From NCBI GenBank assembly GCA_016208495.1, contig JACQXX010000103.1, forward strand, positions 1 to 64,000: a stretch of 64,000 bases of DNA, in the 5' to 3' direction. The stretch's first letter is position 1. Each line of letters begins with the position of its first letter. The stretch comes from Acidobacteriota bacterium. GTDB taxonomy: Bacteria > Acidobacteriota > Blastocatellia > Chloracidobacteriales > Chloracidobacteriaceae. Below the pieces are notes generated by a model. The model searched no databases. It saw only the letters and a list, made by a program, of their open reading frames with translations, and was not told the DNA's origin. The position numbers were made by a program, and so were the translations under genes. This document shows, piece by piece, positions 1-64,000 of this stretch.

Positions 1-21
1 CCCGAACCCCGAACCCTGATT

Positions 22-1083
22 TTATGGTTTCCATTCGTGAACATAAGCAGTAAAGTCAAATCCTTCAGTGAGTTTCAGATTTCGGTCAGACAGTTTTCCG
101 TGAACGGCAATCCCGCGCAGTGTTGCCAGATTGACCGGCAAAGCGGCACTTTCTCCCGTGTCCGACACATACCGGAGCGAAAGTTCGATTGAAAGCGGGG
201 AGGAGTAATCGGTTTGCGTCTGCGAGGGATCCCCCTGGCTGGTGCACCGCGAGCGTTCCGTCCGCAGAATCTGACCATTGCCGAAGTCATAGCGAATGAT
301 CGTGGTGACCGGGACGGCGGACATGGTGGTGGTCACGGTCGAACCCAGCGACGCAAATCCATCGCAGGCGGCATTGGCCGTGCCGGTCAGGACCACCGTC
401 CGGTCCGGAATCAAAATCGTTCCGGCCACCTGACCCAATCCACCGCCGCCGGTCCCACCGCCGGTCCCACCACCAGGACGGTCTGGGATTCGAGTCTCCC
501 GTCCAGGACCTGAACCCGAGTCGCCTGGATCGGGAACGCTGATCGGATTGCCGCCCGGAATGATGAGTTCCGACTGGGTTGGATTTCGGGGAGCTTCCGT
601 CAGTCGAAATAAGGTGGGTTGCTGGCCGCCGCCTGAAAACAAGACCACTGTTCCGATCTTTAATTCTTTCCACACATCGGGGTCAATCCCATTTAAAATC
701 ACGGTTGAGCCCGAGACTTGAACCACGCGACCATTGGTGACCAGATTGGTGCCGATCACCATCAGCGATTGATTGTCATTCGAGAGATACACCGCCGGAC
801 GACCGACCGACCCTTCCTTGACCACCAGCCGCTCCTCGGATTTGCTCATCAATCCGGCGGTTTCAATGTCGTTTTTGAGGATGGCCGTCAAGTTGTAAGT
901 CAGTTCCTGGAGTCGTTTTTGGGTGGCGACCCGCACCCGGTATTTTTGATAGACGGTGATGCCGGTGACCAGCACCCCAACAAACAGGGACAGTAAGAAC
1001 AAGGTGACGAGCAGTTCCAGCAGGCTCAGCCCACGTTCACTCTGGGGGAGGGTGGAATTTGAAAACGGCTTTTGGCGCGGCAT
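22..1083 (-). CDS. PilW-like minor pilin (type IV pilus prepilin)
   Basis: This is a prepilin-like protein, probably a minor pilin of a type IV pilus or pseudopilus. The N-terminus has a basic leader ending in Gly, then the class III cleavage and methylation motif LSLLELLV with Glu at mature position 5, and a hydrophobic helix of about 20 residues. A Gly/Pro-rich linker (GGGTGGGTGGGG) lies near the middle, followed by a region with two Cys that could form the D-loop. Three in-frame starts exist: GTG at 1125, ATG at 1095 and ATG at 1083. I prefer 1083 because an AGGA motif lies upstream at workable spacing. It is alone here; the only other pilus gene in the window is pilT at 7247. Family assignment is good, but the PilW subtype is inferred from length and the D-loop-like C-terminus. 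Confidence 0.75.
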   Translation of the reverse strand: MPRQKPFSNSTLPQSERGLSLLELLVTLFLLSLFVGVLVTGITVYQKYRVRVATQKRLQELTYNLTAILKNDIETAGLMSKSEERLVVKEGSVGRPAVYLSNDNQSLMVIGTNLVTNGRVVQVSGSTVILNGIDPDVWKELKIGTVVLFSGGGQQPTLFRLTEAPRNPTQSELIIPGGNPISVPDPGDSGSGPGRETRIPDRPGGGTGGGTGGGGLGQVAGTILIPDRTVVLTGTANAACDGFASLGSTVTTTMSAVPVTTIIRYDFGNGQILRTERSRCTSQGDPSQTQTDYSSPLSIELSLRYVSDTGESAALPVNLATLRGIAVHGKLSDRNLKLTEGFDFTAYVHEWKP

Positions 1084-1125
1084 ACTGAATTTCATCCTGC
1101 AAAAAATTTGAGAATTACCAGCCAC

Positions 1126-1781
1126 AAATACAATCCTTGTGCCAAAGGCTGGGACTCCTCCGTCAAGAGATCCCGCCAGTGATGTCCGGCCTCATCAAAA
1201 GTCCTGGTCCGAAGCGCGAGCGGAAATCAAACCGAAGCGAACACCGCTTCCTGTGCTTTTTCCAGGAAAACAGTATGGGGTTTAAATCGTTAACCCATAA
1301 TGAGTTCAAGGAAGAAGCAGGTCGAGTCCCAGGACTTGATTCCGGGCCTGGGTTTGAGCGCCAGGTTTTACCGAACGAACCAGCATATTTTGGCATGGGA
1401 TTGAGCGTGGGTGGCCCCCACATCATATCCAGGCATTGTGCCTCGATAAACCTAAAAGTGCAACCAGATTCTCGGCTGTCCTCCATGACCGGAATTGAGC
1501 CTTGGGAGATTTAAATCAGCTTTTTGGATTCTTTTAAATTCATTTCGAAATTAATTGACTTGGTTCATCACAGTTCTATCAAATTTGGTGTGAGTTGATA
1601 CCCCTTCAGATTTCTTGTTTAGCTATTGAAATCGTAAATTTTCCTCTTTTTGGCAGGATGGGTTCAGGCCGTGTTTCCCGGTTGGCCCTTGTGATGTCGG
1701 TCAACTCCCCGTACAATCCCGCCCCTTATCGCAAGCAACCCATTTTTGACCTGCAATCAAAGACAAGGACAACTGTAGACA
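1126..1781. other. Intergenic stretch without recognisable gene
   Basis: About 650 bases between two divergently transcribed genes. Open frames exist on both strands (around 1137-1514 and 1163-1486), but they overlap each other, look like no known family and have no convincing ribosome binding site. The stretch probably holds the two divergent promoters. I could not pick out confident -10/-35 boxes. Confidence 0.5.
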
Positions 1782-4409
1782 ATGACCTCGACGACTGCTC
1801 CGGATCGGACACAGAAAGCCATTTTTTGGGGAATCGGCCTCATTTCGCTTGCTTCACTGTTGTTTGAATTAACGCTCACCCGAATTTTTTCGGTCGTGAT
1901 GTACTACCATTTTGCCTTCATGGTGATTTCACTCGCCATGTTCGGATTTGGTGTCAGCGGCCTGATTACCTATATCAAACCTGACTGGTTCCCACGCGAA
2001 AAGCTGGGAACGAAGCTTTGGCGATACAGCATTTACTTTAGTGTGTGGACGGTCTTCAGTTTGCTGTGTGTGCTCCAGATGCAGGTTGACCTTTCTTTTC
2101 GACAGGAAAATGTCCAGAAACTGGTTCTGATTTATATTCTGGCTTCCATCCCGTTCTTTTTTGTCGGGTTATGCGTCTCGATAGCAATGACTCATTTGAG
2201 CGAGGTGATAGGAAGGCTCTATTTTTATGACCTGCTCGGCGCCAGTTTAGGGTGCATGATCGCTATTCCGGTGATGAACTTTTTTGGTGGGCCGGGTGCT
2301 GTCCTGGCGGCCACGGCATTGGCCGCACTCGGCGGTCTCTTTTTTGCGCGCGTGGCTCAGGAAGAAGTCAATCCCAAAGCCCAGCTTTCGCCCTCAGAAC
2401 GGGCTCCAGGGCTCATTTTGCTGGGTGGATTGATGGCCTTAGGTGGGCTGGTACTGATTGTTCCAGGGGTAAAGGGGAAAGGAATGGCCTTTTTAACCAG
2501 CAGTCAGTTTAGCAGTCTGGCGGTTTTTGCCACGGCAATTGGAACTCTCCTCTGTATCAGCGGTTTTCTCTCTCGGCGGCACCGACACGTCTGGCTTCCG
2601 ATTTCACTGGCGGCTTCAGTGTTGATTTTAGCGGGCGTGAATACTCAGGTTGAGTTCTTGCGAGTGATCTTTTCCAAAGGAAACCGCGAAGAAAACATCG
2701 TGTTTTCAAAATGGAATTCGTTTTCCCGAATTTCGGTGGAAATTTATCCCCCGACTGGGGCGCATACGATGCGGATTGATGCTGACGCCGCAACCGCAGT
2801 CGTCCAAACCGGCGGGAAAATCACCGTTCGCAAACCCTTTGAAGAAGGTGTCTCGGGCATTGCTTACCATATTCGACGCGGCGCCGGTCAGGTGTTGATC
2901 ATTGGACCTGGAGGTGGGTGGGACATTGCCACCGCCGTGGCTCACGATGCAAAAAACATCACAGGCTGCGAAATCAACCCGATTATCGTCAACGATGTCA
3001 TGAAGGGGCAGTTTAAGCAGTTCACAGGTGGGCTGTATGAATTTCCAAATGTGAATGTTCAGGTGGGTGAAGGCCGGTCGTTTGTTCGAAACTCCGAGCA
3101 AAAATTTGACATTATCCAGGCCACACTGGTTGATACCTGGGCGGCGACGGCTGGCGGGGCTCTTTCATTGACGGAAAACAACCTCTACACGGTCGAAGCT
3201 TTTGAAGATTATTTTAAGCATTTGACCGACTCCGGCATGATCACTATGTCACGCTGGTTGATGAAACCTGACCAGCAGAATTTACGGCTGGTTTCGCTGG
3301 GCATTGAAGCCCTCCGACAGCTTGGTGTGACCCAGCCCGAACGGCACTTTATGCTGGTCAGTTCAGGTCGTGGATTTGAAGGTACAAACCAGCAAATCTG
3401 CAACGTGATGATGAAGCGGACGCCTTTCACTGATGAAGAAGTGCAGGCGATGGAACAGGAAGTCCAAAAATACGGGTTCAGCGTGGTTTATACACCGCTG
3501 ACGAAACCGGATAATGACTTTACCCGACTGATTACTGCCCAAAACCGCGACCAGTTTTACGCATCGTATGCCTATGACATCAGCCCGACTTTCGACAATA
3601 AACCCTTCTTTTTCTTCACATTGCATTTAAAAGATATTGCCACGGCTTTTGTCGGCGATTATGAAATGGTGAAGAACAACGCTGGTTTGCTGGCATTGGC
3701 CAGTTTGCTGGTGGTGGTGACGGTCCTGGCGTTTGGGTGCATTGTGTTTCCGCTCCTTCTGTTTAAGCGCGAAGTCTTGCGCAAGGATACGTTTAACCGC
3801 TTCCGGGCGATTTTGTACTTCGCCGGGCTTGGGGTTGGGTTTATGGCGGTGGAAATGGCCTTACTTCAGAAGTTTGTCTTTTTCCTGGGGCATCCGGTCT
3901 ACGCCCTGGCCGTGGTGTTGTTTTCGATCCTGCTCTTTAGCAGTATTGGCAGCAATTTAACCGAGCGGATTGGCGTTGAGCGGGCACCTGAAACGATGCG
4001 ATGGGTGGTTTCGGCAATTTTGGTCCTGGTTCTGATCTATCTGGCCGTGTTGCCGACCATTTTGTATACCTTCCTGGGTCTGGCGGTACCGCTCAAGATT
4101 GCCTTGTCGGTCCTGATGCTTTCGCCGTTGGCAATGCTAATGGGGATGCCGCTTCCATTGGGAATCAAAACGATACGACCACAGGCGGCGGCGTTAATTC
4201 CCTGGGCCTGGGGCGTCAACGGGGCCACTTCGGTTTTTGGTTCAGTACTGGCGGTGTCGCTGGCGATCAACTTTGGCTATAACGCGCTGCTTCTGGTTGG
4301 GGCCGGGATTTACATTCTGGCGGCAATTGTGTTGCCGGCGACGTTGGCCAAAGGTGAAGCCAGGGTCGAAAACGAGCAAGTCGGAATTCCTGACGGAGTG
4401 AGTGCCTGA
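1782..4409 (+). CDS. Membrane-embedded spermidine-synthase-like protein
   Basis: Integral membrane protein with a central SAM-binding fold of the spermidine/spermine synthase superfamily. Residues 1-300 carry about eight hydrophobic helices, starting with the FWGIGLISLASLLFE segment. A soluble Rossmann-like domain spans roughly 310-625, with the glycine-rich loop IIGPGGGWDIATA near residue 373 and an acidic residue in GCEINP downstream. A second block of about six helices fills 640-865. The helices-methyltransferase fold-helices order is typical of large bacterial spermidine synthase-like proteins whose substrate is generally unproven. No speD or other polyamine gene lies nearby, so a polyamine role is only a family-level guess. 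Confidence 0.75.
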   Translation: MTSTTAPDRTQKAIFWGIGLISLASLLFELTLTRIFSVVMYYHFAFMVISLAMFGFGVSGLITYIKPDWFPREKLGTKLWRYSIYFSVWTVFSLLCVLQMQVDLSFRQENVQKLVLIYILASIPFFFVGLCVSIAMTHLSEVIGRLYFYDLLGASLGCMIAIPVMNFFGGPGAVLAATALAALGGLFFARVAQEEVNPKAQLSPSERAPGLILLGGLMALGGLVLIVPGVKGKGMAFLTSSQFSSLAVFATAIGTLLCISGFLSRRHRHVWLPISLAASVLILAGVNTQVEFLRVIFSKGNREENIVFSKWNSFSRISVEIYPPTGAHTMRIDADAATAVVQTGGKITVRKPFEEGVSGIAYHIRRGAGQVLIIGPGGGWDIATAVAHDAKNITGCEINPIIVNDVMKGQFKQFTGGLYEFPNVNVQVGEGRSFVRNSEQKFDIIQATLVDTWAATAGGALSLTENNLYTVEAFEDYFKHLTDSGMITMSRWLMKPDQQNLRLVSLGIEALRQLGVTQPERHFMLVSSGRGFEGTNQQICNVMMKRTPFTDEEVQAMEQEVQKYGFSVVYTPLTKPDNDFTRLITAQNRDQFYASYAYDISPTFDNKPFFFFTLHLKDIATAFVGDYEMVKNNAGLLALASLLVVVTVLAFGCIVFPLLLFKREVLRKDTFNRFRAILYFAGLGVGFMAVEMALLQKFVFFLGHPVYALAVVLFSILLFSSIGSNLTERIGVERAPETMRWVVSAILVLVLIYLAVLPTILYTFLGLAVPLKIALSVLMLSPLAMLMGMPLPLGIKTIRPQAAALIPWAWGVNGATSVFGSVLAVSLAINFGYNALLLVGAGIYILAAIVLPATLAKGEARVENEQVGIPDGVSA

Positions 4410-4433
4410 TCGGTTTTTTGCTTTCATCACATA

Positions 4434-4643
4434 AGTACGTTACCGAAAATTTCAGGACATTTTGAACCACGAAACACACGAAAGACACGAAAAAATCAAA
4501 CACTTACCGAATTCAATCCGTCAATATATTTATGGCAAAGTTATACCATTTTGGAATGAAGTGTGGTCCTATTAGAGAACAGTCAAGCTATTCAACTAAA
4601 TGAACTTAGTGAACTACTGACTACTGACTACAAACTGGTATTA
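4434..4643. repeat. Compound intergenic repeat (AACCACGAAA block plus MITE-like unit)
   Basis: Two dispersed repeats lie back to back. The first (about 4434-4540) has the AACCACGAAA-ACACGAAAG-ACACGAAAA words preceded by GTTACCGAAAATTTC. A close copy lies at about 18230-18330 and a reverse-complement fragment at 40220-40250. The second (about 4542-4643) starts with ATACCATTTTGGAATGAAG and ends in CTGGTAT, like the elements at 24716 and 46674. It also contains a heptameric run of CTACTGA units at 4607-4632. No gene is seen. Confidence 0.75.
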
Positions 4644-4653
4644 AGAGGGTTGT

Positions 4654-5823
4654 ATGGCGCCAAAAATTCCACGTTCAAGCGACAATGATTACACCCCGGA
4701 AATGGCTGCGCGTCGAAGGGAGTTCCTCAAGGAGCAAACTGGGAAAGAGCTCCACCATGCCGGTCAATATTCATTTGACCCGGCCCTCTTGCCTGGAAAC
4801 ATTGAGCACTTCATCGGGGTAGCCCAGGTGCCAGTTGGAATCGCGGGCCCTTTGCTGATCAACGGTGAGTATGCCCAGGGTGAATTTTATGTTCCGATGG
4901 CCACCACCGAAGGGACGCTGGTGGCCAGTTACAATCGTGGAATGAAGTTGTTACAGGCTGCCGGAGGCGTGACCACAACGGTAACAGATGATGCGATGCA
5001 GCGGGCGCCGGTCTTTTTATTTCCCAGTGCTCGGGAAGCGCAGGCATTTGGCAACTGGGTAGCGTGCAACTTTGACGAAATCAAGAAACAGGCGGAAACC
5101 ACCACCCGGATTGGAAATTTACGTGATATTGAGCAGTATCAGGCCAGCCGGTTGAAATTTTTGCGGTTTAATTACACCACGGGCGATGCTGCCGGGCAGA
5201 ATATGGTCGGAAAAGCCACCAAAGCGGCCTGTGACTGGATCAACGCGACGTACCCCGGAATTCAACAGTATTTTCTGGAATCAAACTTTGCCACGGATAA
5301 GAAAGCTTCGGTGATCAATATGCTCCACACTCGCGGAAAGCGGGTGACAGCGGAAGCGGTGATTCCAGCCAAACTGCTACGGGATTTCATGCATGTTGAT
5401 GCCAAACTGCTGTACCGCATTCGACAGATCAACTTTATCGGCAGTTTTCTTTCCGGGGTCAATAACAACGGCGCCCATTCACCAAACGGCATTGCCGCCC
5501 TGTTTATTGCCACCGGTCAGGATGTGGCCAATGTCTCGGAATCTTCGGCGGCGGTTACCTATGCCGAATTGACTCCCGAAGGGGATTATTATTATTCGAT
5601 CACTATTCCTTCATTGATTGTCGCCACCTACGGTGGAGGCACCGGACTTCCAACTCAACGAGAGTTTCTGGAGTTGCTGGGGTGTTATGGCCAGGGTGGC
5701 GTAAAAAAGTTTGCGGAGATTGTGGCCGCAACGGTTCTGTGTGGCGAGCTATCACTTGGGTCGGCAGTCGTTTCCGAAGATTGGGTTTCAAGTCACGACA
5801 AGTATGGCCGGAACAGGCCGTAG
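4654..5823 (+). CDS. hmgA: Hydroxymethylglutaryl-CoA reductase, class I (copy 1)
   Basis: Reduces HMG-CoA to mevalonate, the committed step of the mevalonate route to isoprenoids; cytoplasmic. The 389-residue protein is the catalytic domain only, without membrane anchor. Class I signatures are present: NIEHFIGVAQVPVGIAGPLL, the ATTEGTLVA segment with catalytic Glu86, TGDAAGQNM in the cofactor region, the ATDKK segment with Lys216, FIATGQD with Asp290, and the C-terminal SSHDKYGRN with His381. All four catalytic residues are therefore intact. An AGAGGG motif precedes the ATG. A paralogue of identical length lies at 19616-20785. No other mevalonate-pathway gene is in the window. It is convergent with mqnC, whose product needs a prenyl tail, but that pairing may be fortuitous. 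Confidence 0.93.
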   Translation: MAPKIPRSSDNDYTPEMAARRREFLKEQTGKELHHAGQYSFDPALLPGNIEHFIGVAQVPVGIAGPLLINGEYAQGEFYVPMATTEGTLVASYNRGMKLLQAAGGVTTTVTDDAMQRAPVFLFPSAREAQAFGNWVACNFDEIKKQAETTTRIGNLRDIEQYQASRLKFLRFNYTTGDAAGQNMVGKATKAACDWINATYPGIQQYFLESNFATDKKASVINMLHTRGKRVTAEAVIPAKLLRDFMHVDAKLLYRIRQINFIGSFLSGVNNNGAHSPNGIAALFIATGQDVANVSESSAAVTYAELTPEGDYYYSITIPSLIVATYGGGTGLPTQREFLELLGCYGQGGVKKFAEIVAATVLCGELSLGSAVVSEDWVSSHDKYGRNRP

Positions 5824-5976
5824 GTGGGGCTGAAGAAGACGGGCTGAAGGCTTGGGGCTGAAGACTCGCAAGCTCGGAGCAAAGGAAGGGATGAAGGATG
5901 AGGGATGAAATAAAACCAATTCTTCAACCCATTCTCTTCAGTCCAACTTCTTCAGCCCGGTGTCTTCAGCGCTCAA
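5824..5976. repeat. GGGCTGAAGA/TCTTCAGCCC inverted-repeat spacer
   Basis: Spacer between two convergent genes. The left half contains several GGGCTGAAG words, the right half the complementary CTTCAGCCC words, so a transcript could fold into a long imperfect hairpin that may terminate both genes. A GGGATGA heptamer run and a segment ending in AATAAAACCAATTCTTC lie in the middle and recur almost unchanged at 16680-16720. Confidence 0.75.
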
Positions 5977-7065
5977 TCATGCCGAAACCAGTTGGGCATT
6001 TTCCAGCCGATGGTAAGCGCCGTTGCGTTTGCAGGGAATAAATCCTTCTTCCTGAATAATGGTGAGCAGTGTTTCCTCTGTGGCTCGATGATTGGCGCCG
6101 GCGGCTGAAACGACATTTTCCTCAATCATAATGCTCCCCAGATCATTGGCACCGCCGTGCAGAGCCCGTCGTGCCACATCAAACCCCTGGGTCAGCCACG
6201 AAACCTGCATATTCGGATAGTTATCCAGGTAGAGTCTGGAAAGCGCAAACCACCGCAGGTATTCATCCGGTTCCAGACGGTTTGGGAAAACTTTTCCGAT
6301 TGGCACAAAGTCAGGTTGTAACGTCCAGGGAATAAAAGAGATAAAGCCATTTGTCCGGGATTGGAGTTCCCGCAGCAGCCGGAGATGTTCAAACCGGTCA
6401 TCAATGGATTCGCCCATGCCATACATCATCGTGGCAGTGGTTGGAATCTCAAGTTGGTGAGCGGCCTCCATTACATCCAGCCATTCTTTCCCGGTACATT
6501 GGGTTCGCCGACGTTTGCGGAATTCATCAACCAGAATTTCACCACCGCCGCCCGGAATCGAGTCCAACCCGGCTTTTTTCAACCGATTCAGAACCTGTTC
6601 ATAGGAAAGCCCGGAGATTCGGGAAAAATTGAGAATCTCAGGCGGAGAAAAACAATGCAAATGGATTTGATAGCGGTGTTTGAGTTCCAGGAGTAAATCT
6701 TCATACCATTCCAACGGAAGGTCGGGGTGAAGTCCACCTTGCATCAGCACGCCACTTCCGCCAAGCTCGATGGTTTCTTCGACCTTTTGATACATCGCCT
6801 CAAAGCTATGCACATATCCTTCGGGATGACCTGGTGGGCGATAAAAAGCACAAAAGGTGCACACCGAAGTGCACACATTGGAATAGTTGACATTTCGGTC
6901 AATCACATAGGTCACGATCCTGTCTGGATGAAACCTCTGACGAATCTGATTGGCTGCCGTGAGCAGGTCCTCAAGTGGGGCGGCCTGCAGCAAAAACATC
7001 CAGTCATCCAGGTGTGGATGGTTTCCGGCCAAAATACTTGCAAGCAAAGTGTTCGATTTCTCCAT
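5977..7065 (-). CDS. mqnC: Cyclic dehypoxanthinyl futalosine synthase MqnC
   Basis: Radical SAM enzyme of the futalosine route to menaquinone; it cyclises dehypoxanthine futalosine. The 362-residue protein has the cluster motif CTSVCTFC (CxxxCxxC) within [12 protein letters not shown] near residue 60, followed by [13 protein letters not shown], then [20 protein letters not shown] and a PGGGGEIL segment. This layout is characteristic of MqnC and distinguishes it from the related CofH and MqnE. The ATG at 7065 follows a weak AGAAAGA motif. No other mqn gene lies in the window. It is divergent from pilT. Menaquinone as the respiratory quinone is inferred from the family. Confidence 0.9.
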
Positions 7066-7246
7066 AGTTATGATCTTTCTGTGTTCCAGGCTGGTGAAAT
7101 TGGCATATTATATTAACTGGCGACAGAATCCACACCAACCTGAGTTGACTTGTTCGATCCAAAGTCAGTGCTCAACTGAAAAAGAAAGGAAGGGGAACTC
7201 ACTGGCCGCTGGTGCGATTGAGCCACCCGAATGGAAGACTGGTCCC

Positions 7247-8350
7247 ATGCCATACGTCAATCTCAAACCCATCATTGATCATATGCTCAAGCAAAGCGAG
7301 CACGTAAGTGACCTGAATTTTTCGGTGAATTGCCCGCCTCAGGTCGAAATCAACGGCGAACTCTTCCCAGTCAATATCAAAGGGCTGCCGATTTTAACCT
7401 CGTACCATACCGAAATTATTGCCATGACATTGTTGGGAGGGAATAAAGACGCCGCCGAGAAATTGATTCGCTATGGTTCGGTGGATTTATCCTATAGCGT
7501 TTCGGGATGGAACCGGTTTCGGGTCAACGTTTTTTTGCAACGCGGCACTATCTCGGTGGTGATGCGGGTGGTGCTTTCGGAAATTCCCTCGCTTGAATCC
7601 CTTGGGTTACCAACCCAGTTGGGAAGCATTTCAACCCTCAAAAATGGAATTGTGCTGATTACAGGTCCCAGCGGAAGTGGAAAATCATCGTCGCTGGCCG
7701 CCCTGGTGGACAAAATCAACCAGGAGCGTTCCTATCATATTGTCACAATTGAAGATCCGATTGAGTTTCTCCATACCCGCAAACGATCAACCATCAACCA
7801 GCGCGAGCTAGGGAGCGATACCCCGAATTTTGCGGTGGCGTTACGGGCGGCGCTTCGTCAATCGCCAAAAGTGATCCTGGTTGGGGAAATGCGGGATTTG
7901 GAAACCACGGAAATTGCACTCGAAGCCGCCGAAACCGGTCATCTGGTACTTTCAACCTTACACACCACGGATGCTTCGAAGACAATTGACCGCTTAATCG
8001 GACTTTTTCCAAAAGCCGAAGAGCGAGTTATCCGCGTCCGACTGGCTCAGGCATTTCAATTTATTGTTTCACAACGGTTAATCCCAAAAGCAAAAGGTGG
8101 TGGCCGGATTGCCGCCGTCGAAATTTTAAAATCAACCCCTCGAACCCGCGAATACATCGAAAAAGGCGAAAGTCAGGGCAAAACATTGCTGGATGCGATG
8201 CAGGACGGGAATTTGGAAGGAATGCAGCATTTTGATCAGGTCATTGAACGATATATTCGAACCGGCATGGTGACGCGCGAGGATGGACTGTCATTTGCGA
8301 CTAATCCGCATAATCTCGAATTGCGACTGGCCGGATTAGGGGCCGGATGA
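7247..8350 (+). CDS. pilT: Type IV pilus retraction ATPase PilT
   Basis: Hexameric secretion-type ATPase that powers pilus retraction at the inner membrane. From the ATG at 7247 (GGAAG upstream) the protein has 367 residues, the usual PilT length. It carries Walker A GPSGSGKSSSL, the aspartate box TIEDPIEF, Walker B VILVGEMRD and the histidine box TGHLVLSTLHT. The open frame extends further upstream to about 6950, but that part overlaps mqnC on the other strand and has no PilT similarity. The C-terminal region is of the PilT/PilU type; PilU is an alternative name. No pilB or pilC is adjacent. Confidence 0.9.
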   Translation: MPYVNLKPIIDHMLKQSEHVSDLNFSVNCPPQVEINGELFPVNIKGLPILTSYHTEIIAMTLLGGNKDAAEKLIRYGSVDLSYSVSGWNRFRVNVFLQRGTISVVMRVVLSEIPSLESLGLPTQLGSISTLKNGIVLITGPSGSGKSSSLAALVDKINQERSYHIVTIEDPIEFLHTRKRSTINQRELGSDTPNFAVALRAALRQSPKVILVGEMRDLETTEIALEAAETGHLVLSTLHTTDASKTIDRLIGLFPKAEERVIRVRLAQAFQFIVSQRLIPKAKGGGRIAAVEILKSTPRTREYIEKGESQGKTLLDAMQDGNLEGMQHFDQVIERYIRTGMVTREDGLSFATNPHNLELRLAGLGAG

Positions 8351-8432
8351 AGCCATTCATCTGTTGGGCAGAACCAAAATGTAATGTGCCCGTCGCGTTT
8401 TGTGAAGATGCCCGTTTACTGGAGATTTTAGT

Positions 8433-11400
8433 ATGAGAATTCTATATCGAACCCTGGTTGGTGTTTTTGTTTTGAGCTGTTTATTTACCTGCGGATACAA
8501 CATTTTTCAATCAACCGAATTCACAACGACTGCTTCAACCACTGGCGGTAAAGTTGCGCGCCAGTCCCCGACGATCACTTCAATTTCACCTGGGCAGGTT
8601 CCAAAAGGCCAGGTACCGGCAAAAATTAAAATTGTGGGCACCGGATTTGTTTCGGGAAGTCGGGTTTTTTTCACTGATCAGGAAGTTCCGGCCAAAGTCA
8701 AAGCATCAGGCCGGAAAATCGTTCTCAAAGGGTTGGCGGCGTCTCTTTTTGCCTTGGATCGGACCTATGATGTGGTGGTTCAAACCCCAACCGGGCAACG
8801 GTCCAATATTGTGAAGCTAGTGGTTGGAACAGGAGTCAATCCTGCTGAACCCGCCTCAATTCAGGTGAGCCAGCCTCAATCCCTGGCGCTCAATACCACT
8901 ACCTCAACTCAAATTACTGCCCGGGTCCTGGATAAGGATGGAAGAGAAATCTCGGGTGCTCAAATTACCTATCAATCCGACAACATACCCGTGGCCACGG
9001 TGACTTCAACCGGTCTGGTCAGCGGAATCAATGAAGGGGCCGCCTCGATCCAGCTTCAATCCGGTGCGGTAACCACCCGGTTGATGTTTCGAGTCAGTCA
9101 GGTTGATTCCGTCTCTTCGGGCATCTTTGGCCAAAGTGATATGGCAAACTTCGCGGGCACAATTTACGCCTCAGATCTGTCGAAACATATCATCCGCCGA
9201 AGTCAATCATTCCAACCGATGAATGATTATGCCGGACAATCCGGGATAGCTGGAAATATTGACAGTACCTTAACGGCATCGCGGTTTGATGCGCCACTTG
9301 GGGTGGGCTTCCGAAATGGGATGCTCTATCTGGCTGATACCAACAATCAGGCCGTTCGACAAATCAACACGGCTACGGGCGCGGTTCGGACAATCGTCAC
9401 TCGGGCCAATGCCGTTGCGGCGGGTGGGGTCTCAAGTTGGGGACCGCGGGATGTTGAAATTGATGTCAATAACGATCTCTATATCACCGATGCGGTCAAT
9501 CACGTGGTCTGGCAGGCAACCGTTCAAAACTCATCGGTTCAGTTGAGAGTACTGGCGGGCCAAATTGGGCAGCCTGGAATCGTGGATGGGCAAGGCACTG
9601 GGGCCCGGTTTAACACTCCTCAACGAATTACCCTGACCGGAAAAATCCTGAGTGTCACCCAAACTGGAAACCAGGTCCGGCAAATTGGGTTGCCGGGCGG
9701 CGCGGTCAAAACCATTCAAAGCCAATCTGGAAGACCTTCTGATCGAAGCGATTTAGCCAGAACCAATCAATCCCATCCCTTTGAACCCATTGAATTTGAG
9801 GATGAGTCGCCGTCCTGGATGGAGGAGGCATCGGCTGATTTCGAAAGCCGTGACCCACTTCAGACTGCCCAACCTTCCGCTATTGCCTCAGATGTTGACG
9901 GAAATCTGTATGTGGCGACACCAGGGAATGTTCAACTCATTACCATTACCAATGATCAAGCCATCGTTTCAGACCTGGTTGCTCCCGGAACACTTCAAAA
10001 TCCAGTAGCACTGACGGTGAGCCCCGACGCTGTTTTTGCATTAGATGGAAGCACCGGTCAACTGGTCCGGATTCAATTTGGAAAACCGACGATCAGTCAG
10101 ATTAACCCATCTCAAGTTGGAGCCGGGAGCAGCAGTAACTTGATTACCCTCACGGGCGATAATTTTTACTTTGACACTCAGGTGTTTTTGGGAAGTCAGG
10201 CGGTCTCAAACGTGACGGTTTTAAGTTCCAAACAACTGCAATTTACACTTCCTCCCCAGCCGTTTGGTGGCAGTTTGATCCTTCGGGTTCGCAACCGGGG
10301 CGGAGAGGCACGCGGCATATTGACCATAACTGGGACCCCGGCACCACCAATGGTCAAACTGGGTGCCTTCCCGACCAGCCGCACGGTGGCTCAGGGCGAA
10401 TCAGCCTTCTTTACGATTGAACTTGACCGGACAAATTTTGAGGAAAACGTAAACCTGGCCGTGACTGGGCTGCCAACCGGCGCCACCGCTCTCTTTAGTG
10501 CCAATCCGACGACGGCAAGTGCCGTGCAATTTAAAGTGGATGTCACCACGCGGGTGACGGCGGGGAATTACACCTTGCAGGTAACCGGAACGGGGACCGG
10601 CGTAACCGTTACCCCAACCCAATTAACGCTGAGTGTGACTTCGGTTTCAAATGTTGTGTTGGGTGCCAATCCAACCACCCGAACGGTGGCGGTTGGCCAG
10701 GACGCCAATTACACCCTTTCTTTAACTCGAACCAATTTCACTGGGTCGGTAACCCTGGCCACCACCAGTCTTCCTTCGGGCGTCACCTCTTCGTTCAATC
10801 CAGGTTCAGTCACGGGTACTTCATCAACACTCACGGTGACGGTCAGTACCTCGGCTGCTTCAGGGACCTTTAAATTCAACGTTACTGGAACTGCCAGTGG
10901 CACCACCGTGGTACCGGTTGAATTAACCTTAACGATTACCGGAGCACAGCCGCAGGTATTGCTTTCGGTTTCTCCTGATACCCGCCAGGTAACCGCTGGC
11001 GGAAGCGCCGACTATACAGTCACATTGACCCGAACAAATTTTACGGGCGCGGTTGATATGACCGTCAGAGGGATTGGCGGTCCAACTCCACGCGTTGGAC
11101 TGGATGCTGCCTTTACACCAGATAACACCACCGGGAATACCTCAACATTGAATATTCGGACCAATATCGGCGGCACGACCTTACCTGGCACCTACACATT
11201 TCGCGTTACGGGGACAGCTTCCGGGGCCACAGTGGTGGATTCAAATGTATTTAGCCTGGTTGTCATTAGCAACAATCCGCCATCGGTCGTTGTATCGGTT
11301 GATCCATTGAGTCAACAGGTGATTGCTGGGGGTATTGCACAGTACCGACTCACCGTGACGAAGACCAATTATTCGGGGTCAGTGCTTCTTTCCCTCATTG

Positions 11401-12149
11401 GCAATGTGCCACCACAGACAACCGTGAGCTTTAACCCGCCCCAGTTTGATGTCTCAACGACCATGATTTTTGATACTTCGTCTGATACTCCGCATGGAAA
11501 TTATGTCATGCAGATTGTGGCTGAAGCTGATGGGGTTGTGATCCAACCCGTAACCTTCTCGTTGCAGGTGGAAGAACAATCCCCGCCAACGATTACCCTG
11601 TCAATGAACCCAACCAGTCGGACCATTATGTCAGGCGAAACCGCAAGCTATACGGTCACCGTGACCACCTCGAATTTCAGTGGCTCCGTGAACCTCTCAG
11701 TGACAGGGAACATTCCGCCAGCCACCTCTTTTTCCTTCAACCCACCTCAATTCACCAGCACCACAACCCTGATTTTTACGACGAGCGGGAATACCCCATC
11801 GGGAACCTACAATATGCAGCTTGTAGCGACGAGTAACCCATCGGTATCAATCACACCAGTTAGCTTTTCTCTGATTATTCAGAATGTTGGTCTTCGGAAA
11901 ACCGCCCGGCTGGTTCAAACTTCACCCGTTGAAGGCAAGTTGGATTCAAAAGAGATCAGGTTTGACCAGCCTCCAATTTTCAGTGAGTTGGTTCAGCCAG
12001 TGACTTTCCCGATCCAAGAAAATTTCAGCTCAAACATGATATTTGAGTTACCGGATGTCAGTGGTCTGGAAAAGCTGAGAATGTGTGACCTGGGATCCCA
12101 GGTCAGGAGGTCAGAGGGAACCTTGACCCCGATCAACCCAATAAATTGA
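8433..12149 (+). CDS. Large secreted IPT/Big2/NHL/Ig-repeat protein
   Basis: A 1238-residue exported protein. The N-terminus has a hydrophobic signal with Cys16 in FVLSC, a possible but imperfect lipobox. Domains follow in order: an IPT/TIG domain at about 45-132 (ITSISPGQVPKGQ), a bacterial Ig-like group 2 domain at 140-222 (TYQSDNIPVATVT), NHL-type propeller blades at 255-430 with LYLADTNNQAVRQI, further propeller strands to about 545, and a second IPT domain at 550-635. Five tandem repeats of about 100 residues then start near 639, 740, 841, 951 and 1053, each opening with a pattern like NPTTRTVAVG...YTLSLTRTNFTGSV. The architecture suggests a surface or periplasmic binding or adhesion protein; no catalytic motif is visible. 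The ~100-residue repeats resemble those at the C-terminal end of the gene at 43707. Confidence 0.85.
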   Translation: MRILYRTLVGVFVLSCLFTCGYNIFQSTEFTTTASTTGGKVARQSPTITSISPGQVPKGQVPAKIKIVGTGFVSGSRVFFTDQEVPAKVKASGRKIVLKGLAASLFALDRTYDVVVQTPTGQRSNIVKLVVGTGVNPAEPASIQVSQPQSLALNTTTSTQITARVLDKDGREISGAQITYQSDNIPVATVTSTGLVSGINEGAASIQLQSGAVTTRLMFRVSQVDSVSSGIFGQSDMANFAGTIYASDLSKHIIRRSQSFQPMNDYAGQSGIAGNIDSTLTASRFDAPLGVGFRNGMLYLADTNNQAVRQINTATGAVRTIVTRANAVAAGGVSSWGPRDVEIDVNNDLYITDAVNHVVWQATVQNSSVQLRVLAGQIGQPGIVDGQGTGARFNTPQRITLTGKILSVTQTGNQVRQIGLPGGAVKTIQSQSGRPSDRSDLARTNQSHPFEPIEFEDESPSWMEEASADFESRDPLQTAQPSAIASDVDGNLYVATPGNVQLITITNDQAIVSDLVAPGTLQNPVALTVSPDAVFALDGSTGQLVRIQFGKPTISQINPSQVGAGSSSNLITLTGDNFYFDTQVFLGSQAVSNVTVLSSKQLQFTLPPQPFGGSLILRVRNRGGEARGILTITGTPAPPMVKLGAFPTSRTVAQGESAFFTIELDRTNFEENVNLAVTGLPTGATALFSANPTTASAVQFKVDVTTRVTAGNYTLQVTGTGTGVTVTPTQLTLSVTSVSNVVLGANPTTRTVAVGQDANYTLSLTRTNFTGSVTLATTSLPSGVTSSFNPGSVTGTSSTLTVTVSTSAASGTFKFNVTGTASGTTVVPVELTLTITGAQPQVLLSVSPDTRQVTAGGSADYTVTLTRTNFTGAVDMTVRGIGGPTPRVGLDAAFTPDNTTGNTSTLNIRTNIGGTTLPGTYTFRVTGTASGATVVDSNVFSLVVISNNPPSVVVSVDPLSQQVIAGGIAQYRLTVTKTNYSGSVLLSLIGNVPPQTTVSFNPPQFDVSTTMIFDTSSDTPHGNYVMQIVAEADGVVIQPVTFSLQVEEQSPPTITLSMNPTSRTIMSGETASYTVTVTTSNFSGSVNLSVTGNIPPATSFSFNPPQFTSTTTLIFTTSGNTPSGTYNMQLVATSNPSVSITPVSFSLIIQNVGLRKTARLVQTSPVEGKLDSKEIRFDQPPIFSELVQPVTFPIQENFSSNMIFELPDVSGLEKLRMCDLGSQVRRSEGTLTPINPIN

Positions 12150-12171
12150 CAGCCTTGAAATTCTGACGCCC

Positions 12172-13032
12172 ATGAAGCAGATCGTGAACAGTTTGATTCT
12201 TGCCTTGTGTTGTGTACATAGTGCCTGCACGGCGGCTGGAGGGGTTTCACCCCAATCTGGCCGCCAAATTTCTTCACCGCCCCCCATGTCGTTTGCTCAA
12301 CTCCTGATCCAACAGCAGGTTCACTACAATCCAACCAGCCTGGCCGAGCGCAAAATTATCGCGGCATATGGGGCCGTCTGGGCAGCCAGCGGGAATCTGG
12401 TGCTCCCCGACCGGGTCATTTTTGCAAATCAGGCGGAAGTGAGCCACTTTCAACAAAAAATGCACATTGGGCGGGCTCAAATTGGCAAAACGACGATTGA
12501 ACTTCAAGAAGAAGCGCTGGTGGCATGGCTCAAGGCTCGTCAGGAATGTCTTGCAAAAGGGGTTAGTCTGACTCCCCGAGGTGGTGCCTCAGCCGCCAGA
12601 CGCGATTATGTGACGACCATCAGTTTATGGAAGAGCCGGGTCACTCCAGGCTTGAATTTCCATGTCAAACAAAAAAGAGTAACTGCTCAGGAAGCTGCTC
12701 GGATCCAGAAACTGTCAATTCCAGACCAGATTGAAGAAATTTTAAGACTTGAAGAGCAGGGATTGTACTTTAGCAAAAGCCTGGATAAGTCAATTCTGTA
12801 CTCAGTGGCACCCCCTGGCGCGTCGCAGCACCTGGCTTTGCTGGCCATTGATATTGAGGAATATGAAAACGCACAGGCCCGTGCCATCCTGGCAAACCAT
12901 GGATGGTTTCAGACGGTAGTTTCTGATCTACCACATTTTACTTATTTGGGACTGCCAGAGGCCGCATTAGCAGCCCGTGGGCTCAAGAAGGAAGTCAATC
13001 AGGGGCGGGCCTACTGGGTCCCCAACCTGTAA
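12172..13032 (+). CDS. Exported protein with M15 (VanY-like) D,D-peptidase signature
   Basis: A 286-residue exported protein 22 bases after the large repeat protein and probably cotranscribed with it. The N-terminus MKQIVNSLILALCCVHSAC is signal-like with Cys near the end, but it is a poor lipobox. The C-terminal third contains GASQHLALLAID, which fits the SxHxxxxAxD zinc-ligand pattern of M15 peptidases, and later the SDLPHFTYLG segment, whose His could be the third ligand. If correct, it would trim D-Ala-D-Ala peptide stems of the cell wall. The first 150 residues match nothing I recognise. The family call rests on these short motifs only. Confidence 0.6.
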   Translation: MKQIVNSLILALCCVHSACTAAGGVSPQSGRQISSPPPMSFAQLLIQQQVHYNPTSLAERKIIAAYGAVWAASGNLVLPDRVIFANQAEVSHFQQKMHIGRAQIGKTTIELQEEALVAWLKARQECLAKGVSLTPRGGASAARRDYVTTISLWKSRVTPGLNFHVKQKRVTAQEAARIQKLSIPDQIEEILRLEEQGLYFSKSLDKSILYSVAPPGASQHLALLAIDIEEYENAQARAILANHGWFQTVVSDLPHFTYLGLPEAALAARGLKKEVNQGRAYWVPNL

Positions 13033-13110
13033 GATTCCTTTCGGGTGCAAGTGAGAGGATCGCAACCGAGTTATAGGCCAGGGCAGGCGGGAAGAGATCG
13101 CTTTGATGAG

Positions 13111-13482
13111 TTATTTGAGGTCGCGGGCCGCAATTATATCTTCCAATCGGCGGCGAATTTGGAAGTAATCCTCTAAAAGTCGGTTCATATTCACAATAAA
13201 TGGAATTTGAAGTGCTGCGGCTTCCTCAGCCCGTTCCGTCAAGACCTCTGCCTCAACCGAATCAGGATCGAACTCATCTAATTGATCCATCAATTCATAA
13301 ACATTCTCACCTCGCGGGTGGCGGTGGTAACAAAAGGTGACAAAAGCGAGTGTGAGTCCATCAATGATTTGTTCAGGAAGTTGTGGATCTTGGTTATTGA
13401 GCGGATGACAGAGAAAAGAGTCATCTTCAACACCAAGGGCCAGGGAAAGTTCTCGAATATCGTCAGCTAGTACAGGGTCCAT
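13111..13482 (-). CDS. Hypothetical acidic protein
   Basis: A 123-residue, strongly acidic cytoplasmic protein with no signal or membrane helix. I do not recognise a family. Predicted helices include EAEVLTERAEEAAALQ and a C-terminal segment EDYFQIRRRLEDIIAARDLK. Conserved-looking features are HPLNNQDPQLPEQI and FVTFCYHRHPRGENVYEL. It stands alone on the minus strand between two plus-strand genes. It is probably a real gene because the whole frame has protein-like composition, but its role is unknown. Confidence 0.6.
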   Translation of the reverse strand: MDPVLADDIRELSLALGVEDDSFLCHPLNNQDPQLPEQIIDGLTLAFVTFCYHRHPRGENVYELMDQLDEFDPDSVEAEVLTERAEEAAALQIPFIVNMNRLLEDYFQIRRRLEDIIAARDLK

Positions 13483-13671
13483 AGGTCTGAAAAAAAGGAA
13501 GAGATTAAACTTAACAGCAGAACGGTCGGCAGTTTACCATAGGCAGGTACGACTATGTCCAGATGGATATTAGGCATCGCTGCCAAACCTTCCGGTACTA
13601 TGGTCAAGGACAGTGGTTCTTACTCGATTCAAACAACTTAACCAACCACAAGGAAAGCGAGCGCGCTGGAT

Positions 13672-13905
13672 ATGAATAACGGTTCAAACGAAACAGAACC
13701 CACCGACATGATTTTATTGGCTGAGTCGGATAATTATGACGTATTTACGGACCCGGAGGCCGACTTAGTCCATGTCGATTTTTATGGACAGGGAATCACC
13801 CTACATCTAACCCGGATTGATTTTCTGGAGATGGTTCAAGTTTTAGAAACTGCGGTTACTCGACTCAAAACAATAGCTGATGAGTCGGAACCCACCCAAT
13901 CCTAA
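13672..13905 (+). CDS. Small hypothetical protein
   Basis: A 77-residue acidic protein. The core, DVFTDPEADLVHVDFYGQGITLHLTRIDFLEMVQVLETA, has alternating beta-strand then helix character and looks like a compact alpha/beta fold seen in many short uncharacterised bacterial proteins. An AAGGAAAGCGAG stretch lies upstream of the ATG. There is no clear operon partner; the downstream genes are on the other strand. Function unknown. Confidence 0.6.
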   Translation: MNNGSNETEPTDMILLAESDNYDVFTDPEADLVHVDFYGQGITLHLTRIDFLEMVQVLETAVTRLKTIADESEPTQS

Positions 13906-13939
13906 GGGGGAACCCGACCAGGTTGGTTCTGGCAAGTGC

Positions 13940-14341
13940 TTATTTCCGTTCCGGGACAGCGCGTTCAGCCATTGCGACCAGCAGCCGTTGTCGGGCATTC
14001 ACCCCGTTTCGGCGGGAGGTTTGCCATGAGGAAACGGCCTGTTCATATTGCTCGCGCAATCGCGATGCCCCCTGGTCAAGCGCCAGTTGTTCTCCAAGGG
14101 ATCGAATGTCACGCAATGCCTGCTCCTGTTCCTGCCGGGCTCGGATTAACTCCCGCATTTGATCGGCCAGATAGCCTTCTAAATTGTCACCAAAGGTGAT
14201 TGGTGAGGTAACTGAACCCTCCAATCCAGAACCCATCGCCATTCCTTCATTATTGGAAAATGAGCGACCAGGTTTGGCTTTTGGCCGATTTGTGGTTGGC
14301 GGATGAAACCGCCGTGGTGTTTTTTTCATTTGTGATTTCAT
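13940..14341 (-). CDS. Hypothetical coiled-coil protein
   Basis: A 133-residue protein with a basic, proline-containing N-terminal tail (MKKTPRRFHPPTTNRPKAK) and a helical C-terminal half. The helical half is rich in Arg, Glu and Gln (MRELIRARQEQEQALRDIRS) and suggests a coiled coil. Its ATG overlaps the stop of the upstream gene by four bases (ATGA), which points to translational coupling and a shared operon. No family was recognised. Confidence 0.55.
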   Translation of the reverse strand: MKSQMKKTPRRFHPPTTNRPKAKPGRSFSNNEGMAMGSGLEGSVTSPITFGDNLEGYLADQMRELIRARQEQEQALRDIRSLGEQLALDQGASRLREQYEQAVSSWQTSRRNGVNARQRLLVAMAERAVPERK

Positions 14342-14619
14342 AGTTTATATTGGACCTCAAAGTCTAAACTGGCAGATTGAAATGGATTACTCCCTGGACG
14401 GAACCACTCTTTGTGGTCACGGATAAAAGCAAGTGGTACCGCTCTGCCACTGGTTTGGTGGTCAATCAGCAACAATTGGATGGTTGCTGGTTGAAAAGAG
14501 AGTGGATATAGAGTCGAGATGTGGGTAATGGTGAAACAATCTGCCACGGTTCGGATTTGGCCAGTGCCCATCCCAGAAAAACCACCACTGGTTGATTGAT
14601 ACATCGAGCCAGGATTCAT
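14338..14619 (-). CDS. Hypothetical protein coupled to the coiled-coil gene
   Basis: A protein of about 93 residues from the ATG at 14619; a TTG at 14655 would make 105 residues, and an ATG at 14604 is also possible. The N-terminal part is Gly/Ser/Met-rich (MYQSTSGGFSGMGTGQ). The C-terminal part is beta-rich, with ATIQLLLIDHQTSGRAVPLA and FQSASLDFEVQYKL. The stop codon is shared with the start of the next gene as ATGA. I do not recognise the family. The overlap is the main evidence that both frames are real. Confidence 0.5.
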   Translation of the reverse strand: MNPGSMYQSTSGGFSGMGTGQIRTVADCFTITHISTLYPLSFQPATIQLLLIDHQTSGRAVPLAFIRDHKEWFRPGSNPFQSASLDFEVQYKL

Positions 14620-14655
14620 ACCTCTCAGATGATTCCAGATGAAATGCTCAATCAA

Positions 14656-15283
14656 TTGATGGGTTTAAAGGTTTTTGGCACAGTTTATATATGACCCAGG
14701 GAGTCGAAGATGGGTTTCAAATCCTCTCCGGTTTGATCTCTTTCGAGTGAAGTTTCGGGTTTAACAGCAATCCTGTTCATTAAGATAAATGATGGGGGAA
14801 GAAGGGCAACTTATAGATTTACCTTAATGAGGAGCTTGAAGACGCACAACCTGTGCTTTTCTCAGCGAAAGCAGCCATTTTTCAATTTGGTGTTGAGGGT
14901 AAAACGGTGCTGATGATTGAATTCAGACATTGAGAAGCTGAAAAAAGAGTCAACCAGCGATGCCAGGCACGGATGATATTTACTCAAAGAGTAAACAGCA
15001 GGAATTCACAAAAGGTGGAAGATTGTGAAAAGGTGCTTGTTTTGTTGGATTTGCTGCATGACTGCAGATGACACCAACCATAGTCAGTTGGGAAAAGCTT
15101 GTCAAGCAACGATTACCAGATCCGTGGCGAAGACAGGTGTCTTTCTTATTTTGGCGGCGACAACTCATCCGAGGGGTACGAACGGTTACCCCGTACCTGG
15201 CATCCCCCCAAGTTTCGATCCAATACGGGTGAAAGAGTTGAGCCACGCCAAATTCTTAACTGACCTTCTCAGTTGCATTGATG
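14656..15283. other. Intergenic stretch without recognisable gene
   Basis: About 630 bases. Short frames exist on both strands (15025-15375 plus, 14980-15246 minus), but they lack family resemblance, and the plus one runs into proA antisense. No tRNA, tandem array or strong hairpin was seen. It may contain the promoter of the small minus-strand pair. Confidence 0.45.
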
Positions 15284-16576
15284 CTAACTGGTGCGGATTT
15301 GACCATCCCCAAGGACCACGAATTTCAGTGTTGTCAGTCCTTCGGCGCCCATTGGTCCATATGCATGGAGTTTAGTGGTGCTGATTCCAATTTCAGCTCC
15401 AAGACCAAGCTGAAACCCGTCAGCAAATCGGGTTGAGGCATTGACCATGACGGTTGATGAATTGACTTCGCGGATAAACCTCATCGCCTGGGCATGGTTT
15501 TCGGTCACAATCGTTTCAGTGTGATTTGACCCAAACCGTTGAATGTGAGCAACGGCGGCTTCAAAAGAGTCCACAATCTTCACCGCGAGAATAAAATCAA
15601 GAAATTCCATGCCAAAGTCATCGGGGTAGGCTGCTTTGAGCTTGCCTTCAGGGAGTGGTTCATCGTTCAAAGCGTTCAGTGTCTGATCACACCCTCGGAT
15701 TTCCACCCCCAAATTTACCAGTGCCTGGATCATTGGTTTCAGGCAGGTTTCAACCGCATCTTTATGAACTAAAAGAGTTTCAGTCGAATTACAAACACCT
15801 GGCCGCTGAGCTTTTCCGTTGCAGATGAGATCAACCGCCATTTTCGCGTCGGCGCTGGCATCAACGAAAGTATGACAGACTCCACGATAATGTTTGATGA
15901 CTGGAATTCGCGAATGCTGGGCTACAAACCGAATCAGGCTCTCGCCTCCCCGAGGAATGATCAAGTCAATGTCATCTTCGAGTGTGTGTAACTCAAGCAA
16001 AACGTCTCGATCCGGGGTAGGAATAATTGTAACCAGTGCTGGCGGTAATCCCTGTTGATGCAATACCGATTGAAACAGCTTTCCAATTGCCTGATTGGAA
16101 TGGAATGCCTCTGACCCTCCACGCAAAATACAGGCGTTCCCAGCTTTTAAACACAACCCCGCTGCATCGGACGTAACGTTTGGGCGTGATTCATAAATGA
16201 TGCCGATGACCCCAAGAGGAATTCGCATCCGCCCAACCATCATTCCATTTGGGCGGCGGGTCAACCCGATTATTTCACCTACCGGGTCGGTCTGGTCAGC
16301 CACTTCTTGCAGTGAGGTCATCATGCCTGAAATGACTTTATCGGTGAGGCGTAGCCGGTCCAGCATTGCCCCACGAATTCCATTTCGTTCAGCCTGCTCA
16401 ACATCTCGGGCATTGGCCGTATTCAACAATTCACGATTCTGGTCAAAGGCCAGGGCAAATGCTCGAAGCAAGTTGTTTTTGGTGGTACTGGAAAGTGTTG
16501 CGGCGACAAAAGAAGCTTCACGAGCCGAGCGGGCAAGATCACGGATTGAAAGAGCGACAACTGGTTCAATTGACAC
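15284..16576 (-). CDS. proA: Glutamate-5-semialdehyde dehydrogenase ProA
   Basis: Second step of proline biosynthesis: NADPH-dependent reduction of glutamyl-5-phosphate to glutamate-5-semialdehyde in the cytoplasm. I set the start at a GTG at 16576 because AAAGGAG lies eight bases upstream; this gives 430 residues, the normal ProA length. The open frame runs further upstream to about 16705, but that part is repeat sequence. Family hallmarks are IPLGVIGIIYESRPNVTSDA, KAGNACILRGGSEA, the catalytic Cys in RPGVCNSTETLLVH and the C-terminal RFADGFQLGLGAEIGIST. The partner kinase proB lies 31 kb away at 48124, so the pathway is not an operon here. Confidence 0.95.
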   Translation of the reverse strand: MSIEPVVALSIRDLARSAREASFVAATLSSTTKNNLLRAFALAFDQNRELLNTANARDVEQAERNGIRGAMLDRLRLTDKVISGMMTSLQEVADQTDPVGEIIGLTRRPNGMMVGRMRIPLGVIGIIYESRPNVTSDAAGLCLKAGNACILRGGSEAFHSNQAIGKLFQSVLHQQGLPPALVTIIPTPDRDVLLELHTLEDDIDLIIPRGGESLIRFVAQHSRIPVIKHYRGVCHTFVDASADAKMAVDLICNGKAQRPGVCNSTETLLVHKDAVETCLKPMIQALVNLGVEIRGCDQTLNALNDEPLPEGKLKAAYPDDFGMEFLDFILAVKIVDSFEAAVAHIQRFGSNHTETIVTENHAQAMRFIREVNSSTVMVNASTRFADGFQLGLGAEIGISTTKLHAYGPMGAEGLTTLKFVVLGDGQIRTS

Positions 16577-16599
16577 GATTGAATCTCCTTTGATGAAAA

Positions 16600-16779
16600 C
16601 TACGGGCTGAAAAAACCTCGGGCTGAAGACATCGGGCTGGGGGCTGAGGGCTGAAGACTCGCAAGCTCGGGGCAACTCAAGGGATGAGGGATGAAATAAA
16701 ACCAATTCTTCAACCCAATTTCTTCAGCCGGTTTTCTTCAGCCCGAAGTTTTCAGCCCCCAGCCCTCAGCCCTAGTTTT
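16600..16779. repeat. GGGCTGAAGA/TCTTCAGCCC inverted-repeat spacer
   Basis: The spacer upstream of proA is filled by the same repeat family as 5824-5976. The left side has GGGCTGAA/GGGCTGAGG words, the right side CTTCAGCCC/TTCAGCCC words. A GGGATGAGGGATGA run and the AATAAAACCAATTCTTC segment sit between. The block could form a long hairpin separating the 16780-17927 pair from proA. Confidence 0.75.
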
Positions 16780-17196
16780 TCAGCCCTGGTTTAGTCCTGG
16801 GCCATTCAAGTTTACCTGATGTTCATAAACAGGACGACCCCCGCGGTCCCCAGTTTTTCGGGAGAATGAGACCTCAACTAGCCCAGCTTCATCCGCTTTC
16901 AGAAGGACCTCTAGTGCCGCGCGAAACACAGCCGACAGGTCGCGACAGCCACGGAGGTATCCGTACTTTTGGGCTTCCAGCACATCGGCATCGCTCAAAA
17001 CGATGGTGCGAGGTCCCAGGGTTGACAGGGATTGAGCATCAGTTTTTCGTTCAGGGGCGGCAGCTTTGGGAGGTTCCGGCTGGACTGGCTCAGGTTGAAT
17101 GGGAGTCATGGGCTGAGTCAATGCCCGAATTGCAGCTTTGGTTGCATCTGGAGCGAATGGATTGGACATGGATGGAGCTTTGGTATTACGGGCCAT
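16780..17196 (-). CDS. Small protein translationally coupled to ParA
   Basis: A 138-residue protein whose ATG shares one base with the parA stop codon (TAATG), so the two are almost certainly co-translated. The N-terminal half is Pro/Ala-rich and looks disordered (TPIQPEPVQPEPPKAAAPE). The C-terminal half is structured: TIVLSDADVLEAQKYGYLRG, then DLSAVFRAALEVLLKADEAG, and a beta segment ending in GRPVYEHQVNLNG. The position suggests it is the partner or cargo adaptor of the ATPase, analogous to ParB/ParG-type partners. I see no classical ParB motif, and a DNA-binding function is not shown. Confidence 0.7.
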   Translation of the reverse strand: MARNTKAPSMSNPFAPDATKAAIRALTQPMTPIQPEPVQPEPPKAAAPERKTDAQSLSTLGPRTIVLSDADVLEAQKYGYLRGCRDLSAVFRAALEVLLKADEAGLVEVSFSRKTGDRGGRPVYEHQVNLNGPGLNQG

Positions 17197-17927
17197 TACA
17201 GAACCTCCGAAATCAAACGTTGATAATCCTCAGCCCCGCGTGACCGAGGGGCAAATTCAAAAATTGACTGGCTAAATCCAGGCGCCTCTGACAGCCGAAC
17301 ATCAGTTCGAATGGGCCCAGTCAATTGCTGTGGGAATTGTTCTTTGAGCATTTCCATGATCTGGAGGGTTTTTCGATTCCGGCTATCAAAAAAAGTAGGA
17401 ATGACATGGCGAATTTCAACTGTGGTTTCAAGTTCTTCAGCGATGGCTGAAATCTCATTCACCAGTTGGGCCACACCCATCAGGGCAAAATATTCCATAC
17501 TGACTGGGATCCAGGCTTCTTCGACAAAAAGCAGAACGTTGGAATGCAGGGTTGAAAAACTTGGGGCACAATCCAGCAGCACCAGGTCATATCCTTCAAG
17601 GTTTCCAAACCGTCGCCGCATCACATTGACCGGGTTTTTTTGTTGCATCAGGAAGACCGAGACCGCCGAAAGGGAAATCGTGGCCGGGATCAAATCCAGG
17701 TTCGTTCGAATTGTTTGTCTGGCTGTATCCCAACTGGCTTCGCCAATCAGCACATCATAAATTGTCGGACCCGGCCTGGCCCCAAGGTGAGCCGAAGCAT
17801 TTCCCTGGGCATCACAGTCAATGAGCAGGACTTTTTTCCCCTGGTCGGCAACCCCCGCCGCGACATTGACCGCAGTGGTACTTTTACCAGTTCCTCCTTT
17901 AGAACACATCACACAGATTTTGCGCAT
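17196..17927 (-). CDS. parA: ParA/Soj-family partition ATPase
   Basis: Deviant Walker ATPase that positions DNA or protein cargo. The start at 17927 (GGAG eight bases upstream) yields 243 residues beginning MRKICVMCSKGGTGKST, which is the Walker A' motif with both lysines. Further motifs are LLIDCDAQGNAS and YDLVLLDCAPSFSTL. The C-terminal half matches Soj-like proteins (GPIRTDVRLSEAPGFSQSI). Upstream in-frame extension to 18014 is possible but lacks family resemblance. There is no parB next to it; the coupled small gene takes that place, so this is an orphan ParA system and may position a protein complex rather than the chromosome. Confidence 0.9.
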   Translation of the reverse strand: MRKICVMCSKGGTGKSTTAVNVAAGVADQGKKVLLIDCDAQGNASAHLGARPGPTIYDVLIGEASWDTARQTIRTNLDLIPATISLSAVSVFLMQQKNPVNVMRRRFGNLEGYDLVLLDCAPSFSTLHSNVLLFVEEAWIPVSMEYFALMGVAQLVNEISAIAEELETTVEIRHVIPTFFDSRNRKTLQIMEMLKEQFPQQLTGPIRTDVRLSEAPGFSQSIFEFAPRSRGAEDYQRLISEVL

Positions 17928-18075
17928 GGGGACTTCTCCACAACCTTTTCCCAAAGAACGGGAAAACGTTGATTCGTGAAAACATTTTAACGTATTAACC
18001 ATCTTCCAAACCAATCCATCGGTTGAGGGGCCGGCTCACACAACCAGGCCGGATTGCCCGGGAAAGAGGGGCCGC

Positions 18076-18392
18076 CCATAAGCGCCAGGAGAAGGAATGT
18101 TGATTGCTTTTGAGGTCAGGAGACTGGGGGACAAGGGGACAAGGGGAATAAACAACTGGTCGCCTTCCCCCGCTCTCAATCGGAACTGATTCAACCTGAT
18201 AAACCTGGTGAATTGTCTCCGTGTCTTCCTAAGTACCTTACCGAAAGTTTCCAGACATTTTAACCACGAAAAACACGAAAAACACAAAAAAGATCAACCA
18301 CTTACCAAACCCAATATCTCAGGAAACTTATGACAAGGTACTTATCCCCTTGTCTCACACAGGCTCAAACTTCCTTCTCCTGGCGCTTATGG
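18076..18392. repeat. MITE-like element with 22-bp perfect inverted ends
   Basis: The termini at 18076-18097 and 18371-18392 are exact reverse complements over 22 bases (AAGCGCCAGGAGAAGG core). Inside, GACAAGGGGA (18138-18147) faces TCCCCTTGTC (18345-18354) and AAGTACCTT faces AAGGTACTT, so the arms are nested. The centre carries a copy of the AACCACGAAA block also seen at 4434. No transposase is encoded. The short frame at 18036-18287 is just element sequence. Confidence 0.8.
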
Positions 18393-18464
18393 AGGGGCCA
18401 CCCCAGGGGGTATCTGGTTGGCGCCCTCTCGGACTGGAAACAGATTACCTTGGTGATTGGGAAA

Positions 18465-19541
18465 TCAAACGTAATTGCAGATAAATTGAATGTACTCGCG
18501 TTTATCCGGTTGACGGGCTGACCGCCGCCGAACTGAGGCCAGCACCATTTCCACTGCATTGAGCAACAGGGTTGGATCGGGTTCGGTTTCGACTTCCTCT
18601 CGGAAAATCTGCTTTACCAGCGCCATCCCCTCGTCAAGAGCTTCAAGGACAAAATTGACTTCAAATGGGTCAACTGCTTTGAGTTCTTGATTTTGTTCCA
18701 GGGCATGTTTGAGGTGTTCCAAGGCTGCAACGATGTGGCTATCGTTGAGTTGAGGATTGGGAATGGTCGCATCCGCGATAAAGCGCTCGATGGTATACAG
18801 CATGCCCTTCATCACATCCTGGGTGAGCAGGAGCCCAACCGCTTCCTCCAGGGAATCAAGCGGGATGGCGCGTTCAAGAATATCCCAGCCGTTGGGTGTC
18901 AACGTAAATGTATCAGATTCCCGAAAGGCCGATTTCAACCGATGGTGGGCGGGCATCACATAGTTCAACCGTTTCGCACCGAGTTGACGCCGAGAGGTAC
19001 AGCGTTGACAGGCCATGTAGCTATCGGCTCCGTTTTGGGCGGCTTCTTTTATGGCATTGACGATTTCTGGGGGAAGTGCCGCATCGCAAACCGGACATAA
19101 GTAAATGCTGGGTGGAAGTGAAAGTCTGGCGCCTGGTCCAAGATGTTCTTTAAATTCAGCAACTCCCTCTGGGGCTTCTTTCCCAATCGCACCCAGAATT
19201 CGAAGCCCGACGCCAAGATTCTTTCGAGTTTGATCAGCATCACCGCGAATCCATTGAAACGGACCCTTTGCCATCAACTCCGCAACCTCTGTCGGGCTAT
19301 CAAACGTGGCGGTTTGAAACTTAAATAAGCCAGTTCCAAATTCGTCAATACAGAATAAACTCGCGTCCACCGAGTTGTTCTCAGCATTGGGTTCCGCAAC
19401 CAAAACCAGACGGAGACCATCCTGGCGAGTCCAAAAATGGCCCAATCCAGGTTCGTTTTTTTGAGCGGAAACAACAGCCGCCCCAGCCGCTTGGGTGGGG
19501 CGGTGAACTTTCATTTTTTGTGCTTTTGTCTTTTTCGGCAT
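18465..19541 (-). CDS. Hypothetical zinc-ribbon protein
   Basis: From the ATG at 19541 the protein has 358 residues and begins MPKKTKAQKMKVHRP, a basic start. The middle contains CPVCDAALPP and, about 30 residues later, CQRCTSRRQLGAKRLNY, a CxxC...CxxC pair typical of a zinc ribbon. The C-terminal third is helical and acidic (VDPFEVNFVLEALDEGMALV). An earlier start at 19601 is possible. No family was recognised. It lies between the parA pair and the second HMG-CoA reductase, all on the minus strand. The MITE-like element separates it from parA, so cotranscription with parA is doubtful. Confidence 0.65.
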   Translation of the reverse strand: MPKKTKAQKMKVHRPTQAAGAAVVSAQKNEPGLGHFWTRQDGLRLVLVAEPNAENNSVDASLFCIDEFGTGLFKFQTATFDSPTEVAELMAKGPFQWIRGDADQTRKNLGVGLRILGAIGKEAPEGVAEFKEHLGPGARLSLPPSIYLCPVCDAALPPEIVNAIKEAAQNGADSYMACQRCTSRRQLGAKRLNYVMPAHHRLKSAFRESDTFTLTPNGWDILERAIPLDSLEEAVGLLLTQDVMKGMLYTIERFIADATIPNPQLNDSHIVAALEHLKHALEQNQELKAVDPFEVNFVLEALDEGMALVKQIFREEVETEPDPTLLLNAVEMVLASVRRRSARQPDKREYIQFICNYV

Positions 19542-19615
19542 GACTCTCGCTTTATAACTCCAATTTAAAAATAGTAAGGATCGTTCATCGGAAGACTTCA
19601 CTCGGGTCAGGAGGA

Positions 19616-20785
19616 TTACCGATTTCGGCCATATTGTTCATGGCTTGACACCCAGTCGTGGGAGCTGATGGCTGAACTGAGTGAAATTTCCCCAGCCAGT
19701 GCCACTGCCGCGATAATCTCGGCCAGTTTATTGACTTTGCCTTTCCCCTGACACCCAAGGATTCCGAGACATTCCTGTTGGGTTGGTAATCCGGTTCCTC
19801 CGCCAAAAGTCGCAACGATCAGTGACGGAATGGTGAGTGAAATATAGAGGGATCCGTCTCCGGTTACCTCGCAATAGAGGACTCCGGCTGAAGATTCAGC
19901 CACATTGGCGACATCCTGGCCGGTGGCGATAAACATGGCGGTAATGGCATTTGCTGAGTGAGCACCATTATTGTTGACACCCGACAAAAACCCGGCCACG
20001 TTGGCCACGCTGTAGTGGTAATGGAGCTGTTCCGGAGTGGTCCGCATGACCTGTTTGAGAACCTCAGCCGGAATGGTGCACTCGGCAGTGACACGTTTTC
20101 CACGTGTCATGATCGAGTTAATCTGAGACCCTTTTTTGTCAGTGGCAAAGTTCGACTCCAGAAACCATCGAACCACGCCACCATGGTTTTCGACCATCCA
20201 TTTAGAGGCGGCATAGGTGGCCCGACCAACCATATTCTGACCAGCCGCGTCACCCGTTGAATAATTAAACCGGGTATAGAGGAATTTATTGGACTGGTAA
20301 AACTCAATACTCACGAGTTTGGCAATCCGAGAGGTGCTTTCCGCCACCGCCCTGATTTGATCCAGGTTATCCCGAATCCAGTTGGCAAAATCCCTGGCTT
20401 CGCGGGCATTGTGAAAGATAAAGACTGGGGCGCGCTGCATTTGATCAGCCGTCACCGTGACGGTGGCGCCGCCAGAGAGGTTAATGACCTTCATTCCCCG
20501 ACTGTAGCTGGCAACCAGGGTTCCTTCAGAGGTGGCCAGAGGAATATAAAATTCTCCCTGGGCTTGCTCGCCATTGACGAGCAATGGACCGGCAATACCA
20601 ATCGGAATCTGAGCCACTCCAATAAAATTTTCAATGTTGCCCTGAGTGATATGGGGATCAAAGGAATATTGTGGAAGGTGGTGAAGCTTCAGTTCGTTGG
20701 CTTCTTCAACGAGTTCCTGGCGTTGGCGAATAATATCTGGTGTGTAGTTGTCGTCTTTGCTGTAAGGAATTCGCTTCAAAGGCAT
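19616..20785 (-). CDS. Hydroxymethylglutaryl-CoA reductase, class I (copy 2)
   Basis: Second HMG-CoA reductase, also 389 residues and colinear with the copy at 4654. It keeps NIENFIGVAQIPIGIAGPLL, ATSEGTLVA (catalytic Glu87), TGDAAGQNM, ATDKKGSQ, FIATGQDVANV and the terminal SSHEQYGRNR with His382, so it should be active. By eye roughly half the residues are identical between the two copies. Differences cluster in the N-terminal 40 residues and around 100-210. GAGGAG precedes the ATG. Two full-length class I reductases within 15 kb is unusual; the second may serve a different prenyl product or growth condition. No neighbouring gene explains it. Confidence 0.92.
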   Translation of the reverse strand: MPLKRIPYSKDDNYTPDIIRQRQELVEEANELKLHHLPQYSFDPHITQGNIENFIGVAQIPIGIAGPLLVNGEQAQGEFYIPLATSEGTLVASYSRGMKVINLSGGATVTVTADQMQRAPVFIFHNAREARDFANWIRDNLDQIRAVAESTSRIAKLVSIEFYQSNKFLYTRFNYSTGDAAGQNMVGRATYAASKWMVENHGGVVRWFLESNFATDKKGSQINSIMTRGKRVTAECTIPAEVLKQVMRTTPEQLHYHYSVANVAGFLSGVNNNGAHSANAITAMFIATGQDVANVAESSAGVLYCEVTGDGSLYISLTIPSLIVATFGGGTGLPTQQECLGILGCQGKGKVNKLAEIIAAVALAGEISLSSAISSHDWVSSHEQYGRNR

Positions 20786-21268
20786 GCCTATATGCTCCTC
20801 TTCGTGAAAAGGCTGGATGGTGTTGAGGAAGGGATTTGAGAGAATTGATATGCGCGTTATACACCAAGCCGCTCCTCCTTGTCCAAAAGCATTTCTTGAT
20901 ACAGATTGGTGTGTGCTCGTTCAATAGAAACCAAAAGCCACTACGGCGACTGAAGCAACTAAATCAAAATGGGTCAGGTGCGCATTCGTTTTTGGTCGCA
21001 CTTTTCTGAAAACTCCTCACCCTGCCTGAAAAAGATGGGAAAAAGGAAGTGAGTCCAAAAGCGTTGACAAACCCATGGCAGCGTGTCAGCATCCGAAATT
21101 CGTGAAAAAACACTGTGTTTAACCACATTCCAGGCTTTTCGCGTGTTCGACAAACTTTGCTTTTACAGGCATCGCTGGTAAGGTAAAAATCATCACTCAA
21201 TTCGCCTGTCCAACACTTCACCGTCATTAAAATTTCATATTTCGCCTTAGGAGGAGCTTAACCCCCTT
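20786..21268. other. Intergenic region between divergent genes
   Basis: About 480 bases separating HMG-CoA reductase copy 2 from the plus-strand TPR genes. It should contain both promoters. A TTGACA word occurs at 21064, but no good -10 box follows at the right distance. An AGGAGGAG ribosome-binding motif stands at 21250-21257, about 12 bases before the ATG at 21269. No gene is seen. Confidence 0.5.
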
Positions 21269-22429
21269 ATGAAAAAGTCTCTGATTTGCCTTGTCAGTTT
21301 ATTCCTGACCCAACTGGTGGTTGGTGGAAATCTTGCCCTTGCTGCCGCTCCGGTAGGGAGTACAACTCGAATTTTGGCCTCGCAGCAGGTGGCCAGTGCC
21401 AGCACCGCGGGTGGTTCCAGTGGTACGGCAACGGCAACCGATGCTGTCTCAAGCCAGACCCAAGAATATAATGACATGATTGCCGCAACCGATGAAAAAG
21501 ACCCCGAGTTGCGGTATAAAAAAATCCAGGAGTTTCTGGTCAAATACCCACAATCCGAGTACAAAGTATTTGTCAATACCCGGTTGAATGGTGCTCGCGG
21601 GGTATTGATCAATCGAAGCCTTGGGAAAGCAAATATGGTTGATGCCCACAAATATGGGAAGGAACTGTTTGCTGAACCCAAAGAACATAAAGAGGGAATT
21701 GATGATTTCCCGTACTACTGGGTCCTTGGCCGTGCTTCTGGACTGATTGCGATCCAGTCGAATGACAATAATTATCTCAAGGTCGGAGCTGAGTATTCTC
21801 AAAAAGCTCTTGATTTGATCGCCCAGGGCAGCAAGATTGATAACAGAAACTTTAAGTGGGATGAAAAGAAGAATGCGGTCACGGCGGATTTGCATCGCAC
21901 GATTGCCATGATGCATTACGTGGATGCCAAATATGACGACGCCACCAAATCGTTTGAAGAAGCGATCAAGGTGGATTGTGACGCCTATGGCCTTTACTAT
22001 CGTGGGCGGATCAAATTTATTGAATTTACCGCTATCGCCAAGACCTATAACGACATCCCGGATAAAACCACTCCCGAGGCAACGGCGGCTTTAACGGCAG
22101 CCAAGGATAAAGCCAAGGTTGCAAGCGAATATCTGGCCAAAGCCGTGGCTTATATCGAAAAGCGATCAGATGCGGCAACATTCAAGTCTTTTTCCGATGA
22201 TGCCCGGAAATTGTTAGATCCAGTATTTAATTTTGCTTACGAAGAAAAAATCAACGAGCAGCCGGCACCACCACCAGCACCAGAACCTGACCCCAAAGCA
22301 AAGCCAGGTGCTGCCAAACCAGCCACGACGGCGGCTCCAGCCACTGCACCAGCCGAAGATCCAAAAGTGAAAGCTGCCCGGTTGATGGCCGAGGAAATTG
22401 ATAAGTATAAAGCCCAGCCGTGCCAATAA
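21269..22429 (+). CDS. Exported TPR-like protein with Pro/Ala-rich tail
   Basis: A 386-residue protein with a clear Sec signal peptide (MKKSLICLVSLFLTQLVVGG, cleavage near ALAAA). The mature part is helical, with tetratricopeptide-like features: YVDAKYDDATKSFEEAIKVD near residue 220, then YGLYYRGRIKF. Around 320-360 a disordered run (PAPPPAPEPDPKAKPGAAKP) leads to a short terminal helix. The next gene is a paralogue with the same layout (SQxxxE, KIQEFLVKYPQSE versus GFQSFLQKYPQAE). It is probably a periplasmic scaffold or complex-assembly protein; the specific function is unknown. Confidence 0.75.
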   Translation: MKKSLICLVSLFLTQLVVGGNLALAAAPVGSTTRILASQQVASASTAGGSSGTATATDAVSSQTQEYNDMIAATDEKDPELRYKKIQEFLVKYPQSEYKVFVNTRLNGARGVLINRSLGKANMVDAHKYGKELFAEPKEHKEGIDDFPYYWVLGRASGLIAIQSNDNNYLKVGAEYSQKALDLIAQGSKIDNRNFKWDEKKNAVTADLHRTIAMMHYVDAKYDDATKSFEEAIKVDCDAYGLYYRGRIKFIEFTAIAKTYNDIPDKTTPEATAALTAAKDKAKVASEYLAKAVAYIEKRSDAATFKSFSDDARKLLDPVFNFAYEEKINEQPAPPPAPEPDPKAKPGAAKPATTAAPATAPAEDPKVKAARLMAEEIDKYKAQPCQ

Positions 22430-22462
22430 TTCCACAATGACCAATTGTGGATCATGTTTCCT

Positions 22463-22511
22463 AAAAAAGGGGCCGCCAGGATCTTTCCCAGATCCAAGCG
22501 CCCCTTTCGTT
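22463..22511 (+). terminator. Rho-independent terminator-like hairpin
   Basis: AAAGGGGC...GCGCCCCTTT forms the outer stem, with an inner perfect GGATCT/AGATCC stem around a TTCCC loop. It lies 33 bases after the stop of the first TPR gene. The T tract after it is short (TTTCGTTATTT). Confidence 0.7.
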
Positions 22512-22694
22512 ATTTCCCTGCTTGCCCAATCATGAATTGGTCCCGTATAGTTTCCCCGATTCCCATGAGTTTTTGATGCTGACCGCACCCTGGCTCCTCT
22601 GTCCTAACCTGGTCCCCTGGTCTTCCACTTTCGGATTCAAAAAATCACCTGGTTTCATGGAAACTCGGCCTCTAGTCAATGAGATTGCTTCAAA

Positions 22695-23786
22695 ATGAAC
22701 CCTCATAACCATCCTGCTCACTTCCATCGTGGATTTTCCGGCAAGCATGGATTTTCCATACCAGTATCTCGGTGTTGCTGGGTGTTTTTGATGACACTGG
22801 CTGGTTTGATCCTGGGTGGCGAAGTCTGGGCGATGCAGGGTGACGCCCAGTTGATGCCGGCTCAAGTGGTTGGTGTCTTGGGCGTAGCGCAGTCACCTCC
22901 CAGTTCTTCCTCCACTCCTCAGACATCAGCAAAATCTGATCTTCAAACCCTGGAGAAGGTAGTCCAGCCGGAAAAGCGATATGAAGGGTTTCAAAGCTTT
23001 TTGCAAAAGTATCCGCAGGCCGAAGAGGCTCGATTTGCCCGCGAACAACTCAACTCAGCCCGGTTTACCTTGATTTTTGAGTATCGAGACGCTGGGAAAC
23101 TGGAAGATGCCTTTCGAATCGGAACCGAATTTGTAAAGGAGCCGCCAGAATTCAAGAAAAATGAAGATGAATTGCTGGTCTGCATCACCTTGGGTGAAGA
23201 AGCCGGGCGGATGTCGCTCAAGGGCAATTTTCAACATCTGGGTGCGGGTGAACTTTTTGCCCGCCAGGCGATTTCGTTGATGGAAGGGGGCCAAAAAATC
23301 CAGCTATCCACAACTGATTGGGAGATCTCAAAGGGGCGGTATCTCAGCCAGATGTACCAGACGGTTGGTGTTTCAAACTTTAAGGATCACAAATTTGATG
23401 ACGCGTTGTTGTCCTTATCCCGTTCGATTGAGCTGAATTGCCGTGATCCATTTAGTTATTACCTGACCAGTCTGGTTTATCAGGAACAATACTTCGAAGC
23501 CGCGACGCAGTTTAATGCGATATCTGATAAACAATCCTCAGATGCCCGGGTGGCACTGGCAAAGGCCCGAGCCAGCGCGGCAAAAGCCGCGGAATTTATG
23601 GCAAAAACCATTGTGGTTTGTGAAAGCTGCATGACGGCTGGAGATAAAGAGTCACCCACCTATGGTAAATTATTAACCTCCTGCCGAACAGATATTGAGG
23701 ATCCGTACCGAGTCAGCCACAATAACAAACTGGATGGGTTAGATGGTTATATTCAAGCCATGCGCGCTCGAATCTGCTCAAAATAA
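22695..23786 (+). CDS. Exported TPR-like protein, paralogue of the preceding gene
   Basis: A 363-residue protein. The N-terminus has a long basic n-region before the hydrophobic stretch VFLMTLAGLILGGEVWA, so the true start might be further in. The helical mature part mirrors the 21269 gene: GFQSFLQKYPQAEEARFARE, DDALLSLSRSIELNCRDPFS and a Cys-containing segment VVCESCMTAGDKE near the end. It lacks the Pro/Ala tail of its neighbour. The two genes probably arose by tandem duplication. Likely periplasmic or lipid-anchored; role unknown. Confidence 0.7.
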   Translation: MNPHNHPAHFHRGFSGKHGFSIPVSRCCWVFLMTLAGLILGGEVWAMQGDAQLMPAQVVGVLGVAQSPPSSSSTPQTSAKSDLQTLEKVVQPEKRYEGFQSFLQKYPQAEEARFAREQLNSARFTLIFEYRDAGKLEDAFRIGTEFVKEPPEFKKNEDELLVCITLGEEAGRMSLKGNFQHLGAGELFARQAISLMEGGQKIQLSTTDWEISKGRYLSQMYQTVGVSNFKDHKFDDALLSLSRSIELNCRDPFSYYLTSLVYQEQYFEAATQFNAISDKQSSDARVALAKARASAAKAAEFMAKTIVVCESCMTAGDKESPTYGKLLTSCRTDIEDPYRVSHNNKLDGLDGYIQAMRARICSK

Positions 23787-23932
23787 TTGCACTCAGTTTG
23801 AAACCCCGTGTATCCCCCAGAGCTTGTTTCTTCAGGCTTACAGTGAACAAATTTACCGGCAATGGTTCCCAGAGTTGTTGGTATTTCTTTCTGATCCATT
23901 GATTTACCGAAAATTAACCGCGGAAAGGGCAA

Positions 23933-24682
23933 TTGACTTTGAATCTCAGTGAACTCGAAGAACGCATGGGATATCAGTTCCAAAGGCCCGAGTTGCTTGA
24001 GCGAGCCTTGACACACCGTTCCTATGCCAATGAGCATAGTCACGAAAATTGTTTAAGTAATGAGGGCCTCGAATTTTTAGGCGATGCCGTCCTGGGCCTG
24101 ATTATCAGTGAGTGGCTGGTTGAGCGGTTTCCAGAGTCTCCCGAAGGAGTTTTGGCACGGTTTAAGGGGTATCTGGTCAGTTCACAACACCTGGCGGAAT
24201 GTGCTCAATTATTAGAACTGGGAAAATTCTTGCGGTTAAATCGGGGTGAAGAAAAAACAGGGGGCCGCCGGAAGCGCGCGATTCTTGAAAATTCCTTTGA
24301 AGCAGTTCTGGCAGCACTCTATCTGGATGCCGGATTGGCCCGGACGGCTACTTTTGTCCGAACCCTTTTTGAACCTTCAGTGGCCACACTTGACCCGACT
24401 GAAGCAAATTTTGCCGATTCCAAAACGGCACTCCAGGACTGGTTGCGGGCTCATCGGATGCCATTACCTGAATATTTTACCGTGGCTTCAGATGGCCCCC
24501 CGCACAGCCCCGAATTTTCAGTTGGACTCCGGCTCGGGAGTGAAATCATTGCCCAGGGACGTGGCCCAACCCTCAAGGCGGCGCACCAGTCAGCCGCGAG
24601 TATGGCGTTGAAATACCTTAAGATGCGTCATGTAGCTACCCGCACATCGAAAGCCAAGGAACAACCGCCCTCAACACCTTGA
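23933..24682 (+). CDS. rnc: Ribonuclease III
   Basis: Double-strand-specific endoribonuclease for rRNA and mRNA processing. The 249-residue protein carries the signature NEGLEFLGDAVLGL near residue 43, with catalytic Glu and Asp, and the second acidic pair in ENSFEAVLAALYLDAG. A dsRNA-binding domain follows at about 155-230 (DSKTALQDWL ... GPTLKAAHQSAASMAL). The start is a TTG at 23933, supported by GGAAAGGG five bases upstream; an ATG at 23966 is an alternative but would remove conserved residues. It leads a cluster with lepB and an AsmA-like gene. Confidence 0.93.
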   Translation: MTLNLSELEERMGYQFQRPELLERALTHRSYANEHSHENCLSNEGLEFLGDAVLGLIISEWLVERFPESPEGVLARFKGYLVSSQHLAECAQLLELGKFLRLNRGEEKTGGRRKRAILENSFEAVLAALYLDAGLARTATFVRTLFEPSVATLDPTEANFADSKTALQDWLRAHRMPLPEYFTVASDGPPHSPEFSVGLRLGSEIIAQGRGPTLKAAHQSAASMALKYLKMRHVATRTSKAKEQPPSTP

Positions 24683-24715
24683 TGGGCATAGTCGCCCCTG
24701 TGGTGGACCTGGGTG

Positions 24716-24812
24716 ATACCATTTTGGAATGAAGTCATCGTATGATGGGAAGGTTAAACGATTGAAAAAATTGTATTTCCCTGAACCCGATACCCTGAAC
24801 CCTGAATGGTAT
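24716..24812. repeat. MITE-like element overlapping the lepB start
   Basis: A 97-base unit that begins ATACCATTTTGGAATGAA and ends AATGGTAT, so the ends are inverted over 8 bases. A near copy is at 46674-46777: both share GATTGAAAAAATTGTATTT and GATACCCTGAACCC internally. A third, more diverged copy begins at 4542. The lepB start codon at 24729 lies inside it. Confidence 0.8.
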
Positions 24813-25739
24813 GACTTTGCTCATTTTTCCTCAAATTCCGTGTTCAAATCTGTCTTTGCTCACTTTCAATCTGCCTTGAACCAGGGCCGGAAGAAACACC
24901 CGGCAGCCTCGACCACTGCTGCACCTTCTCCCGTGCTTGCTCGACAGAAGCCGGGCTTGATCCGCGAGTTTATTGAGGTCGCCCTGATGACAGTCATTGG
25001 CTCGCTCTTTGTTTTTACCTTTGTCGTCCAGGATGTACGGGTCGAAACCGGATCCATGAAAAATACAATTCAGGTCGGTGACTACTTGTTGGTTAACAAG
25101 TTTATGTTTGCTGATGGTGGTTCAACTGGAATTCCCTGGTTGCCTACCCGCAATATTCGCCGGGGTGACATCGTGATTTTCAAGTTTCCAAAAGATCCCA
25201 ATGTGAATTATGTCAAACGAGTGGTAGGGTTGCCCGGAGAAACCATTGAGATTCGTGGAAATCGGGTTTTTATCAACGGACAGGAGTTAGCCGAGGTCAG
25301 GTTTACCATCAATATTGAGTCTGACCGGCTCAATCGAACCGCGCCGCTTCAAATTCTGGCTGAACTCCCGCCTCTGGATGTGGGACCCAATGCCTTAACT
25401 TCACCCACTCCGTACAACGTGTATTATGGTCCGCAATCCAATGATCCAACTGACCCAGGTAACCGGCAAGTGGTTGATGAACTTCTGGATACGGCTGTTT
25501 ATGGCGTGGGGAGCCCCTATAAAATTCCACCTGACCAGTTCTTTTGTCTTGGGGATAATCGTGATAATAGTGAAGATAGCCGGCAGTGGGGGGGCGTCCC
25601 TCGAAAAAACATCATTGGTGCCCCAATGTGGATTTTGTATTCAATTCGTGCTGACGATAATCAAACCGGGTCCTCGAATTTTCTGATAGATGTGCTGTTA
25701 AATTCAAAATGGGATCGTTTCGGGACCCGGATCCGGTGA
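24729..25739 (+). CDS. lepB: Signal peptidase I
   Basis: Membrane-anchored serine protease that removes Sec signal peptides. The 336-residue frame has a hydrophobic anchor (EVALMTVIGSLFVFTFVVQD, about residues 84-104), then ETGSMKNTIQVGDYLLVNKF with catalytic Ser109, the RRGDIVIFK segment, YVKRVVGLPGE with the general base Lys163, and FCLGDNRDNSEDSR. An insert of about 70 residues lies between the last two conserved boxes. Residues 1-28 are encoded by the 97-base MITE-like element, so they are either a recent acquisition or the real start lies downstream, for example GTG at 24840 (residue 38). The core enzyme is unaffected. Confidence 0.9.
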   Translation: MKSSYDGKVKRLKKLYFPEPDTLNPEWYDFAHFSSNSVFKSVFAHFQSALNQGRKKHPAASTTAAPSPVLARQKPGLIREFIEVALMTVIGSLFVFTFVVQDVRVETGSMKNTIQVGDYLLVNKFMFADGGSTGIPWLPTRNIRRGDIVIFKFPKDPNVNYVKRVVGLPGETIEIRGNRVFINGQELAEVRFTINIESDRLNRTAPLQILAELPPLDVGPNALTSPTPYNVYYGPQSNDPTDPGNRQVVDELLDTAVYGVGSPYKIPPDQFFCLGDNRDNSEDSRQWGGVPRKNIIGAPMWILYSIRADDNQTGSSNFLIDVLLNSKWDRFGTRIR

Positions 25740-25753
25740 AAGGAAGGTTTGGT

Positions 25754-27454
25754 ATGTCTACGGCTGAACCACCGTTGCCTCCACAGGTCCCTCCAACCAT
25801 CAGAATCGCCAAAACCCATCAGCCAACCAGCCGACCACGATCAAGTCGGTTGATTTGGAAAGTTGGCGTGGTACTGGTCGTGTTCCTTGGGTTGGTGGTG
25901 CTGGTGGTTATTTTTCCCTCTGTGATTCCAACAGGGGCCACAAAATCAAGGCTTGAACAAAAACTGGGAATTTTAACCGGGCGCAATACCCGGATTGGGA
26001 CCGTTTCCATCAAGTCGGTTTTGTTTCCGACGCTGGTTTTGGAGCGGGTTGAAATGGATGACGACCCGGCATTCCAAAAGGGTTCTTTCTTGCTAGTCCG
26101 GCGTCTGGAAACCAGAGTTCCCCTCAGCGGGCTTTGGGGGGCTAGCCTTGAGATTTCCCAGATCAAAGTTGAAGGGGCACAACTCAATCTGGTTCATCGC
26201 CTTGATGGTGAATGGAACTGGTCTACCTTGCGAATTCTCACACCAAATCCACTGGCTGCCAGTGACCACCCCTCCCGAACCCCTCGCTCCTGGATTGACC
26301 TCCCCTCGGTTCAGGCAAGCAACCAGTCCCACACCGGGGCACTGGTCTTGCTCGACATTCCATTTGAAGTTGAGAAGATTCAGGTGTTTGACTCATCTTT
26401 TATTGTCAATTCTGAAAGTAAGAAGGAACCTGAAGCCACAGAGGAACCCCCTCCCAAATCTAGTTCCGGGACCACCACCACTGATGCCCGGCCAGGCATT
26501 GAGTCCAATATCTTCCGGTGTACCAATATCAGCACCGAAGGCGTCTTTTCAAAAAATCGGCTCGCTTGCCGATCATTGATGGCGTCATTAGCCAACGGAA
26601 CCTATCAAGGGGAGCTGGCGATTGACCTTTTGCCCCGAACGTTTCAATTTGAAGTCAAAGGTTCGCTCAAAGGAGCGGAAATGAAGGAAATCCTCAATGC
26701 CCTCAGTACCAAACCTGTTGTCACCGGTGCCGTCAGTGGTGATTTTCGGCTTCGGGGAAAATTTGCCGAGAAAACCGACGTCAGCCGATCACTAGAGGGT
26801 GAAGGAAAGTTGGAATTACGGGATGGGACTTTCCCGACCATTCGAATTGGCGAATTTTCAAAAAAAGAGGCACCACAACTTCCTGTTCCATCAGGATTTC
26901 CATTTCCAATCCCTAAACTACCATTTCCCCAACAACTTCCAGCCCCTGACCAGTCTCCCCCATCGGAATCTCTCCAGTTGGCTGCAGGGAAACCCAAAAG
27001 CAAAAAGTCGCCAACCGAATGGAAAACTGGTGTTGCCCCAGGGCCAACTCAACCTGAGGGAACACGTTTTGAACTGTTGACCTGTAGTTTCACGATTGAT
27101 CCTGAAAAGTTTCAGGCAAAAGAATTGATGTGCAATACCAAAGAAAAAACAGAGGTCGCTGGCCACGGCACCATCTTTTTTCGGGGAAGTGTCACCACGG
27201 TTGATTTTCAACTCAAAGCAACCATGACGGCTGAAATGGCTGCCAAACTGCAAAAATCACGACCGGTTGCGTCGGTGATTTCAACTTTGTTGAGTCAAGG
27301 GAAAACAGTTCGTCTCCCGCTCAAGGTCACCGGAGATATTCGTCACCCGGATGTTGAAGTTGATTATGTTGGGTTTGTCCGGCCAGGAGACTCCCAAAAG
27401 GAGGGAGAGTCAAACAAGCTCCCGATACCAGATTCGCTCTCGTTACCCTTTTAG
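25754..27454 (+). CDS. AsmA-family membrane protein
   Basis: Start at 25754, with AGGAAGG seven bases upstream, giving 566 residues; the frame overlaps the end of lepB if extended to 25709. A proline-rich cytoplasmic N-terminus (about 35 residues) precedes a single transmembrane helix (VVLVVFLGLVVLVVIFPSVI). The typical AsmA start of the periplasmic region follows: IGTVSIKSVLFPTLVLERVE. The C-terminal part has AsmA-like KVTGDIRHPDVEVDY. Low-complexity Pro/Ser and Pro/Phe insertions occur near 220-245 and 390-430. AsmA-like proteins are linked to outer membrane lipid and protein homeostasis. It probably forms an operon with rnc and lepB. Confidence 0.8.
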   Translation: MSTAEPPLPPQVPPTIRIAKTHQPTSRPRSSRLIWKVGVVLVVFLGLVVLVVIFPSVIPTGATKSRLEQKLGILTGRNTRIGTVSIKSVLFPTLVLERVEMDDDPAFQKGSFLLVRRLETRVPLSGLWGASLEISQIKVEGAQLNLVHRLDGEWNWSTLRILTPNPLAASDHPSRTPRSWIDLPSVQASNQSHTGALVLLDIPFEVEKIQVFDSSFIVNSESKKEPEATEEPPPKSSSGTTTTDARPGIESNIFRCTNISTEGVFSKNRLACRSLMASLANGTYQGELAIDLLPRTFQFEVKGSLKGAEMKEILNALSTKPVVTGAVSGDFRLRGKFAEKTDVSRSLEGEGKLELRDGTFPTIRIGEFSKKEAPQLPVPSGFPFPIPKLPFPQQLPAPDQSPPSESLQLAAGKPKSKKSPTEWKTGVAPGPTQPEGTRFELLTCSFTIDPEKFQAKELMCNTKEKTEVAGHGTIFFRGSVTTVDFQLKATMTAEMAAKLQKSRPVASVISTLLSQGKTVRLPLKVTGDIRHPDVEVDYVGFVRPGDSQKEGESNKLPIPDSLSLPF

Positions 27455-27600
27455 AGCAGGGCTGAACAAACCGGGGCTGAAGAAAGTGGGCTTGGGGCTG
27501 AAGAAAGTGGGCTGAAGATTCGCAAGCTCAGGGCTGAAGAAATTGGGTTTAATACCCTGAGCCCGAAGTCTTCAGCCCAATGTCTTCAACCCGATATCTT
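27455..27600. repeat. GGGCTGAAGA/TCTTCAGCCC inverted-repeat spacer
   Basis: Third copy of the hairpin spacer family, between two convergent genes. GGGCTGAAGAAAGTGGGCT words on the left face AAGTCTTCAGCCC and ATCTTCAGC words on the right. The right edge overlaps the last codons of the selenoprotein gene. Confidence 0.75.
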
Positions 27601-27912
27601 CAGCATTTGAAGAAATCGTTGGAGGATCCCGCCGCCACTAGACGTTGATTTTGAAACCTCGGATTGGGCCTGTTCTAACGGAGTGCCAGTTTCAAGTGCC
27701 GTGATCAGGTCAATTACTTCGTTGTTGTTTGGAAAACGTCCAAGACGTCGTTTGGAAAAGATCAATTCATCATCGCGGTAGACTTCAAAAATCCCGCCTG
27801 AAAGTTTGACCAGGGTTGCCGTAACACCAAATTTTGCTTTAAGTTCTTCTGCCAACCTGACAGCTTTGGGATAGTACCCTCAAGACCCACAGTATTCGAC
27901 TTTGAGTTTCAT
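27586..27912 (-). CDS. SelW/Rdx-family selenoprotein (in-frame UGA read as Sec)
   Basis: Thioredoxin-like redox protein of the SelW/SelT/SelH (Rdx) family. Reading from the ATG at 27912 (GAGG about 10 bases upstream) gives MKLKVEYCGSU at the N-terminus, where the TGA at 27880-27882 occupies the second redox position of the CxxU motif. The reading frame then continues in full family register: LAEELKAKFGVTATLVKLSGG, then FEVYRDDELIFSKRRLGRFP. Total length is 108 residues including Sec11, with an unusual Gly/Ser-rich C-terminal extension. Gene callers that treat TGA as stop would lose the first 19 codons and the active site. The hairpin right after the UGA supports selenocysteine insertion. No sel genes lie in the window, so the machinery must be elsewhere. 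A broken Cys-type gene is the alternative, but everything else is intact. Confidence 0.85.
27841..27882 (-). promoter_or_regulatory. Candidate bacterial SECIS element
   Basis: Immediately downstream of the UGA, CTGTC (27863-27859) pairs with GGCAG (27853-27849) around an AGGTT loop. The loop guanines fall about 25 nt after the UGA. Position and the AGGU-type loop resemble the SelB-binding hairpin of the E. coli fdhF mRNA. A short lower stem AAG/CTT is possible. Seen by eye only. Confidence 0.6.
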
Positions 27913-28019
27913 GGAAAATTACCTCGAAATGTAAAATGGTTGTGAATGATTTTCCGGGAAAGTGATTGAAACCATTCCAACTATAGCACTTCTTTTGAAT
28001 GTGAGGAGTTGAAATTGCC

Positions 28020-28676
28020 GTGACCGCACCAATTAAGATTGTGACGGAAAGTCAATTATCCAATGCCGAGTTTCTGGAACGCTATGCCCGTGAAGGATGC
28101 ATCGGGTTAGCTGGCGGGCCATCGCTGGTTGATAAAGCCATTCGCCGGGCACAACGCCGACAACGCCCGGATCGAAGCTGGAGCGAGTGGGGGCATGCCT
28201 TCTTTTTTCAAGGCCGGCGACTGGATGGCCACCATTGGGTGATCGAATCAGACCTGGAATTCCATCGCCGAAACATCCGGCTTGGGGTTCAGGAAAATCG
28301 AATTACCAAATACCATGACGAAGAGTACTTTCAGTCACTGGCCATTCTGGATTTTCATTTGGAACCCGCCCAAATCAGTACCTTGATTTCAAGCGGGTTG
28401 GAACTGGTGGCAACCAATACCAAATATTCGCTGCGCGAAATCCTTGGTACCTACCTGGCCTTACATAACATCGGCGGGCGAGCCACCGCCAACCGCATGC
28501 AGAAAGAGCGCTCGCTCTTTTGCTCAGCTTTTGTCCGGCATTTGTTCTCGAAAGTCGGCATTGATATTGCCCCCCAGGTCCATGAAAAGCACACCACTCC
28601 GGAAGATATTGCTCAAACCACTATCCCCCATACTCTGTATCTTTTGCGTCGTGAGGTCGCAAGCCTGAAAGATTGA
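28020..28676 (+). CDS. YiiX-like permuted NlpC/P60 papain-fold protein
   Basis: A 218-residue protein with the circularly permuted NlpC/P60 arrangement: an early His region (SEWGHAFFFQGRRLDGHHW, followed by VIESD) and a late nucleophile region (SLFCSAFVRHLFSKVGIDI) carrying the probable catalytic Cys. Such proteins cleave amide or ester bonds in cell-wall peptides or lipids; the substrate here is unknown. No signal peptide is evident, which argues for a cytoplasmic location. The start is a GTG with GAGGAG upstream. It is followed by a TerB-like gene. The fold call rests on motif order and not on alignment. Confidence 0.65.
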   Translation: MTAPIKIVTESQLSNAEFLERYAREGCIGLAGGPSLVDKAIRRAQRRQRPDRSWSEWGHAFFFQGRRLDGHHWVIESDLEFHRRNIRLGVQENRITKYHDEEYFQSLAILDFHLEPAQISTLISSGLELVATNTKYSLREILGTYLALHNIGGRATANRMQKERSLFCSAFVRHLFSKVGIDIAPQVHEKHTTPEDIAQTTIPHTLYLLRREVASLKD

Positions 28677-28866
28677 ATTGGGTTGCTTGATTCATGGTTC
28701 AATTTTCGAGGCGGGTTGTGGTACTCTCTGCCGCAATTCAAATCACCAGCTTTTCCACTCGTTCAACCGTTTTATGGCGACTTGCCTGCCTGCCTGGGGT
28801 GAACCTTTTGGTTCCTTCAGTGTCCAGTGGAAGCTGTGTCAATCTTTCAATGCGTGAGGATTACCC

Positions 28867-29328
28867 ATGGAAGACACTTCTGCTCAGCTTGCCCATGAAC
28901 CCAAAAGCGAAGCCTTTAGCCGCGAGGAACGGATTTTATTTTGTCGGGCTGTCGCCAATATGATTACGGCGGATCATCAGGTTTCCGAAGAGGAGCGCGC
29001 TTACCTGTCCGGGTTAGTTCGTGAAACCGGTTTGTCGTTGCTCGATGAAGATGTGACCCTTTCGATTGAATCTGAACTCAGGTCGCCGACTCCCCTGGCT
29101 GATTTAGTGCAACCGATCAAAAGCCCGGAATTGCGCCGGACCCTGTATCGGGCCGTTGTCGAAGTCGCCCTCTGTGATCGCACGCTCGTGAAGGAAGAAG
29201 AGGATCATCTGGCCAAATTAGCCGAACTCTTTGAACTGGATCCTCAGGCCGCTCGGGAATTGATTCAGTGGACGCTTGACAGTTTGGAACTCGAAAAACG
29301 CGAATCGGACATTCTGGCCAGACTGTAA
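28867..29328 (+). CDS. TerB-like protein
   Basis: A 153-residue acidic, all-helical cytoplasmic protein of the tellurite-resistance TerB/DjlA-N type. Typical features are ILFCRAVANMITADHQVSEE, with the acidic D-x-x-V-x-x-x-E loop, and a mirrored second half VVEVALCDRTLVKEEEDHLA. TerB-like domains bind metal and act in stress or membrane-linked complexes; many occur alone, as here, and tellurite resistance is not implied. A strong terminator follows. Confidence 0.8.
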   Translation: MEDTSAQLAHEPKSEAFSREERILFCRAVANMITADHQVSEEERAYLSGLVRETGLSLLDEDVTLSIESELRSPTPLADLVQPIKSPELRRTLYRAVVEVALCDRTLVKEEEDHLAKLAELFELDPQAARELIQWTLDSLELEKRESDILARL

Positions 29329-29352
29329 CCGGTGCCGGAAAATCAATTTGAA

Positions 29353-29402
29353 GAAAAAGCGAAAGAGCATCCGGGATGATACCCTGGATGCTCTTTTGCT
29401 TT
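29353..29402 (+). terminator. Rho-independent terminator
   Basis: AAAGCGAAAGAGCATCC pairs with GGATGCTCTTTTGCTTT, and an inner GGG/CCC pair surrounds a short ATGATA loop. The U-rich descending arm completes a classical terminator 25 bases after the TerB-like gene. Confidence 0.8.
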
Positions 29403-29463
29403 GTTCTTTGGTCGTTTGAAGGAGGAATTAGGGACCCAGAAGAAAATAAAGTCCCAATGATCC

Positions 29464-29600
29464 AGGGTTCAGGGTTCAGGGTTCAGGATTTGAGGCGATG
29501 AAGCAACGGGTTCCGCTCAAGATGAGTACCAGGAAACCGGCGGTTACGGCTCAAGTTGGATTAGCCTACCCTGAACCCTGAACCCTGAACCCTGAACCCT
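29464..29600. repeat. Paired AGGGTTC / GAACCCT heptamer arrays
   Basis: A run of AGGGTTC units (29464-29487) faces a run of CCCTGAA units (29568-29600) about 80 bases away. The unit is seven bases long and the arrays are in inverted orientation, so the spacer can fold back on itself. Shorter runs of the same heptamer lie at 1-20, within 24780-24807 and at 46735-46768. Confidence 0.8.
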
Positions 29601-29628
29601 GGTGGTATGATATTTCCATCCGACTCCC

Positions 29629-29958
29629 TTAGACGGTGAAGGAACTGCCGCAGCCGCAGCTTCCAGCCGCGTTGGGGTTGCGGAACGTAAATCCAGAACC
29701 CATGACACTTGTCACATAATCAATTTCCACACCTTCCAAATATTGTTCGCTAAATGGATCGATGAAAACTCGTAATCCATTGGAATCAAAAATGTTATCG
29801 CCATCGCGTGGGGCTTCTTCAACATCCAGAGCGTATTGGAAGCCTGAGCAGCCTCCGGGCATTACGCGTACACGCAAACCCCCCTCTGTGCCAAGGCCCT
29901 CATCCGCAATAAATTTTTTCACTTCAGTGATTGCTTTAGGAGTCAGCGTCAGTTGCAT
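29629..29958 (-). CDS. erpA: A-type iron-sulfur carrier (ErpA/IscA/HesB family)
   Basis: Delivers Fe-S clusters to apo-proteins. The 109-residue protein has the three conserved cysteines: GGCSGFQYAL near residue 36 and the C-terminal GSCGCGSSF. The middle VFIDPFSEQYLEGVEIDYV matches the HesB/ErpA pattern. ErpA is favoured over IscA by the MGSGFTFRNPNA segment, but the two are hard to separate by eye. No isc or suf genes are nearby. Confidence 0.9.
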   Translation of the reverse strand: MQLTLTPKAITEVKKFIADEGLGTEGGLRVRVMPGGCSGFQYALDVEEAPRDGDNIFDSNGLRVFIDPFSEQYLEGVEIDYVTSVMGSGFTFRNPNAAGSCGCGSSFTV

Positions 29959-30058
29959 TGCTATCTTTTTCTCACTTTCTGGAATTAGTTAAGGTTTATG
30001 TTGAAAATAGTTCTACCTTTGACCGTTGAGCTTGTCAACTCGTGCTTGGAGACAAGAA

Positions 30059-30179
30059 GGCGAATGAAGAATTGAGAATGAAGAATTGAAAAAAGCGAGT
30101 TTAGCCGCTTTATTTCTACACTCTACATTCTCAATTCTTTATTCACTTGTCTTCAGCCCCAAGCCCTCGGCCCCAACTC
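30059..30179. repeat. AATGAAGAATTGAG / CTCAATTCTT inverted spacer
   Basis: GAATGAAGAATTGAGAATG words on the left (30062-30090) face TACATTCTCAATTCTTTATTC on the right, with TCTTCAGCCCCAAGCCCTC words at the edge. It lies between pepP and erpA, both on the minus strand, and may fold into a hairpin. Confidence 0.65.
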
Positions 30180-31574
30180 TCATCGGGCCATCAAGGCTTC
30201 AATTTCATCAATCAACTTCGGGACACCAGCCGTCAGGATTTCATTGCCCGTTTCAGTGACCACCACATCATCTTCGATGCGGATACCAATTCCCAGGTAT
30301 TCGGCAGGCACTCCTTCCAATGAAGTTTGGAAGTAGAGTCCTGGTTCGACCGTGACGACCATTCCCGGCTCAAAGATGCGCGAGACATAGTCGTCTTCCT
30401 GTTCGACCACATAGCTCGACGCATCATGCACATCGCTTCCAAGCCAGTGCCCGGCGCGGTGCATATAGAACTTCATATAGGATTTGTCTTCCAGGTTTTT
30501 CTCAACTGTCCCTTCCAGCAAACCAAGCTTGAGGAGTTCTTCAACCAGTACTTCGGTGGCTTTGTTATGGTAGTCAATAAAACGGTTTCCCGGTTTGACC
30601 ATGTCAATTGAAGCCAGTTGGGATTTCAGAACGGCTTCATAGATTTTGCGCTGCGGGTCGATAAATTTCCCGTTGACCGGGAATGTCCGGGTGATGTCCG
30701 AAGCGTAATAGCCATATTCACAACCCGCATCAATCAACAGCAGATCGCCGTCTTCCATCAGCCGATCATTGGTGTTGTAGTGCAAAATCGTGGCATTAGC
30801 GCCCGATCCAATGATGCTTGTATAGGCCGGACCCAGCGCGCCACGCCGCCGAAAGACATATTCAATCACGGCTTCGATTTCAAATTCATATTTGCCTGGG
30901 GCCGTTGCCAGCATGGCTTCACAGTGAGCTTCGGCGGCAATTTCACCAGCAATTCGCATCCGATTCAGTTCCGATGGATCTTTCCGGAGGCGCATTTCGC
31001 CAAGCAGGCATCCCGTGTCGCGAATCGTATCCGGTGCATGCCCACTTCGATGTGATCGCCACCGGGCAGCTTTCATGGCGTTGAAAATATGCTGGTTGAA
31101 GACTTCATCGCGGCTAAACCGGTAGTACAGGGTCTGGCCATTGTTGAGGTATTCGGCAATTTTGGATGAAAACTCACTGATGGGAAAAGCGACATCCGCC
31201 CCATATCGGTTCACTGCGCCTTCAAGCCCGGCCCGGAAGCCATCCCATGTTTCGCGTTCGGGGTCGCGAGGTCTGACAAACATCACGAATTTGTGTTCCG
31301 GATGATCATTGGTCAACACCAGGACGGTTTCAGGTTCATCAAATCCGGTCAGGTAATACACATCGCTGTCTGGGCGATAGCGATAATTCAAATCGTGGGT
31401 TCGGTGGGCTTCAGGTGGGCTAAAAAGCACCAGCGTATTTCGGCCTAATCGTTCCAAAACCTGCGCCCGGCGGGCTTTGTACAGATCGGCATCAAACGCA
31501 ACCGGAGCGTGAACTCCGCCTTTGGTGCGTTGTTTGGGTGAAGAGACACTTGCGCTGGATGGTTGTGGCGTCAT
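30180..31574 (-). CDS. pepP: Xaa-Pro aminopeptidase (aminopeptidase P)
   Basis: Dimetal peptidase that removes N-terminal residues preceding proline. The 464-residue protein has the creatinase-type N-terminal domain (LNYRYRPDSDVYYLTGFDEP) and the M24 catalytic domain. Metal ligands are visible in LLIDAGCEYGYYASDITRTF (two Asp), HRAGHWLGSDVHD (His), VVTVEPGLYF (Glu) and IRIEDDVVVT (Glu). The first 20 residues are Ser/Pro/Gln-rich and probably disordered; a shorter start is conceivable. Monocistronic in appearance. Confidence 0.92.
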   Translation of the reverse strand: MTPQPSSASVSSPKQRTKGGVHAPVAFDADLYKARRAQVLERLGRNTLVLFSPPEAHRTHDLNYRYRPDSDVYYLTGFDEPETVLVLTNDHPEHKFVMFVRPRDPERETWDGFRAGLEGAVNRYGADVAFPISEFSSKIAEYLNNGQTLYYRFSRDEVFNQHIFNAMKAARWRSHRSGHAPDTIRDTGCLLGEMRLRKDPSELNRMRIAGEIAAEAHCEAMLATAPGKYEFEIEAVIEYVFRRRGALGPAYTSIIGSGANATILHYNTNDRLMEDGDLLLIDAGCEYGYYASDITRTFPVNGKFIDPQRKIYEAVLKSQLASIDMVKPGNRFIDYHNKATEVLVEELLKLGLLEGTVEKNLEDKSYMKFYMHRAGHWLGSDVHDASSYVVEQEDDYVSRIFEPGMVVTVEPGLYFQTSLEGVPAEYLGIGIRIEDDVVVTETGNEILTAGVPKLIDEIEALMAR

Positions 31575-31852
31575 GCAATACCTCGCGTGATCTGGATTGA
31601 TAAGAAGATGAAAAATTCACACGCACTATATCACTGGCGTCAGGAAAACGGCTACCTTGGAAAAGTTCCTGGTTGGAAAGGTCTTTGGAAAAGGAATTGC
31701 TTTTGCTGATAGCATTGTAATTGGGCGAAGGGCTGAGGGCTGGGGGCTTGGGGTTGAGATTCAAGCATTTCAGTGCAAAATCAAAATACACGGACCCAAA
31801 ACCAAAACCCAGGAGTCAAATACTCATTTCAAAAGAGAAAGCGGAAATCCAT

Positions 31853-32785
31853 ATGGTACAACTTGTTACAGGTGGAGCGGGTTTTATTGGGAGTCATATT
31901 GTCGAGGCATTGCTGGGGCGTGGGTATCAGGTGCGGGTGGTGGATTCGCTTGTCACCGGGCACAAGGAAAATCTGGCCGGATTTCTGAAAGATATTGAGT
32001 TTATCGAAGGCGATTTAGCTGATCCGGAAGTTGCCGCCCGTGCTGTTCAGGGGGTGGAATGTGTGTTTCACGAAGCAGCAATCCCCAGTGTTCCGCGCTC
32101 GGTGCGCAACCCGCTCCAGACCCAGCGGTCAGGTGAAATTTCGACGTTGAACCTGCTTGACGCTGCGGTGCGAGTTGGTGTGCGAAGGGTGATTTTTGCG
32201 GCTTCCTCCAGTGCCTATGGCAACACCGAAGTGTTACCCAAAGTCGAAACCATGCCGCCGCGTCCGTTGAGCCCGTATGCCGCCAGTAAAATTGCCGGAG
32301 AAGGCTACATGTCGGCTTTTGCGGCATGTCATGATCTCGACACGGTTTCGCTCCGCTATTTTAATGTCTTTGGACCGCGACAAGATCCAACCAGCCAGTA
32401 TTCGGGTGTGATTGCCAAATTCACCGACATCATGCCACGTGGCATCCGTCCAGTGATTTTTGGAGACGGCGAACAATCCCGTGATTTCTGCTTCGTCAAA
32501 AATGTCGTCCACGCCAATTCGCTCGCAATGGATTGCCCCGAACGGTTAGGTGGAGAAGTCATCAACATCGGCTGTGGTGGCCGCATTACCTTAAATGAAC
32601 TGGTTGTCATCCTGAACCGGATTTTTGGAACCGATCACACGCCGATTTATGAATCAACCCGGGCGGGTGACGTCCGCCATTCGCTGGCATCAATTGCCAA
32701 AGCCAAAGCGCTGATTGGATATGAGCCGCTGATTCAGGTTGAGGAAGGGCTGAGGCGGACAATTGAGTATCAGATACCTCAGTGA
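31853..32785 (+). CDS. NAD-dependent sugar-nucleotide epimerase/dehydratase
   Basis: Extended short-chain dehydrogenase of the UDP-glucose 4-epimerase group; substrate unknown. The start at 31853 gives 310 residues beginning MVQLVTGGAGFIGSHIVE, the NAD-binding GxxGxxG. Also seen are EGDLADPE, FHEAAIPSVPRSV, the catalytic SSSAYG and YAASK (Tyr-x-x-x-Lys), and RYFNVFGPRQDPTSQYSGVI. The last is common in UDP-GlcNAc/GalNAc 4-epimerases such as WbpP relatives. The frame is open further upstream to 31721, but that part derives from repeat sequence and is unlikely to be translated. It may take part in glycan synthesis. Confidence 0.85.
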   Translation: MVQLVTGGAGFIGSHIVEALLGRGYQVRVVDSLVTGHKENLAGFLKDIEFIEGDLADPEVAARAVQGVECVFHEAAIPSVPRSVRNPLQTQRSGEISTLNLLDAAVRVGVRRVIFAASSSAYGNTEVLPKVETMPPRPLSPYAASKIAGEGYMSAFAACHDLDTVSLRYFNVFGPRQDPTSQYSGVIAKFTDIMPRGIRPVIFGDGEQSRDFCFVKNVVHANSLAMDCPERLGGEVINIGCGGRITLNELVVILNRIFGTDHTPIYESTRAGDVRHSLASIAKAKALIGYEPLIQVEEGLRRTIEYQIPQ

Positions 32786-33076
32786 AAATGGTGTAAAATC
32801 TGAGGGGAAATATAACCAACCAGCGAATAAGTGGTTTTCTGTCCGAAAAAGTGATTATACTTTCTGTATCTGATTGATTCTTAAAAATTTCTTCAAGCAA
32901 TGATGATAGGGATTGACAGTTAAAAATAAATTGTCAATGATTGGGTTTATCCAGATCCCATCTGGATTCTTCTTGCTTTCATTTTCAAAATCAAAACCAA
33001 ACTTGTTGAGGTGCACGAAACGATTGTTGTGTGCCTACGTGTCATTCTCACACCTCAGAAGTAAGGATCAGAGGAT

Positions 33077-34138
33077 ATGGTGGATGAGTCAGTCCTGCTT
33101 GAAACTTTGAATCAGCTTACTGAAGTTCAACTGCATGGGATCATTGTGTCAGTTGGCATGCCCCAATCTGAACAGCGCGGTTCTTCTGCTCAGAAGGGAG
33201 AAAGAGTGATTGCCTTATTGAATTGGGCGAAAAGTCCGAATGGGTGTGGATTGGGGAAAATTGAAGCTGAACTGAAAAAGCTTGTCTCCTCACCAAAAGA
33301 AACCTCACCCCGAGTTCCCCCTGAACCACGCCGTCACTTTTTGTTGATTGAAATTCCTCCCCCTATGTCTCCACGGAGAAAATATCCAGATCAAATAGAG
33401 TTTTGGTTCTTTCACGATGATGAGCCTGGATTGAGCGATATAAGGCCCTGTGAACCTTCACTGAAAGGTGTTCAAGCTGCGGTAATTGGACTTTTGAATC
33501 AACTTTTAGCTGGGGATTTGAAAACAAAGGTAAATGTTCAAAATTTATTTCTGGAGTTTCTCATTCCTATTCAATACTTCTCCTGGGGAATTGATCAATG
33601 GTCGTATCGAGAGGCTGAATTGGGAGCTTATCATTCCGTCGTTCTCCGCTGGCGTGATAGAACAACGGCCAAACAGAACCCCGAAGGTTGTCAGGTTTGG
33701 AGCACGGTTGCGAACAAAATTAAAACTTGCCCTGAGTTGTGCCAAACTCCAACTGTGTTTTGGCTTCCAGATGAACACTTTTCGTCACCAAAAAAACTGG
33801 TTGTCCACCTCGTTCAAAAACTTTATGGAGCATGCGTCGGGTTTTCGGTAGTTCCAGATCTGACAAAAGAGTCAGTTGAAGGGAAGCTGCTTCTCACCTG
33901 TCTTCAAAATGGCGTTCCGTTTGCCCTTTGGTCACGGGAACAAAAAGATTGGGTTGTTTTCAGAGAGCATCTTGGAGAACTTGTGAAAGGCGGTACATTG
34001 GAGGAACTTCCGCTCCGAATCCGTGAGTTGCGTGAAAATGCGATGGACAATCCAACTCATCATGGATCCGCATTGACATTCTTATGGGACGATCCACGAC
34101 GAAATCCCATGGCCCATAAATTTATCCCGTTCAGGTAA
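33077..34138 (+). CDS. EAD-VMAP-C adaptor of a vWA-MoxR-VMAP conflict system
   Basis: A 353-residue protein with two parts. Residues 1-72 look like an effector-associated (EAD, death-like adaptor) domain: TEVQLHGIIVSVGMPQSEQ, then ERVIALLNWAKSPNGCGLGK. Residues about 85-340 match the VMAP-C domain pattern: LFLEFLIPIQYFSWGIDQW followed by YHSVVLRWRDR and a W-containing segment, the first third ending in the conserved basic/aromatic core. In the predicted ternary systems, VMAP links an EAD-tagged effector to the MoxR ATPase and vWA protein. The next gene starts 12 bases after its stop, so they form an operon. Domain calls are from memory of the families and need a profile search. Confidence 0.75.
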   Translation: MVDESVLLETLNQLTEVQLHGIIVSVGMPQSEQRGSSAQKGERVIALLNWAKSPNGCGLGKIEAELKKLVSSPKETSPRVPPEPRRHFLLIEIPPPMSPRRKYPDQIEFWFFHDDEPGLSDIRPCEPSLKGVQAAVIGLLNQLLAGDLKTKVNVQNLFLEFLIPIQYFSWGIDQWSYREAELGAYHSVVLRWRDRTTAKQNPEGCQVWSTVANKIKTCPELCQTPTVFWLPDEHFSSPKKLVVHLVQKLYGACVGFSVVPDLTKESVEGKLLLTCLQNGVPFALWSREQKDWVVFREHLGELVKGGTLEELPLRIRELRENAMDNPTHHGSALTFLWDDPRRNPMAHKFIPFR

Positions 34139-34149
34139 GGAAGCGCATT

Positions 34150-35136
34150 ATGCAACACGACTGGAAGATATTTACCGGCAGTGGTCACCCTACGGACGCC
34201 ATCAATCGCCTCCCGGAGCCGCCACCGTGGCGACAGTTCAAAGGCAAAGTCGTCAAAGAGCGAAACTTCCCAAAAACAGAAAAATCAGTTTCATCTGAAC
34301 TGATTGAGCGAGGCAAAACATTTCTGGCAAACGATCAGATAGTTGAAATGGTCAATGCGGCGTTGTATCTGCGCCGACCCTTGCTGGTGACCGGGAAGCC
34401 CGGTACTGGAAAATCTTCGCTCATTTATCGGGTCGCCTACGAACTGATGCTGGGCGAAGTGCTTGAATGGCCGATTACATCAAGAACAACGCTCCAACAG
34501 GGGCTGTATCAGTACGATGCCATTGGACGGCTCCAGGAGTCGCAACTCAAAGGGCAAACACCTGACATTGGTAAGTACCTCAAACTTGGGGCGCTTGGGA
34601 CGGCACTCCTTCCAACCGCTCGTCCCCGCGCTTTGCTGATTGACGAAATTGACAAAGCTGACCTGGATCTTCCGAATGACCTGCTGAACATTTTTGAAAA
34701 GGGTGAATTTCGGATTCCTGAACTTGAACGACTTGACCAGCAAACTGTCGAAATCAGAGACCAGACTGGTGAACTCTTCCCCATTACAAACGGGTACATC
34801 CGATGTTCTCAATTTCCATTTGTCGTTATGACCAGCAATGGAGAGCGCGATTTCCCGGCGCCGCTTTTGCGTCGGTGTCTGCAATTGACTCTCGGAGAAC
34901 CGGATTTAAACCAGTTGGAACTCATTGTTGAAGCGCATCTCGGTGCGAACATTGCCCGTGAATCAAGGGTTCATATTCAAACCTTCTTAAATCAACGGGA
35001 TACCGAAGCTCTGGCAACGGATCAACTTTTAAATGCCTTGTTTCTGGTCATTGGAAGATCCGGGATTCAGGAAGCGGACCGACCACGATTGATCAAAGAG
35101 TTGTTTCAATCACTGACAACTATGGAAACACCATGA
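34150..35136 (+). CDS. MoxR-type AAA+ ATPase of the ternary system
   Basis: A 328-residue AAA+ protein. Walker A is VTGKPGTGKSSLI near residue 82, Walker B LLIDEIDKADLDLPNDLL, sensor 1 VVMTSNGERDFPAPLLRRC, which also supplies the arginine finger. A tryptophan-rich N-terminal stretch (EPPPWRQFKGK) is typical of the MoxR branch found in vWA-MoxR-VMAP cassettes. MoxR ATPases act as chaperone-like switches on vWA proteins. AAGGAAG precedes the ATG. The stop codon lies at the edge of a palindromic element that separates it from the vWA gene. Confidence 0.88.
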   Translation: MQHDWKIFTGSGHPTDAINRLPEPPPWRQFKGKVVKERNFPKTEKSVSSELIERGKTFLANDQIVEMVNAALYLRRPLLVTGKPGTGKSSLIYRVAYELMLGEVLEWPITSRTTLQQGLYQYDAIGRLQESQLKGQTPDIGKYLKLGALGTALLPTARPRALLIDEIDKADLDLPNDLLNIFEKGEFRIPELERLDQQTVEIRDQTGELFPITNGYIRCSQFPFVVMTSNGERDFPAPLLRRCLQLTLGEPDLNQLELIVEAHLGANIARESRVHIQTFLNQRDTEALATDQLLNALFLVIGRSGIQEADRPRLIKELFQSLTTMETP

Positions 35137-35393
35137 ATGCCAGTTAAGGGTTTGAAGCAGTTTTGGCTCTCAACCTACGAAGTAGGTGATGGCTTGTAGC
35201 CCAGGGCGAGTCTTCGAGCCCTGGGAACCTGATTTTTCCTCATTTTTCCCTGCCCGACCAGCCGCCGTCATAGGCGGCGGCTGGTCGGGCAGGGGTGGGA
35301 GACAACGTTTTCCCAGGGTTGCACCCTGGGCTACATGCCTTCCGCCCAGTTCCTGGGCTCAAAACCACTTTTTTTCAACCCGTAATTCGCATC
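35136..35393. repeat. MITE-like palindromic element inside the conflict operon
   Basis: The core is a perfect 20-bp stem (35248-35267 with 35275-35294, GCCCGACCAGCCGCCG inside) around a 7-base loop. Outside this, GTAGCCCAGGG (35196-35206) faces CCCTGGGCTAC (35324-35334). The left end AATGCCAGTTAAGGGTT is mirrored imperfectly at the right (TTCAACCCGTAATTCGCAT). A sister copy lies at 61321-61598. The element fills the whole gap between the MoxR stop and the likely vWA start. Confidence 0.85.
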
Positions 35394-37709
35394 ATGATCA
35401 AGCAGTTTATCTCCCTCTTAAATCAAACTGATCTCGACCTTGACTATCGCCAGATCGAAGAGGCCCTTTGGTTAAGCCAATTTAACCCAGAAGTGTCTGT
35501 GTTGGGGCGGAATGTAGAGCAACCTGATTTTCATAAAGTTTCTGCTTCGGAACAATCTTCAGTTAACAAATCTGAACAACTCAACCTTCAAACTGCTGCC
35601 ACTCCGGAGAAACAACCGATTTTCCCATCTGGTTCACCTTCTCAAACCGGGAAAGCTCGTGTGTCAAAAGTTCGAGTGGCTGGCGCTCCTCCACTTCCGG
35701 AAGCCCCTGCCATCAGTCGTGCGTTGCGCCCGTTCTCACGTCGTTGCAACTCCCAGCAAACCCTTGTGTTTGATGAAGAAACCACCGTTTCTCAATCGGC
35801 TGAAGTCGGGTTTACTTTTCCTGCTTTCCAACCTGCAAAAGAACGCTGGTTTGAAGCCATTCTCGTTGTCGAGGACAGTCCTTCGATGGTTGTCTGGCAA
35901 TCCACGATTCGAATGCTGGCTCAATTGCTGGGGCGTCATGGTGCTTTTCGTGATGTCCGGGTTTGGAAGTTCCAGATCCAGGAAAACAAAGTGCAATTGA
36001 TTGATTCTTCAGGGATAGTACACGAACCCGGCATTCTTCGTGACCCGGCGGGACGGCGGTTGTTGATGATACTGACCGATGGGGTATCGGCGGCGTGGCA
36101 AAATGGGAATCTGTCCAACACGCTCATTGGTTGGGGAAGCCAAACCCCAGTTGTCATCTGCCAGATGCTTGGGGAATCATTGTGGAAATCAACCATTTTA
36201 GGCGAGCCGGATGTGATTGTGAGAACTGGTATACCGGGTGTCCCAAATAAAAGGCTTGAGGTTGAGCGCCCGTGGTGGGCAGAAGCATTTCACGCTCAGG
36301 AAACTGACCTTCCAAATCCAACCAAAAAACCCGTGCAACTGGCCATTCCAATTGTTTCGTTGAAACCAGAGTTAATCGAGGATTGGGCAAAGATGTTGAT
36401 GGGGCAGGGGATTCCATACTCGGCAACGCTGGTTTCCGCTTCGCCAGGTACATCAAAAATTCAACCGCACGTTGAGCCTTTGGAAAGAATGAATCCAGAG
36501 GAATCCCTGGAGCGATTTCGGATGCTGGTCTCTTCTGAAACATATCGGCTGGCGGGCTATCTTTCCTGGATGCCGCTGACCTTGCCGGTTATTCAGTTGG
36601 TGCATTACCGAATGATTGCCAATTGCAAACAGGAGCAATTGGCCGAACTTCTGCTTGGAGGAATTCTCAAACGTCAAATACCTTCTGAACCAAAAGGCGA
36701 GGTGGAATATGAATTTGTTGATGGTGTAAGGGAACAGCTCCAATCAGAAGCAACAAATGATCTTGAACAGGTTTTGGCCTGTGTTTCCGCATATGTCGAG
36801 CATCAACTTGGAAAACCATTCGACTTTTTGGCCTGCATGATCCATCCACAAGGGAAAGAGTCCCTTCCAGCCATTGCCCGACCATTTGCCAGGATTTCAA
36901 TTCCAGTTTTACGGCGGTTAGGGTTAACCCACCTGACTCTCAGTGATTTCGAAGAATTGCCACCACTTCCCCCAACCTTTACCAATAGCATCGGCATGGA
37001 ATTTGTTTTGATTCCAGCCGGAAGTTTTCTGATGGGGTCACCAGAAACTGAAGCTGAACGTTATCTTGACGAAAGGCCACAGCACAAAGTCACGTTCAGC
37101 AAGCCTTTTTATCTGGGGAAATTCCAGGTGACCCAGGCACAATGGCAGGCAGTGATGGGAACCAATCCGTCATATTTCAAAGGGGACAACCTGCCGGTGG
37201 AGCAGGTATCGTGGAACGATTGCCAGGAATTTTTGAAAAGGTTAAATGCCAAACAGGATGGCTACAGCTACCGGTTACCGACTGAAGCCGAGTGGGAATA
37301 TGCCTGTCGGGCAGGGACGAGGACGCCGTTTTCATTTGGGGAAACCATCACGACCGACCAGGTAAACTATAATGGAAATTATCCTTACGGAGATGCACCA
37401 AAAGGCGAGTATCGCGGAAACCCTACATCGGTCGGAAGCTTTCCACCTAACGCCTGGGGGCTCCACGATATGCATGGGAATACCTGGGAGTGGTGTCAGG
37501 ATGTCTGGCACGACACCTATGACGATGCGCCAACGGATGGAAGTGCCTGGGAGGGTGAGTTTGATAACGAATATCGGATGATGCGAGGCGGTTCTTGGGG
37601 CAGCAGTGCCAGGCTCTGCCGGTCGGCGTTCCGCGACAGCTACTTCCCAGAGGGCGACGATAGGGTTAACAGTTTTCGGGTGGTTGCGGTGAGGACTCTA
37701 AATACTTAA
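35394..37709 (+). CDS. vWA protein with C-terminal SUMF1/C-type-lectin domain
   Basis: The third member of the ternary cassette. I place the start at ATG 35394, giving 771 residues; the upstream in-frame 33 codons are encoded by the palindromic element. The N-terminus (YRQIEEALWLSQFNPE) resembles the helical domain of SAV_2336-type proteins. A Pro-rich linker precedes a vWA domain near residues 155-310: AILVVEDSPSMVVWQ, with a MIDAS-like DSPSM whose first acidic residue is Glu, and LLMILTDGVSAAW. A helical region follows. From about residue 530 there is a complete SUMF1/FGE-sulfatase-type lectin fold: NSIGMEFVLIPAGSFLMGSP, YRLPTEAEWEYACRAGT, MHGNTWEWCQDVW and RGGSWGSSARLCRSAFRD. The C-terminus looks DGR-diversified. 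It is likely the effector or ligand-recognition arm. Confidence 0.85.
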   Translation: MIKQFISLLNQTDLDLDYRQIEEALWLSQFNPEVSVLGRNVEQPDFHKVSASEQSSVNKSEQLNLQTAATPEKQPIFPSGSPSQTGKARVSKVRVAGAPPLPEAPAISRALRPFSRRCNSQQTLVFDEETTVSQSAEVGFTFPAFQPAKERWFEAILVVEDSPSMVVWQSTIRMLAQLLGRHGAFRDVRVWKFQIQENKVQLIDSSGIVHEPGILRDPAGRRLLMILTDGVSAAWQNGNLSNTLIGWGSQTPVVICQMLGESLWKSTILGEPDVIVRTGIPGVPNKRLEVERPWWAEAFHAQETDLPNPTKKPVQLAIPIVSLKPELIEDWAKMLMGQGIPYSATLVSASPGTSKIQPHVEPLERMNPEESLERFRMLVSSETYRLAGYLSWMPLTLPVIQLVHYRMIANCKQEQLAELLLGGILKRQIPSEPKGEVEYEFVDGVREQLQSEATNDLEQVLACVSAYVEHQLGKPFDFLACMIHPQGKESLPAIARPFARISIPVLRRLGLTHLTLSDFEELPPLPPTFTNSIGMEFVLIPAGSFLMGSPETEAERYLDERPQHKVTFSKPFYLGKFQVTQAQWQAVMGTNPSYFKGDNLPVEQVSWNDCQEFLKRLNAKQDGYSYRLPTEAEWEYACRAGTRTPFSFGETITTDQVNYNGNYPYGDAPKGEYRGNPTSVGSFPPNAWGLHDMHGNTWEWCQDVWHDTYDDAPTDGSAWEGEFDNEYRMMRGGSWGSSARLCRSAFRDSYFPEGDDRVNSFRVVAVRTLNT
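37593..37709 (+). other. Candidate DGR variable region (VR) at the lectin C-terminus
   Basis: The segment between SW (37593-37598) and FRVV carries residues at exactly the positions that vary in DGR-targeted lectin domains: three after W, one in ARxC, one in SAxR, four before PE, three after it and three before FRVV. All 15 codons end in C or T, and all three Ser are AGY, as expected if the template codons were AAY and only A was changed. A hairpin ACTTTT-CAGA-AAAAGT (37713-37728) lies just after the stop. No reverse transcriptase or template was found in the window. Confidence 0.55.
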
Positions 37710-37730
37710 TGCACTTTTCAGAAAAAGTAC

Positions 37731-38169
37731 AGAGTTCAAGCTTTAGCTTGCTTCTGGCTGAAGGATAGAACAATTTTAGTCGAATCAAGAGCTTGAACTC
37801 TGCGATGCTCCACTTTTTGCAAGCTAAGGGAGCGTTAAAAAACAACTTCCCATTTTTGGTTGAGGGCAGGTATTTGGATTGAGCATCCCGAAGGGCTGCA
37901 GTTCGGATAGCCGGTCGGTTGCGAGGCTTTGTGAGCTACCACCGGGAAAAGGTTGGTTCCCATCCCCCCGCGCGAGCCGCGCCCCTGCGGGGCGCGGCTC
38001 GCGCGGGGGAAAAAGAATCGGCCACCGGATCCGGTGGTAGGCCCAAAGCGGCCAACCAACCGGCTATCCGAACTGCAACGCTTCGCGGTGCAAAACCAAA
38101 ACCTAGACGTGACAGGATGCCCGCGCTCCCAGGAATTTATTTTTTAACGCTCACTAAAGCTTGAACTCT
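37731..38169. repeat. Four-tier nested palindromic element
   Basis: Four perfect inverted-repeat tiers surround one centre. Tier 1: AGAGTTCAAGCTTTAG (37731-37746 with 38154-38169). Tier 2: AGCGTTAAAAAA (37831-37842 with 38140-38151). Tier 3: GCAGTTCGGATAGCCGG (37898-37914 with 38060-38076). Tier 4: a GC-only stem of 21 bp (37965-37985 with 37989-38009) around a TGC loop. A partial extra copy of the outer tier is at 37789-37802. No transposase gene is present. Confidence 0.88.
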
Positions 38170-38206
38170 GAACCGAAATCCGTAATCAGGACAGCGGTGT
38201 GTTGAT

Positions 38207-40210
38207 ATGCCAGCTTCGATCAATGTTTATTTAACCGTTCAAATTCTAAGTTATGCAACCGGGAGCGTCGTGTTTGTGATGCTTCTCGGGTATTTAAGAA
38301 AAGTTCAGCGACTGGGCGGGTGGACGACGTATGGGTTTGTAGCGGTTGTGCTGGGGCTGGTTTGGAATGTGGGAATCTTGATCAATCGGAGCGCGGGGCT
38401 GATGACCGGCAATAATACGTTGCCGGTCATTTTCTTATGTGCGGCGTTGGCCCACAGTGCCCTTGTCTGGCTGCCAACCGTTTTGTGGCTTGATCAGGGA
38501 ACAGTCAGATGGCGGGCGAAATGGTATTTTTGGCTTCAATATTGGGTTAGTTTTCTCTCGGCCATCAGTGCCGGTTTGTTCACGGTTGGATATCTTCTTG
38601 GTATCATTGGCCCAATCTTTCGAGCCTGGGGAAACTGGTTGCTGGAAGCAACCGCTTATAGCCTTGTGCTGCATGTTCTTTTGGGCTGGATTCTGTTTCA
38701 AGGCAGGCCACACCAACCACCCCGCGAACTGATTTCCACTCGAATAGTTATGGCGCTGGGGTTGATCATGGCAATGAGTTTGTGGTTCAGAGCCCAGCCA
38801 TCAGTATCACCCGAGTGGACATTGGCTGTTCGAACGGTCGCAGAACAATCAACCATTGTCGGTATCATTGTGTTGTTCAGCTTCCTGGCGCAATTTCGCT
38901 TTGCGGATGTTTTTGTGAAGTGGTGTCTGACGATCCTGGCGGCGGAAATTGTTGCTCTGGTTGCGGTTATGGTGGTTTTTGACCTGCTGAAGCCACATAT
39001 TCGGAAACTTGTCATGTTTCCCAAGGCTGGAATCAGCATTACGGCTGTTTTTGTGGTGGCGGGGTTGTTGCTGGTTTTTCCGCGTATTTCCCGGTTCATT
39101 GACAGGGCGGCGGACCGATGGCTTTTTCATCGCCCTGACTATGGTGAACTTTTCAAGGAATTTACACTCAAATCAGCATCCGCATTAACTCAGATGGAGA
39201 TTTTCAAAATTGCCGAAACGACCGTGAGCCGGGCGCTGGGAATTGAATCAGTTCGCATTGTCCTTCTTCATAAACCGCCTGGTTTCTGTTCCGAAATAGA
39301 TCTTGGCGCCGAAAAGGTCGTAACGCTGTGGCCAGGTCACCCTCTGCAACGTGCCTTTGACGGGCTTGACCCTGAAGTCATCGTTCCAATGTGGGTGGGC
39401 GATAAGCTCCATAGTGTGATGGGGCTGGCTGCCGGGGAACGCCGCCGCCAGCTTCTGAGTGACGAAATCTCGTTTTTGACAACCATTGCCGAACGCCTCA
39501 GCCGCCGTCTTGAACAACTGAAATTTGACGAAGACCGTCGGCGGCAACACCTGCAGGAAACTCACTTGCAACAGTTGTTGATGGAAGCTGAAATCAGGGC
39601 CCTCCGGGCCCAGGTCAACCCGCATTTTCTGTTTAACACCCTCAATACAATTGCCGACCTGATTGCTGACGAACCCGAAAAAGCTGAACTGATGACCGAG
39701 CGACTGGCTGAAGTTTTTCGATATTGCCTCACCCAGGCCAGTCAACCCACGATATCACTGGGAAAGGAATTTGATTTTATTCGGGCCTACCTTGAAATTG
39801 AACAGGTCAGGTTTGGCTCCAGGTTAAGGGTGATACTGGAACTAAATCCCAGCCTGGCATACTTTCCAATTCCATCACTGTTGTTGCAACCTCTGGTTGA
39901 AAACGCTGTCAAACATGGACTGGCTCCAAAGACGGGGCCGATCAGTCTGTGCGTTCGCGCCCAAGACAATAGAGATTCAATCAGGTTACTGGTTGAAGAT
40001 AATGGAGTTGGCCAGTACTCCGCGGCTGAATTTTTCTCCGGGGAGAGAAGTTCAATGCGTTCTGAATCGAGTGGTGTCGGGCTCCAACTGGTGACTGAAC
40101 GGCTCCGTGCGCTGTATGGCGAATCGGCCTGGCTGTCGGTTGAAACAAAGGCTGGGACCGGAACCCGGATTACCGTGACGATTCCAAATCGAGTGAAGGC
40201 TGAGGTTTAG
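38207..40210 (+). CDS. LytS/YehU-type sensor histidine kinase
   Basis: A 667-residue membrane histidine kinase. Residues 1-300 form about eight transmembrane helices. A GAF-like cytoplasmic domain follows at about 310-445 (EIFKIAETTVSRALGIESVR). The His_kinase domain has the phospho-acceptor in RAQVNPHFLFNTLNTI near residue 472, and the HATPase domain has LLQPLVENAVKHGLAPK and ESSGVGLQLVTERL. This family (LytS, YehU, AlgZ) pairs with LytTR response regulators, and exactly such a gene lies 73 bases downstream. The spacer contains a reverse-complement fragment of the AACCACGAAA repeat. The signal sensed is unknown. Confidence 0.9.
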   Translation: MPASINVYLTVQILSYATGSVVFVMLLGYLRKVQRLGGWTTYGFVAVVLGLVWNVGILINRSAGLMTGNNTLPVIFLCAALAHSALVWLPTVLWLDQGTVRWRAKWYFWLQYWVSFLSAISAGLFTVGYLLGIIGPIFRAWGNWLLEATAYSLVLHVLLGWILFQGRPHQPPRELISTRIVMALGLIMAMSLWFRAQPSVSPEWTLAVRTVAEQSTIVGIIVLFSFLAQFRFADVFVKWCLTILAAEIVALVAVMVVFDLLKPHIRKLVMFPKAGISITAVFVVAGLLLVFPRISRFIDRAADRWLFHRPDYGELFKEFTLKSASALTQMEIFKIAETTVSRALGIESVRIVLLHKPPGFCSEIDLGAEKVVTLWPGHPLQRAFDGLDPEVIVPMWVGDKLHSVMGLAAGERRRQLLSDEISFLTTIAERLSRRLEQLKFDEDRRRQHLQETHLQQLLMEAEIRALRAQVNPHFLFNTLNTIADLIADEPEKAELMTERLAEVFRYCLTQASQPTISLGKEFDFIRAYLEIEQVRFGSRLRVILELNPSLAYFPIPSLLLQPLVENAVKHGLAPKTGPISLCVRAQDNRDSIRLLVEDNGVGQYSAAEFFSGERSSMRSESSGVGLQLVTERLRALYGESAWLSVETKAGTGTRITVTIPNRVKAEV

Positions 40211-40283
40211 GATTTTTGATTCTTTTCGTGTATTTCGTGTATTTCGTGGTTAAAAATCGCCTGGAACTGTTGGTATAGCACTT

Positions 40284-41048
40284 ATGAAACTCAAGACCAT
40301 CGTCATAGATGATGAAGCCTCAGCCCGATCACGGCTGAAAAAATTGCTTTCCTCTCATCCGGAAATCGAGATTATCGGCGAAGCCGGGGATGGAATGGAA
40401 GCGGTCCAACAGGTTGAAGCATTGGGCCCGGATCTCATTTTCCTGGACATTCAAATGCCTGGGTTGAATGGATTTCAGGTCTTACAGGCCCTTTCCAACC
40501 CTCTTCCGCTGGTCATTTTTGCCACCGCCTATGATGCCTTTGCACTGGCGGCCTTTGAAGCCAATGCCGTTGGATATCTGCTCAAACCTATCAACCGTGA
40601 GCGGCTGGCTCACGCCATTGACCGCGCCCGCCGAATCTCCCAGGTCGAACCAGAAATGGATGCGGAACGCAAAAAAGTCCGCCAGGTTGTCTCTGATTCC
40701 GTCTCAACTTTCCCACGGCAAATTGTTGCCCGAAAACAAGATCGGTTTGTTTTGATTCCAACCAGCGACATTGTCCTGGTGATGATTGAAGACAGCGTCG
40801 TCAAAATCCAGACTGACTCAGCCCGGTTTCCAACCAATTACCGGCTGGTTGATTTGGAAAACCTCCTGCCTCAGCCTCCGTTTTTCCGAGCCCACCGGTC
40901 AGCATTTGTAAATATCGAAAAGGTGAAGGAAATCGCTCCCTTCTTTAAAAGTACCTTTCTGTTAACCCTCAATGATCGAGATGGGACGGTGGTGCAGGTC
41001 AGCGAGCGGCAGTCAAAACAGCTTCGGGCGCTTTTACAAGGGCTTTGA
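40284..41048 (+). CDS. LytTR-family response regulator
   Basis: A 254-residue transcription factor of the AlgR/LytR group. The receiver domain (1-120) has VIDDE, the phosphorylated Asp55 in LIFLDIQMPG, and YLLKPI with the conserved Lys. The LytTR DNA-binding domain (about 150-250) has VARKQDRFVLIPTSDIV, RAHRSAFVNIEKV and the C-terminal VSERQSKQLRALL. It is the cognate regulator of the preceding kinase. LytTR proteins bind direct repeats upstream of their targets; I could not identify such sites here. Confidence 0.92.
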   Translation: MKLKTIVIDDEASARSRLKKLLSSHPEIEIIGEAGDGMEAVQQVEALGPDLIFLDIQMPGLNGFQVLQALSNPLPLVIFATAYDAFALAAFEANAVGYLLKPINRERLAHAIDRARRISQVEPEMDAERKKVRQVVSDSVSTFPRQIVARKQDRFVLIPTSDIVLVMIEDSVVKIQTDSARFPTNYRLVDLENLLPQPPFFRAHRSAFVNIEKVKEIAPFFKSTFLLTLNDRDGTVVQVSERQSKQLRALLQGL

Positions 41049-41204
41049 CCACCAGGATTTGATGGTTATTTATCCGCGCTGGATTGGGTTTTTTCCGCGT
41101 TTGGTCCAATTTTCTCCCCTACCATACCCAGATTGTGGATGATTTGACTCCAAACCAGTCCGACAATGTCCAGCCTTCACTCTCACGTTTGAGTCCTCAT
41201 CACT

Positions 41205-43691
41205 ATGAAAAGATCCCTTATTGCCCTGATTGGGGTTTTGGGCCTGCTTTTGCCTTGCGGACTGGTCCTCCCTCGGTTTCAAAACCCCGGTTTCGCTCAA
41301 TCGAAGCCAGTCCAATCGCCAGAACCAGATTCCGACGCCGATTTTGATCCAGATTTACCGGCCTGGTTACAGGGAAGGATAGATAAAGAAGACTTTCTCT
41401 TTCGGCGGTTTGAATATGTCGCCCAGATGCGTGGTTTACCGCATAGCCTTCCGTATGACCCCAGGATAAAAGCCATCGCTGAAATGAAGCGGGCTGAAGC
41501 CAGGATTGGCCGCAGGCAAGCCGAAGGTGCCTGGCGCGAAATTGGACCGGCGCCTATTCCAAATGGTTTTCTTCCAGGCGGTTTGGAATCAACCGTGAGT
41601 GGCCGGGTCAATGCGGTAGCGGTGCATCCGACAAATCCTGACATTGTCTATATTGGCACTGCTGCCGGCGGGCTGTTTCGTACATTGGATGGAGGAAAAA
41701 CCTGGGTGGGACTCATGGAAGAAGCCCAAAGCCTTTCGATTGGTGCTATTTCCATTGCTCCTTCACAACCGACAACCGTGTATGTTGGAACCGGAGAACC
41801 GTTTTTACCAGGATTTTTCGGCGTTGGAGTTTACCGGATTGACACTGCCGAAACCAATCCGAAGTTGACTGGCCCTTTGAATCGGGACGGGTCTGGAACT
41901 GACATTATGAGCCGGAGTTCAGTCTCGAAAATCCTGGTTCATCCAACCAACCCAAACCATATTCTGGTGAGCACGGTGCCATCCGCCAGCGGCTTCAGTC
42001 GGTTTACCTTTCTGCCGCCAAATGGTATGGGATTGTTTCGCTCGCAAAATGCTGGTTCCGCCTTGCCGACGTTTTCCCGACTGGCGGTGCCAGGAAACGG
42101 ATTGGCGCGACCCGTGACAGATATGGTGTATGAGCCTGGAAATCCAGACATTTTGATTTGCGCCGTGCAGAGTTTTAATTTTGTTCCAGATAGTGCAAGT
42201 GTTGGTGGAATCTGGCGTTCGACCAACGCCCAGGCTGACAATCCACGCTTCCAACAAATGGACCCCCTCACCGGCTTAAACCTGTATGTCAAATTGGCCG
42301 CGGTCAAAGTTGACACCGGTGTGACGATCCTGGCCGCAACCTCTGAACTCGACAGCGTCAAAGGCTGTGGAAGTGGTATTTTTGCCGGTCGCGGTGGGGT
42401 GCTCAGGCGTTCAACGGACAGCGGTGTAACCTGGTCGGAACCAATTACAGGCATTAGCGGGTATTGCGGCACCCAGTGTTTTTACAACATTGCCGTTGCC
42501 ATGTCGCCGCTTGATCCAAAAGTGATCTATGTGGGAGGTCAAGGGCGGGCTGGACAGGTTGGAAATTGTGCCAGCATCACCTTTGCCAGATCCGGCGATG
42601 GTGCTACTTTCTTCCGCCGTGAACGCGGGTTGTATGCTGACACCCATGCGATTGAAGTTTCAGCCACAAACCCATCTATTGTTTACACTGGGGATGATGC
42701 CGGGATCTTCAAATCAACCAATGAAGGGATGACCTGGACCAGTTTAAATACCCCGGATCTATCCACCATTTTATTTCATACGGTTGCCTTACATCCAACC
42801 AATCGAAATTTCTGTATCGGCGGAACCCAGGATCTTGGGACGGAGTTTCGAAGGGCGGATGGTACGTGGATACAAACAGACAACTCTGATGGCGGGGCTG
42901 TGGCAATTGACCGCAATGTCCGCGATACCTCAAATGTCTTGATGTATCACACCTATTTTAATATTCGAAATAACATCATTGGCTTTCTCAGAGTGCGAAC
43001 CACGGCCTGTGCTGAAAGTGCAAGCTGGGATTGGCGCGGATGCGGGATCCGGCAGTCAAACCAGGGATGCGCCAACGAAGCCATCGCGGCTGACAATGGA
43101 ATCAATTGTAACGACAACACGTTTTTCTACGCACCAATGGAGTTGGGGCCAGGAAACCCGAACACCTTGTACTTCGGGACTGAGAAACTGTATCGGTCCA
43201 CTGATGCGGGCGACACCATGACGGTCGTCGGTGGTCCATTTGGCCAGTTCTCTGGTTCGACCCTTGGAGTTCCAATTACAGCGATTGGAATTTCCCCAGT
43301 TGATGACAACCTGCGCGTGGTTGGACTCATTACTGGGAAGGTATTTCGTACCACGACGGGCTCAACCACGTTTGATGATATTTCGGGGCCAATTCCGGCT
43401 GGAACCTTTGTCACACAAACCATTATTGACCCAACGAATGACGATACGGCCTATGTTACCCTCAATGGTTATGGTCTGGCATTGGGGCAGCACATCTGGA
43501 AGACGACCAACCTGAGGGCTGGACGACCAACCTGGAAACCTTCTTCAATTGGAATTCCAGATGTTCCGGTCAATGATCTGGTGGTTGATCCAAAGAACCC
43601 ACAAGAACTCTATGCGGCTACTGACATCGGGGTGTTTCGGTCGCTGGATGGCGGCAAAAACTGGGAACCTTTCAGCGCCGGGTTGCCGTGA
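41205..43691 (+). CDS. Exported BNR/sialidase-like beta-propeller protein (ends at in-frame TGA)
   Basis: A large exported propeller protein. MKRSLIALIGVLGLLLPCG is a Sec signal. From residue 140 on, BNR/Asp-box-type repeats recur: YIGTAAGGLFRTLDGGKTWV, then TGDDAGIFKSTNEGMTWTSL near 490, and YAATDIGVFRSLDGGKNWEP at the end. It resembles the VPS10/sortilin-type glycosyl hydrolase-like propellers common in Acidobacteria and Bacteroidota; enzymatic activity is unproven. The frame stops at TGA 43689-43691 exactly where the last blade should continue. The downstream frame, in the same phase, supplies the rest (LHPTFRFLRIATHGRGMWDW). The gene is therefore interrupted by one nonsense codon, or the stop is read through, or there is a sequencing error. 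Confidence 0.75.
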   Translation: MKRSLIALIGVLGLLLPCGLVLPRFQNPGFAQSKPVQSPEPDSDADFDPDLPAWLQGRIDKEDFLFRRFEYVAQMRGLPHSLPYDPRIKAIAEMKRAEARIGRRQAEGAWREIGPAPIPNGFLPGGLESTVSGRVNAVAVHPTNPDIVYIGTAAGGLFRTLDGGKTWVGLMEEAQSLSIGAISIAPSQPTTVYVGTGEPFLPGFFGVGVYRIDTAETNPKLTGPLNRDGSGTDIMSRSSVSKILVHPTNPNHILVSTVPSASGFSRFTFLPPNGMGLFRSQNAGSALPTFSRLAVPGNGLARPVTDMVYEPGNPDILICAVQSFNFVPDSASVGGIWRSTNAQADNPRFQQMDPLTGLNLYVKLAAVKVDTGVTILAATSELDSVKGCGSGIFAGRGGVLRRSTDSGVTWSEPITGISGYCGTQCFYNIAVAMSPLDPKVIYVGGQGRAGQVGNCASITFARSGDGATFFRRERGLYADTHAIEVSATNPSIVYTGDDAGIFKSTNEGMTWTSLNTPDLSTILFHTVALHPTNRNFCIGGTQDLGTEFRRADGTWIQTDNSDGGAVAIDRNVRDTSNVLMYHTYFNIRNNIIGFLRVRTTACAESASWDWRGCGIRQSNQGCANEAIAADNGINCNDNTFFYAPMELGPGNPNTLYFGTEKLYRSTDAGDTMTVVGGPFGQFSGSTLGVPITAIGISPVDDNLRVVGLITGKVFRTTTGSTTFDDISGPIPAGTFVTQTIIDPTNDDTAYVTLNGYGLALGQHIWKTTNLRAGRPTWKPSSIGIPDVPVNDLVVDPKNPQELYAATDIGVFRSLDGGKNWEPFSAGLP

Positions 43692-43706
43692 GTTCCAGTC
43701 TTTAAT

Positions 43707-44720
43707 GTGGCCCTCCACCCAACTTTCCGCTTTCTTCGCATTGCAACTCACGGACGTGGAATGTGGGATTGGCAGTTTCCGCGAGATCCCGACACTGCCG
43801 CTCCCGAAGTGCAGATTGTTTCACCAAATGGCGGGGAGGTGTTGACGCCTTCAAGTTCATTTGAAATCAAATGGACATCACAGGATGACTTTGAAGTCAA
43901 AAGTCAGGATGTGGCGCTCTCGACGGATGGCGGTACAACTTTTTCAACCGCGATTGCGACCGGATTGGGCGGCGCTGCCAGTTCCTTTGCCTGGACAGTT
44001 CCCGACATGGACACACAGCAAGGCCGCATTCGGGTAACCGCAATTGATGAAGCCGGTAATCAGGGCAGTGCGGGCAGTGCGGGAAATTTTTCAATCACTG
44101 GAAACCCGGATTTCTCACTGACCGCAACGCCATTGTCACAATCCATCACGGCTGGTGCCACTGCGGAATTTATGGTTTCAGCTACAGGTCGAAATGGCTT
44201 TAGTGGAACGATTGGGTTAGAGGCAGTGCTTGAGACTCCAGTGGCTGGGGTCGCCGTGCGATTGTCGTCAAATTCAGTGGAGACAGATGGCATTGCAACG
44301 TTGACGGTTGAAACAAGCCCGACAACGCCAGGCGGGACATTGACTGTTACCCTGAAGGCATCAGGCGGGCAACCTCTCATTGCTCGAACCACAGTCGTTT
44401 CAATTATGGTTCAGTCGCCTGATTTCGAACTTGGGTTTGATTCCAGTTCTATCACTTTGCGAAAAGGGGAAAAAATAAAGGTCGGGATAAAAATAAATCG
44501 CACGGCTGGTTTTTCAGGGGCTGTAACCGTGACACCGCCAGACACCAGGGCACAGAAACTTAAAATAACTCCGTCAACTCAATCCACCAGCGGCGCCAGT
44601 CTTGAATTTACAATCAAAGCCAAATCAGGTGCCACCGTTGGAACCTACCCGTTGACATTTTCCGGTCAGGACTCAACCGGGCGGACTCGGATGGCCACCC
44701 TGAATCTGGTTGTTCAGTAG
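43707..44720 (+). CDS. C-terminal half of the interrupted BNR protein (Ig-like repeats)
   Basis: Continues the same reading phase as the preceding propeller gene, separated by a single TGA. It begins with the missing propeller blade (IATHGRGMWDW), then has a PNGGEVL...IKWTSQD domain of the Kre9/KNH-like type with SADGG-like strands. Two Ig-like repeats of about 100 residues follow (FSLTATPLSQSITAGATAEF; SITLRKGEKIKVGIKINRTAG). These repeats resemble the five at the end of the 8433 gene. A GTG at 43707 is available, but no ribosome-binding site supports independent translation. The whole locus 41205-44720 most likely encodes one ancestral protein of about 1170 residues. Confidence 0.7.
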   Translation: MALHPTFRFLRIATHGRGMWDWQFPRDPDTAAPEVQIVSPNGGEVLTPSSSFEIKWTSQDDFEVKSQDVALSTDGGTTFSTAIATGLGGAASSFAWTVPDMDTQQGRIRVTAIDEAGNQGSAGSAGNFSITGNPDFSLTATPLSQSITAGATAEFMVSATGRNGFSGTIGLEAVLETPVAGVAVRLSSNSVETDGIATLTVETSPTTPGGTLTVTLKASGGQPLIARTTVVSIMVQSPDFELGFDSSSITLRKGEKIKVGIKINRTAGFSGAVTVTPPDTRAQKLKITPSTQSTSGASLEFTIKAKSGATVGTYPLTFSGQDSTGRTRMATLNLVVQ

Positions 44721-44750
44721 CCCTGGCGAAAAATTGCCAGAAAAAACTAT

Positions 44751-44785
44751 GGAGGGCGACTGAGTGCCCAACTCAGTCGTCCTCC
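44751..44785. terminator. Bidirectional terminator-like hairpin
   Basis: GGAGGGCGACTGAGT pairs with ACTCAGTCGTCCTCC over 15 positions with one mismatch, around a GCCCA loop. It lies between the convergent propeller and Hsp20 genes. T-rich flanks are weak. Confidence 0.65.
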
Positions 44786-44847
44786 ACGGTAAGCTGACGA
44801 TCCACGCTTTGAAGTTCGGGAAACTTCATTCGAGAAATTTCAAAGCG

Positions 44848-45378
44848 CTATTCAGTTTTTACTTCAACCTTGGTGCCTTTCTCAGTAACCACGACTGGCA
44901 GTGTGAGGGTTAAAATCCCATCCTTTAACGTCGCCTTTGCCTGGGCTGGGTCAACTTCCTTTGGAAGCGGAAGCGTGCGGAAAATGCGATTTGACCGATA
45001 TTCGGTGTAAACCGTTTTTTCCTCTTCTTTCTTTTCCTCAGTCGTTTCGACCTTGCCGTCAACCATCAGGCTCAGGGGTTCGACGCTCACTTTCAGGTCT
45101 TCGGGTTTGAATCCAGGCACTTCGATTGTCACCTTCAGCGCGCCGTCGGCTTCTGTCATTTCAACCGGGGTCCTTCGCAACAATTCTGATTCCGCTCGGA
45201 ACCAGTCCTCCCAATCATTGCCAAGGTTTGGTTCCCGATGGCTGAAAAGTTCAAAAGCACGATCAGCAATGGTCCGGTACATTTTTTCCATTTGCTCGAA
45301 AAGGTGCTCAGCTTTAACAAAAATTGGAAGCTCCGGCTTGGCTTCAACTTTTGTTTTTACAACTGCTTCGCTTTTCAT
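44848..45378 (-). CDS. Small heat shock protein, Hsp20 family
   Basis: ATP-independent chaperone that holds unfolding proteins. The start at 45378 (AAAGGAGG just upstream) gives 176 residues beginning MKSEAVV. The alpha-crystallin domain runs from about 80: GALKVTIEVPGFKPEDLKVS, RSNRIFRTLPLPKEVDPAQA, and ATLKDGILTLTLP. A Glu/Lys-rich loop (TTEEKKEEEK) interrupts it. The final tail VEVKTE lacks the usual I-x-I motif in exact form. An N-terminal region of about 70 residues is less conserved. An HrcA or RpoH site was not recognised upstream. Confidence 0.93.
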   Translation of the reverse strand: MKSEAVVKTKVEAKPELPIFVKAEHLFEQMEKMYRTIADRAFELFSHREPNLGNDWEDWFRAESELLRRTPVEMTEADGALKVTIEVPGFKPEDLKVSVEPLSLMVDGKVETTEEKKEEEKTVYTEYRSNRIFRTLPLPKEVDPAQAKATLKDGILTLTLPVVVTEKGTKVEVKTE

Positions 45379-45748
45379 ACGACCTCCTTTTAGAAAACTA
45401 TGGAGATGCACCGTCACAGAGTATTGAGGCTGTGCCTACGATTTTCTTTAGGGCAACCTGTGTGCCATTCTCAAAAAACCATTGAATCAGAATTACCAGT
45501 CTATCCAGAGAATACTATGTTCATGGCAAAGTAAAGTTTGTTTTTCAAAGAGTTAAATCAGGAATTCCCTCATTGAAAAAATAAGGGAAAAATTTGGAAA
45601 AAAGAAAAAACGAGCGTTGACCTGACTGGCACAGGTCTCTGATCTCATCGGGAATTTTGAGGCTCGGTGCGCATTATTTCCCGGTTAATTGGGAAATCTC
45701 ACCCAGCCTCCGGAAATATTTTTGGAGTGCGCCGACGTGTCAGCACTT
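45379..45748. other. Intergenic spacer upstream of hsp20
   Basis: About 370 bases, A/T-rich around 45540-45610. It should contain the Hsp20 promoter. No CIRCE-type inverted repeat, tRNA or tandem array was recognised. Confidence 0.4.
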
Positions 45749-46639
45749 TCAATTTGAGCCTGGCCTGATGACATTGACTGAACATGGCGCGTGGAGTGCC
45801 ACAGCCTCGGACACACTGCCCATCAAAAACCTGACCAGTCCGCGTTTTCCGTGTGATCCCAACACAATTAAATCGGCTTCCCACTGACTGGCTTCGTCCA
45901 AAATACGAACCTTGGCATCCCCTTCAAGCACATGGGCTGACACCTCATATTCAACTCCAGCCAGTTGACGTTGAGCGGCTGCCACCAGATCTTCAGCCAT
46001 TTTCCGGTGTTCGGTCTGGATTCGACTGATTAAGTCAGACGGCAGAAACCCTGGGTCCGCCACTGGGACGCTTGGATCAAACACACTAACGACTCGAATT
46101 TGCGTTGGTGTCGGCCACGGGCGATATTTAATTGAATCAATGGCTTGAATGGCGGATTCTGAACCATCCGTTGCAACCAAAACTTTATATGGCTTGAGGC
46201 TGCCGTCATCGGTACCTGGCCTGCGGTCTCTGACCAGTTCGACTGAACAGGGAGCATTGCGCAGGACGGTTTGACAGGTACTCCCCAAGAAAAATCGCAC
46301 CAGCCTCGAATGGCCGTGCGAACCCAGCACCAGGTAATTTGCCCTCCACTCTTTGACATATTCCAGGATTTCAGCCTGTGGGTAGCCTTCAGAAATGGTG
46401 GTTGAGGTGGTCAACCCCAGCCGTGAAAATTTAGCCGCCGCCCGGCTGACCAATCGTTCGGCTTCCTCGACCTGAAACCGGGTGACACTTTCAACGCCCG
46501 GTACTGATGGAATGAAGGCTTTGGTATCAACCACGGTCATAACACAGATTTCGGATTGTGCTGGCCAGGGGCGGGACAGAACCTGATGGATGACTGAATC
46601 AGACGATGGCGATGAATCAATGGCGACAAGTATTTTCAT
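45749..46639 (-). CDS. Universal stress protein with two UspA domains
   Basis: A 296-residue tandem UspA protein from ATG 46639 (MKILVAIDSS, with GGAGAGG upstream). Domain 1 spans 1-150 with NYLVLGSHGHSRLVRFFLGS. Domain 2 spans 155-290 with YKVLVATDGSESAIQAIDS and LIVLGSHGKRGLVRFLMGSV. Each ends in the G-2x-G-9x-G(S/T) nucleotide-binding pattern, so ATP binding is likely. Tandem USPs are linked to stress survival and starvation responses. Not obviously in an operon with the adjacent genes. Confidence 0.92.
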   Translation of the reverse strand: MKILVAIDSSPSSDSVIHQVLSRPWPAQSEICVMTVVDTKAFIPSVPGVESVTRFQVEEAERLVSRAAAKFSRLGLTTSTTISEGYPQAEILEYVKEWRANYLVLGSHGHSRLVRFFLGSTCQTVLRNAPCSVELVRDRRPGTDDGSLKPYKVLVATDGSESAIQAIDSIKYRPWPTPTQIRVVSVFDPSVPVADPGFLPSDLISRIQTEHRKMAEDLVAAAQRQLAGVEYEVSAHVLEGDAKVRILDEASQWEADLIVLGSHGKRGLVRFLMGSVSEAVALHAPCSVNVIRPGSN

Positions 46640-46673
46640 GGCTGCCTCTCCGCAAAACAAAATTTGAGAAATT

Positions 46674-46777
46674 ATACCATTTTGGAATGAACCTATCGCA
46701 TTACTGGAAGGCTAAATCATTGAAAAAATTGTATTTACCTGAACTCTGAACCTGATACCCTGAACCCCAAATGGTAT
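46674..46777. repeat. MITE-like element, copy of the unit at the lepB start
   Basis: A 104-base unit beginning ATACCATTTTGGAATGAA and ending AATGGTAT. Internal GATTGAAAAAATTGTATTT and GATACCCTGAACCC are shared with the copy at 24716. It adds an extra heptamer-like CTGAACTCTGAA run. Confidence 0.8.
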
Positions 46778-46954
46778 TATTTGTACCGGCTGGTGAGGTC
46801 ACTTGAGTACTGAACACTCACTCGGATGAAACTGTTGGAAAAGGAAGCCGCTCTGATGCTATAAAGACCGGTTTCTTTCCCACGTCACTTTCTGAGTGAT
46901 GTCCTACCATACTGAGTGCATATCCTGTACCACAACCAGGAAATACTAGTCAAC

Positions 46955-47275
46955 AGACTCGGCCATCAAGGGCCGAGCTTGAGTCGTCAAGCCACGACGC
47001 CATCCTGCCGGATGGCCCACCGTGGTTGCATTGGTTCAAGTTCCGGTTGACCAGACCCCCGTGCAAATCACGGGAACCGATTGGGAAGAATCGATAGGTA
47101 CCTGCGGATGCCGCCTCAGTCCGCTGCGCTACGGTGACCGGTTAAACAGGCATGGGAGTCAGTGCCAGTGCCGGTCACGGCAAACCTTCCCAAATCCGGT
47201 CGAGAGGACGTCGAATCCGGTCGGCGGTCACAGTCAGACCGGTACGCACTACCCGACGCAAGTCGGTGCGTGACG
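46955..47275 (+). ncRNA. Candidate structured RNA of about 320 nt
   Basis: A GC-rich stretch without a credible gene that folds into consecutive short perfect hairpins. These are CTCGGCC/GGCCGAG (46958/46971), CCACG/CGTGG enclosing GCCATCC/GGATGGC (46992-47025), CCCGTG/CACGGG (47058-47074), CGATT/AATCG with GGGAAG loop (47078-47093), and GTGACCGG/CCGGTCAC (47134/47171). The last is ACGCA-CCGAC-GCAA-GTCGG-TGCGT (47244-47271), with a GNRA loop and a 4-base bulge. Length and stem density suggest a large bacterial RNA such as a HEARO/omega-RNA relic, but I could not match a consensus. Strand and ends are guesses. Confidence 0.45.
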
Positions 47276-47397
47276 TGAATCTTTCACATCACATCGAGGG
47301 CGGGAAGGATCCGTTCTTTCCGCTTTCGTCTCAACTCAAAAAGGAGCGGCGTTTCCTCCCGGCCCAGCCAGGACCGGGTCTCCACGCCGAAGATAGG

Positions 47398-48102
47398 ATG
47401 AAACAATCACTTTCAGCACTGGTTTTTGATTTTGGCGGTACTTTAGATGGGCCAGGAATTGCCTGGTATGAACGGTTTTTTGTGTATGCCCAGGAATATG
47501 CACCGCACGTGACCTGGAAACAGTTTCTTCCCTTTGTAATCGAGGCCGGACGGGCACTGGCTCTCAATGAACGGGCACTCTCTCTGAGCCTCGAACAGAC
47601 GGTTGAACATCTGGTCAGGCACGTGGTCAATCAACGCAACCCTGAACTGGAGGGGGTTGATGCCACCGAAATCACCAGCCGGTTTCTCCTTGATGCCCGG
47701 GCACATTTGGAACGAAGCCGCGAGGTGCTACAGGCATTGTCAACTGACTATCGGCTGGCCTGTATCAGCAATAACTGGGGCAATGCCAAAGGATGGTGTC
47801 AGGACCTTGGGTTTGACGAGTATTTTGAACTGGTGATTGATTCGACTCTGGTCAATGTCCGCAAACCGGATGCGAAGATCTTTCAGATTGCGCTTGAAAA
47901 AATGAATCTCCCCGCCGAAAAAACAGCCTATGTCGGAGATCAATTTGTCGCCGATGTGCTGGGCTCAAAGTCAGTGGGCATGATGTCGGTCTGGCTCCAA
48001 AGCAATCCTCCCAAGCCCTGTCCCGATGCGTCTAAAGTTGACTGGTGTATTACCCAAATTGAGGATTTGCTCGAATTGAAAGCAATGCCCAGATCTTCTT
48101 AA
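47398..48102 (+). CDS. HAD-superfamily hydrolase
   Basis: A 234-residue HAD phosphatase-like protein from ATG 47398 (GAAG-ATAGG just upstream). Motif I is LVFDFGGTLDGPG; the usual DxD is DFG, so the second Asp (general acid) is replaced by Gly, which is unusual. Motif II is ACISNNWGN, motif III the Lys in NVRKPDAKIFQIAL, and motif IV AYVGDQFVADVLGSKSVGM. Missing the second Asp may mean reduced phosphatase activity or another reaction. It sits 21 bases before proB, so they are probably cotranscribed, but no proline-specific role follows from that. Confidence 0.85.
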   Translation: MKQSLSALVFDFGGTLDGPGIAWYERFFVYAQEYAPHVTWKQFLPFVIEAGRALALNERALSLSLEQTVEHLVRHVVNQRNPELEGVDATEITSRFLLDARAHLERSREVLQALSTDYRLACISNNWGNAKGWCQDLGFDEYFELVIDSTLVNVRKPDAKIFQIALEKMNLPAEKTAYVGDQFVADVLGSKSVGMMSVWLQSNPPKPCPDASKVDWCITQIEDLLELKAMPRSS

Positions 48103-48123
48103 AACACCTGAAAATAGAATGCC

Positions 48124-49251
48124 ATGCGAAAATTCTCGTTAAAAAATGTCAAACGGATTGTCATTAAAATTGGCAGCAGTGTCCTGGTTGATGCTGAAGC
48201 CGGGTTGAGCGAAGACGTGTTTGCGTCGCTGACCGCTCAGGTTTCTCACCTTCGGAAAGCCGGTAAAGAAGTCGTTTTGGTGTCCTCCGGCGCGATTGCC
48301 GCTGGCCGAGTCCGGCTGGGAATGACCGCCGGGCCCAAAACCATGCCCTATAAACAGGCGGCGGCGGCGGTTGGCCAGAGCCAGTTGATGCAGGCGTATG
48401 AACGTCACTTTGCCACTCACAACCTGCAGGCCGCACAGATTTTGCTGACCCAGGATGATCTGGTGGACCGTGGGCGATTTCTCAACGCCCGCAACACCGT
48501 TTTTGCACTGCTTGAACTTGGAGTCGTTCCGATCATCAATGAAAATGACACCGTGGTGGTCGAAGAAATCAAACTCGGTGACAATGATCGTCTGAGTTCA
48601 CTGGTTACCAACTTAATTGACGCCGATTTACTGGTGATTTTATCGGATATTGAAGGACTCTTTGATTCCGATCCTAAAGCCAATCCCGAGGCAAAGTTGA
48701 TTTCACAAGTTGAAAACCTGGACCGTCAAACTGCTTCATTGGCCGCTGAGACCAAAAGTGCGTTTGGAACAGGCGGGATGGTCACCAAATTGGAAGCAGC
48801 CAGAACGGCGTCGAGGTTTGGAATTCCAACTCTCCTGGCGCGTGGCCGAAGATCAAATTGCCTGATTGATTTGTTTGCTGGAAAGGCAATTGGCACCCTG
48901 TTTTTACCCAGTCAGGAAGCCCTGAGCAGCCGCAAACACTGGATTGCCTTTACCCTCACCCCGACGGGGCGGCTGGTTTTGGATGCCGGTGCCTGCCAGG
49001 CCGTCATTCGCGGAGGCAAAAGCCTGCTTCCATCGGGGATCCGCGCGGTTGAAGGGAATTTTGGTGCCGGTGAACCCGTGGCCTGTGTGGATGAGCAAGG
49101 CCAGGAAATCGCCCGTGGCTTGGTTTCATACTGTGCCGCCGATATTGATAAAATCAAAGGCGCCAAAACAGCGGAAATTGAAAACCGGCTGGGATATAAG
49201 CTCTATGACGAGGTTATTCACCGGAATGATTTGGTGTTGACGGTGCATTGA
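48124..49251 (+). CDS. proB: Glutamate 5-kinase ProB
   Basis: First step of proline biosynthesis: ATP-dependent phosphorylation of glutamate. The 375-residue protein has the amino-acid-kinase domain (IVIKIGSSVLVDAEAGLSED, VVLVSSGAIAAGRVRLGM, NENDTVVVEEIKLGDNDRLS, FGTGGMVTKLEAARTA) and a C-terminal PUA domain from about 275 (GRLVLDAGACQAVIRGGKSL). The presence of PUA predicts proline feedback inhibition, as in E. coli. It follows the HAD gene at 21 bases. proA is far away at 15284. Confidence 0.95.
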   Translation: MRKFSLKNVKRIVIKIGSSVLVDAEAGLSEDVFASLTAQVSHLRKAGKEVVLVSSGAIAAGRVRLGMTAGPKTMPYKQAAAAVGQSQLMQAYERHFATHNLQAAQILLTQDDLVDRGRFLNARNTVFALLELGVVPIINENDTVVVEEIKLGDNDRLSSLVTNLIDADLLVILSDIEGLFDSDPKANPEAKLISQVENLDRQTASLAAETKSAFGTGGMVTKLEAARTASRFGIPTLLARGRRSNCLIDLFAGKAIGTLFLPSQEALSSRKHWIAFTLTPTGRLVLDAGACQAVIRGGKSLLPSGIRAVEGNFGAGEPVACVDEQGQEIARGLVSYCAADIDKIKGAKTAEIENRLGYKLYDEVIHRNDLVLTVH

Positions 49252-49385
49252 AAGGAAAGGATGAGGGATGAGGGATGAAAAAATCTTCCCATCTCGTTCA
49301 TTTCGATTCAGAGAAAGAAAATGACTATCTCATTGACTATATTAGGCTTGAGTTCTTCATTCTTCATTCTTCATTCTTCATTCCG
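49252..49385. repeat. Heptamer tandem repeats after proB
   Basis: GGATGAG units (49258-49277) are followed by a unique stretch and a run of TTCTTCA units (49352-49383), both with period seven. The same GGGATGA heptamer appears at 5890, 16680 and, as CATCCCT, at 52404-52432. Confidence 0.75.
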
Positions 49386-49512
49386 CCTTCATGACCTTGC
49401 CTCGAAAAACCACTTCGCAGTACTGTAAAAACACACATTTACAGCCACAATCATTTCACATTCACAATTTTAGTCGTGCATGTTGTTTCGTGAACATAAA
49501 GGAGGTCGGTCC

Positions 49513-50286
49513 ATGTTTGCACGTTCCGTTTTGCTGCTGGGCCTCTGTGTTGCGCTCTTCCTCGGAATGCCTCGATTAATGGCCTCAACTCAGGAAGAAG
49601 ACAGTCCCCGAGGTATTTTTGATACCCAAACCAAACAAGTTCCCTCTGGATTAACCAATGTTCGTCCTCGAACCGAAAAACCAAAACGCCAAAACCTGCC
49701 AGGTTCAAAGAAAAAAGACGTTGCCCCGGTCGCCAAATCAAATATGGTGGCGTTGAAGTACAGTGTGCTGGCTTCCGGCACCCAAACCCCTCCCGGATAT
49801 GAAGTTGGCCGGAATTTAACCAAAATCCAGCCGGTTTCCGGGGAAAAGCCCTATGGTGTCACCAATCCACAACGCAATTTCCGCCAGGGTGACATTATCT
49901 TCTTGTGTTTTGAAGTATCGCAGGAAGGGTATTTGTATGTGATCAATCTTGGTTCCGACGGGGTTACCCGGTCATTGATTTACCCGGATCCTGGCAAACC
50001 CGCCCGAGTTCTGCCTGATGAACCAATGACCATTGGTCCATTGCGAATTGATCCTCCGGCTGGAACAGACAAGTTGACCGTGCTGTTTAGCAAAACCCGG
50101 ATTTCTGCATTTGAAGATCCGAAACAGGACTTGAACAAAGTATTTCATCAAGAATTAAGCTCACGCACCTACACCACCATTGAGGAAGAAGAAATTTATC
50201 TTCCATCAAAGGAAATCCTGGCCATGTACTTTGCCAATAAGGGAGAGTTGCTCAAAGCTGAAATTGATGTTCGGCATTCTGAGTAA
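49513..50286 (+). CDS. Exported DUF4384-like protein
   Basis: A 257-residue exported protein from ATG 49513 (AAAGGAGG seven bases upstream). The signal peptide is MFARSVLLLGLCVALFLGM. A low-complexity basic linker follows. The C-terminal domain matches the DUF4384 pattern: FRQGDIIFLCFEVSQEGYLY, then VINLGSDGVTRSLIYP and LTVLFSKTRISAFED. The same domain forms the end of the Ser/Thr kinase encoded next, so the pair may share a sensing role. A terminator separates them. Confidence 0.75.
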   Translation: MFARSVLLLGLCVALFLGMPRLMASTQEEDSPRGIFDTQTKQVPSGLTNVRPRTEKPKRQNLPGSKKKDVAPVAKSNMVALKYSVLASGTQTPPGYEVGRNLTKIQPVSGEKPYGVTNPQRNFRQGDIIFLCFEVSQEGYLYVINLGSDGVTRSLIYPDPGKPARVLPDEPMTIGPLRIDPPAGTDKLTVLFSKTRISAFEDPKQDLNKVFHQELSSRTYTTIEEEEIYLPSKEILAMYFANKGELLKAEIDVRHSE

Positions 50287-50319
50287 CATTTGGCTCATCA
50301 ATCTTTACCATGACGTTCA

Positions 50320-50362
50320 GGGTTCAAGCTGGCGGCAGCTTGAACCCCGAACCGATTTTTTT
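50320..50362 (+). terminator. Rho-independent terminator
   Basis: GGGTTCAAGCT pairs perfectly with AGCTTGAACCC around a GGCGGC loop, and GATTTTTTT follows within a few bases. It should separate the DUF4384 gene from the kinase gene. Confidence 0.8.
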
Positions 50363-50430
50363 CTCCCTCTCTCCCCCAGACCCATGTTGATTGATCCACG
50401 CCAATCCCCTTGACCTTTTCTGTCGCTTGC

Positions 50431-52311
50431 ATGTCATCAAACTCCTTTGAACTAAAACCAAATGAAAAGCTAGGTGACCGCTATGTCATCCAGGCCAAGC
50501 TCGGCGAAGGGGGCATGGGAACGGTCTATCGAGCCATGGATGAGCGGAATTTAAACCGCCCGGTTGCCATCAAACTCATCAACGCGAAAGCCAATCAACG
50601 CTTTGCCGTCAAAGCCCGCCAACGATTGCTGAGAGAACGTGAAGCCTACCTGCGCATCACCCATCCCAATGTCGTTCAGGTCATTGATAGCGGAGTCACC
50701 GATGATGGGAATTTATTCTTAGTTCAAGAATACATTGCGGGCGAATCGCTGGATAAACTGGTGCGGCGCAAGGGGCAACTTCCAAAAAATGAAATTCTGT
50801 CAATGGTCGGCCAAATGAGCAGTGCGCTGGAGGCAATTCATAGTGAAGGGGTTCTTCATCGTGACTTAAAGCCGACTAATATCATGCTCCAAAATCTTTC
50901 CGGAGGCGGGAAGCAGGTCAAAATCATTGATTTAGGGATTGCCCGAGTTGAAGATTCAGTAATTGAAGACTCCCTTACCGTCGAAGGGGCCAGCATTGGA
51001 ACACCCTGGTATTCTTCTCCAGAGCAATTAACCGGTGCCGTTGCCACCCCACTGGTTGATTTATGGGCGCTGGCCGTGATTGCGTACCAGCTTGTGACCG
51101 GAGTGGCTCCGTTTCGCGAACCGACGATTGTACTGCTGGTGCGCAGGCAGCTTTCAGGCCCAATTTCACCAAAACAGCTTCGTCCTGATCTGCCGGAAGC
51201 CGTCAGTACGGTGTTGATGAAGGCACTCAGTTATGAACCCAGCAAGCGGTATCAAACAGTCCGTGAATTTTCAACCGCCTTAACCCTTGCCTTTGCTGGG
51301 AGTTCGGGAACCCAAACCAGCAACCAGCCTGGACTGAACCCGATTGAGGTGGTTGAAGAAGTCGAAAAAGATACTGACCCAACCCTGGCGCCCGCCAGCA
51401 AAAAAGAAGCTGAAGCGGCCAAAATTGCTCAAATTGCGGCACTCCGCGAGACGGTTGAAAAACCGCTGTCTGTCCCTGCAAATCAAGAAGTGGTTCAGGC
51501 TGGTGAACTTTCAATTCGTCAAGATAGTTCCCAACCCGCCATCTCCAGTTTGGGCGGAGCAACCCCCCAAAGCGGTCTAGCTGTGCCGAGTCAGATTGTT
51601 GTTTCACCCTCGCAAATCCAGGTTCAAGTTGTGCTTCCAACTCCGTCCTGGCGGCATCCTCGCATCTGGTTCTTCGTTATTGCCGTGGTGGCTGTGATTG
51701 GGGTGGTGGTATGGCTGGGCAAACAACCGGAGCCAGTCCCCAAACCCGCCGTTATCAAGGGAACTGGAACCGATCCAGTCCAAAATCCGACCGGCACCAC
51801 GGCCTCAACCCGACTGAGTTATTCGCTGGTGGTTGACGATCAGCGGGGAACTCCATTTAATGCTTCAGGTCGCGAAATTTATCGTTCGGGTGATTCATTC
51901 AAATTTATTGTTGAGACGATGGAAACAGGCCATTTTTATTTACTCAATGAATCCACCAGTGGCGAACTGGTTCAGCTTTTTCCAGCTCCTCATTTAAATC
52001 AGGAAAACTCAATCATCCAGGCCAATCAGAAACTTTCACTTCCTCAGGAGTGGTACCAGTTTGACAAATCGGTTGGCGCTGAACGGCTGGTTTTGATCTT
52101 TTCGCGGAAACCAGTGGAACTGCTCGAAAAGTTACAATCCAAAAAACTCGCAACACCCCAGGGAATCATCGCTCCGAATCAATCGCGCCAAATTCGAGAA
52201 TGGATTAAGTCCAATCAGGCTGAAAATAAACAGGAAAACTTCGATTTTGAAACCAGGCTGGAGTCACCGAAAGATCCGCTCGTGGCCCAGATCACGCTCC
52301 AGCATCGGTAA
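50431..52311 (+). CDS. Ser/Thr protein kinase with C-terminal DUF4384-like domain
   Basis: A 626-residue PknB-type membrane kinase; the ATG at 50431 is preferred over an upstream TTG. The kinase domain (about 14-285) has LGEGGMGTVY, VAIKLI with the ATP Lys, HRDLKPTNIM and IIDLGIARV (DLG in place of DFG, common in bacterial STKs), then GTPWYSSPEQL. A Pro/Ala-rich linker leads to a single transmembrane helix (IWFFVIAVVAVIGVVVWLG, about 412-430). The extracytoplasmic C-terminal part (about 465-600) is DUF4384-like: SGDSFKFIVETMETGHFYLL. The domain probably senses an outside signal. Confidence 0.9.
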   Translation: MSSNSFELKPNEKLGDRYVIQAKLGEGGMGTVYRAMDERNLNRPVAIKLINAKANQRFAVKARQRLLREREAYLRITHPNVVQVIDSGVTDDGNLFLVQEYIAGESLDKLVRRKGQLPKNEILSMVGQMSSALEAIHSEGVLHRDLKPTNIMLQNLSGGGKQVKIIDLGIARVEDSVIEDSLTVEGASIGTPWYSSPEQLTGAVATPLVDLWALAVIAYQLVTGVAPFREPTIVLLVRRQLSGPISPKQLRPDLPEAVSTVLMKALSYEPSKRYQTVREFSTALTLAFAGSSGTQTSNQPGLNPIEVVEEVEKDTDPTLAPASKKEAEAAKIAQIAALRETVEKPLSVPANQEVVQAGELSIRQDSSQPAISSLGGATPQSGLAVPSQIVVSPSQIQVQVVLPTPSWRHPRIWFFVIAVVAVIGVVVWLGKQPEPVPKPAVIKGTGTDPVQNPTGTTASTRLSYSLVVDDQRGTPFNASGREIYRSGDSFKFIVETMETGHFYLLNESTSGELVQLFPAPHLNQENSIIQANQKLSLPQEWYQFDKSVGAERLVLIFSRKPVELLEKLQSKKLATPQGIIAPNQSRQIREWIKSNQAENKQENFDFETRLESPKDPLVAQITLQHR

Positions 52312-52435
52312 GTGACAAGGGGACAAAGGGGACAAGGGGACAGGTGACCAGATGACAGGGTGACAGAGTGACAAGGTGACAAGGTGACAAGTGGATTTTC
52401 TTCATCCCTCATCCCTCATCCCTCATCCCTTAAAG
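52312..52435. repeat. GGTGACAA octamer and CATCCCT heptamer arrays
   Basis: Starting just after the kinase stop codon, GGGGACAA and GGTGACAA words repeat with period eight (52314-52391), then CATCCCT units with period seven (52404-52432). The arrays lie between two convergent genes. Confidence 0.8.
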
Positions 52436-52447
52436 AACCCGACCCCC

Positions 52448-53797
52448 TCACTTCCGATTCTGCAGGATCTTCAGAAATGAGCGGCTTCGAAGCTCCTCGT
52501 GGGAAAGTCCAGTTCGTTCAATGGTTTCGGCTTCTGTAAGTGCCCCGCAGTTGATCGCCCGGAGGAAAAAATTTAGCAATCCTTGACCCGTGGCCGCATC
52601 GTCAAAAACATCTCTCACCCGTGTCGCCTGGGCTGCTTTGTGAACAAAATTCCGCAATCGTTCCGCCGCCGGGTCAAGCCCTTCAAAGAAAAACAGATAG
52701 GTCGCCGCATATCGGATCGGCAATTGCGCCGGATGCAAATCCCAACCCTGATAAAACCCGCTTTTGAGTCCGTGGTAAATGTTGTCAAAGTGGAGTTTCC
52801 ACGCCCGGTGAACTGTTCGCCGATTTTCCATCATCTGCTCGGGCGTGAGAAGTTGACCAGCACTGGCGCGATGCGGCGGGATAGGCATGACATTGGTTGC
52901 CCCATCCACGATCCACACTCCAGTTCCTGAAAATCCAACCTGCATTAGTTGTCGGGCAAAATCACAGGCTGGATGTTGGAGCGATTGATACGTTGACGTG
53001 ATATTGCAGCCAGCGGTGTAGTCATAGGCACCAAAATGGGCTGCGAGACACCGCCCATTGGCGGCATTGAGTAATCTGGGAGGGACAAACCGACCCTGAG
53101 CGTCAAACAAAGATTGGGTGGTTTCAATCATGATTTCGATCTTAATCGCACCCGAAGGGAGCCCAAGGCGTGTTTCAAGCTGGTCAAGCAACTGAACCAG
53201 TACCGTAACCTGTTCTGGGATAGTCACTTTCGGCAAAGTTACACAAAAGTTCTCAGGCAACTGGCCGTTTGTTTCCTGGGAGAGAGTGGTCAAAAACAGA
53301 TCGAGGGTTCTGATGGCCCGGCTCTGCATTTCGGGACTCAATGCCTTGACGCGAAAGCCAGTGAAGGGTGGAAGTGATTGAGTCTGAATTCCCCTGGCCA
53401 GTTCCCTGGCTGCTGCCACGACGTGCCCATCTTCTTCTTCGTCCGAACGGATTCCATAGCCGTCCTCAAAATCAATCCGATAATCTTCAACTGGCTCGCG
53501 TCGAAGTTTCTCAACCACCCGGTTGTAGATCAAATCAAGTACATCTTTTTTGAGTGTCAGACCAAGTGCCTCACCCAACTGACCACTTTCCGGAGCAAAT
53601 TGTTCGAGTGAAGCCAGGGCCAGTTTCCCGAGTTTTGAGGCGGCTTCAGCTTTGAATAAATGCCCTCCCCCATAAACCGAATGAACTGGCTGCCGGTGGC
53701 CCGATTCACCAGGAAAATGTCGGGCAAGGGTGTGATTGGCCTGGTTGAGCTGGGTCAAATGCTGGGCAAGAGAATCAGATGAAAGCGTGAGGTTCAT
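52448..53797 (-). CDS. HpcH/HpaI aldolase/citrate lyase superfamily protein (DUF6986-like)
   Basis: A 449-residue cytoplasmic protein from ATG 53797. It has the beta-barrel features of the PEP/pyruvate lyase superfamily: RIDFEDGYG (acidic pair after a strand), KIEIMIETTQSLFD (Glu), RCLAAHFGAYDYTAG with conserved HFG, and HPAQLPIRYAATY near the end. Proteins of this size are often annotated as DUF6986 or as a putative phosphoenolpyruvate kinase; the actual reaction is uncertain. A C-C lyase on a small acyl substrate is the best guess. It is monocistronic between a repeat array and a small membrane-protein gene. Confidence 0.75.
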   Translation of the reverse strand: MNLTLSSDSLAQHLTQLNQANHTLARHFPGESGHRQPVHSVYGGGHLFKAEAASKLGKLALASLEQFAPESGQLGEALGLTLKKDVLDLIYNRVVEKLRREPVEDYRIDFEDGYGIRSDEEEDGHVVAAARELARGIQTQSLPPFTGFRVKALSPEMQSRAIRTLDLFLTTLSQETNGQLPENFCVTLPKVTIPEQVTVLVQLLDQLETRLGLPSGAIKIEIMIETTQSLFDAQGRFVPPRLLNAANGRCLAAHFGAYDYTAGCNITSTYQSLQHPACDFARQLMQVGFSGTGVWIVDGATNVMPIPPHRASAGQLLTPEQMMENRRTVHRAWKLHFDNIYHGLKSGFYQGWDLHPAQLPIRYAATYLFFFEGLDPAAERLRNFVHKAAQATRVRDVFDDAATGQGLLNFFLRAINCGALTEAETIERTGLSHEELRSRSFLKILQNRK

Positions 53798-53916
53798 GGC
53801 GTGCCTGTAAGTCCTGAAAGTGTGGTGCGCAATTTTCAGTGTGAAAGAAATATCCAAAGTACCTTCCCTGAAGTAGTATGCCTCTGGCTCAGGTGAACAA
53901 TTTTGGATGGAGGTAA

Positions 53917-54189
53917 ATGATGAAGACCATTCTTAAGGTAATTATCTTCCTGATTTTATTGATGATCGGTGTTGGGCTGTTATTTAAGTTGCTTGGATTT
54001 GTGGTTTGGCTTGCGGCGGTTGCGGGAATGATTGCGTTGATTGCCGGGTTGTTGTACGTGCTTTTTGGGCCGAATGTCAATTCACAACCCAACCAAATTG
54101 AATCCCAAACGACACCTGATGCGGACAGTGTCCAGTCCGAACTCCACCGCCGCCAGCGGGAAATTGAAAACCAGCGAAAAAATCAGTAA
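53917..54189 (+). CDS. Small membrane protein
   Basis: A 90-residue protein with two hydrophobic segments (VIIFLILLMIGVGLLFKLLG and LAAVAGMIALIAGLLYVLFG) joined by a short turn, then a polar Gln/Asn-rich tail ending in ELHRRQREIENQRK. GGATGGAGG lies just before the ATG. Similar short double-spanning proteins are common; function is unknown. The next gene starts 75 bases downstream. Confidence 0.75.
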   Translation: MMKTILKVIIFLILLMIGVGLLFKLLGFVVWLAAVAGMIALIAGLLYVLFGPNVNSQPNQIESQTTPDADSVQSELHRRQREIENQRKNQ

Positions 54190-54264
54190 CGACCTGGCTG
54201 GCGTTCTTCATTTTCCCGGTACTTCAATCTAAACTTTCTAACCTTCTCATTTTGTTGGATTTAT

Positions 54265-56322
54265 ATGAATCGAATATTGTTGATGCTTTCAACCTGGGTG
54301 GTTGTCTTGTCGCTCAGTTTTTCTCTCCTGATTCCGGTACAGGCACACCACAAAATCCCTCTTTTGATAAACCCAATGAACAAAAACGTGCTTCGACATC
54401 AAAGCAAAACGGCTCAACTACGAAAATTTGGACCTGTCCGGGCTCCGGAACTGAGTGGCGGCATAAGCTGGTTAAATACAGCACAACCTCTTTCATTAGA
54501 GAAACTTCGCGGCAAAGTCGTGCTCCTTGATTTTTGGACGTTCTGTTGCATTAACTGTATGCACATTCTGCCTGACTTGCGAAAGCTCGAAGAAACCTTT
54601 CCCAATGAACTGGTCGTGATTGGCGTCCACTCGGCCAAATTCACCAATGAAAAAGAATCAGAAAGTATTCGACAGGCAATTTTGCGATATGAAATCCAGC
54701 ATCCGGTTGTGAATGATGCCGATTTCAAAATCTGGGAATCGTTTGGTGTCCGAGCCTGGCCGACCCTGGTTCTGATTGATCCAGAAGGCTATGTGTCCAA
54801 TGCGTATTCTGGTGAAGGCCACCTGGAAGCCATGCAAAGTGACATCCAGGCGCTGATTGATGCCGCAAAAGAAGACAAAACCTTGAAATCAGAGCCGTTG
54901 ACGCTTTCCCTGGAACAGGCCAAACGGGTTGATATGCCGCTCTCATTTCCAGGCAAAGTTCTGGCGGATAAAGCTGGGAAGCGGCTGTTGATCGCTGACA
55001 GCAATCACAACCGGATTGTGGTGGCAAGCTTTGATGGAACTGTGACGGATGTGATTGGAAATGGCCAAATTGGCCGATCTGATGGAACATATGAAACCGC
55101 GCAGTTTCATCATCCGCAGGGAATGGCGATTTCCGGCGAAAGCCTGTATGTGGCTGATACTGAAAACCATTTGATCCGGCGGATTGACTTGAAAAAGAAA
55201 ACCGTGGAAACCGTGGCTGGAACCGGAGTTCAGGGCTATGAGCGCAATCCGTCTGGTCCGGCCTTAAAAACAGCGCTGAGTTCTCCCTGGGACTTACAAC
55301 TGCTCGGTCAGACGCTCTATATCGCCATTGCGGGGTTGCACCAAATTTGGAAACTTGATCTGGAAAAGAACACTGTTGACCGCTACTCGGGAACCGGCGC
55401 TGAACGGCGCTGGGATGGTCCGGCCAGTGCTTCCGCTTTTGCCCAACCTTCCGGGCTGGCAACTGATGGCCAGCTCCTGTTTGTGGCGGACAGCGAAATC
55501 AGCAGTATCCGGTCGGTGGATACCAAATCGGGCGGGACGGTTGCGACCCTGGCCGGAGGCGATCTGTTCGATTATGGCGACAAAGACGGAACTGGGGACG
55601 ATGTGCGGTTGCAACATCCGCTGGGCGTAACTTTTGCCGATGGCAAGGTGTTTATCGCTGATACCTATAACCACAAAATCAAAGTGTTGAACCCGGCAAC
55701 TCGGAGTGTGACTTCCCTGGTGGGGAGTACCAGCCCAGGGCTTGAAGATGGCGAAAAGGCAAAATTTTTTGAACCCGGTGGACTGAGTGAAGCCGATGGG
55801 AAATTGTATGTGGCTGATACCAATAATCATGCTGTCCGGGTGGTGGATGTAGCGACACGAAAGGTTTCAACCCTGGCTCTCAAAGGGCTCAAGCCGGTGA
55901 GCGCGCCACCAGTTTCGTCTGATGAATTTGCCCCAAATGCTGAAACCCTCACCCTTCCAGCCCAGAAAATTGTTCCAGGGCAGGTCGGGAAATTGATTCT
56001 GGATATCACGCTCCCAGGCGGGTTTCATTTCAATGATGCGATTGAACAGCGGTATCAGATCAAAATAAGCGGCACTGGCACGCTTACTTTTGCGCCCGGT
56101 GACCTGAAAAAAGCTTCCAAACTGCTCACATTTCCCGTCAGTGTGCCATTCGAGGCGGCGAAGGTCGGTAAAATGGAGCTTGAAGTTTCCGCCACTTTCT
56201 ATTATTGCAGGGAAGACAACACCGGCGTTTGCCAGATCAAATCCGTGATTTGGAAAGTGCCGGTCGAAATTACCGCCAGCAAAACTTCAGACATACGGCT
56301 TCAATTTCAAGCCAAACCCTAA
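54265..56322 (+). CDS. NHLRC2-like thioredoxin/NHL-repeat protein
   Basis: A 685-residue exported protein. The signal region is MNRILLMLSTWVVVLSLSFS. A thioredoxin/TlpA-like domain at about 60-210 has FWTFCCINCMHILPDLRKLE, the CCxxC redox motif of NHLRC2 proteins, and WPTLVLIDPEG. Six NHL blades follow at 220-560, such as LLIADSNHNRIVVAS, LYVADTENHLIRRID and LYVADTNNHAVRVVD. A C-terminal beta domain (570-680) resembles the DsbD N-terminal type (VSATFYYCREDNTGVCQIKS). The architecture matches eukaryotic NHLRC2 plus an added domain. Probably a periplasmic redox protein. Confidence 0.88.
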   Translation: MNRILLMLSTWVVVLSLSFSLLIPVQAHHKIPLLINPMNKNVLRHQSKTAQLRKFGPVRAPELSGGISWLNTAQPLSLEKLRGKVVLLDFWTFCCINCMHILPDLRKLEETFPNELVVIGVHSAKFTNEKESESIRQAILRYEIQHPVVNDADFKIWESFGVRAWPTLVLIDPEGYVSNAYSGEGHLEAMQSDIQALIDAAKEDKTLKSEPLTLSLEQAKRVDMPLSFPGKVLADKAGKRLLIADSNHNRIVVASFDGTVTDVIGNGQIGRSDGTYETAQFHHPQGMAISGESLYVADTENHLIRRIDLKKKTVETVAGTGVQGYERNPSGPALKTALSSPWDLQLLGQTLYIAIAGLHQIWKLDLEKNTVDRYSGTGAERRWDGPASASAFAQPSGLATDGQLLFVADSEISSIRSVDTKSGGTVATLAGGDLFDYGDKDGTGDDVRLQHPLGVTFADGKVFIADTYNHKIKVLNPATRSVTSLVGSTSPGLEDGEKAKFFEPGGLSEADGKLYVADTNNHAVRVVDVATRKVSTLALKGLKPVSAPPVSSDEFAPNAETLTLPAQKIVPGQVGKLILDITLPGGFHFNDAIEQRYQIKISGTGTLTFAPGDLKKASKLLTFPVSVPFEAAKVGKMELEVSATFYYCREDNTGVCQIKSVIWKVPVEITASKTSDIRLQFQAKP

Positions 56323-56332
56323 GCCTCAAGAA

Positions 56333-56450
56333 ATTATGAATGATGAATGATGAATTAGGAAGCTGATAAACCTTGGCCATTCAATCAGATGGGTTTATTC
56401 ATAATTCATAATTCATAGTTCATAACTCATAATTTATAATTTGTATTCAT
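56333..56450. repeat. ATGAATG and CATAATT heptamer arrays
   Basis: ATGAATG units (56337-56356) and, about 40 bases later, CATAATT-like units (56398-56445) form an inverted pair with period seven. The arrays fill most of the space between the NHLRC2-like and DinB genes. Confidence 0.75.
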
Positions 56451-56461
56451 AAGGAGAACCA

Positions 56462-56902
56462 ATGACCGCGATTGTTGATGATTTGAAACAAACTATTCGG
56501 GCGGCTTCCATCCGGTTGCAAGCCTATAACGACAAAAAAGCCAGCCAGCCAACGGCACCTGACAAATGGTCGCGCAAGGAACTTTTAGGTCATTTGATTG
56601 ATTCAGCGGCCAATAACCATCAGCGGTTTGTCCGGGCACAGTTTACGGATGGTGTTGTGTTGCCTGGGTATGAACAAAACGAGTGGGTGGCCTGCCAGCA
56701 ATATCAATCGGCTGACTGGATTGATCTGGTTGGATTGTGGAAAAACTATAATGAACACCTCACCCGCGTGGTGGCGGCGATTCCAGAAGAGAAACTGGGC
56801 AACCGGTGCCAGGTTGGGCAAAACGAACCTGTAACCCTCGAATTTTTAATTGCTGACTACCTTCAGCATATGAAACACCATCTGGGACAGATTTTTGGGT
56901 AG
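56462..56902 (+). CDS. DinB-family protein
   Basis: A 146-residue four-helix-bundle protein of the DinB/YfiT superfamily. The metal-binding His triad pattern is visible: WSRKELLGHLIDSAANNH near residue 46, and YLQHMKHHLGQIF near the end. These enzymes are metal-dependent thiol transferases or related hydrolases; the substrate is unknown. AAGGAGA precedes the ATG at short spacing. A possible cotranscript with the Uma2 gene about 115 bases downstream. Confidence 0.85.
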   Translation: MTAIVDDLKQTIRAASIRLQAYNDKKASQPTAPDKWSRKELLGHLIDSAANNHQRFVRAQFTDGVVLPGYEQNEWVACQQYQSADWIDLVGLWKNYNEHLTRVVAAIPEEKLGNRCQVGQNEPVTLEFLIADYLQHMKHHLGQIFG

Positions 56903-57018
56903 TTGCCCTCCGCACTTTTTCTATTTTTCCTCGAAGGCGAACCTGAAACGGTTCGCCTTTTATAATTTGGGACTCGTCAGTTATAGTGTTGAAAAGCAAA
57001 AGCTTGGAGGACAAAAGT

Positions 57019-57603
57019 ATGAATTCGGTACTGATTTCAACCTCACCGCTGGTCAAAACCTATAGCCTCAACGAGTTTTGGGAGTTGCCCGAACCGGAAG
57101 ATCACTCTAAGCGCGAACTGATTGCAGGAGTGTTATATATGGCGCCACCACCGAACTACTCACACGACTCAATAACCTCACGCCTTATTGATGCGCTGGT
57201 CGCACATCGGTTTTCAATTGCTGACAAAGGAAAGCTTTACACCCCACGAGCCGCAATTTGGACCAGTGACAAAACCTACCTGGAACCTGATTTGTTTTAC
57301 CTTTCCGCCGAACTGGAGGCGACGTTAGATAAAAACTTCCGCAGTACGGCAGATTTAGTGATCGAGATTTTATCTCCGGCGTCTGAGCAATATGATCGAA
57401 CGACCAAAGCCGACACCTACGGCGCACTGGGCGTGCGTGAATTGTGGCTGGTGGACCCAACCAATCGCACCATAGAAGTGAGAACTCAGACGGGAAATGG
57501 CTTTGACAAAGGTACGGTTTTCAGTCAGGGTGAGGCCATCAAATCCCAGATTTTCCCTCAACTCGACCTCCCAGTAACTCTTATCTTTGCTGATTTAGGG
57601 TAG
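57019..57603 (+). CDS. Uma2-family (DUF820) PD-(D/E)XK nuclease-like protein
   Basis: A 194-residue protein from ATG 57019 (TTGGAGG eight bases upstream). The fold signature is LEPDLFYLS (Asp), then ADLVIEILSPASEQYDRTTK (Glu and Lys after it), and ELWLVDPTNRTIEV, all typical of Uma2. The family is hugely expanded in cyanobacteria and some acidobacteria; its biological role is unsettled. It lies 12 bases before metH and is probably cotranscribed, although no functional link is known. Confidence 0.88.
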   Translation: MNSVLISTSPLVKTYSLNEFWELPEPEDHSKRELIAGVLYMAPPPNYSHDSITSRLIDALVAHRFSIADKGKLYTPRAAIWTSDKTYLEPDLFYLSAELEATLDKNFRSTADLVIEILSPASEQYDRTTKADTYGALGVRELWLVDPTNRTIEVRTQTGNGFDKGTVFSQGEAIKSQIFPQLDLPVTLIFADLG

Positions 57604-57615
57604 GACCACTATTGA

Positions 57616-60600
57616 ATGAAACACGACACAGACTGTACGGAGTTGTTAAAGAGCCTGCTGCACGAACGGATTCTGGTTATTGATGGCGCAATGGGCACGA
57701 TGATTCAAAGTTATAAGTTGCAAGAGGCCGATTATCGCGGAACTCAATTTGTTGATCACCCAGGTGATTTGAAAGGTTGCAACGATCTCCTCTCGATTAC
57801 ACAGCCCCACATTATCGAAGCCATCCACCGGGCATATCTTGAAGCTGGGGCCGATATTATTGAAACCAATACCTTTAGTGCGACTTCGATTTCGATGGCC
57901 GACTATCAACTCGAATCAGAAGTCTATGCCTTAAATGTGGCTTCGGCCCAGGTTGCGTGCCGGGCCGTCGAGGCCCAGATGGCCCTTGATGGACGTCCAC
58001 GGTTTGTGGCGGGCTCGATGGGGCCGACCAATAAAACGGCCTCGCTGTCACGAGATGTGAATAATCCAGGCCACCGGTCGGTTACCTTTGACGAACTGGT
58101 TGCAGCCTATGCCGAACAGGCCAGGGGATTGCTGGATGGCGGCTCAGACCTGCTGCTGGTGGAGACCACGTTTGACACCTTAAACCTCAAAGCCGCGCTC
58201 TTTGCCATTGACCGGATATTTGAAGAGATCGGACGCCGGGTGCCGGTGATTGCCTCGGTGACAATTACGGACCAGAGTGGACGAACCCTTTCGGGGCAAA
58301 CCCTGGCGGCCTTCTGGATTTCGGTATCGCATTTTCCATTGTTGAGTATTGGGATCAATTGCGCCTTTGGGGCCAAAGAAATGCGCCCCTATGTTGAAGA
58401 ACTCTCTGAAATGGCGCCGATCTTTCTCACCTGCTATCCCAATGCCGGATTGCCAAATGTGTTTGGCGGATTTGACCAGACTCCAGAGATTATGGGTGAA
58501 CTGATTCAGGAGTTTGCGGCCAACGGCTGGCTCAATATTGTTGGTGGATGTTGTGGAACGACGCCGCTTCATATTTCCGCGATTGCGGCGGCGGTGAAAG
58601 GAGTCACTCCGCGTGTCCCTCCAGCACGTCAGTGTGTGACCCGGTTGAGCGGGCTGGAACCGCTGGTGATGCGCCCGGATATGAACTTCGTCAATATCGG
58701 TGAGCGCACCAATGTGACTGGTTCGCCGAAATTTGCCCAGTTGATTAAGCAGGGACAGTATGAAGAGGCGCTGGCAATTGCCCGCCAGCAGGTCGAAAAT
58801 GGCGCCCAAATTATTGATGTCAATATGGATGAAGGCATGCTCGATGCCGAAGCCATCATGGTCAAGTTTCTGCATCTGGTGATGTCAGAGCCAGATATTT
58901 CAAAAGTTCCGGTGATGATTGACAGTTCAAAATGGTCAGTCATCGAAGCTGGTCTGAAATGTGTGCAGGGGAAATGTATTGTCAATTCGATCAGCCTGAA
59001 GGAAGGCGAAGCGCCCTTCATCGAATTTGCCCGAAAAGTTCGCCGCTATGGGGCGGCGGTGGTGGTGATGGCCTTTGATGAGCAGGGCCAGGCAGATACC
59101 TATGAGCGCAAAATCGAGATTTGCGAGCGAGCCTATCGCATCCTGACCGAAAAAGTTGGGTTTCCGCCGGAAGACATCATCTTTGATCCCAATATTTTGA
59201 CCGTTGCTACTGGCATCGAAGAGCACAACAACTATGCGGTCAATTTCATTGAAGCCACGCGCTGGATTAAACAAAATCTGCCGCACTGTAAAGTCAGCGG
59301 CGGGGTGAGCAATATCTCATTTTCCTTTCGGGGGAATAACCCGGTGCGTGAAGCCATGCACTCGGCGTTTCTCTATTATGCCATCAAGGCCGGGCTCGAC
59401 ATGGGCATTGTGAATGCCGGTCAACTGGCGGTCTATGAAGAAATTCCCAAGGATCTGCTCGAACTGGTTGAAGATGTGCTGCTCAACCGCCGCCCAGACT
59501 CAACCGAACGCCTGATTACATTTGCCGAGTCATTCAAACAACAGGATAAAACCCAGGTCAAAGATGCTGACTGGCGAAACGGGACCGTCCAGGAACGATT
59601 GAGCCATGCCTTGATCAAAGGGATTGTTGAGCATATTGAAGCCGACGTCGAAGAAGCTCGCCAGTTGTATGCCCGCCCTCTGGAAGTGATTGAAGGCCCG
59701 TTGATGGATGGCATGAATATTGTCGGTGACCTGTTTGGCGCCGGAAAAATGTTCCTGCCGCAGGTGGTCAAAAGCGCCCGTGTGATGAAAAAAGCGGTTG
59801 CCGTCCTGCAGCCTTATATGGAAGCCGAGAAACAATCGAGTGGCGCCAGCCGGGCACTGGCGAGGGTATTGATGGCCACGGTCAAAGGCGACGTTCACGA
59901 CATCGGCAAAAACATCGTCGGGGTTGTGCTTGGGTGTAACAACTATGAAGTCATTGATTTAGGGGTGATGGTGCCATGTGAGACGATCCTGAAACAGGCC
60001 CGCGAGCATCAGGTGGATATGATTGGGTTGAGCGGACTCATCACGCCGTCGCTCGATGAAATGATTCACATTGCCAAAGAAATGGAGCGCCAGCAATTTC
60101 GGGTTCCGTTGCTGATTGGTGGTGCCACGACCAGCAAAATTCATACTGCTGTCAAAATTTCTCCGCATTATGGCCAGCCCGTGGTCCACGTCATTGACGC
60201 TTCACGGGCAGTTGGGGTCGTTGGTCAATTGATCAATTCAGAATTAAAGATTGAATTTGCTGAAAAAAATCGGGCTGAACTCGAACAACTTCGCCAGGAG
60301 CACAGTGGCCGTACGGCACGGGCCACCTCACTGACACTCGATCAGGCCCGGATGCGGAAGCCGCGATTTGACTGGAAGCAGGCTGAAATTGATGTCCCAA
60401 CCCAGGTCGGGATCCAGGTTTTGACCGATTATCCGCTTGAGAAACTGGTGCCCTACATTGACTGGTCGCCATTTTTCCATGCCTGGGAGCTTCGCGGACG
60501 CTATCCGAAGATTTTCGATGATCCTGTCATCGGCGACAAAGCCCGTGAATTGTTTGCTGATGCCCAGAAAATGCTTGAAAAAATCATTACTGACCGACAA

Positions 60601-61308
60601 ATCACAGCACACGGCGTTTTTGGATTATTTCCGGCCAATAGCGTCGGAGATGACATCGAGGTCTACACGGATGACTTCCGAACCGAAGTACTGACCCGTT
60701 TTTATACCCTGCGTCAGCAATCCGAAAAATCGTCTGGTCAGTCTCAACTGGCGCTGGCTGATTTTGTCGCGCCAAAAGAATCTGGCCGGGCTGACTATAT
60801 TGGCGGATTTGCGGTCACGGCGGGCATTGGCATGGACGAACTCTGCCGTCAGTACGAAGCCGATCATGATGATTACAGTTCGATCCTGGTCAAAGCTCTT
60901 TCTGACCGGCTGGCCGAAGCTTTTGCCGAAAGTTTACACCAGCAGGCCCGGCAAGCGTGGGGCTATGATCAGACTGAAAACCTGAGCCAGGAAGAATTGA
61001 TCAAAGAGAAATATCGGGGCATTCGACCGGCACCAGGTTATCCGGCCCAACCGGACCACACTGAAAAACGGAGTCTCTTTGACCTGCTTCAGGTGGAGAA
61101 AAACACGGGCATTACCTTAACCGAGAGCTTTGCCATGTATCCGGCCAGTTCAGTCAGCGGTTTGTATTTTGCCCATCCGGAAGCTAAATATTTTGCTGTT
61201 GGTCGCCTCGAACGTGATCAGGTGCTTGATTACAGCCGCCGGAAAGGGATTCCGCTGGCAGAGGCCGAACGCTGGCTCAGCCCAAACCTCAATTACACCA
61301 GTCAGTAG
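57616..61308 (+). CDS. metH: Cobalamin-dependent methionine synthase MetH
   Basis: Transfers methyl from methyltetrahydrofolate to homocysteine via methylcobalamin. The 1230-residue protein has all four modules. The homocysteine domain (1-330) has [11 protein letters not shown] and the zinc site GINCAFG and GGCCGTTP. The pterin domain (355-610) has [14 protein letters not shown]. The cap and B12 domain (650-880) has [20 protein letters not shown] with the cobalt-ligating His. The SAM reactivation domain (920-1220) ends in [20 protein letters not shown]. Length is normal. A B12 riboswitch was not seen; the upstream gene leaves only 12 bases. Confidence 0.97.
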
Positions 61309-61320
61309 TCAGTAGTCAGT

Positions 61321-61598
61321 AATGCCAGTGAAGGGTTGAAGTGTTTTTTAGTTTTCATCCCTGTTGGGATGGAGTACGGTGAGCCGGTGGTCAGCGTCGC
61401 TTTGGACGCGCCACCACCGGATGCGGGTCATCTCCAATCCAAAATTCCCCGCCCGACCAGCCGCCGCCTACGGCGGCTGGTCGGGCGGGGACAAGGTGGG
61501 TAATGATCCGCATTCCTCGAAGACTCGCCCTGGGCTACGAGCCGGCGCCCACTTCGTGGGCTGAGAACCAAAAACCGACTCAACTCTTAACTGGCATT
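61321..61598. repeat. MITE-like palindromic element (sister of the copy in the conflict operon)
   Basis: The ends AATGCCAGTGAAGGGTT and AACTCTTAACTGGCATT are near-perfect inverted repeats. The core is a perfect 20-bp stem (61447-61466 with 61471-61490, GCCCGACCAGCCGCCG inside) around CCTA. The CTCGAAGACTCGCCCTGGG and CTAC segment matches, in reverse orientation, the copy at 35136-35393. It is preceded by CAGTAGT heptamers. Confidence 0.85.
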
Positions 61599-61621
61599 CC
61601 TGACTCCTGACTCCTATGACT

Positions 61622-62791
61622 TTAAAGATAACTCAGCCACGGGTCTTTTCTGCGCCGCTTGATATCGGCAAACCATCGGCAGGCGGGAAACAATGCCAGG
61701 ACAATACAAATCCAGACCAGGTACACAATCGGCAAACTGTACCCATAGCCGTCGGGAATGCTAAAGGGCCCGGTGAATCTGAGTGAACCCAGCACCCGGA
61801 TGGCGTCAATGTGAAAGATCAGATTGATCAAGGGCAAGTGCAGCACATAGTAAAACAGCGGTACCCGCCCAAAGGTCACAAACGGCTGACCGATTTTCCC
61901 AACCAAACCATCAAAAAAAGCCAGAAAGAGAATGGCTGGACCCAAAGTCATAAGCAGGTACAGGAGCGAAGGTGGATATTTTTCACAGTTGAGAAATGAA
62001 AGCACGGTAAAGACCGCTGATGGCTGGACACTCCAGGGAAGCGGATTCCCATAGATGTTGATTGCGCGCAGCACGATGAAAAAAACCACCAGGGCACTTC
62101 CTAACCAGTAGAGTCCCCGCCGCCGTTGATCTGGCTCAAGCTGGTAGAGTTGTCCAAAGCCATACCCGGCAGCCATCACGCCGATCCAGGGAATCAGCGG
62201 GTAACTCACTGCAAATAACTTTCCAGGCAAAACCTCCATCGTCCCGGTGTTATGAAGAATCATCCATAGCCAACTGAGTCGGCCAAACTGCTCAGCCTGT
62301 AATCCATCCAGCAGGTTATGGGTTGCCACCATCACAACCCCAAACGCCGTGACGGCCCAGACTGGAAGAAAAATGAGTCCGCCGAGCGCAACCATTGACC
62401 ATCCTATCGCCCAGATGACCTGCCCCACCATCAGGTGATAATTCCAGTCAAAAAACCATCCAAATCGCACCACGGTCAATTCTAGAAATACCAGCCAGAG
62501 TCCGCGCGTCACCAGAAACGAAGACAGCTCTTTTTTTGATTTTCCCCTGGAAGCCGACAAAAACATGGCCGTCCCAGCCAAAAAAACAAACACCGGTGCA
62601 CAGAAATGTGTGATCCACCGGGTAAGGAAGAGAGCGGGGCTGGTTTCAGCTAAATCAGTGGGGTTAATGTGATTTCCAGAGAAAAAATCGCGGACGTGAT
62701 CAAGCGCCATAATCACCATTACGACACCGCGCAGGAGGTCAATCGAGTCAAGCCGTTGGGATGGCTTTTGTGGGTGAGCTTCGTTGGTCAT
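61622..62791 (-). CDS. DUF1624-like multi-pass membrane protein
   Basis: A 389-residue inner-membrane protein with about ten helices. The N-terminal motif RLDSIDLLRGVVMVIMALDH, followed by VRDFF, is the signature of DUF1624 (heparan-alpha-glucosaminide N-acetyltransferase-like, acyltransferase clan). Conserved features include THFCAPVFVFLAGTAMFLS and FVTFGRVPLFYYVLHLPLI. It probably transfers acyl groups across or at the membrane; the substrate is unknown. The TIR-bearing element lies just downstream. Upstream, about 180 bases separate it from mutY on the same strand. Confidence 0.85.
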   Translation of the reverse strand: MTNEAHPQKPSQRLDSIDLLRGVVMVIMALDHVRDFFSGNHINPTDLAETSPALFLTRWITHFCAPVFVFLAGTAMFLSASRGKSKKELSSFLVTRGLWLVFLELTVVRFGWFFDWNYHLMVGQVIWAIGWSMVALGGLIFLPVWAVTAFGVVMVATHNLLDGLQAEQFGRLSWLWMILHNTGTMEVLPGKLFAVSYPLIPWIGVMAAGYGFGQLYQLEPDQRRRGLYWLGSALVVFFIVLRAINIYGNPLPWSVQPSAVFTVLSFLNCEKYPPSLLYLLMTLGPAILFLAFFDGLVGKIGQPFVTFGRVPLFYYVLHLPLINLIFHIDAIRVLGSLRFTGPFSIPDGYGYSLPIVYLVWICIVLALFPACRWFADIKRRRKDPWLSYL

Positions 62792-62968
62792 GCCTGGATT
62801 TCCAAAAAGTTGCTGGCAATGTTAAGAGAGACTTGAAAGAGCGGAATGGCTTCCCGATTTCTTTGAAGCTAGCCAACAGGTCGCTTCTGTAGAAAATAGA
62901 AGAGAACAGCAACGGCGAGTAGGGATAAGCGGCAGGTAGGCACATCCTGTCGGCTTTGACCGGAACTG

Positions 62969-64000
62969 TCAACTCTGTTTTTCGAGAAATTCCAGGATTT
63001 TCCGGGCCGTTCGGGTTAAGGCCAGTGACGAAGCTTTACCCAGGGGAACCCACTGACAGTTGGAAACTGAAAGTTCACCCAGGTTAATCTGACAGTAAAA
63101 GGCATGGAGCGTGACCTGAAAATGGGTAAACGTATGGTTGACGCTCACAAGGTGGTTTCCAACTGAAATCTCAAGTCCAAGTTTTTCCTGGAAATGTCGC
63201 CGGCAGGCACTTTCGGGTGCTTCATCTGGCCGGCAGCGTCCACCGGGAAATTCCCAGAGTCCTCCGAGCAGGCGTTGCTGGTCACGATGAATCATGAGCC
63301 GGTTCCCTTGATGAACTACAATCCCGCAAGCCGCCTGGACAGCTGGTCGCACGACTGCTGCTGGTCGGATTGGGAGTTGAGCCGCCGTTCCAGCTTTGCG
63401 TGCCGCACAATGGGCTGCAACCGGGCACACCAGACACAGCGGAACTCCTGGGCGGCAGGCCGTCGCGCCAAGCTCCATCAGAGCCTGATTAAAATCCCCA
63501 GGTTGCTCAAGATCAAGGAGTTGACCGGCGTCCTGTCGAATGTGCGCCAGTGCTTTCGCAGATTTGATTGATTCGTGAAAATTGGTCAATCGTGCGATGA
63601 CGCGATTTACATTTCCATCAACGGCAGCCACCGCTTCACCAAAAGCAATTGACGCCACCGCCGCTGCCGTGTAGGGACCAAACCCTGGTAGTTTAAGCAA
63701 TCCGCCATAAGTAGCAGGCAATTTCCCGCCGTGGTCGGTAACCACTTTTTGAGCGGCTTGATGCAGTGACCGGGCCCGACTGTAATATCCCAGCCCTTCC
63801 CATTGCTTGAGAACGTCATCAATTTCAGCCGTTGCCAGCGCTTCAACCATCGGAAAATGTTCGGTGAATCGGGTGAAATACTCAACCACCCGGCTCACCT
63901 GGGTTTGCTGGAGCATAATTTCCGAGACCCAGATCAGGTAGGGATCTGACGTCTGGCGCCAGGGTAAATCACGTTTCGTCTGGTCATACCAGTCGAGCAA
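62969..64000 (-). CDS. mutY: Adenine DNA glycosylase MutY (5' end outside window)
   Basis: Removes adenine mispaired with 8-oxoguanine. The gene runs off the right edge; 343 residues are present and only the start is missing. The N-terminal domain begins LDWYDQTKRDLPWRQTSDPY and has the catalytic Glu region SEIMLQQTQVSRV, the HhH motif LLKLPGFGPYTAAAVASIAF and the catalytic Asp in AVDGNVNRVIAR. The Fe-S cluster motif is C-x6-C-x2-C-x5-C (CRPGVPLCLVCPVAAHC). A NUDIX-like C-terminal domain recognises 8-oxoG (LLGGLWEFPGGRCRPDEAPE). Confidence 0.95.
   Translation of the reverse strand: MLDWYDQTKRDLPWRQTSDPYLIWVSEIMLQQTQVSRVVEYFTRFTEHFPMVEALATAEIDDVLKQWEGLGYYSRARSLHQAAQKVVTDHGGKLPATYGGLLKLPGFGPYTAAAVASIAFGEAVAAVDGNVNRVIARLTNFHESIKSAKALAHIRQDAGQLLDLEQPGDFNQALMELGATACRPGVPLCLVCPVAAHCAARKAGTAAQLPIRPAAVVRPAVQAACGIVVHQGNRLMIHRDQQRLLGGLWEFPGGRCRPDEAPESACRRHFQEKLGLEISVGNHLVSVNHTFTHFQVTLHAFYCQINLGELSVSNCQWVPLGKASSLALTRTARKILEFLEKQS

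Follow-up and report, generated by a model that had tools for sequence, protein, structure and literature searches.

A SelW-like selenoprotein gene with a predicted selenocysteine codon in a Blastocatellia acidobacterium

On the minus strand of the 64-kb stretch of acidobacterial DNA analysed here (the window), the frame from 27912 to 27586 is open except for a single TGA at 27882-27880, raising the question of whether this codon is a nonsense mutation in a degenerate gene or is read as selenocysteine (Sec). An earlier note on the same DNA had read the locus as a SelW-type selenoprotein; that reading is supported by the protein family, the active-site motif, the Sec machinery, the conserved TGA and a hairpin that covaries among relatives. 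From these sequence comparisons we infer Sec insertion, and the locus very probably holds a functional SelW-like, Rdx-family selenoprotein gene of a Blastocatellia acidobacterium whose internal UGA is almost certainly read as selenocysteine.

Reading frame, product and predicted fold

Direct reading places the ATG start codon at 27912-27910, the only internal stop at codon 11 and the terminal TGA at 27588-27586, with GAGG nine bases before the ATG, so that the coordinates and ribosome-binding site given in the earlier note stand (Table 1). With TGA translated as U, the product is 108 residues long, Sec being residue 11, and begins MKLKVEYCGSUGYYPKAVRLAEELKAKFG..., in which C8-G-S-U11 forms the active-site motif and U occupies its second active-site position. 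The translation and the Pfam Rdx match both agree with the earlier claim that read-through restores MKLKVEYCGSU and puts CxxU where the family has its redox motif. Pfam Rdx (PF10262) matches residues 3-71 (E 5.2e-19; 68.7 bits against a cut-off of 22.6), and the NCBIfam model TIGR02174 (CXXU_selWTH) scores 59.6 bits against a cut-off of 34.2. The top NCBIfam model is NF041051 (SelTWH_Campy equivalog), at 85.3 bits; this is 2.7 bits short of its cut-off of 88, and the product is therefore not assigned to the Campylobacter-type SelTWH (seleno)protein. The gene is the sole Rdx member of its genome. An ORF call under table 11 returns only 89 aa, starting from TTG 27855, and the gene is in that sense hidden from naive gene callers as had been proposed, but it is not hidden from the Pfam and NCBIfam models, which already recognise the read-through product.

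Table 1. Features of the window, with coordinates, strand and basis of assignment
Feature	Position	Strand	Basis or remark
SelW-like (Rdx family) selenoprotein gene, predicted	27586..27912	minus	TGA=U translation; PF10262, TIGR02174; relatives in two sister genera
GAGG ribosome-binding site	27922..27925	minus	direct sequence reading; 9 nt 5' of ATG
In-frame TGA, predicted Sec, second active-site residue of the CGSU motif	27880..27882	minus	TGA conserved in relatives; dN << dS 3' of TGA
Candidate bacterial SECIS hairpin, stem CUGUC/GGCAG, loop AGGUU	27849..27863	minus	conserved position and covarying stem in relatives
C-terminal tail, approximately SGGGILQRFLQMLKISG	27589..27636	minus	alignment; predicted helix, low confidence, pLDDT 53-57
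Gene of 218 aa, divergent from the SelW gene	28020-28676	plus	no Pfam match; beside the SelW gene in G009 too
Short-repeat arrays	27457-27604, 5827-5969, 16604-16758, 29463-29601, 49353-49383, 52312-52430		
HEARO RNA (RF02033)	46949-47215	plus	Rfam, 95 bits, E 4e-18

Profile matches in the PDB include MIEN1, mouse SelW and bacterial SelW-related proteins. A structure model, built from 16 sequences with U entered as C, reaches a pLDDT of about 97 in its core, against 88 for the whole chain, and places the CxxU motif between strand 1 (residues 3-8) and helix 1 (residues 14-28). In a structural search, the top 23 PDB matches were all SelW-family proteins (2fa8, E 7e-7), followed by thioredoxins. 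The product is thus predicted to be a small thioredoxin-like protein with the SelW fold and, by analogy with the general role of SelW-like proteins, is likely to act in thiol-dependent redox reactions. A tail similar to the one in Table 1, of the form GGFLxRLL, is present in both relatives from the same family (alignment). It is conceivable, though rather unlikely, that the three genera of Chloracidobacteriaceae represent a SelW subtype in which this conserved amphipathic tail would recruit the selenoprotein to a membrane or a partner; no description of an amphipathic-tail variant of bacterial SelW was found in the literature.

The window also holds arrays of short repeats, several of them intergenic, built from GGGCTGAAGAAA-type and other heptamers with a period of 7, 14 or 21. 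The GGGCTGAAGAAA motif, allowing at most one mismatch, occurs 13 times against 0.6 expected. The HEARO RNA match listed in Table 1 is to an RNA that accompanies an HNH endonuclease ORF.

The hairpin 3' of the UGA

SelB-dependent, hairpin-guided decoding of UGA is the established bacterial mechanism of Sec insertion. The earlier note had placed an AGGUU-loop hairpin about 25 nt past the UGA; such a hairpin does lie just 3' of the codon, but nearer than proposed, its loop beginning 21 nt downstream (22 nt with the A-U pair closed). The stem has 5-6 bp, the loop is AGGUU or GGU and the spacing is 21-22 nt, which fits bSECIS criteria, and the loop G and the spacing agree with the published bSECIS model. 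The folding energy of the hairpin is no better than chance when compared with shuffles (z -0.55 to +0.26), and of 3000 synonymous recodings, 526 match or better the fold of the native sequence. The energy is -10 kcal/mol for a 42-nt stretch and -4.4 kcal/mol for the hairpin alone, where the bSECIS threshold is -7.5 or less. The hairpin of this one sequence is weak evidence for a SECIS, and the weight it carries comes only from the relatives.

In 18 distinct aligned hairpins, chosen by eye from loci with a clear hairpin, 90 of 90 cells at five stem positions are paired, against 92.9% in shuffles, and none of 500 shuffles reaches 100%; these permutation tests ignore relatedness. Both sides of the stem have changed at three of the five pairs in this set, and shifting the partner by one column lowers pairing to 32-37%. 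One covarying pair is silent on both sides: it joins the third bases of two codons that mostly specify alanine, and all 20 of 20 distinct sequences pair there (permutation p ~0.002, relatedness ignored). Some of the distant class members (L044-L048, L051, L053) have a mismatch at the third stem pair.

These data bear on the possibility that the selenoprotein is real but the hairpin is a by-product of protein conservation, Sec insertion being directed by another element. The stem codons encode a conserved A-x-x-x-A, the single-sequence energy is not significant, and in Cys-form relatives constraint from the protein sequence preserves part of the hairpin. However, the covarying third positions are free at the protein level, and the loop G and spacing match the bSECIS model, so that we give this alternative little probability.

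With the hairpin taken as a bacterial SECIS, the ribosome would begin at ATG 27912, and SelB-GTP-Sec-tRNA(Sec) would bind the hairpin just 3' of the UGA and decode codon 11 as Sec. Translation would then run on to the final UGA at 27586, which is taken to terminate the protein. In the predicted product, strand 1 would end in a Cys-Gly-Ser-Sec active site, providing a selenol/thiol pair for redox chemistry.

Conservation of the TGA and the Sec machinery

Homologues in two other genera of Chloracidobacteriaceae are 64% and 47% identical to the product, and both contain a single TGA, in the codon position seen here; two genomes from another family of the same order carry a more distant gene that also has CxxU. 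Across the class, the gene was matched in 31 of 162 genomes, and TGA was present at the CxxU position in all 30 distinct loci inspected; one further class match (G045), outside those 30 loci, is without an internal stop. A sample of the phylum yielded 126 Rdx matches in 115 of 396 genomes, with exactly one TGA in 114 matches and none in 12, three of which start past the site; neither TAA nor TAG occurred in any of the 126. Twenty of the phylum regions were fetched and read as CxxU (14), CTQC (5) or, for one short region, gave no reading. Scanning public genomes with the single protein as query returned no loci, and scanning with a three-sequence alignment returned seven, all CxxU; they lie in acidobacterial MAGs, Blastocatellia among them, in a Desulfuromonas MAG and in one MAG titled Actinomycetota. 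One of the seven (L059; JAIBAN010000014.1, Blastocatellia bacterium) has the same sequence as G009, a relative from the same family as the window. The contig titled Actinomycetota (L060; JAAFHI010000679.1) bears a scaffold name of Acidobacteria and is syntenic with the window at this locus, and its record title is probably wrong. In the relatives sampled, SelW occurs mainly in its predicted Sec form. The Cys forms (CTQC; L066-L070) occur in a few families of the phylum and score far above the Sec forms with Pfam Rdx, which suggests that they are a separate lineage. In seven small genomes (2.8-3.7 Mb) of a sister genus the SelW-like gene is absent, with SelA in all seven and SelB above the cut-off in six.

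Codons 12-85, 3' of the TGA, gave dN 0.25 and dS 1.44 against relative G009 (dN/dS ~0.18) and dN 0.52 and dS 1.85 against relative G008 (dN/dS ~0.28), ratios that are rough because synonymous sites are near saturation. No such shortage of amino-acid change was seen in the other two reading frames, and these estimates indicate purifying selection on the part of the gene 3' of the TGA. The neighbourhood is also kept, with the divergent gene in G009 and HesB-like and TerB-like genes in G008.

A degenerate gene, with the TGA as a plain nonsense mutation and the rest of the frame either a pseudogene or an 89-aa protein from TTG 27855, would account for the standard ORF call and for a hairpin that is by itself unremarkable. 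It is nevertheless highly improbable, as the TGA keeps its codon position in 30 of 30 class loci and in the 14 TGA-containing loci read across the phylum, TAA and TAG were never met in the phylum search, selection has been purifying before as well as after the TGA, and truncation would lose strand 1 and the active-site Cys. The pseudogene reading was rejected on the conservation of the TGA; relatives retain an intact gene, not the frameshifted pseudogene that the earlier note had named as counting against a selenoprotein.

The genome (8.4-Mb assembly, 99% complete, 177 contigs) was searched for selA, selB, selC and selD, the absence of which would likewise have spoken against Sec insertion, and the complete set is encoded. 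Profile searches found SelA (479 aa, 555.5 bits), SelB (653 aa, 370 bits) and SelD (346 aa, 398 bits; L010:1396-2436, minus strand), the last having an active-site motif that, read directly, carries Cys and not Sec, and tRNA-Sec was found with Rfam (63 bits) and ARAGORN (anticodon TCA). Within the 64-kb window, the Rfam scan gave no SECIS or tRNA-Sec match. Formate dehydrogenase, sought as a further Sec client, gave 13 partial matches, none above the cut-off and none with an internal stop. SelA is encoded in 147 of the 162 class genomes, 30 of 31 with an Rdx match versus 117 of 131 without; since SelA is so frequent in genomes lacking a match, its association with the gene is uninformative, and no conflict was seen. 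Reading of the UGA as Trp, Cys or another residue through a suppressor tRNA or near-cognate decoding, the latter known in general, is highly improbable and was rejected on TGA conservation and the Sec machinery, given the complete Sec set of the genome, the Cys found at this position in homologues without TGA (e.g. CTQC) and the covarying hairpin at SECIS spacing.

Relation to known SelW-like proteins

The predicted selenoprotein resembles bacterial SelW-like selenoproteins (PF10262, TIGR02174) in size, thioredoxin-like fold, CxxU at the end of strand 1 and a predicted Sec form with a candidate bacterial SECIS (PMC1794560, PMC2398784), and nothing essential differs apart from about 30 more C-terminal residues past the Rdx domain. 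Mouse SelW (2npb) and human MIEN1 (2ljk) share a homologous domain and fold. The element of eukaryotic SelW lies in the 3' UTR, whereas the candidate bacterial SECIS here lies inside the coding region, and the motif of MIEN1 is CxxC. Cys-form Rdx proteins (2fa8, 2obk, 3dex and the CTQC forms of the phylum) share the fold and the motif position, with Cys replacing Sec (of these, only the CTQC forms were read).

SelW-like selenoproteins with CxxU and a bacterial SECIS have been reported from the Sargasso Sea (PMC1088965) and from bacterial genomes (PMC1794560), and in the GOS table they are the largest selenoprotein family, with 427 Sec versus 56 Cys forms (PMC2398784). A 2006 survey found few Cys homologues of SelW-like proteins in Sec-using organisms, in agreement with the relatives examined here, and listed four selenoproteins across all Acidobacteria (PMC1794560). 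Bacterial SelW-like selenoproteins are thus abundant and were on record by 2005 at the latest, and the present gene is ordinary in kind; because it belongs to a known family, the result is an annotation correction and not a new kind of selenoprotein. Knowledge of Sec decoding is unchanged. The analysis adds a well-supported selenoprotein gene for Blastocatellia, a group on which the literature consulted offers little, and many Sec-form SelW genes are likely shortened in the same way by ordinary gene calling.
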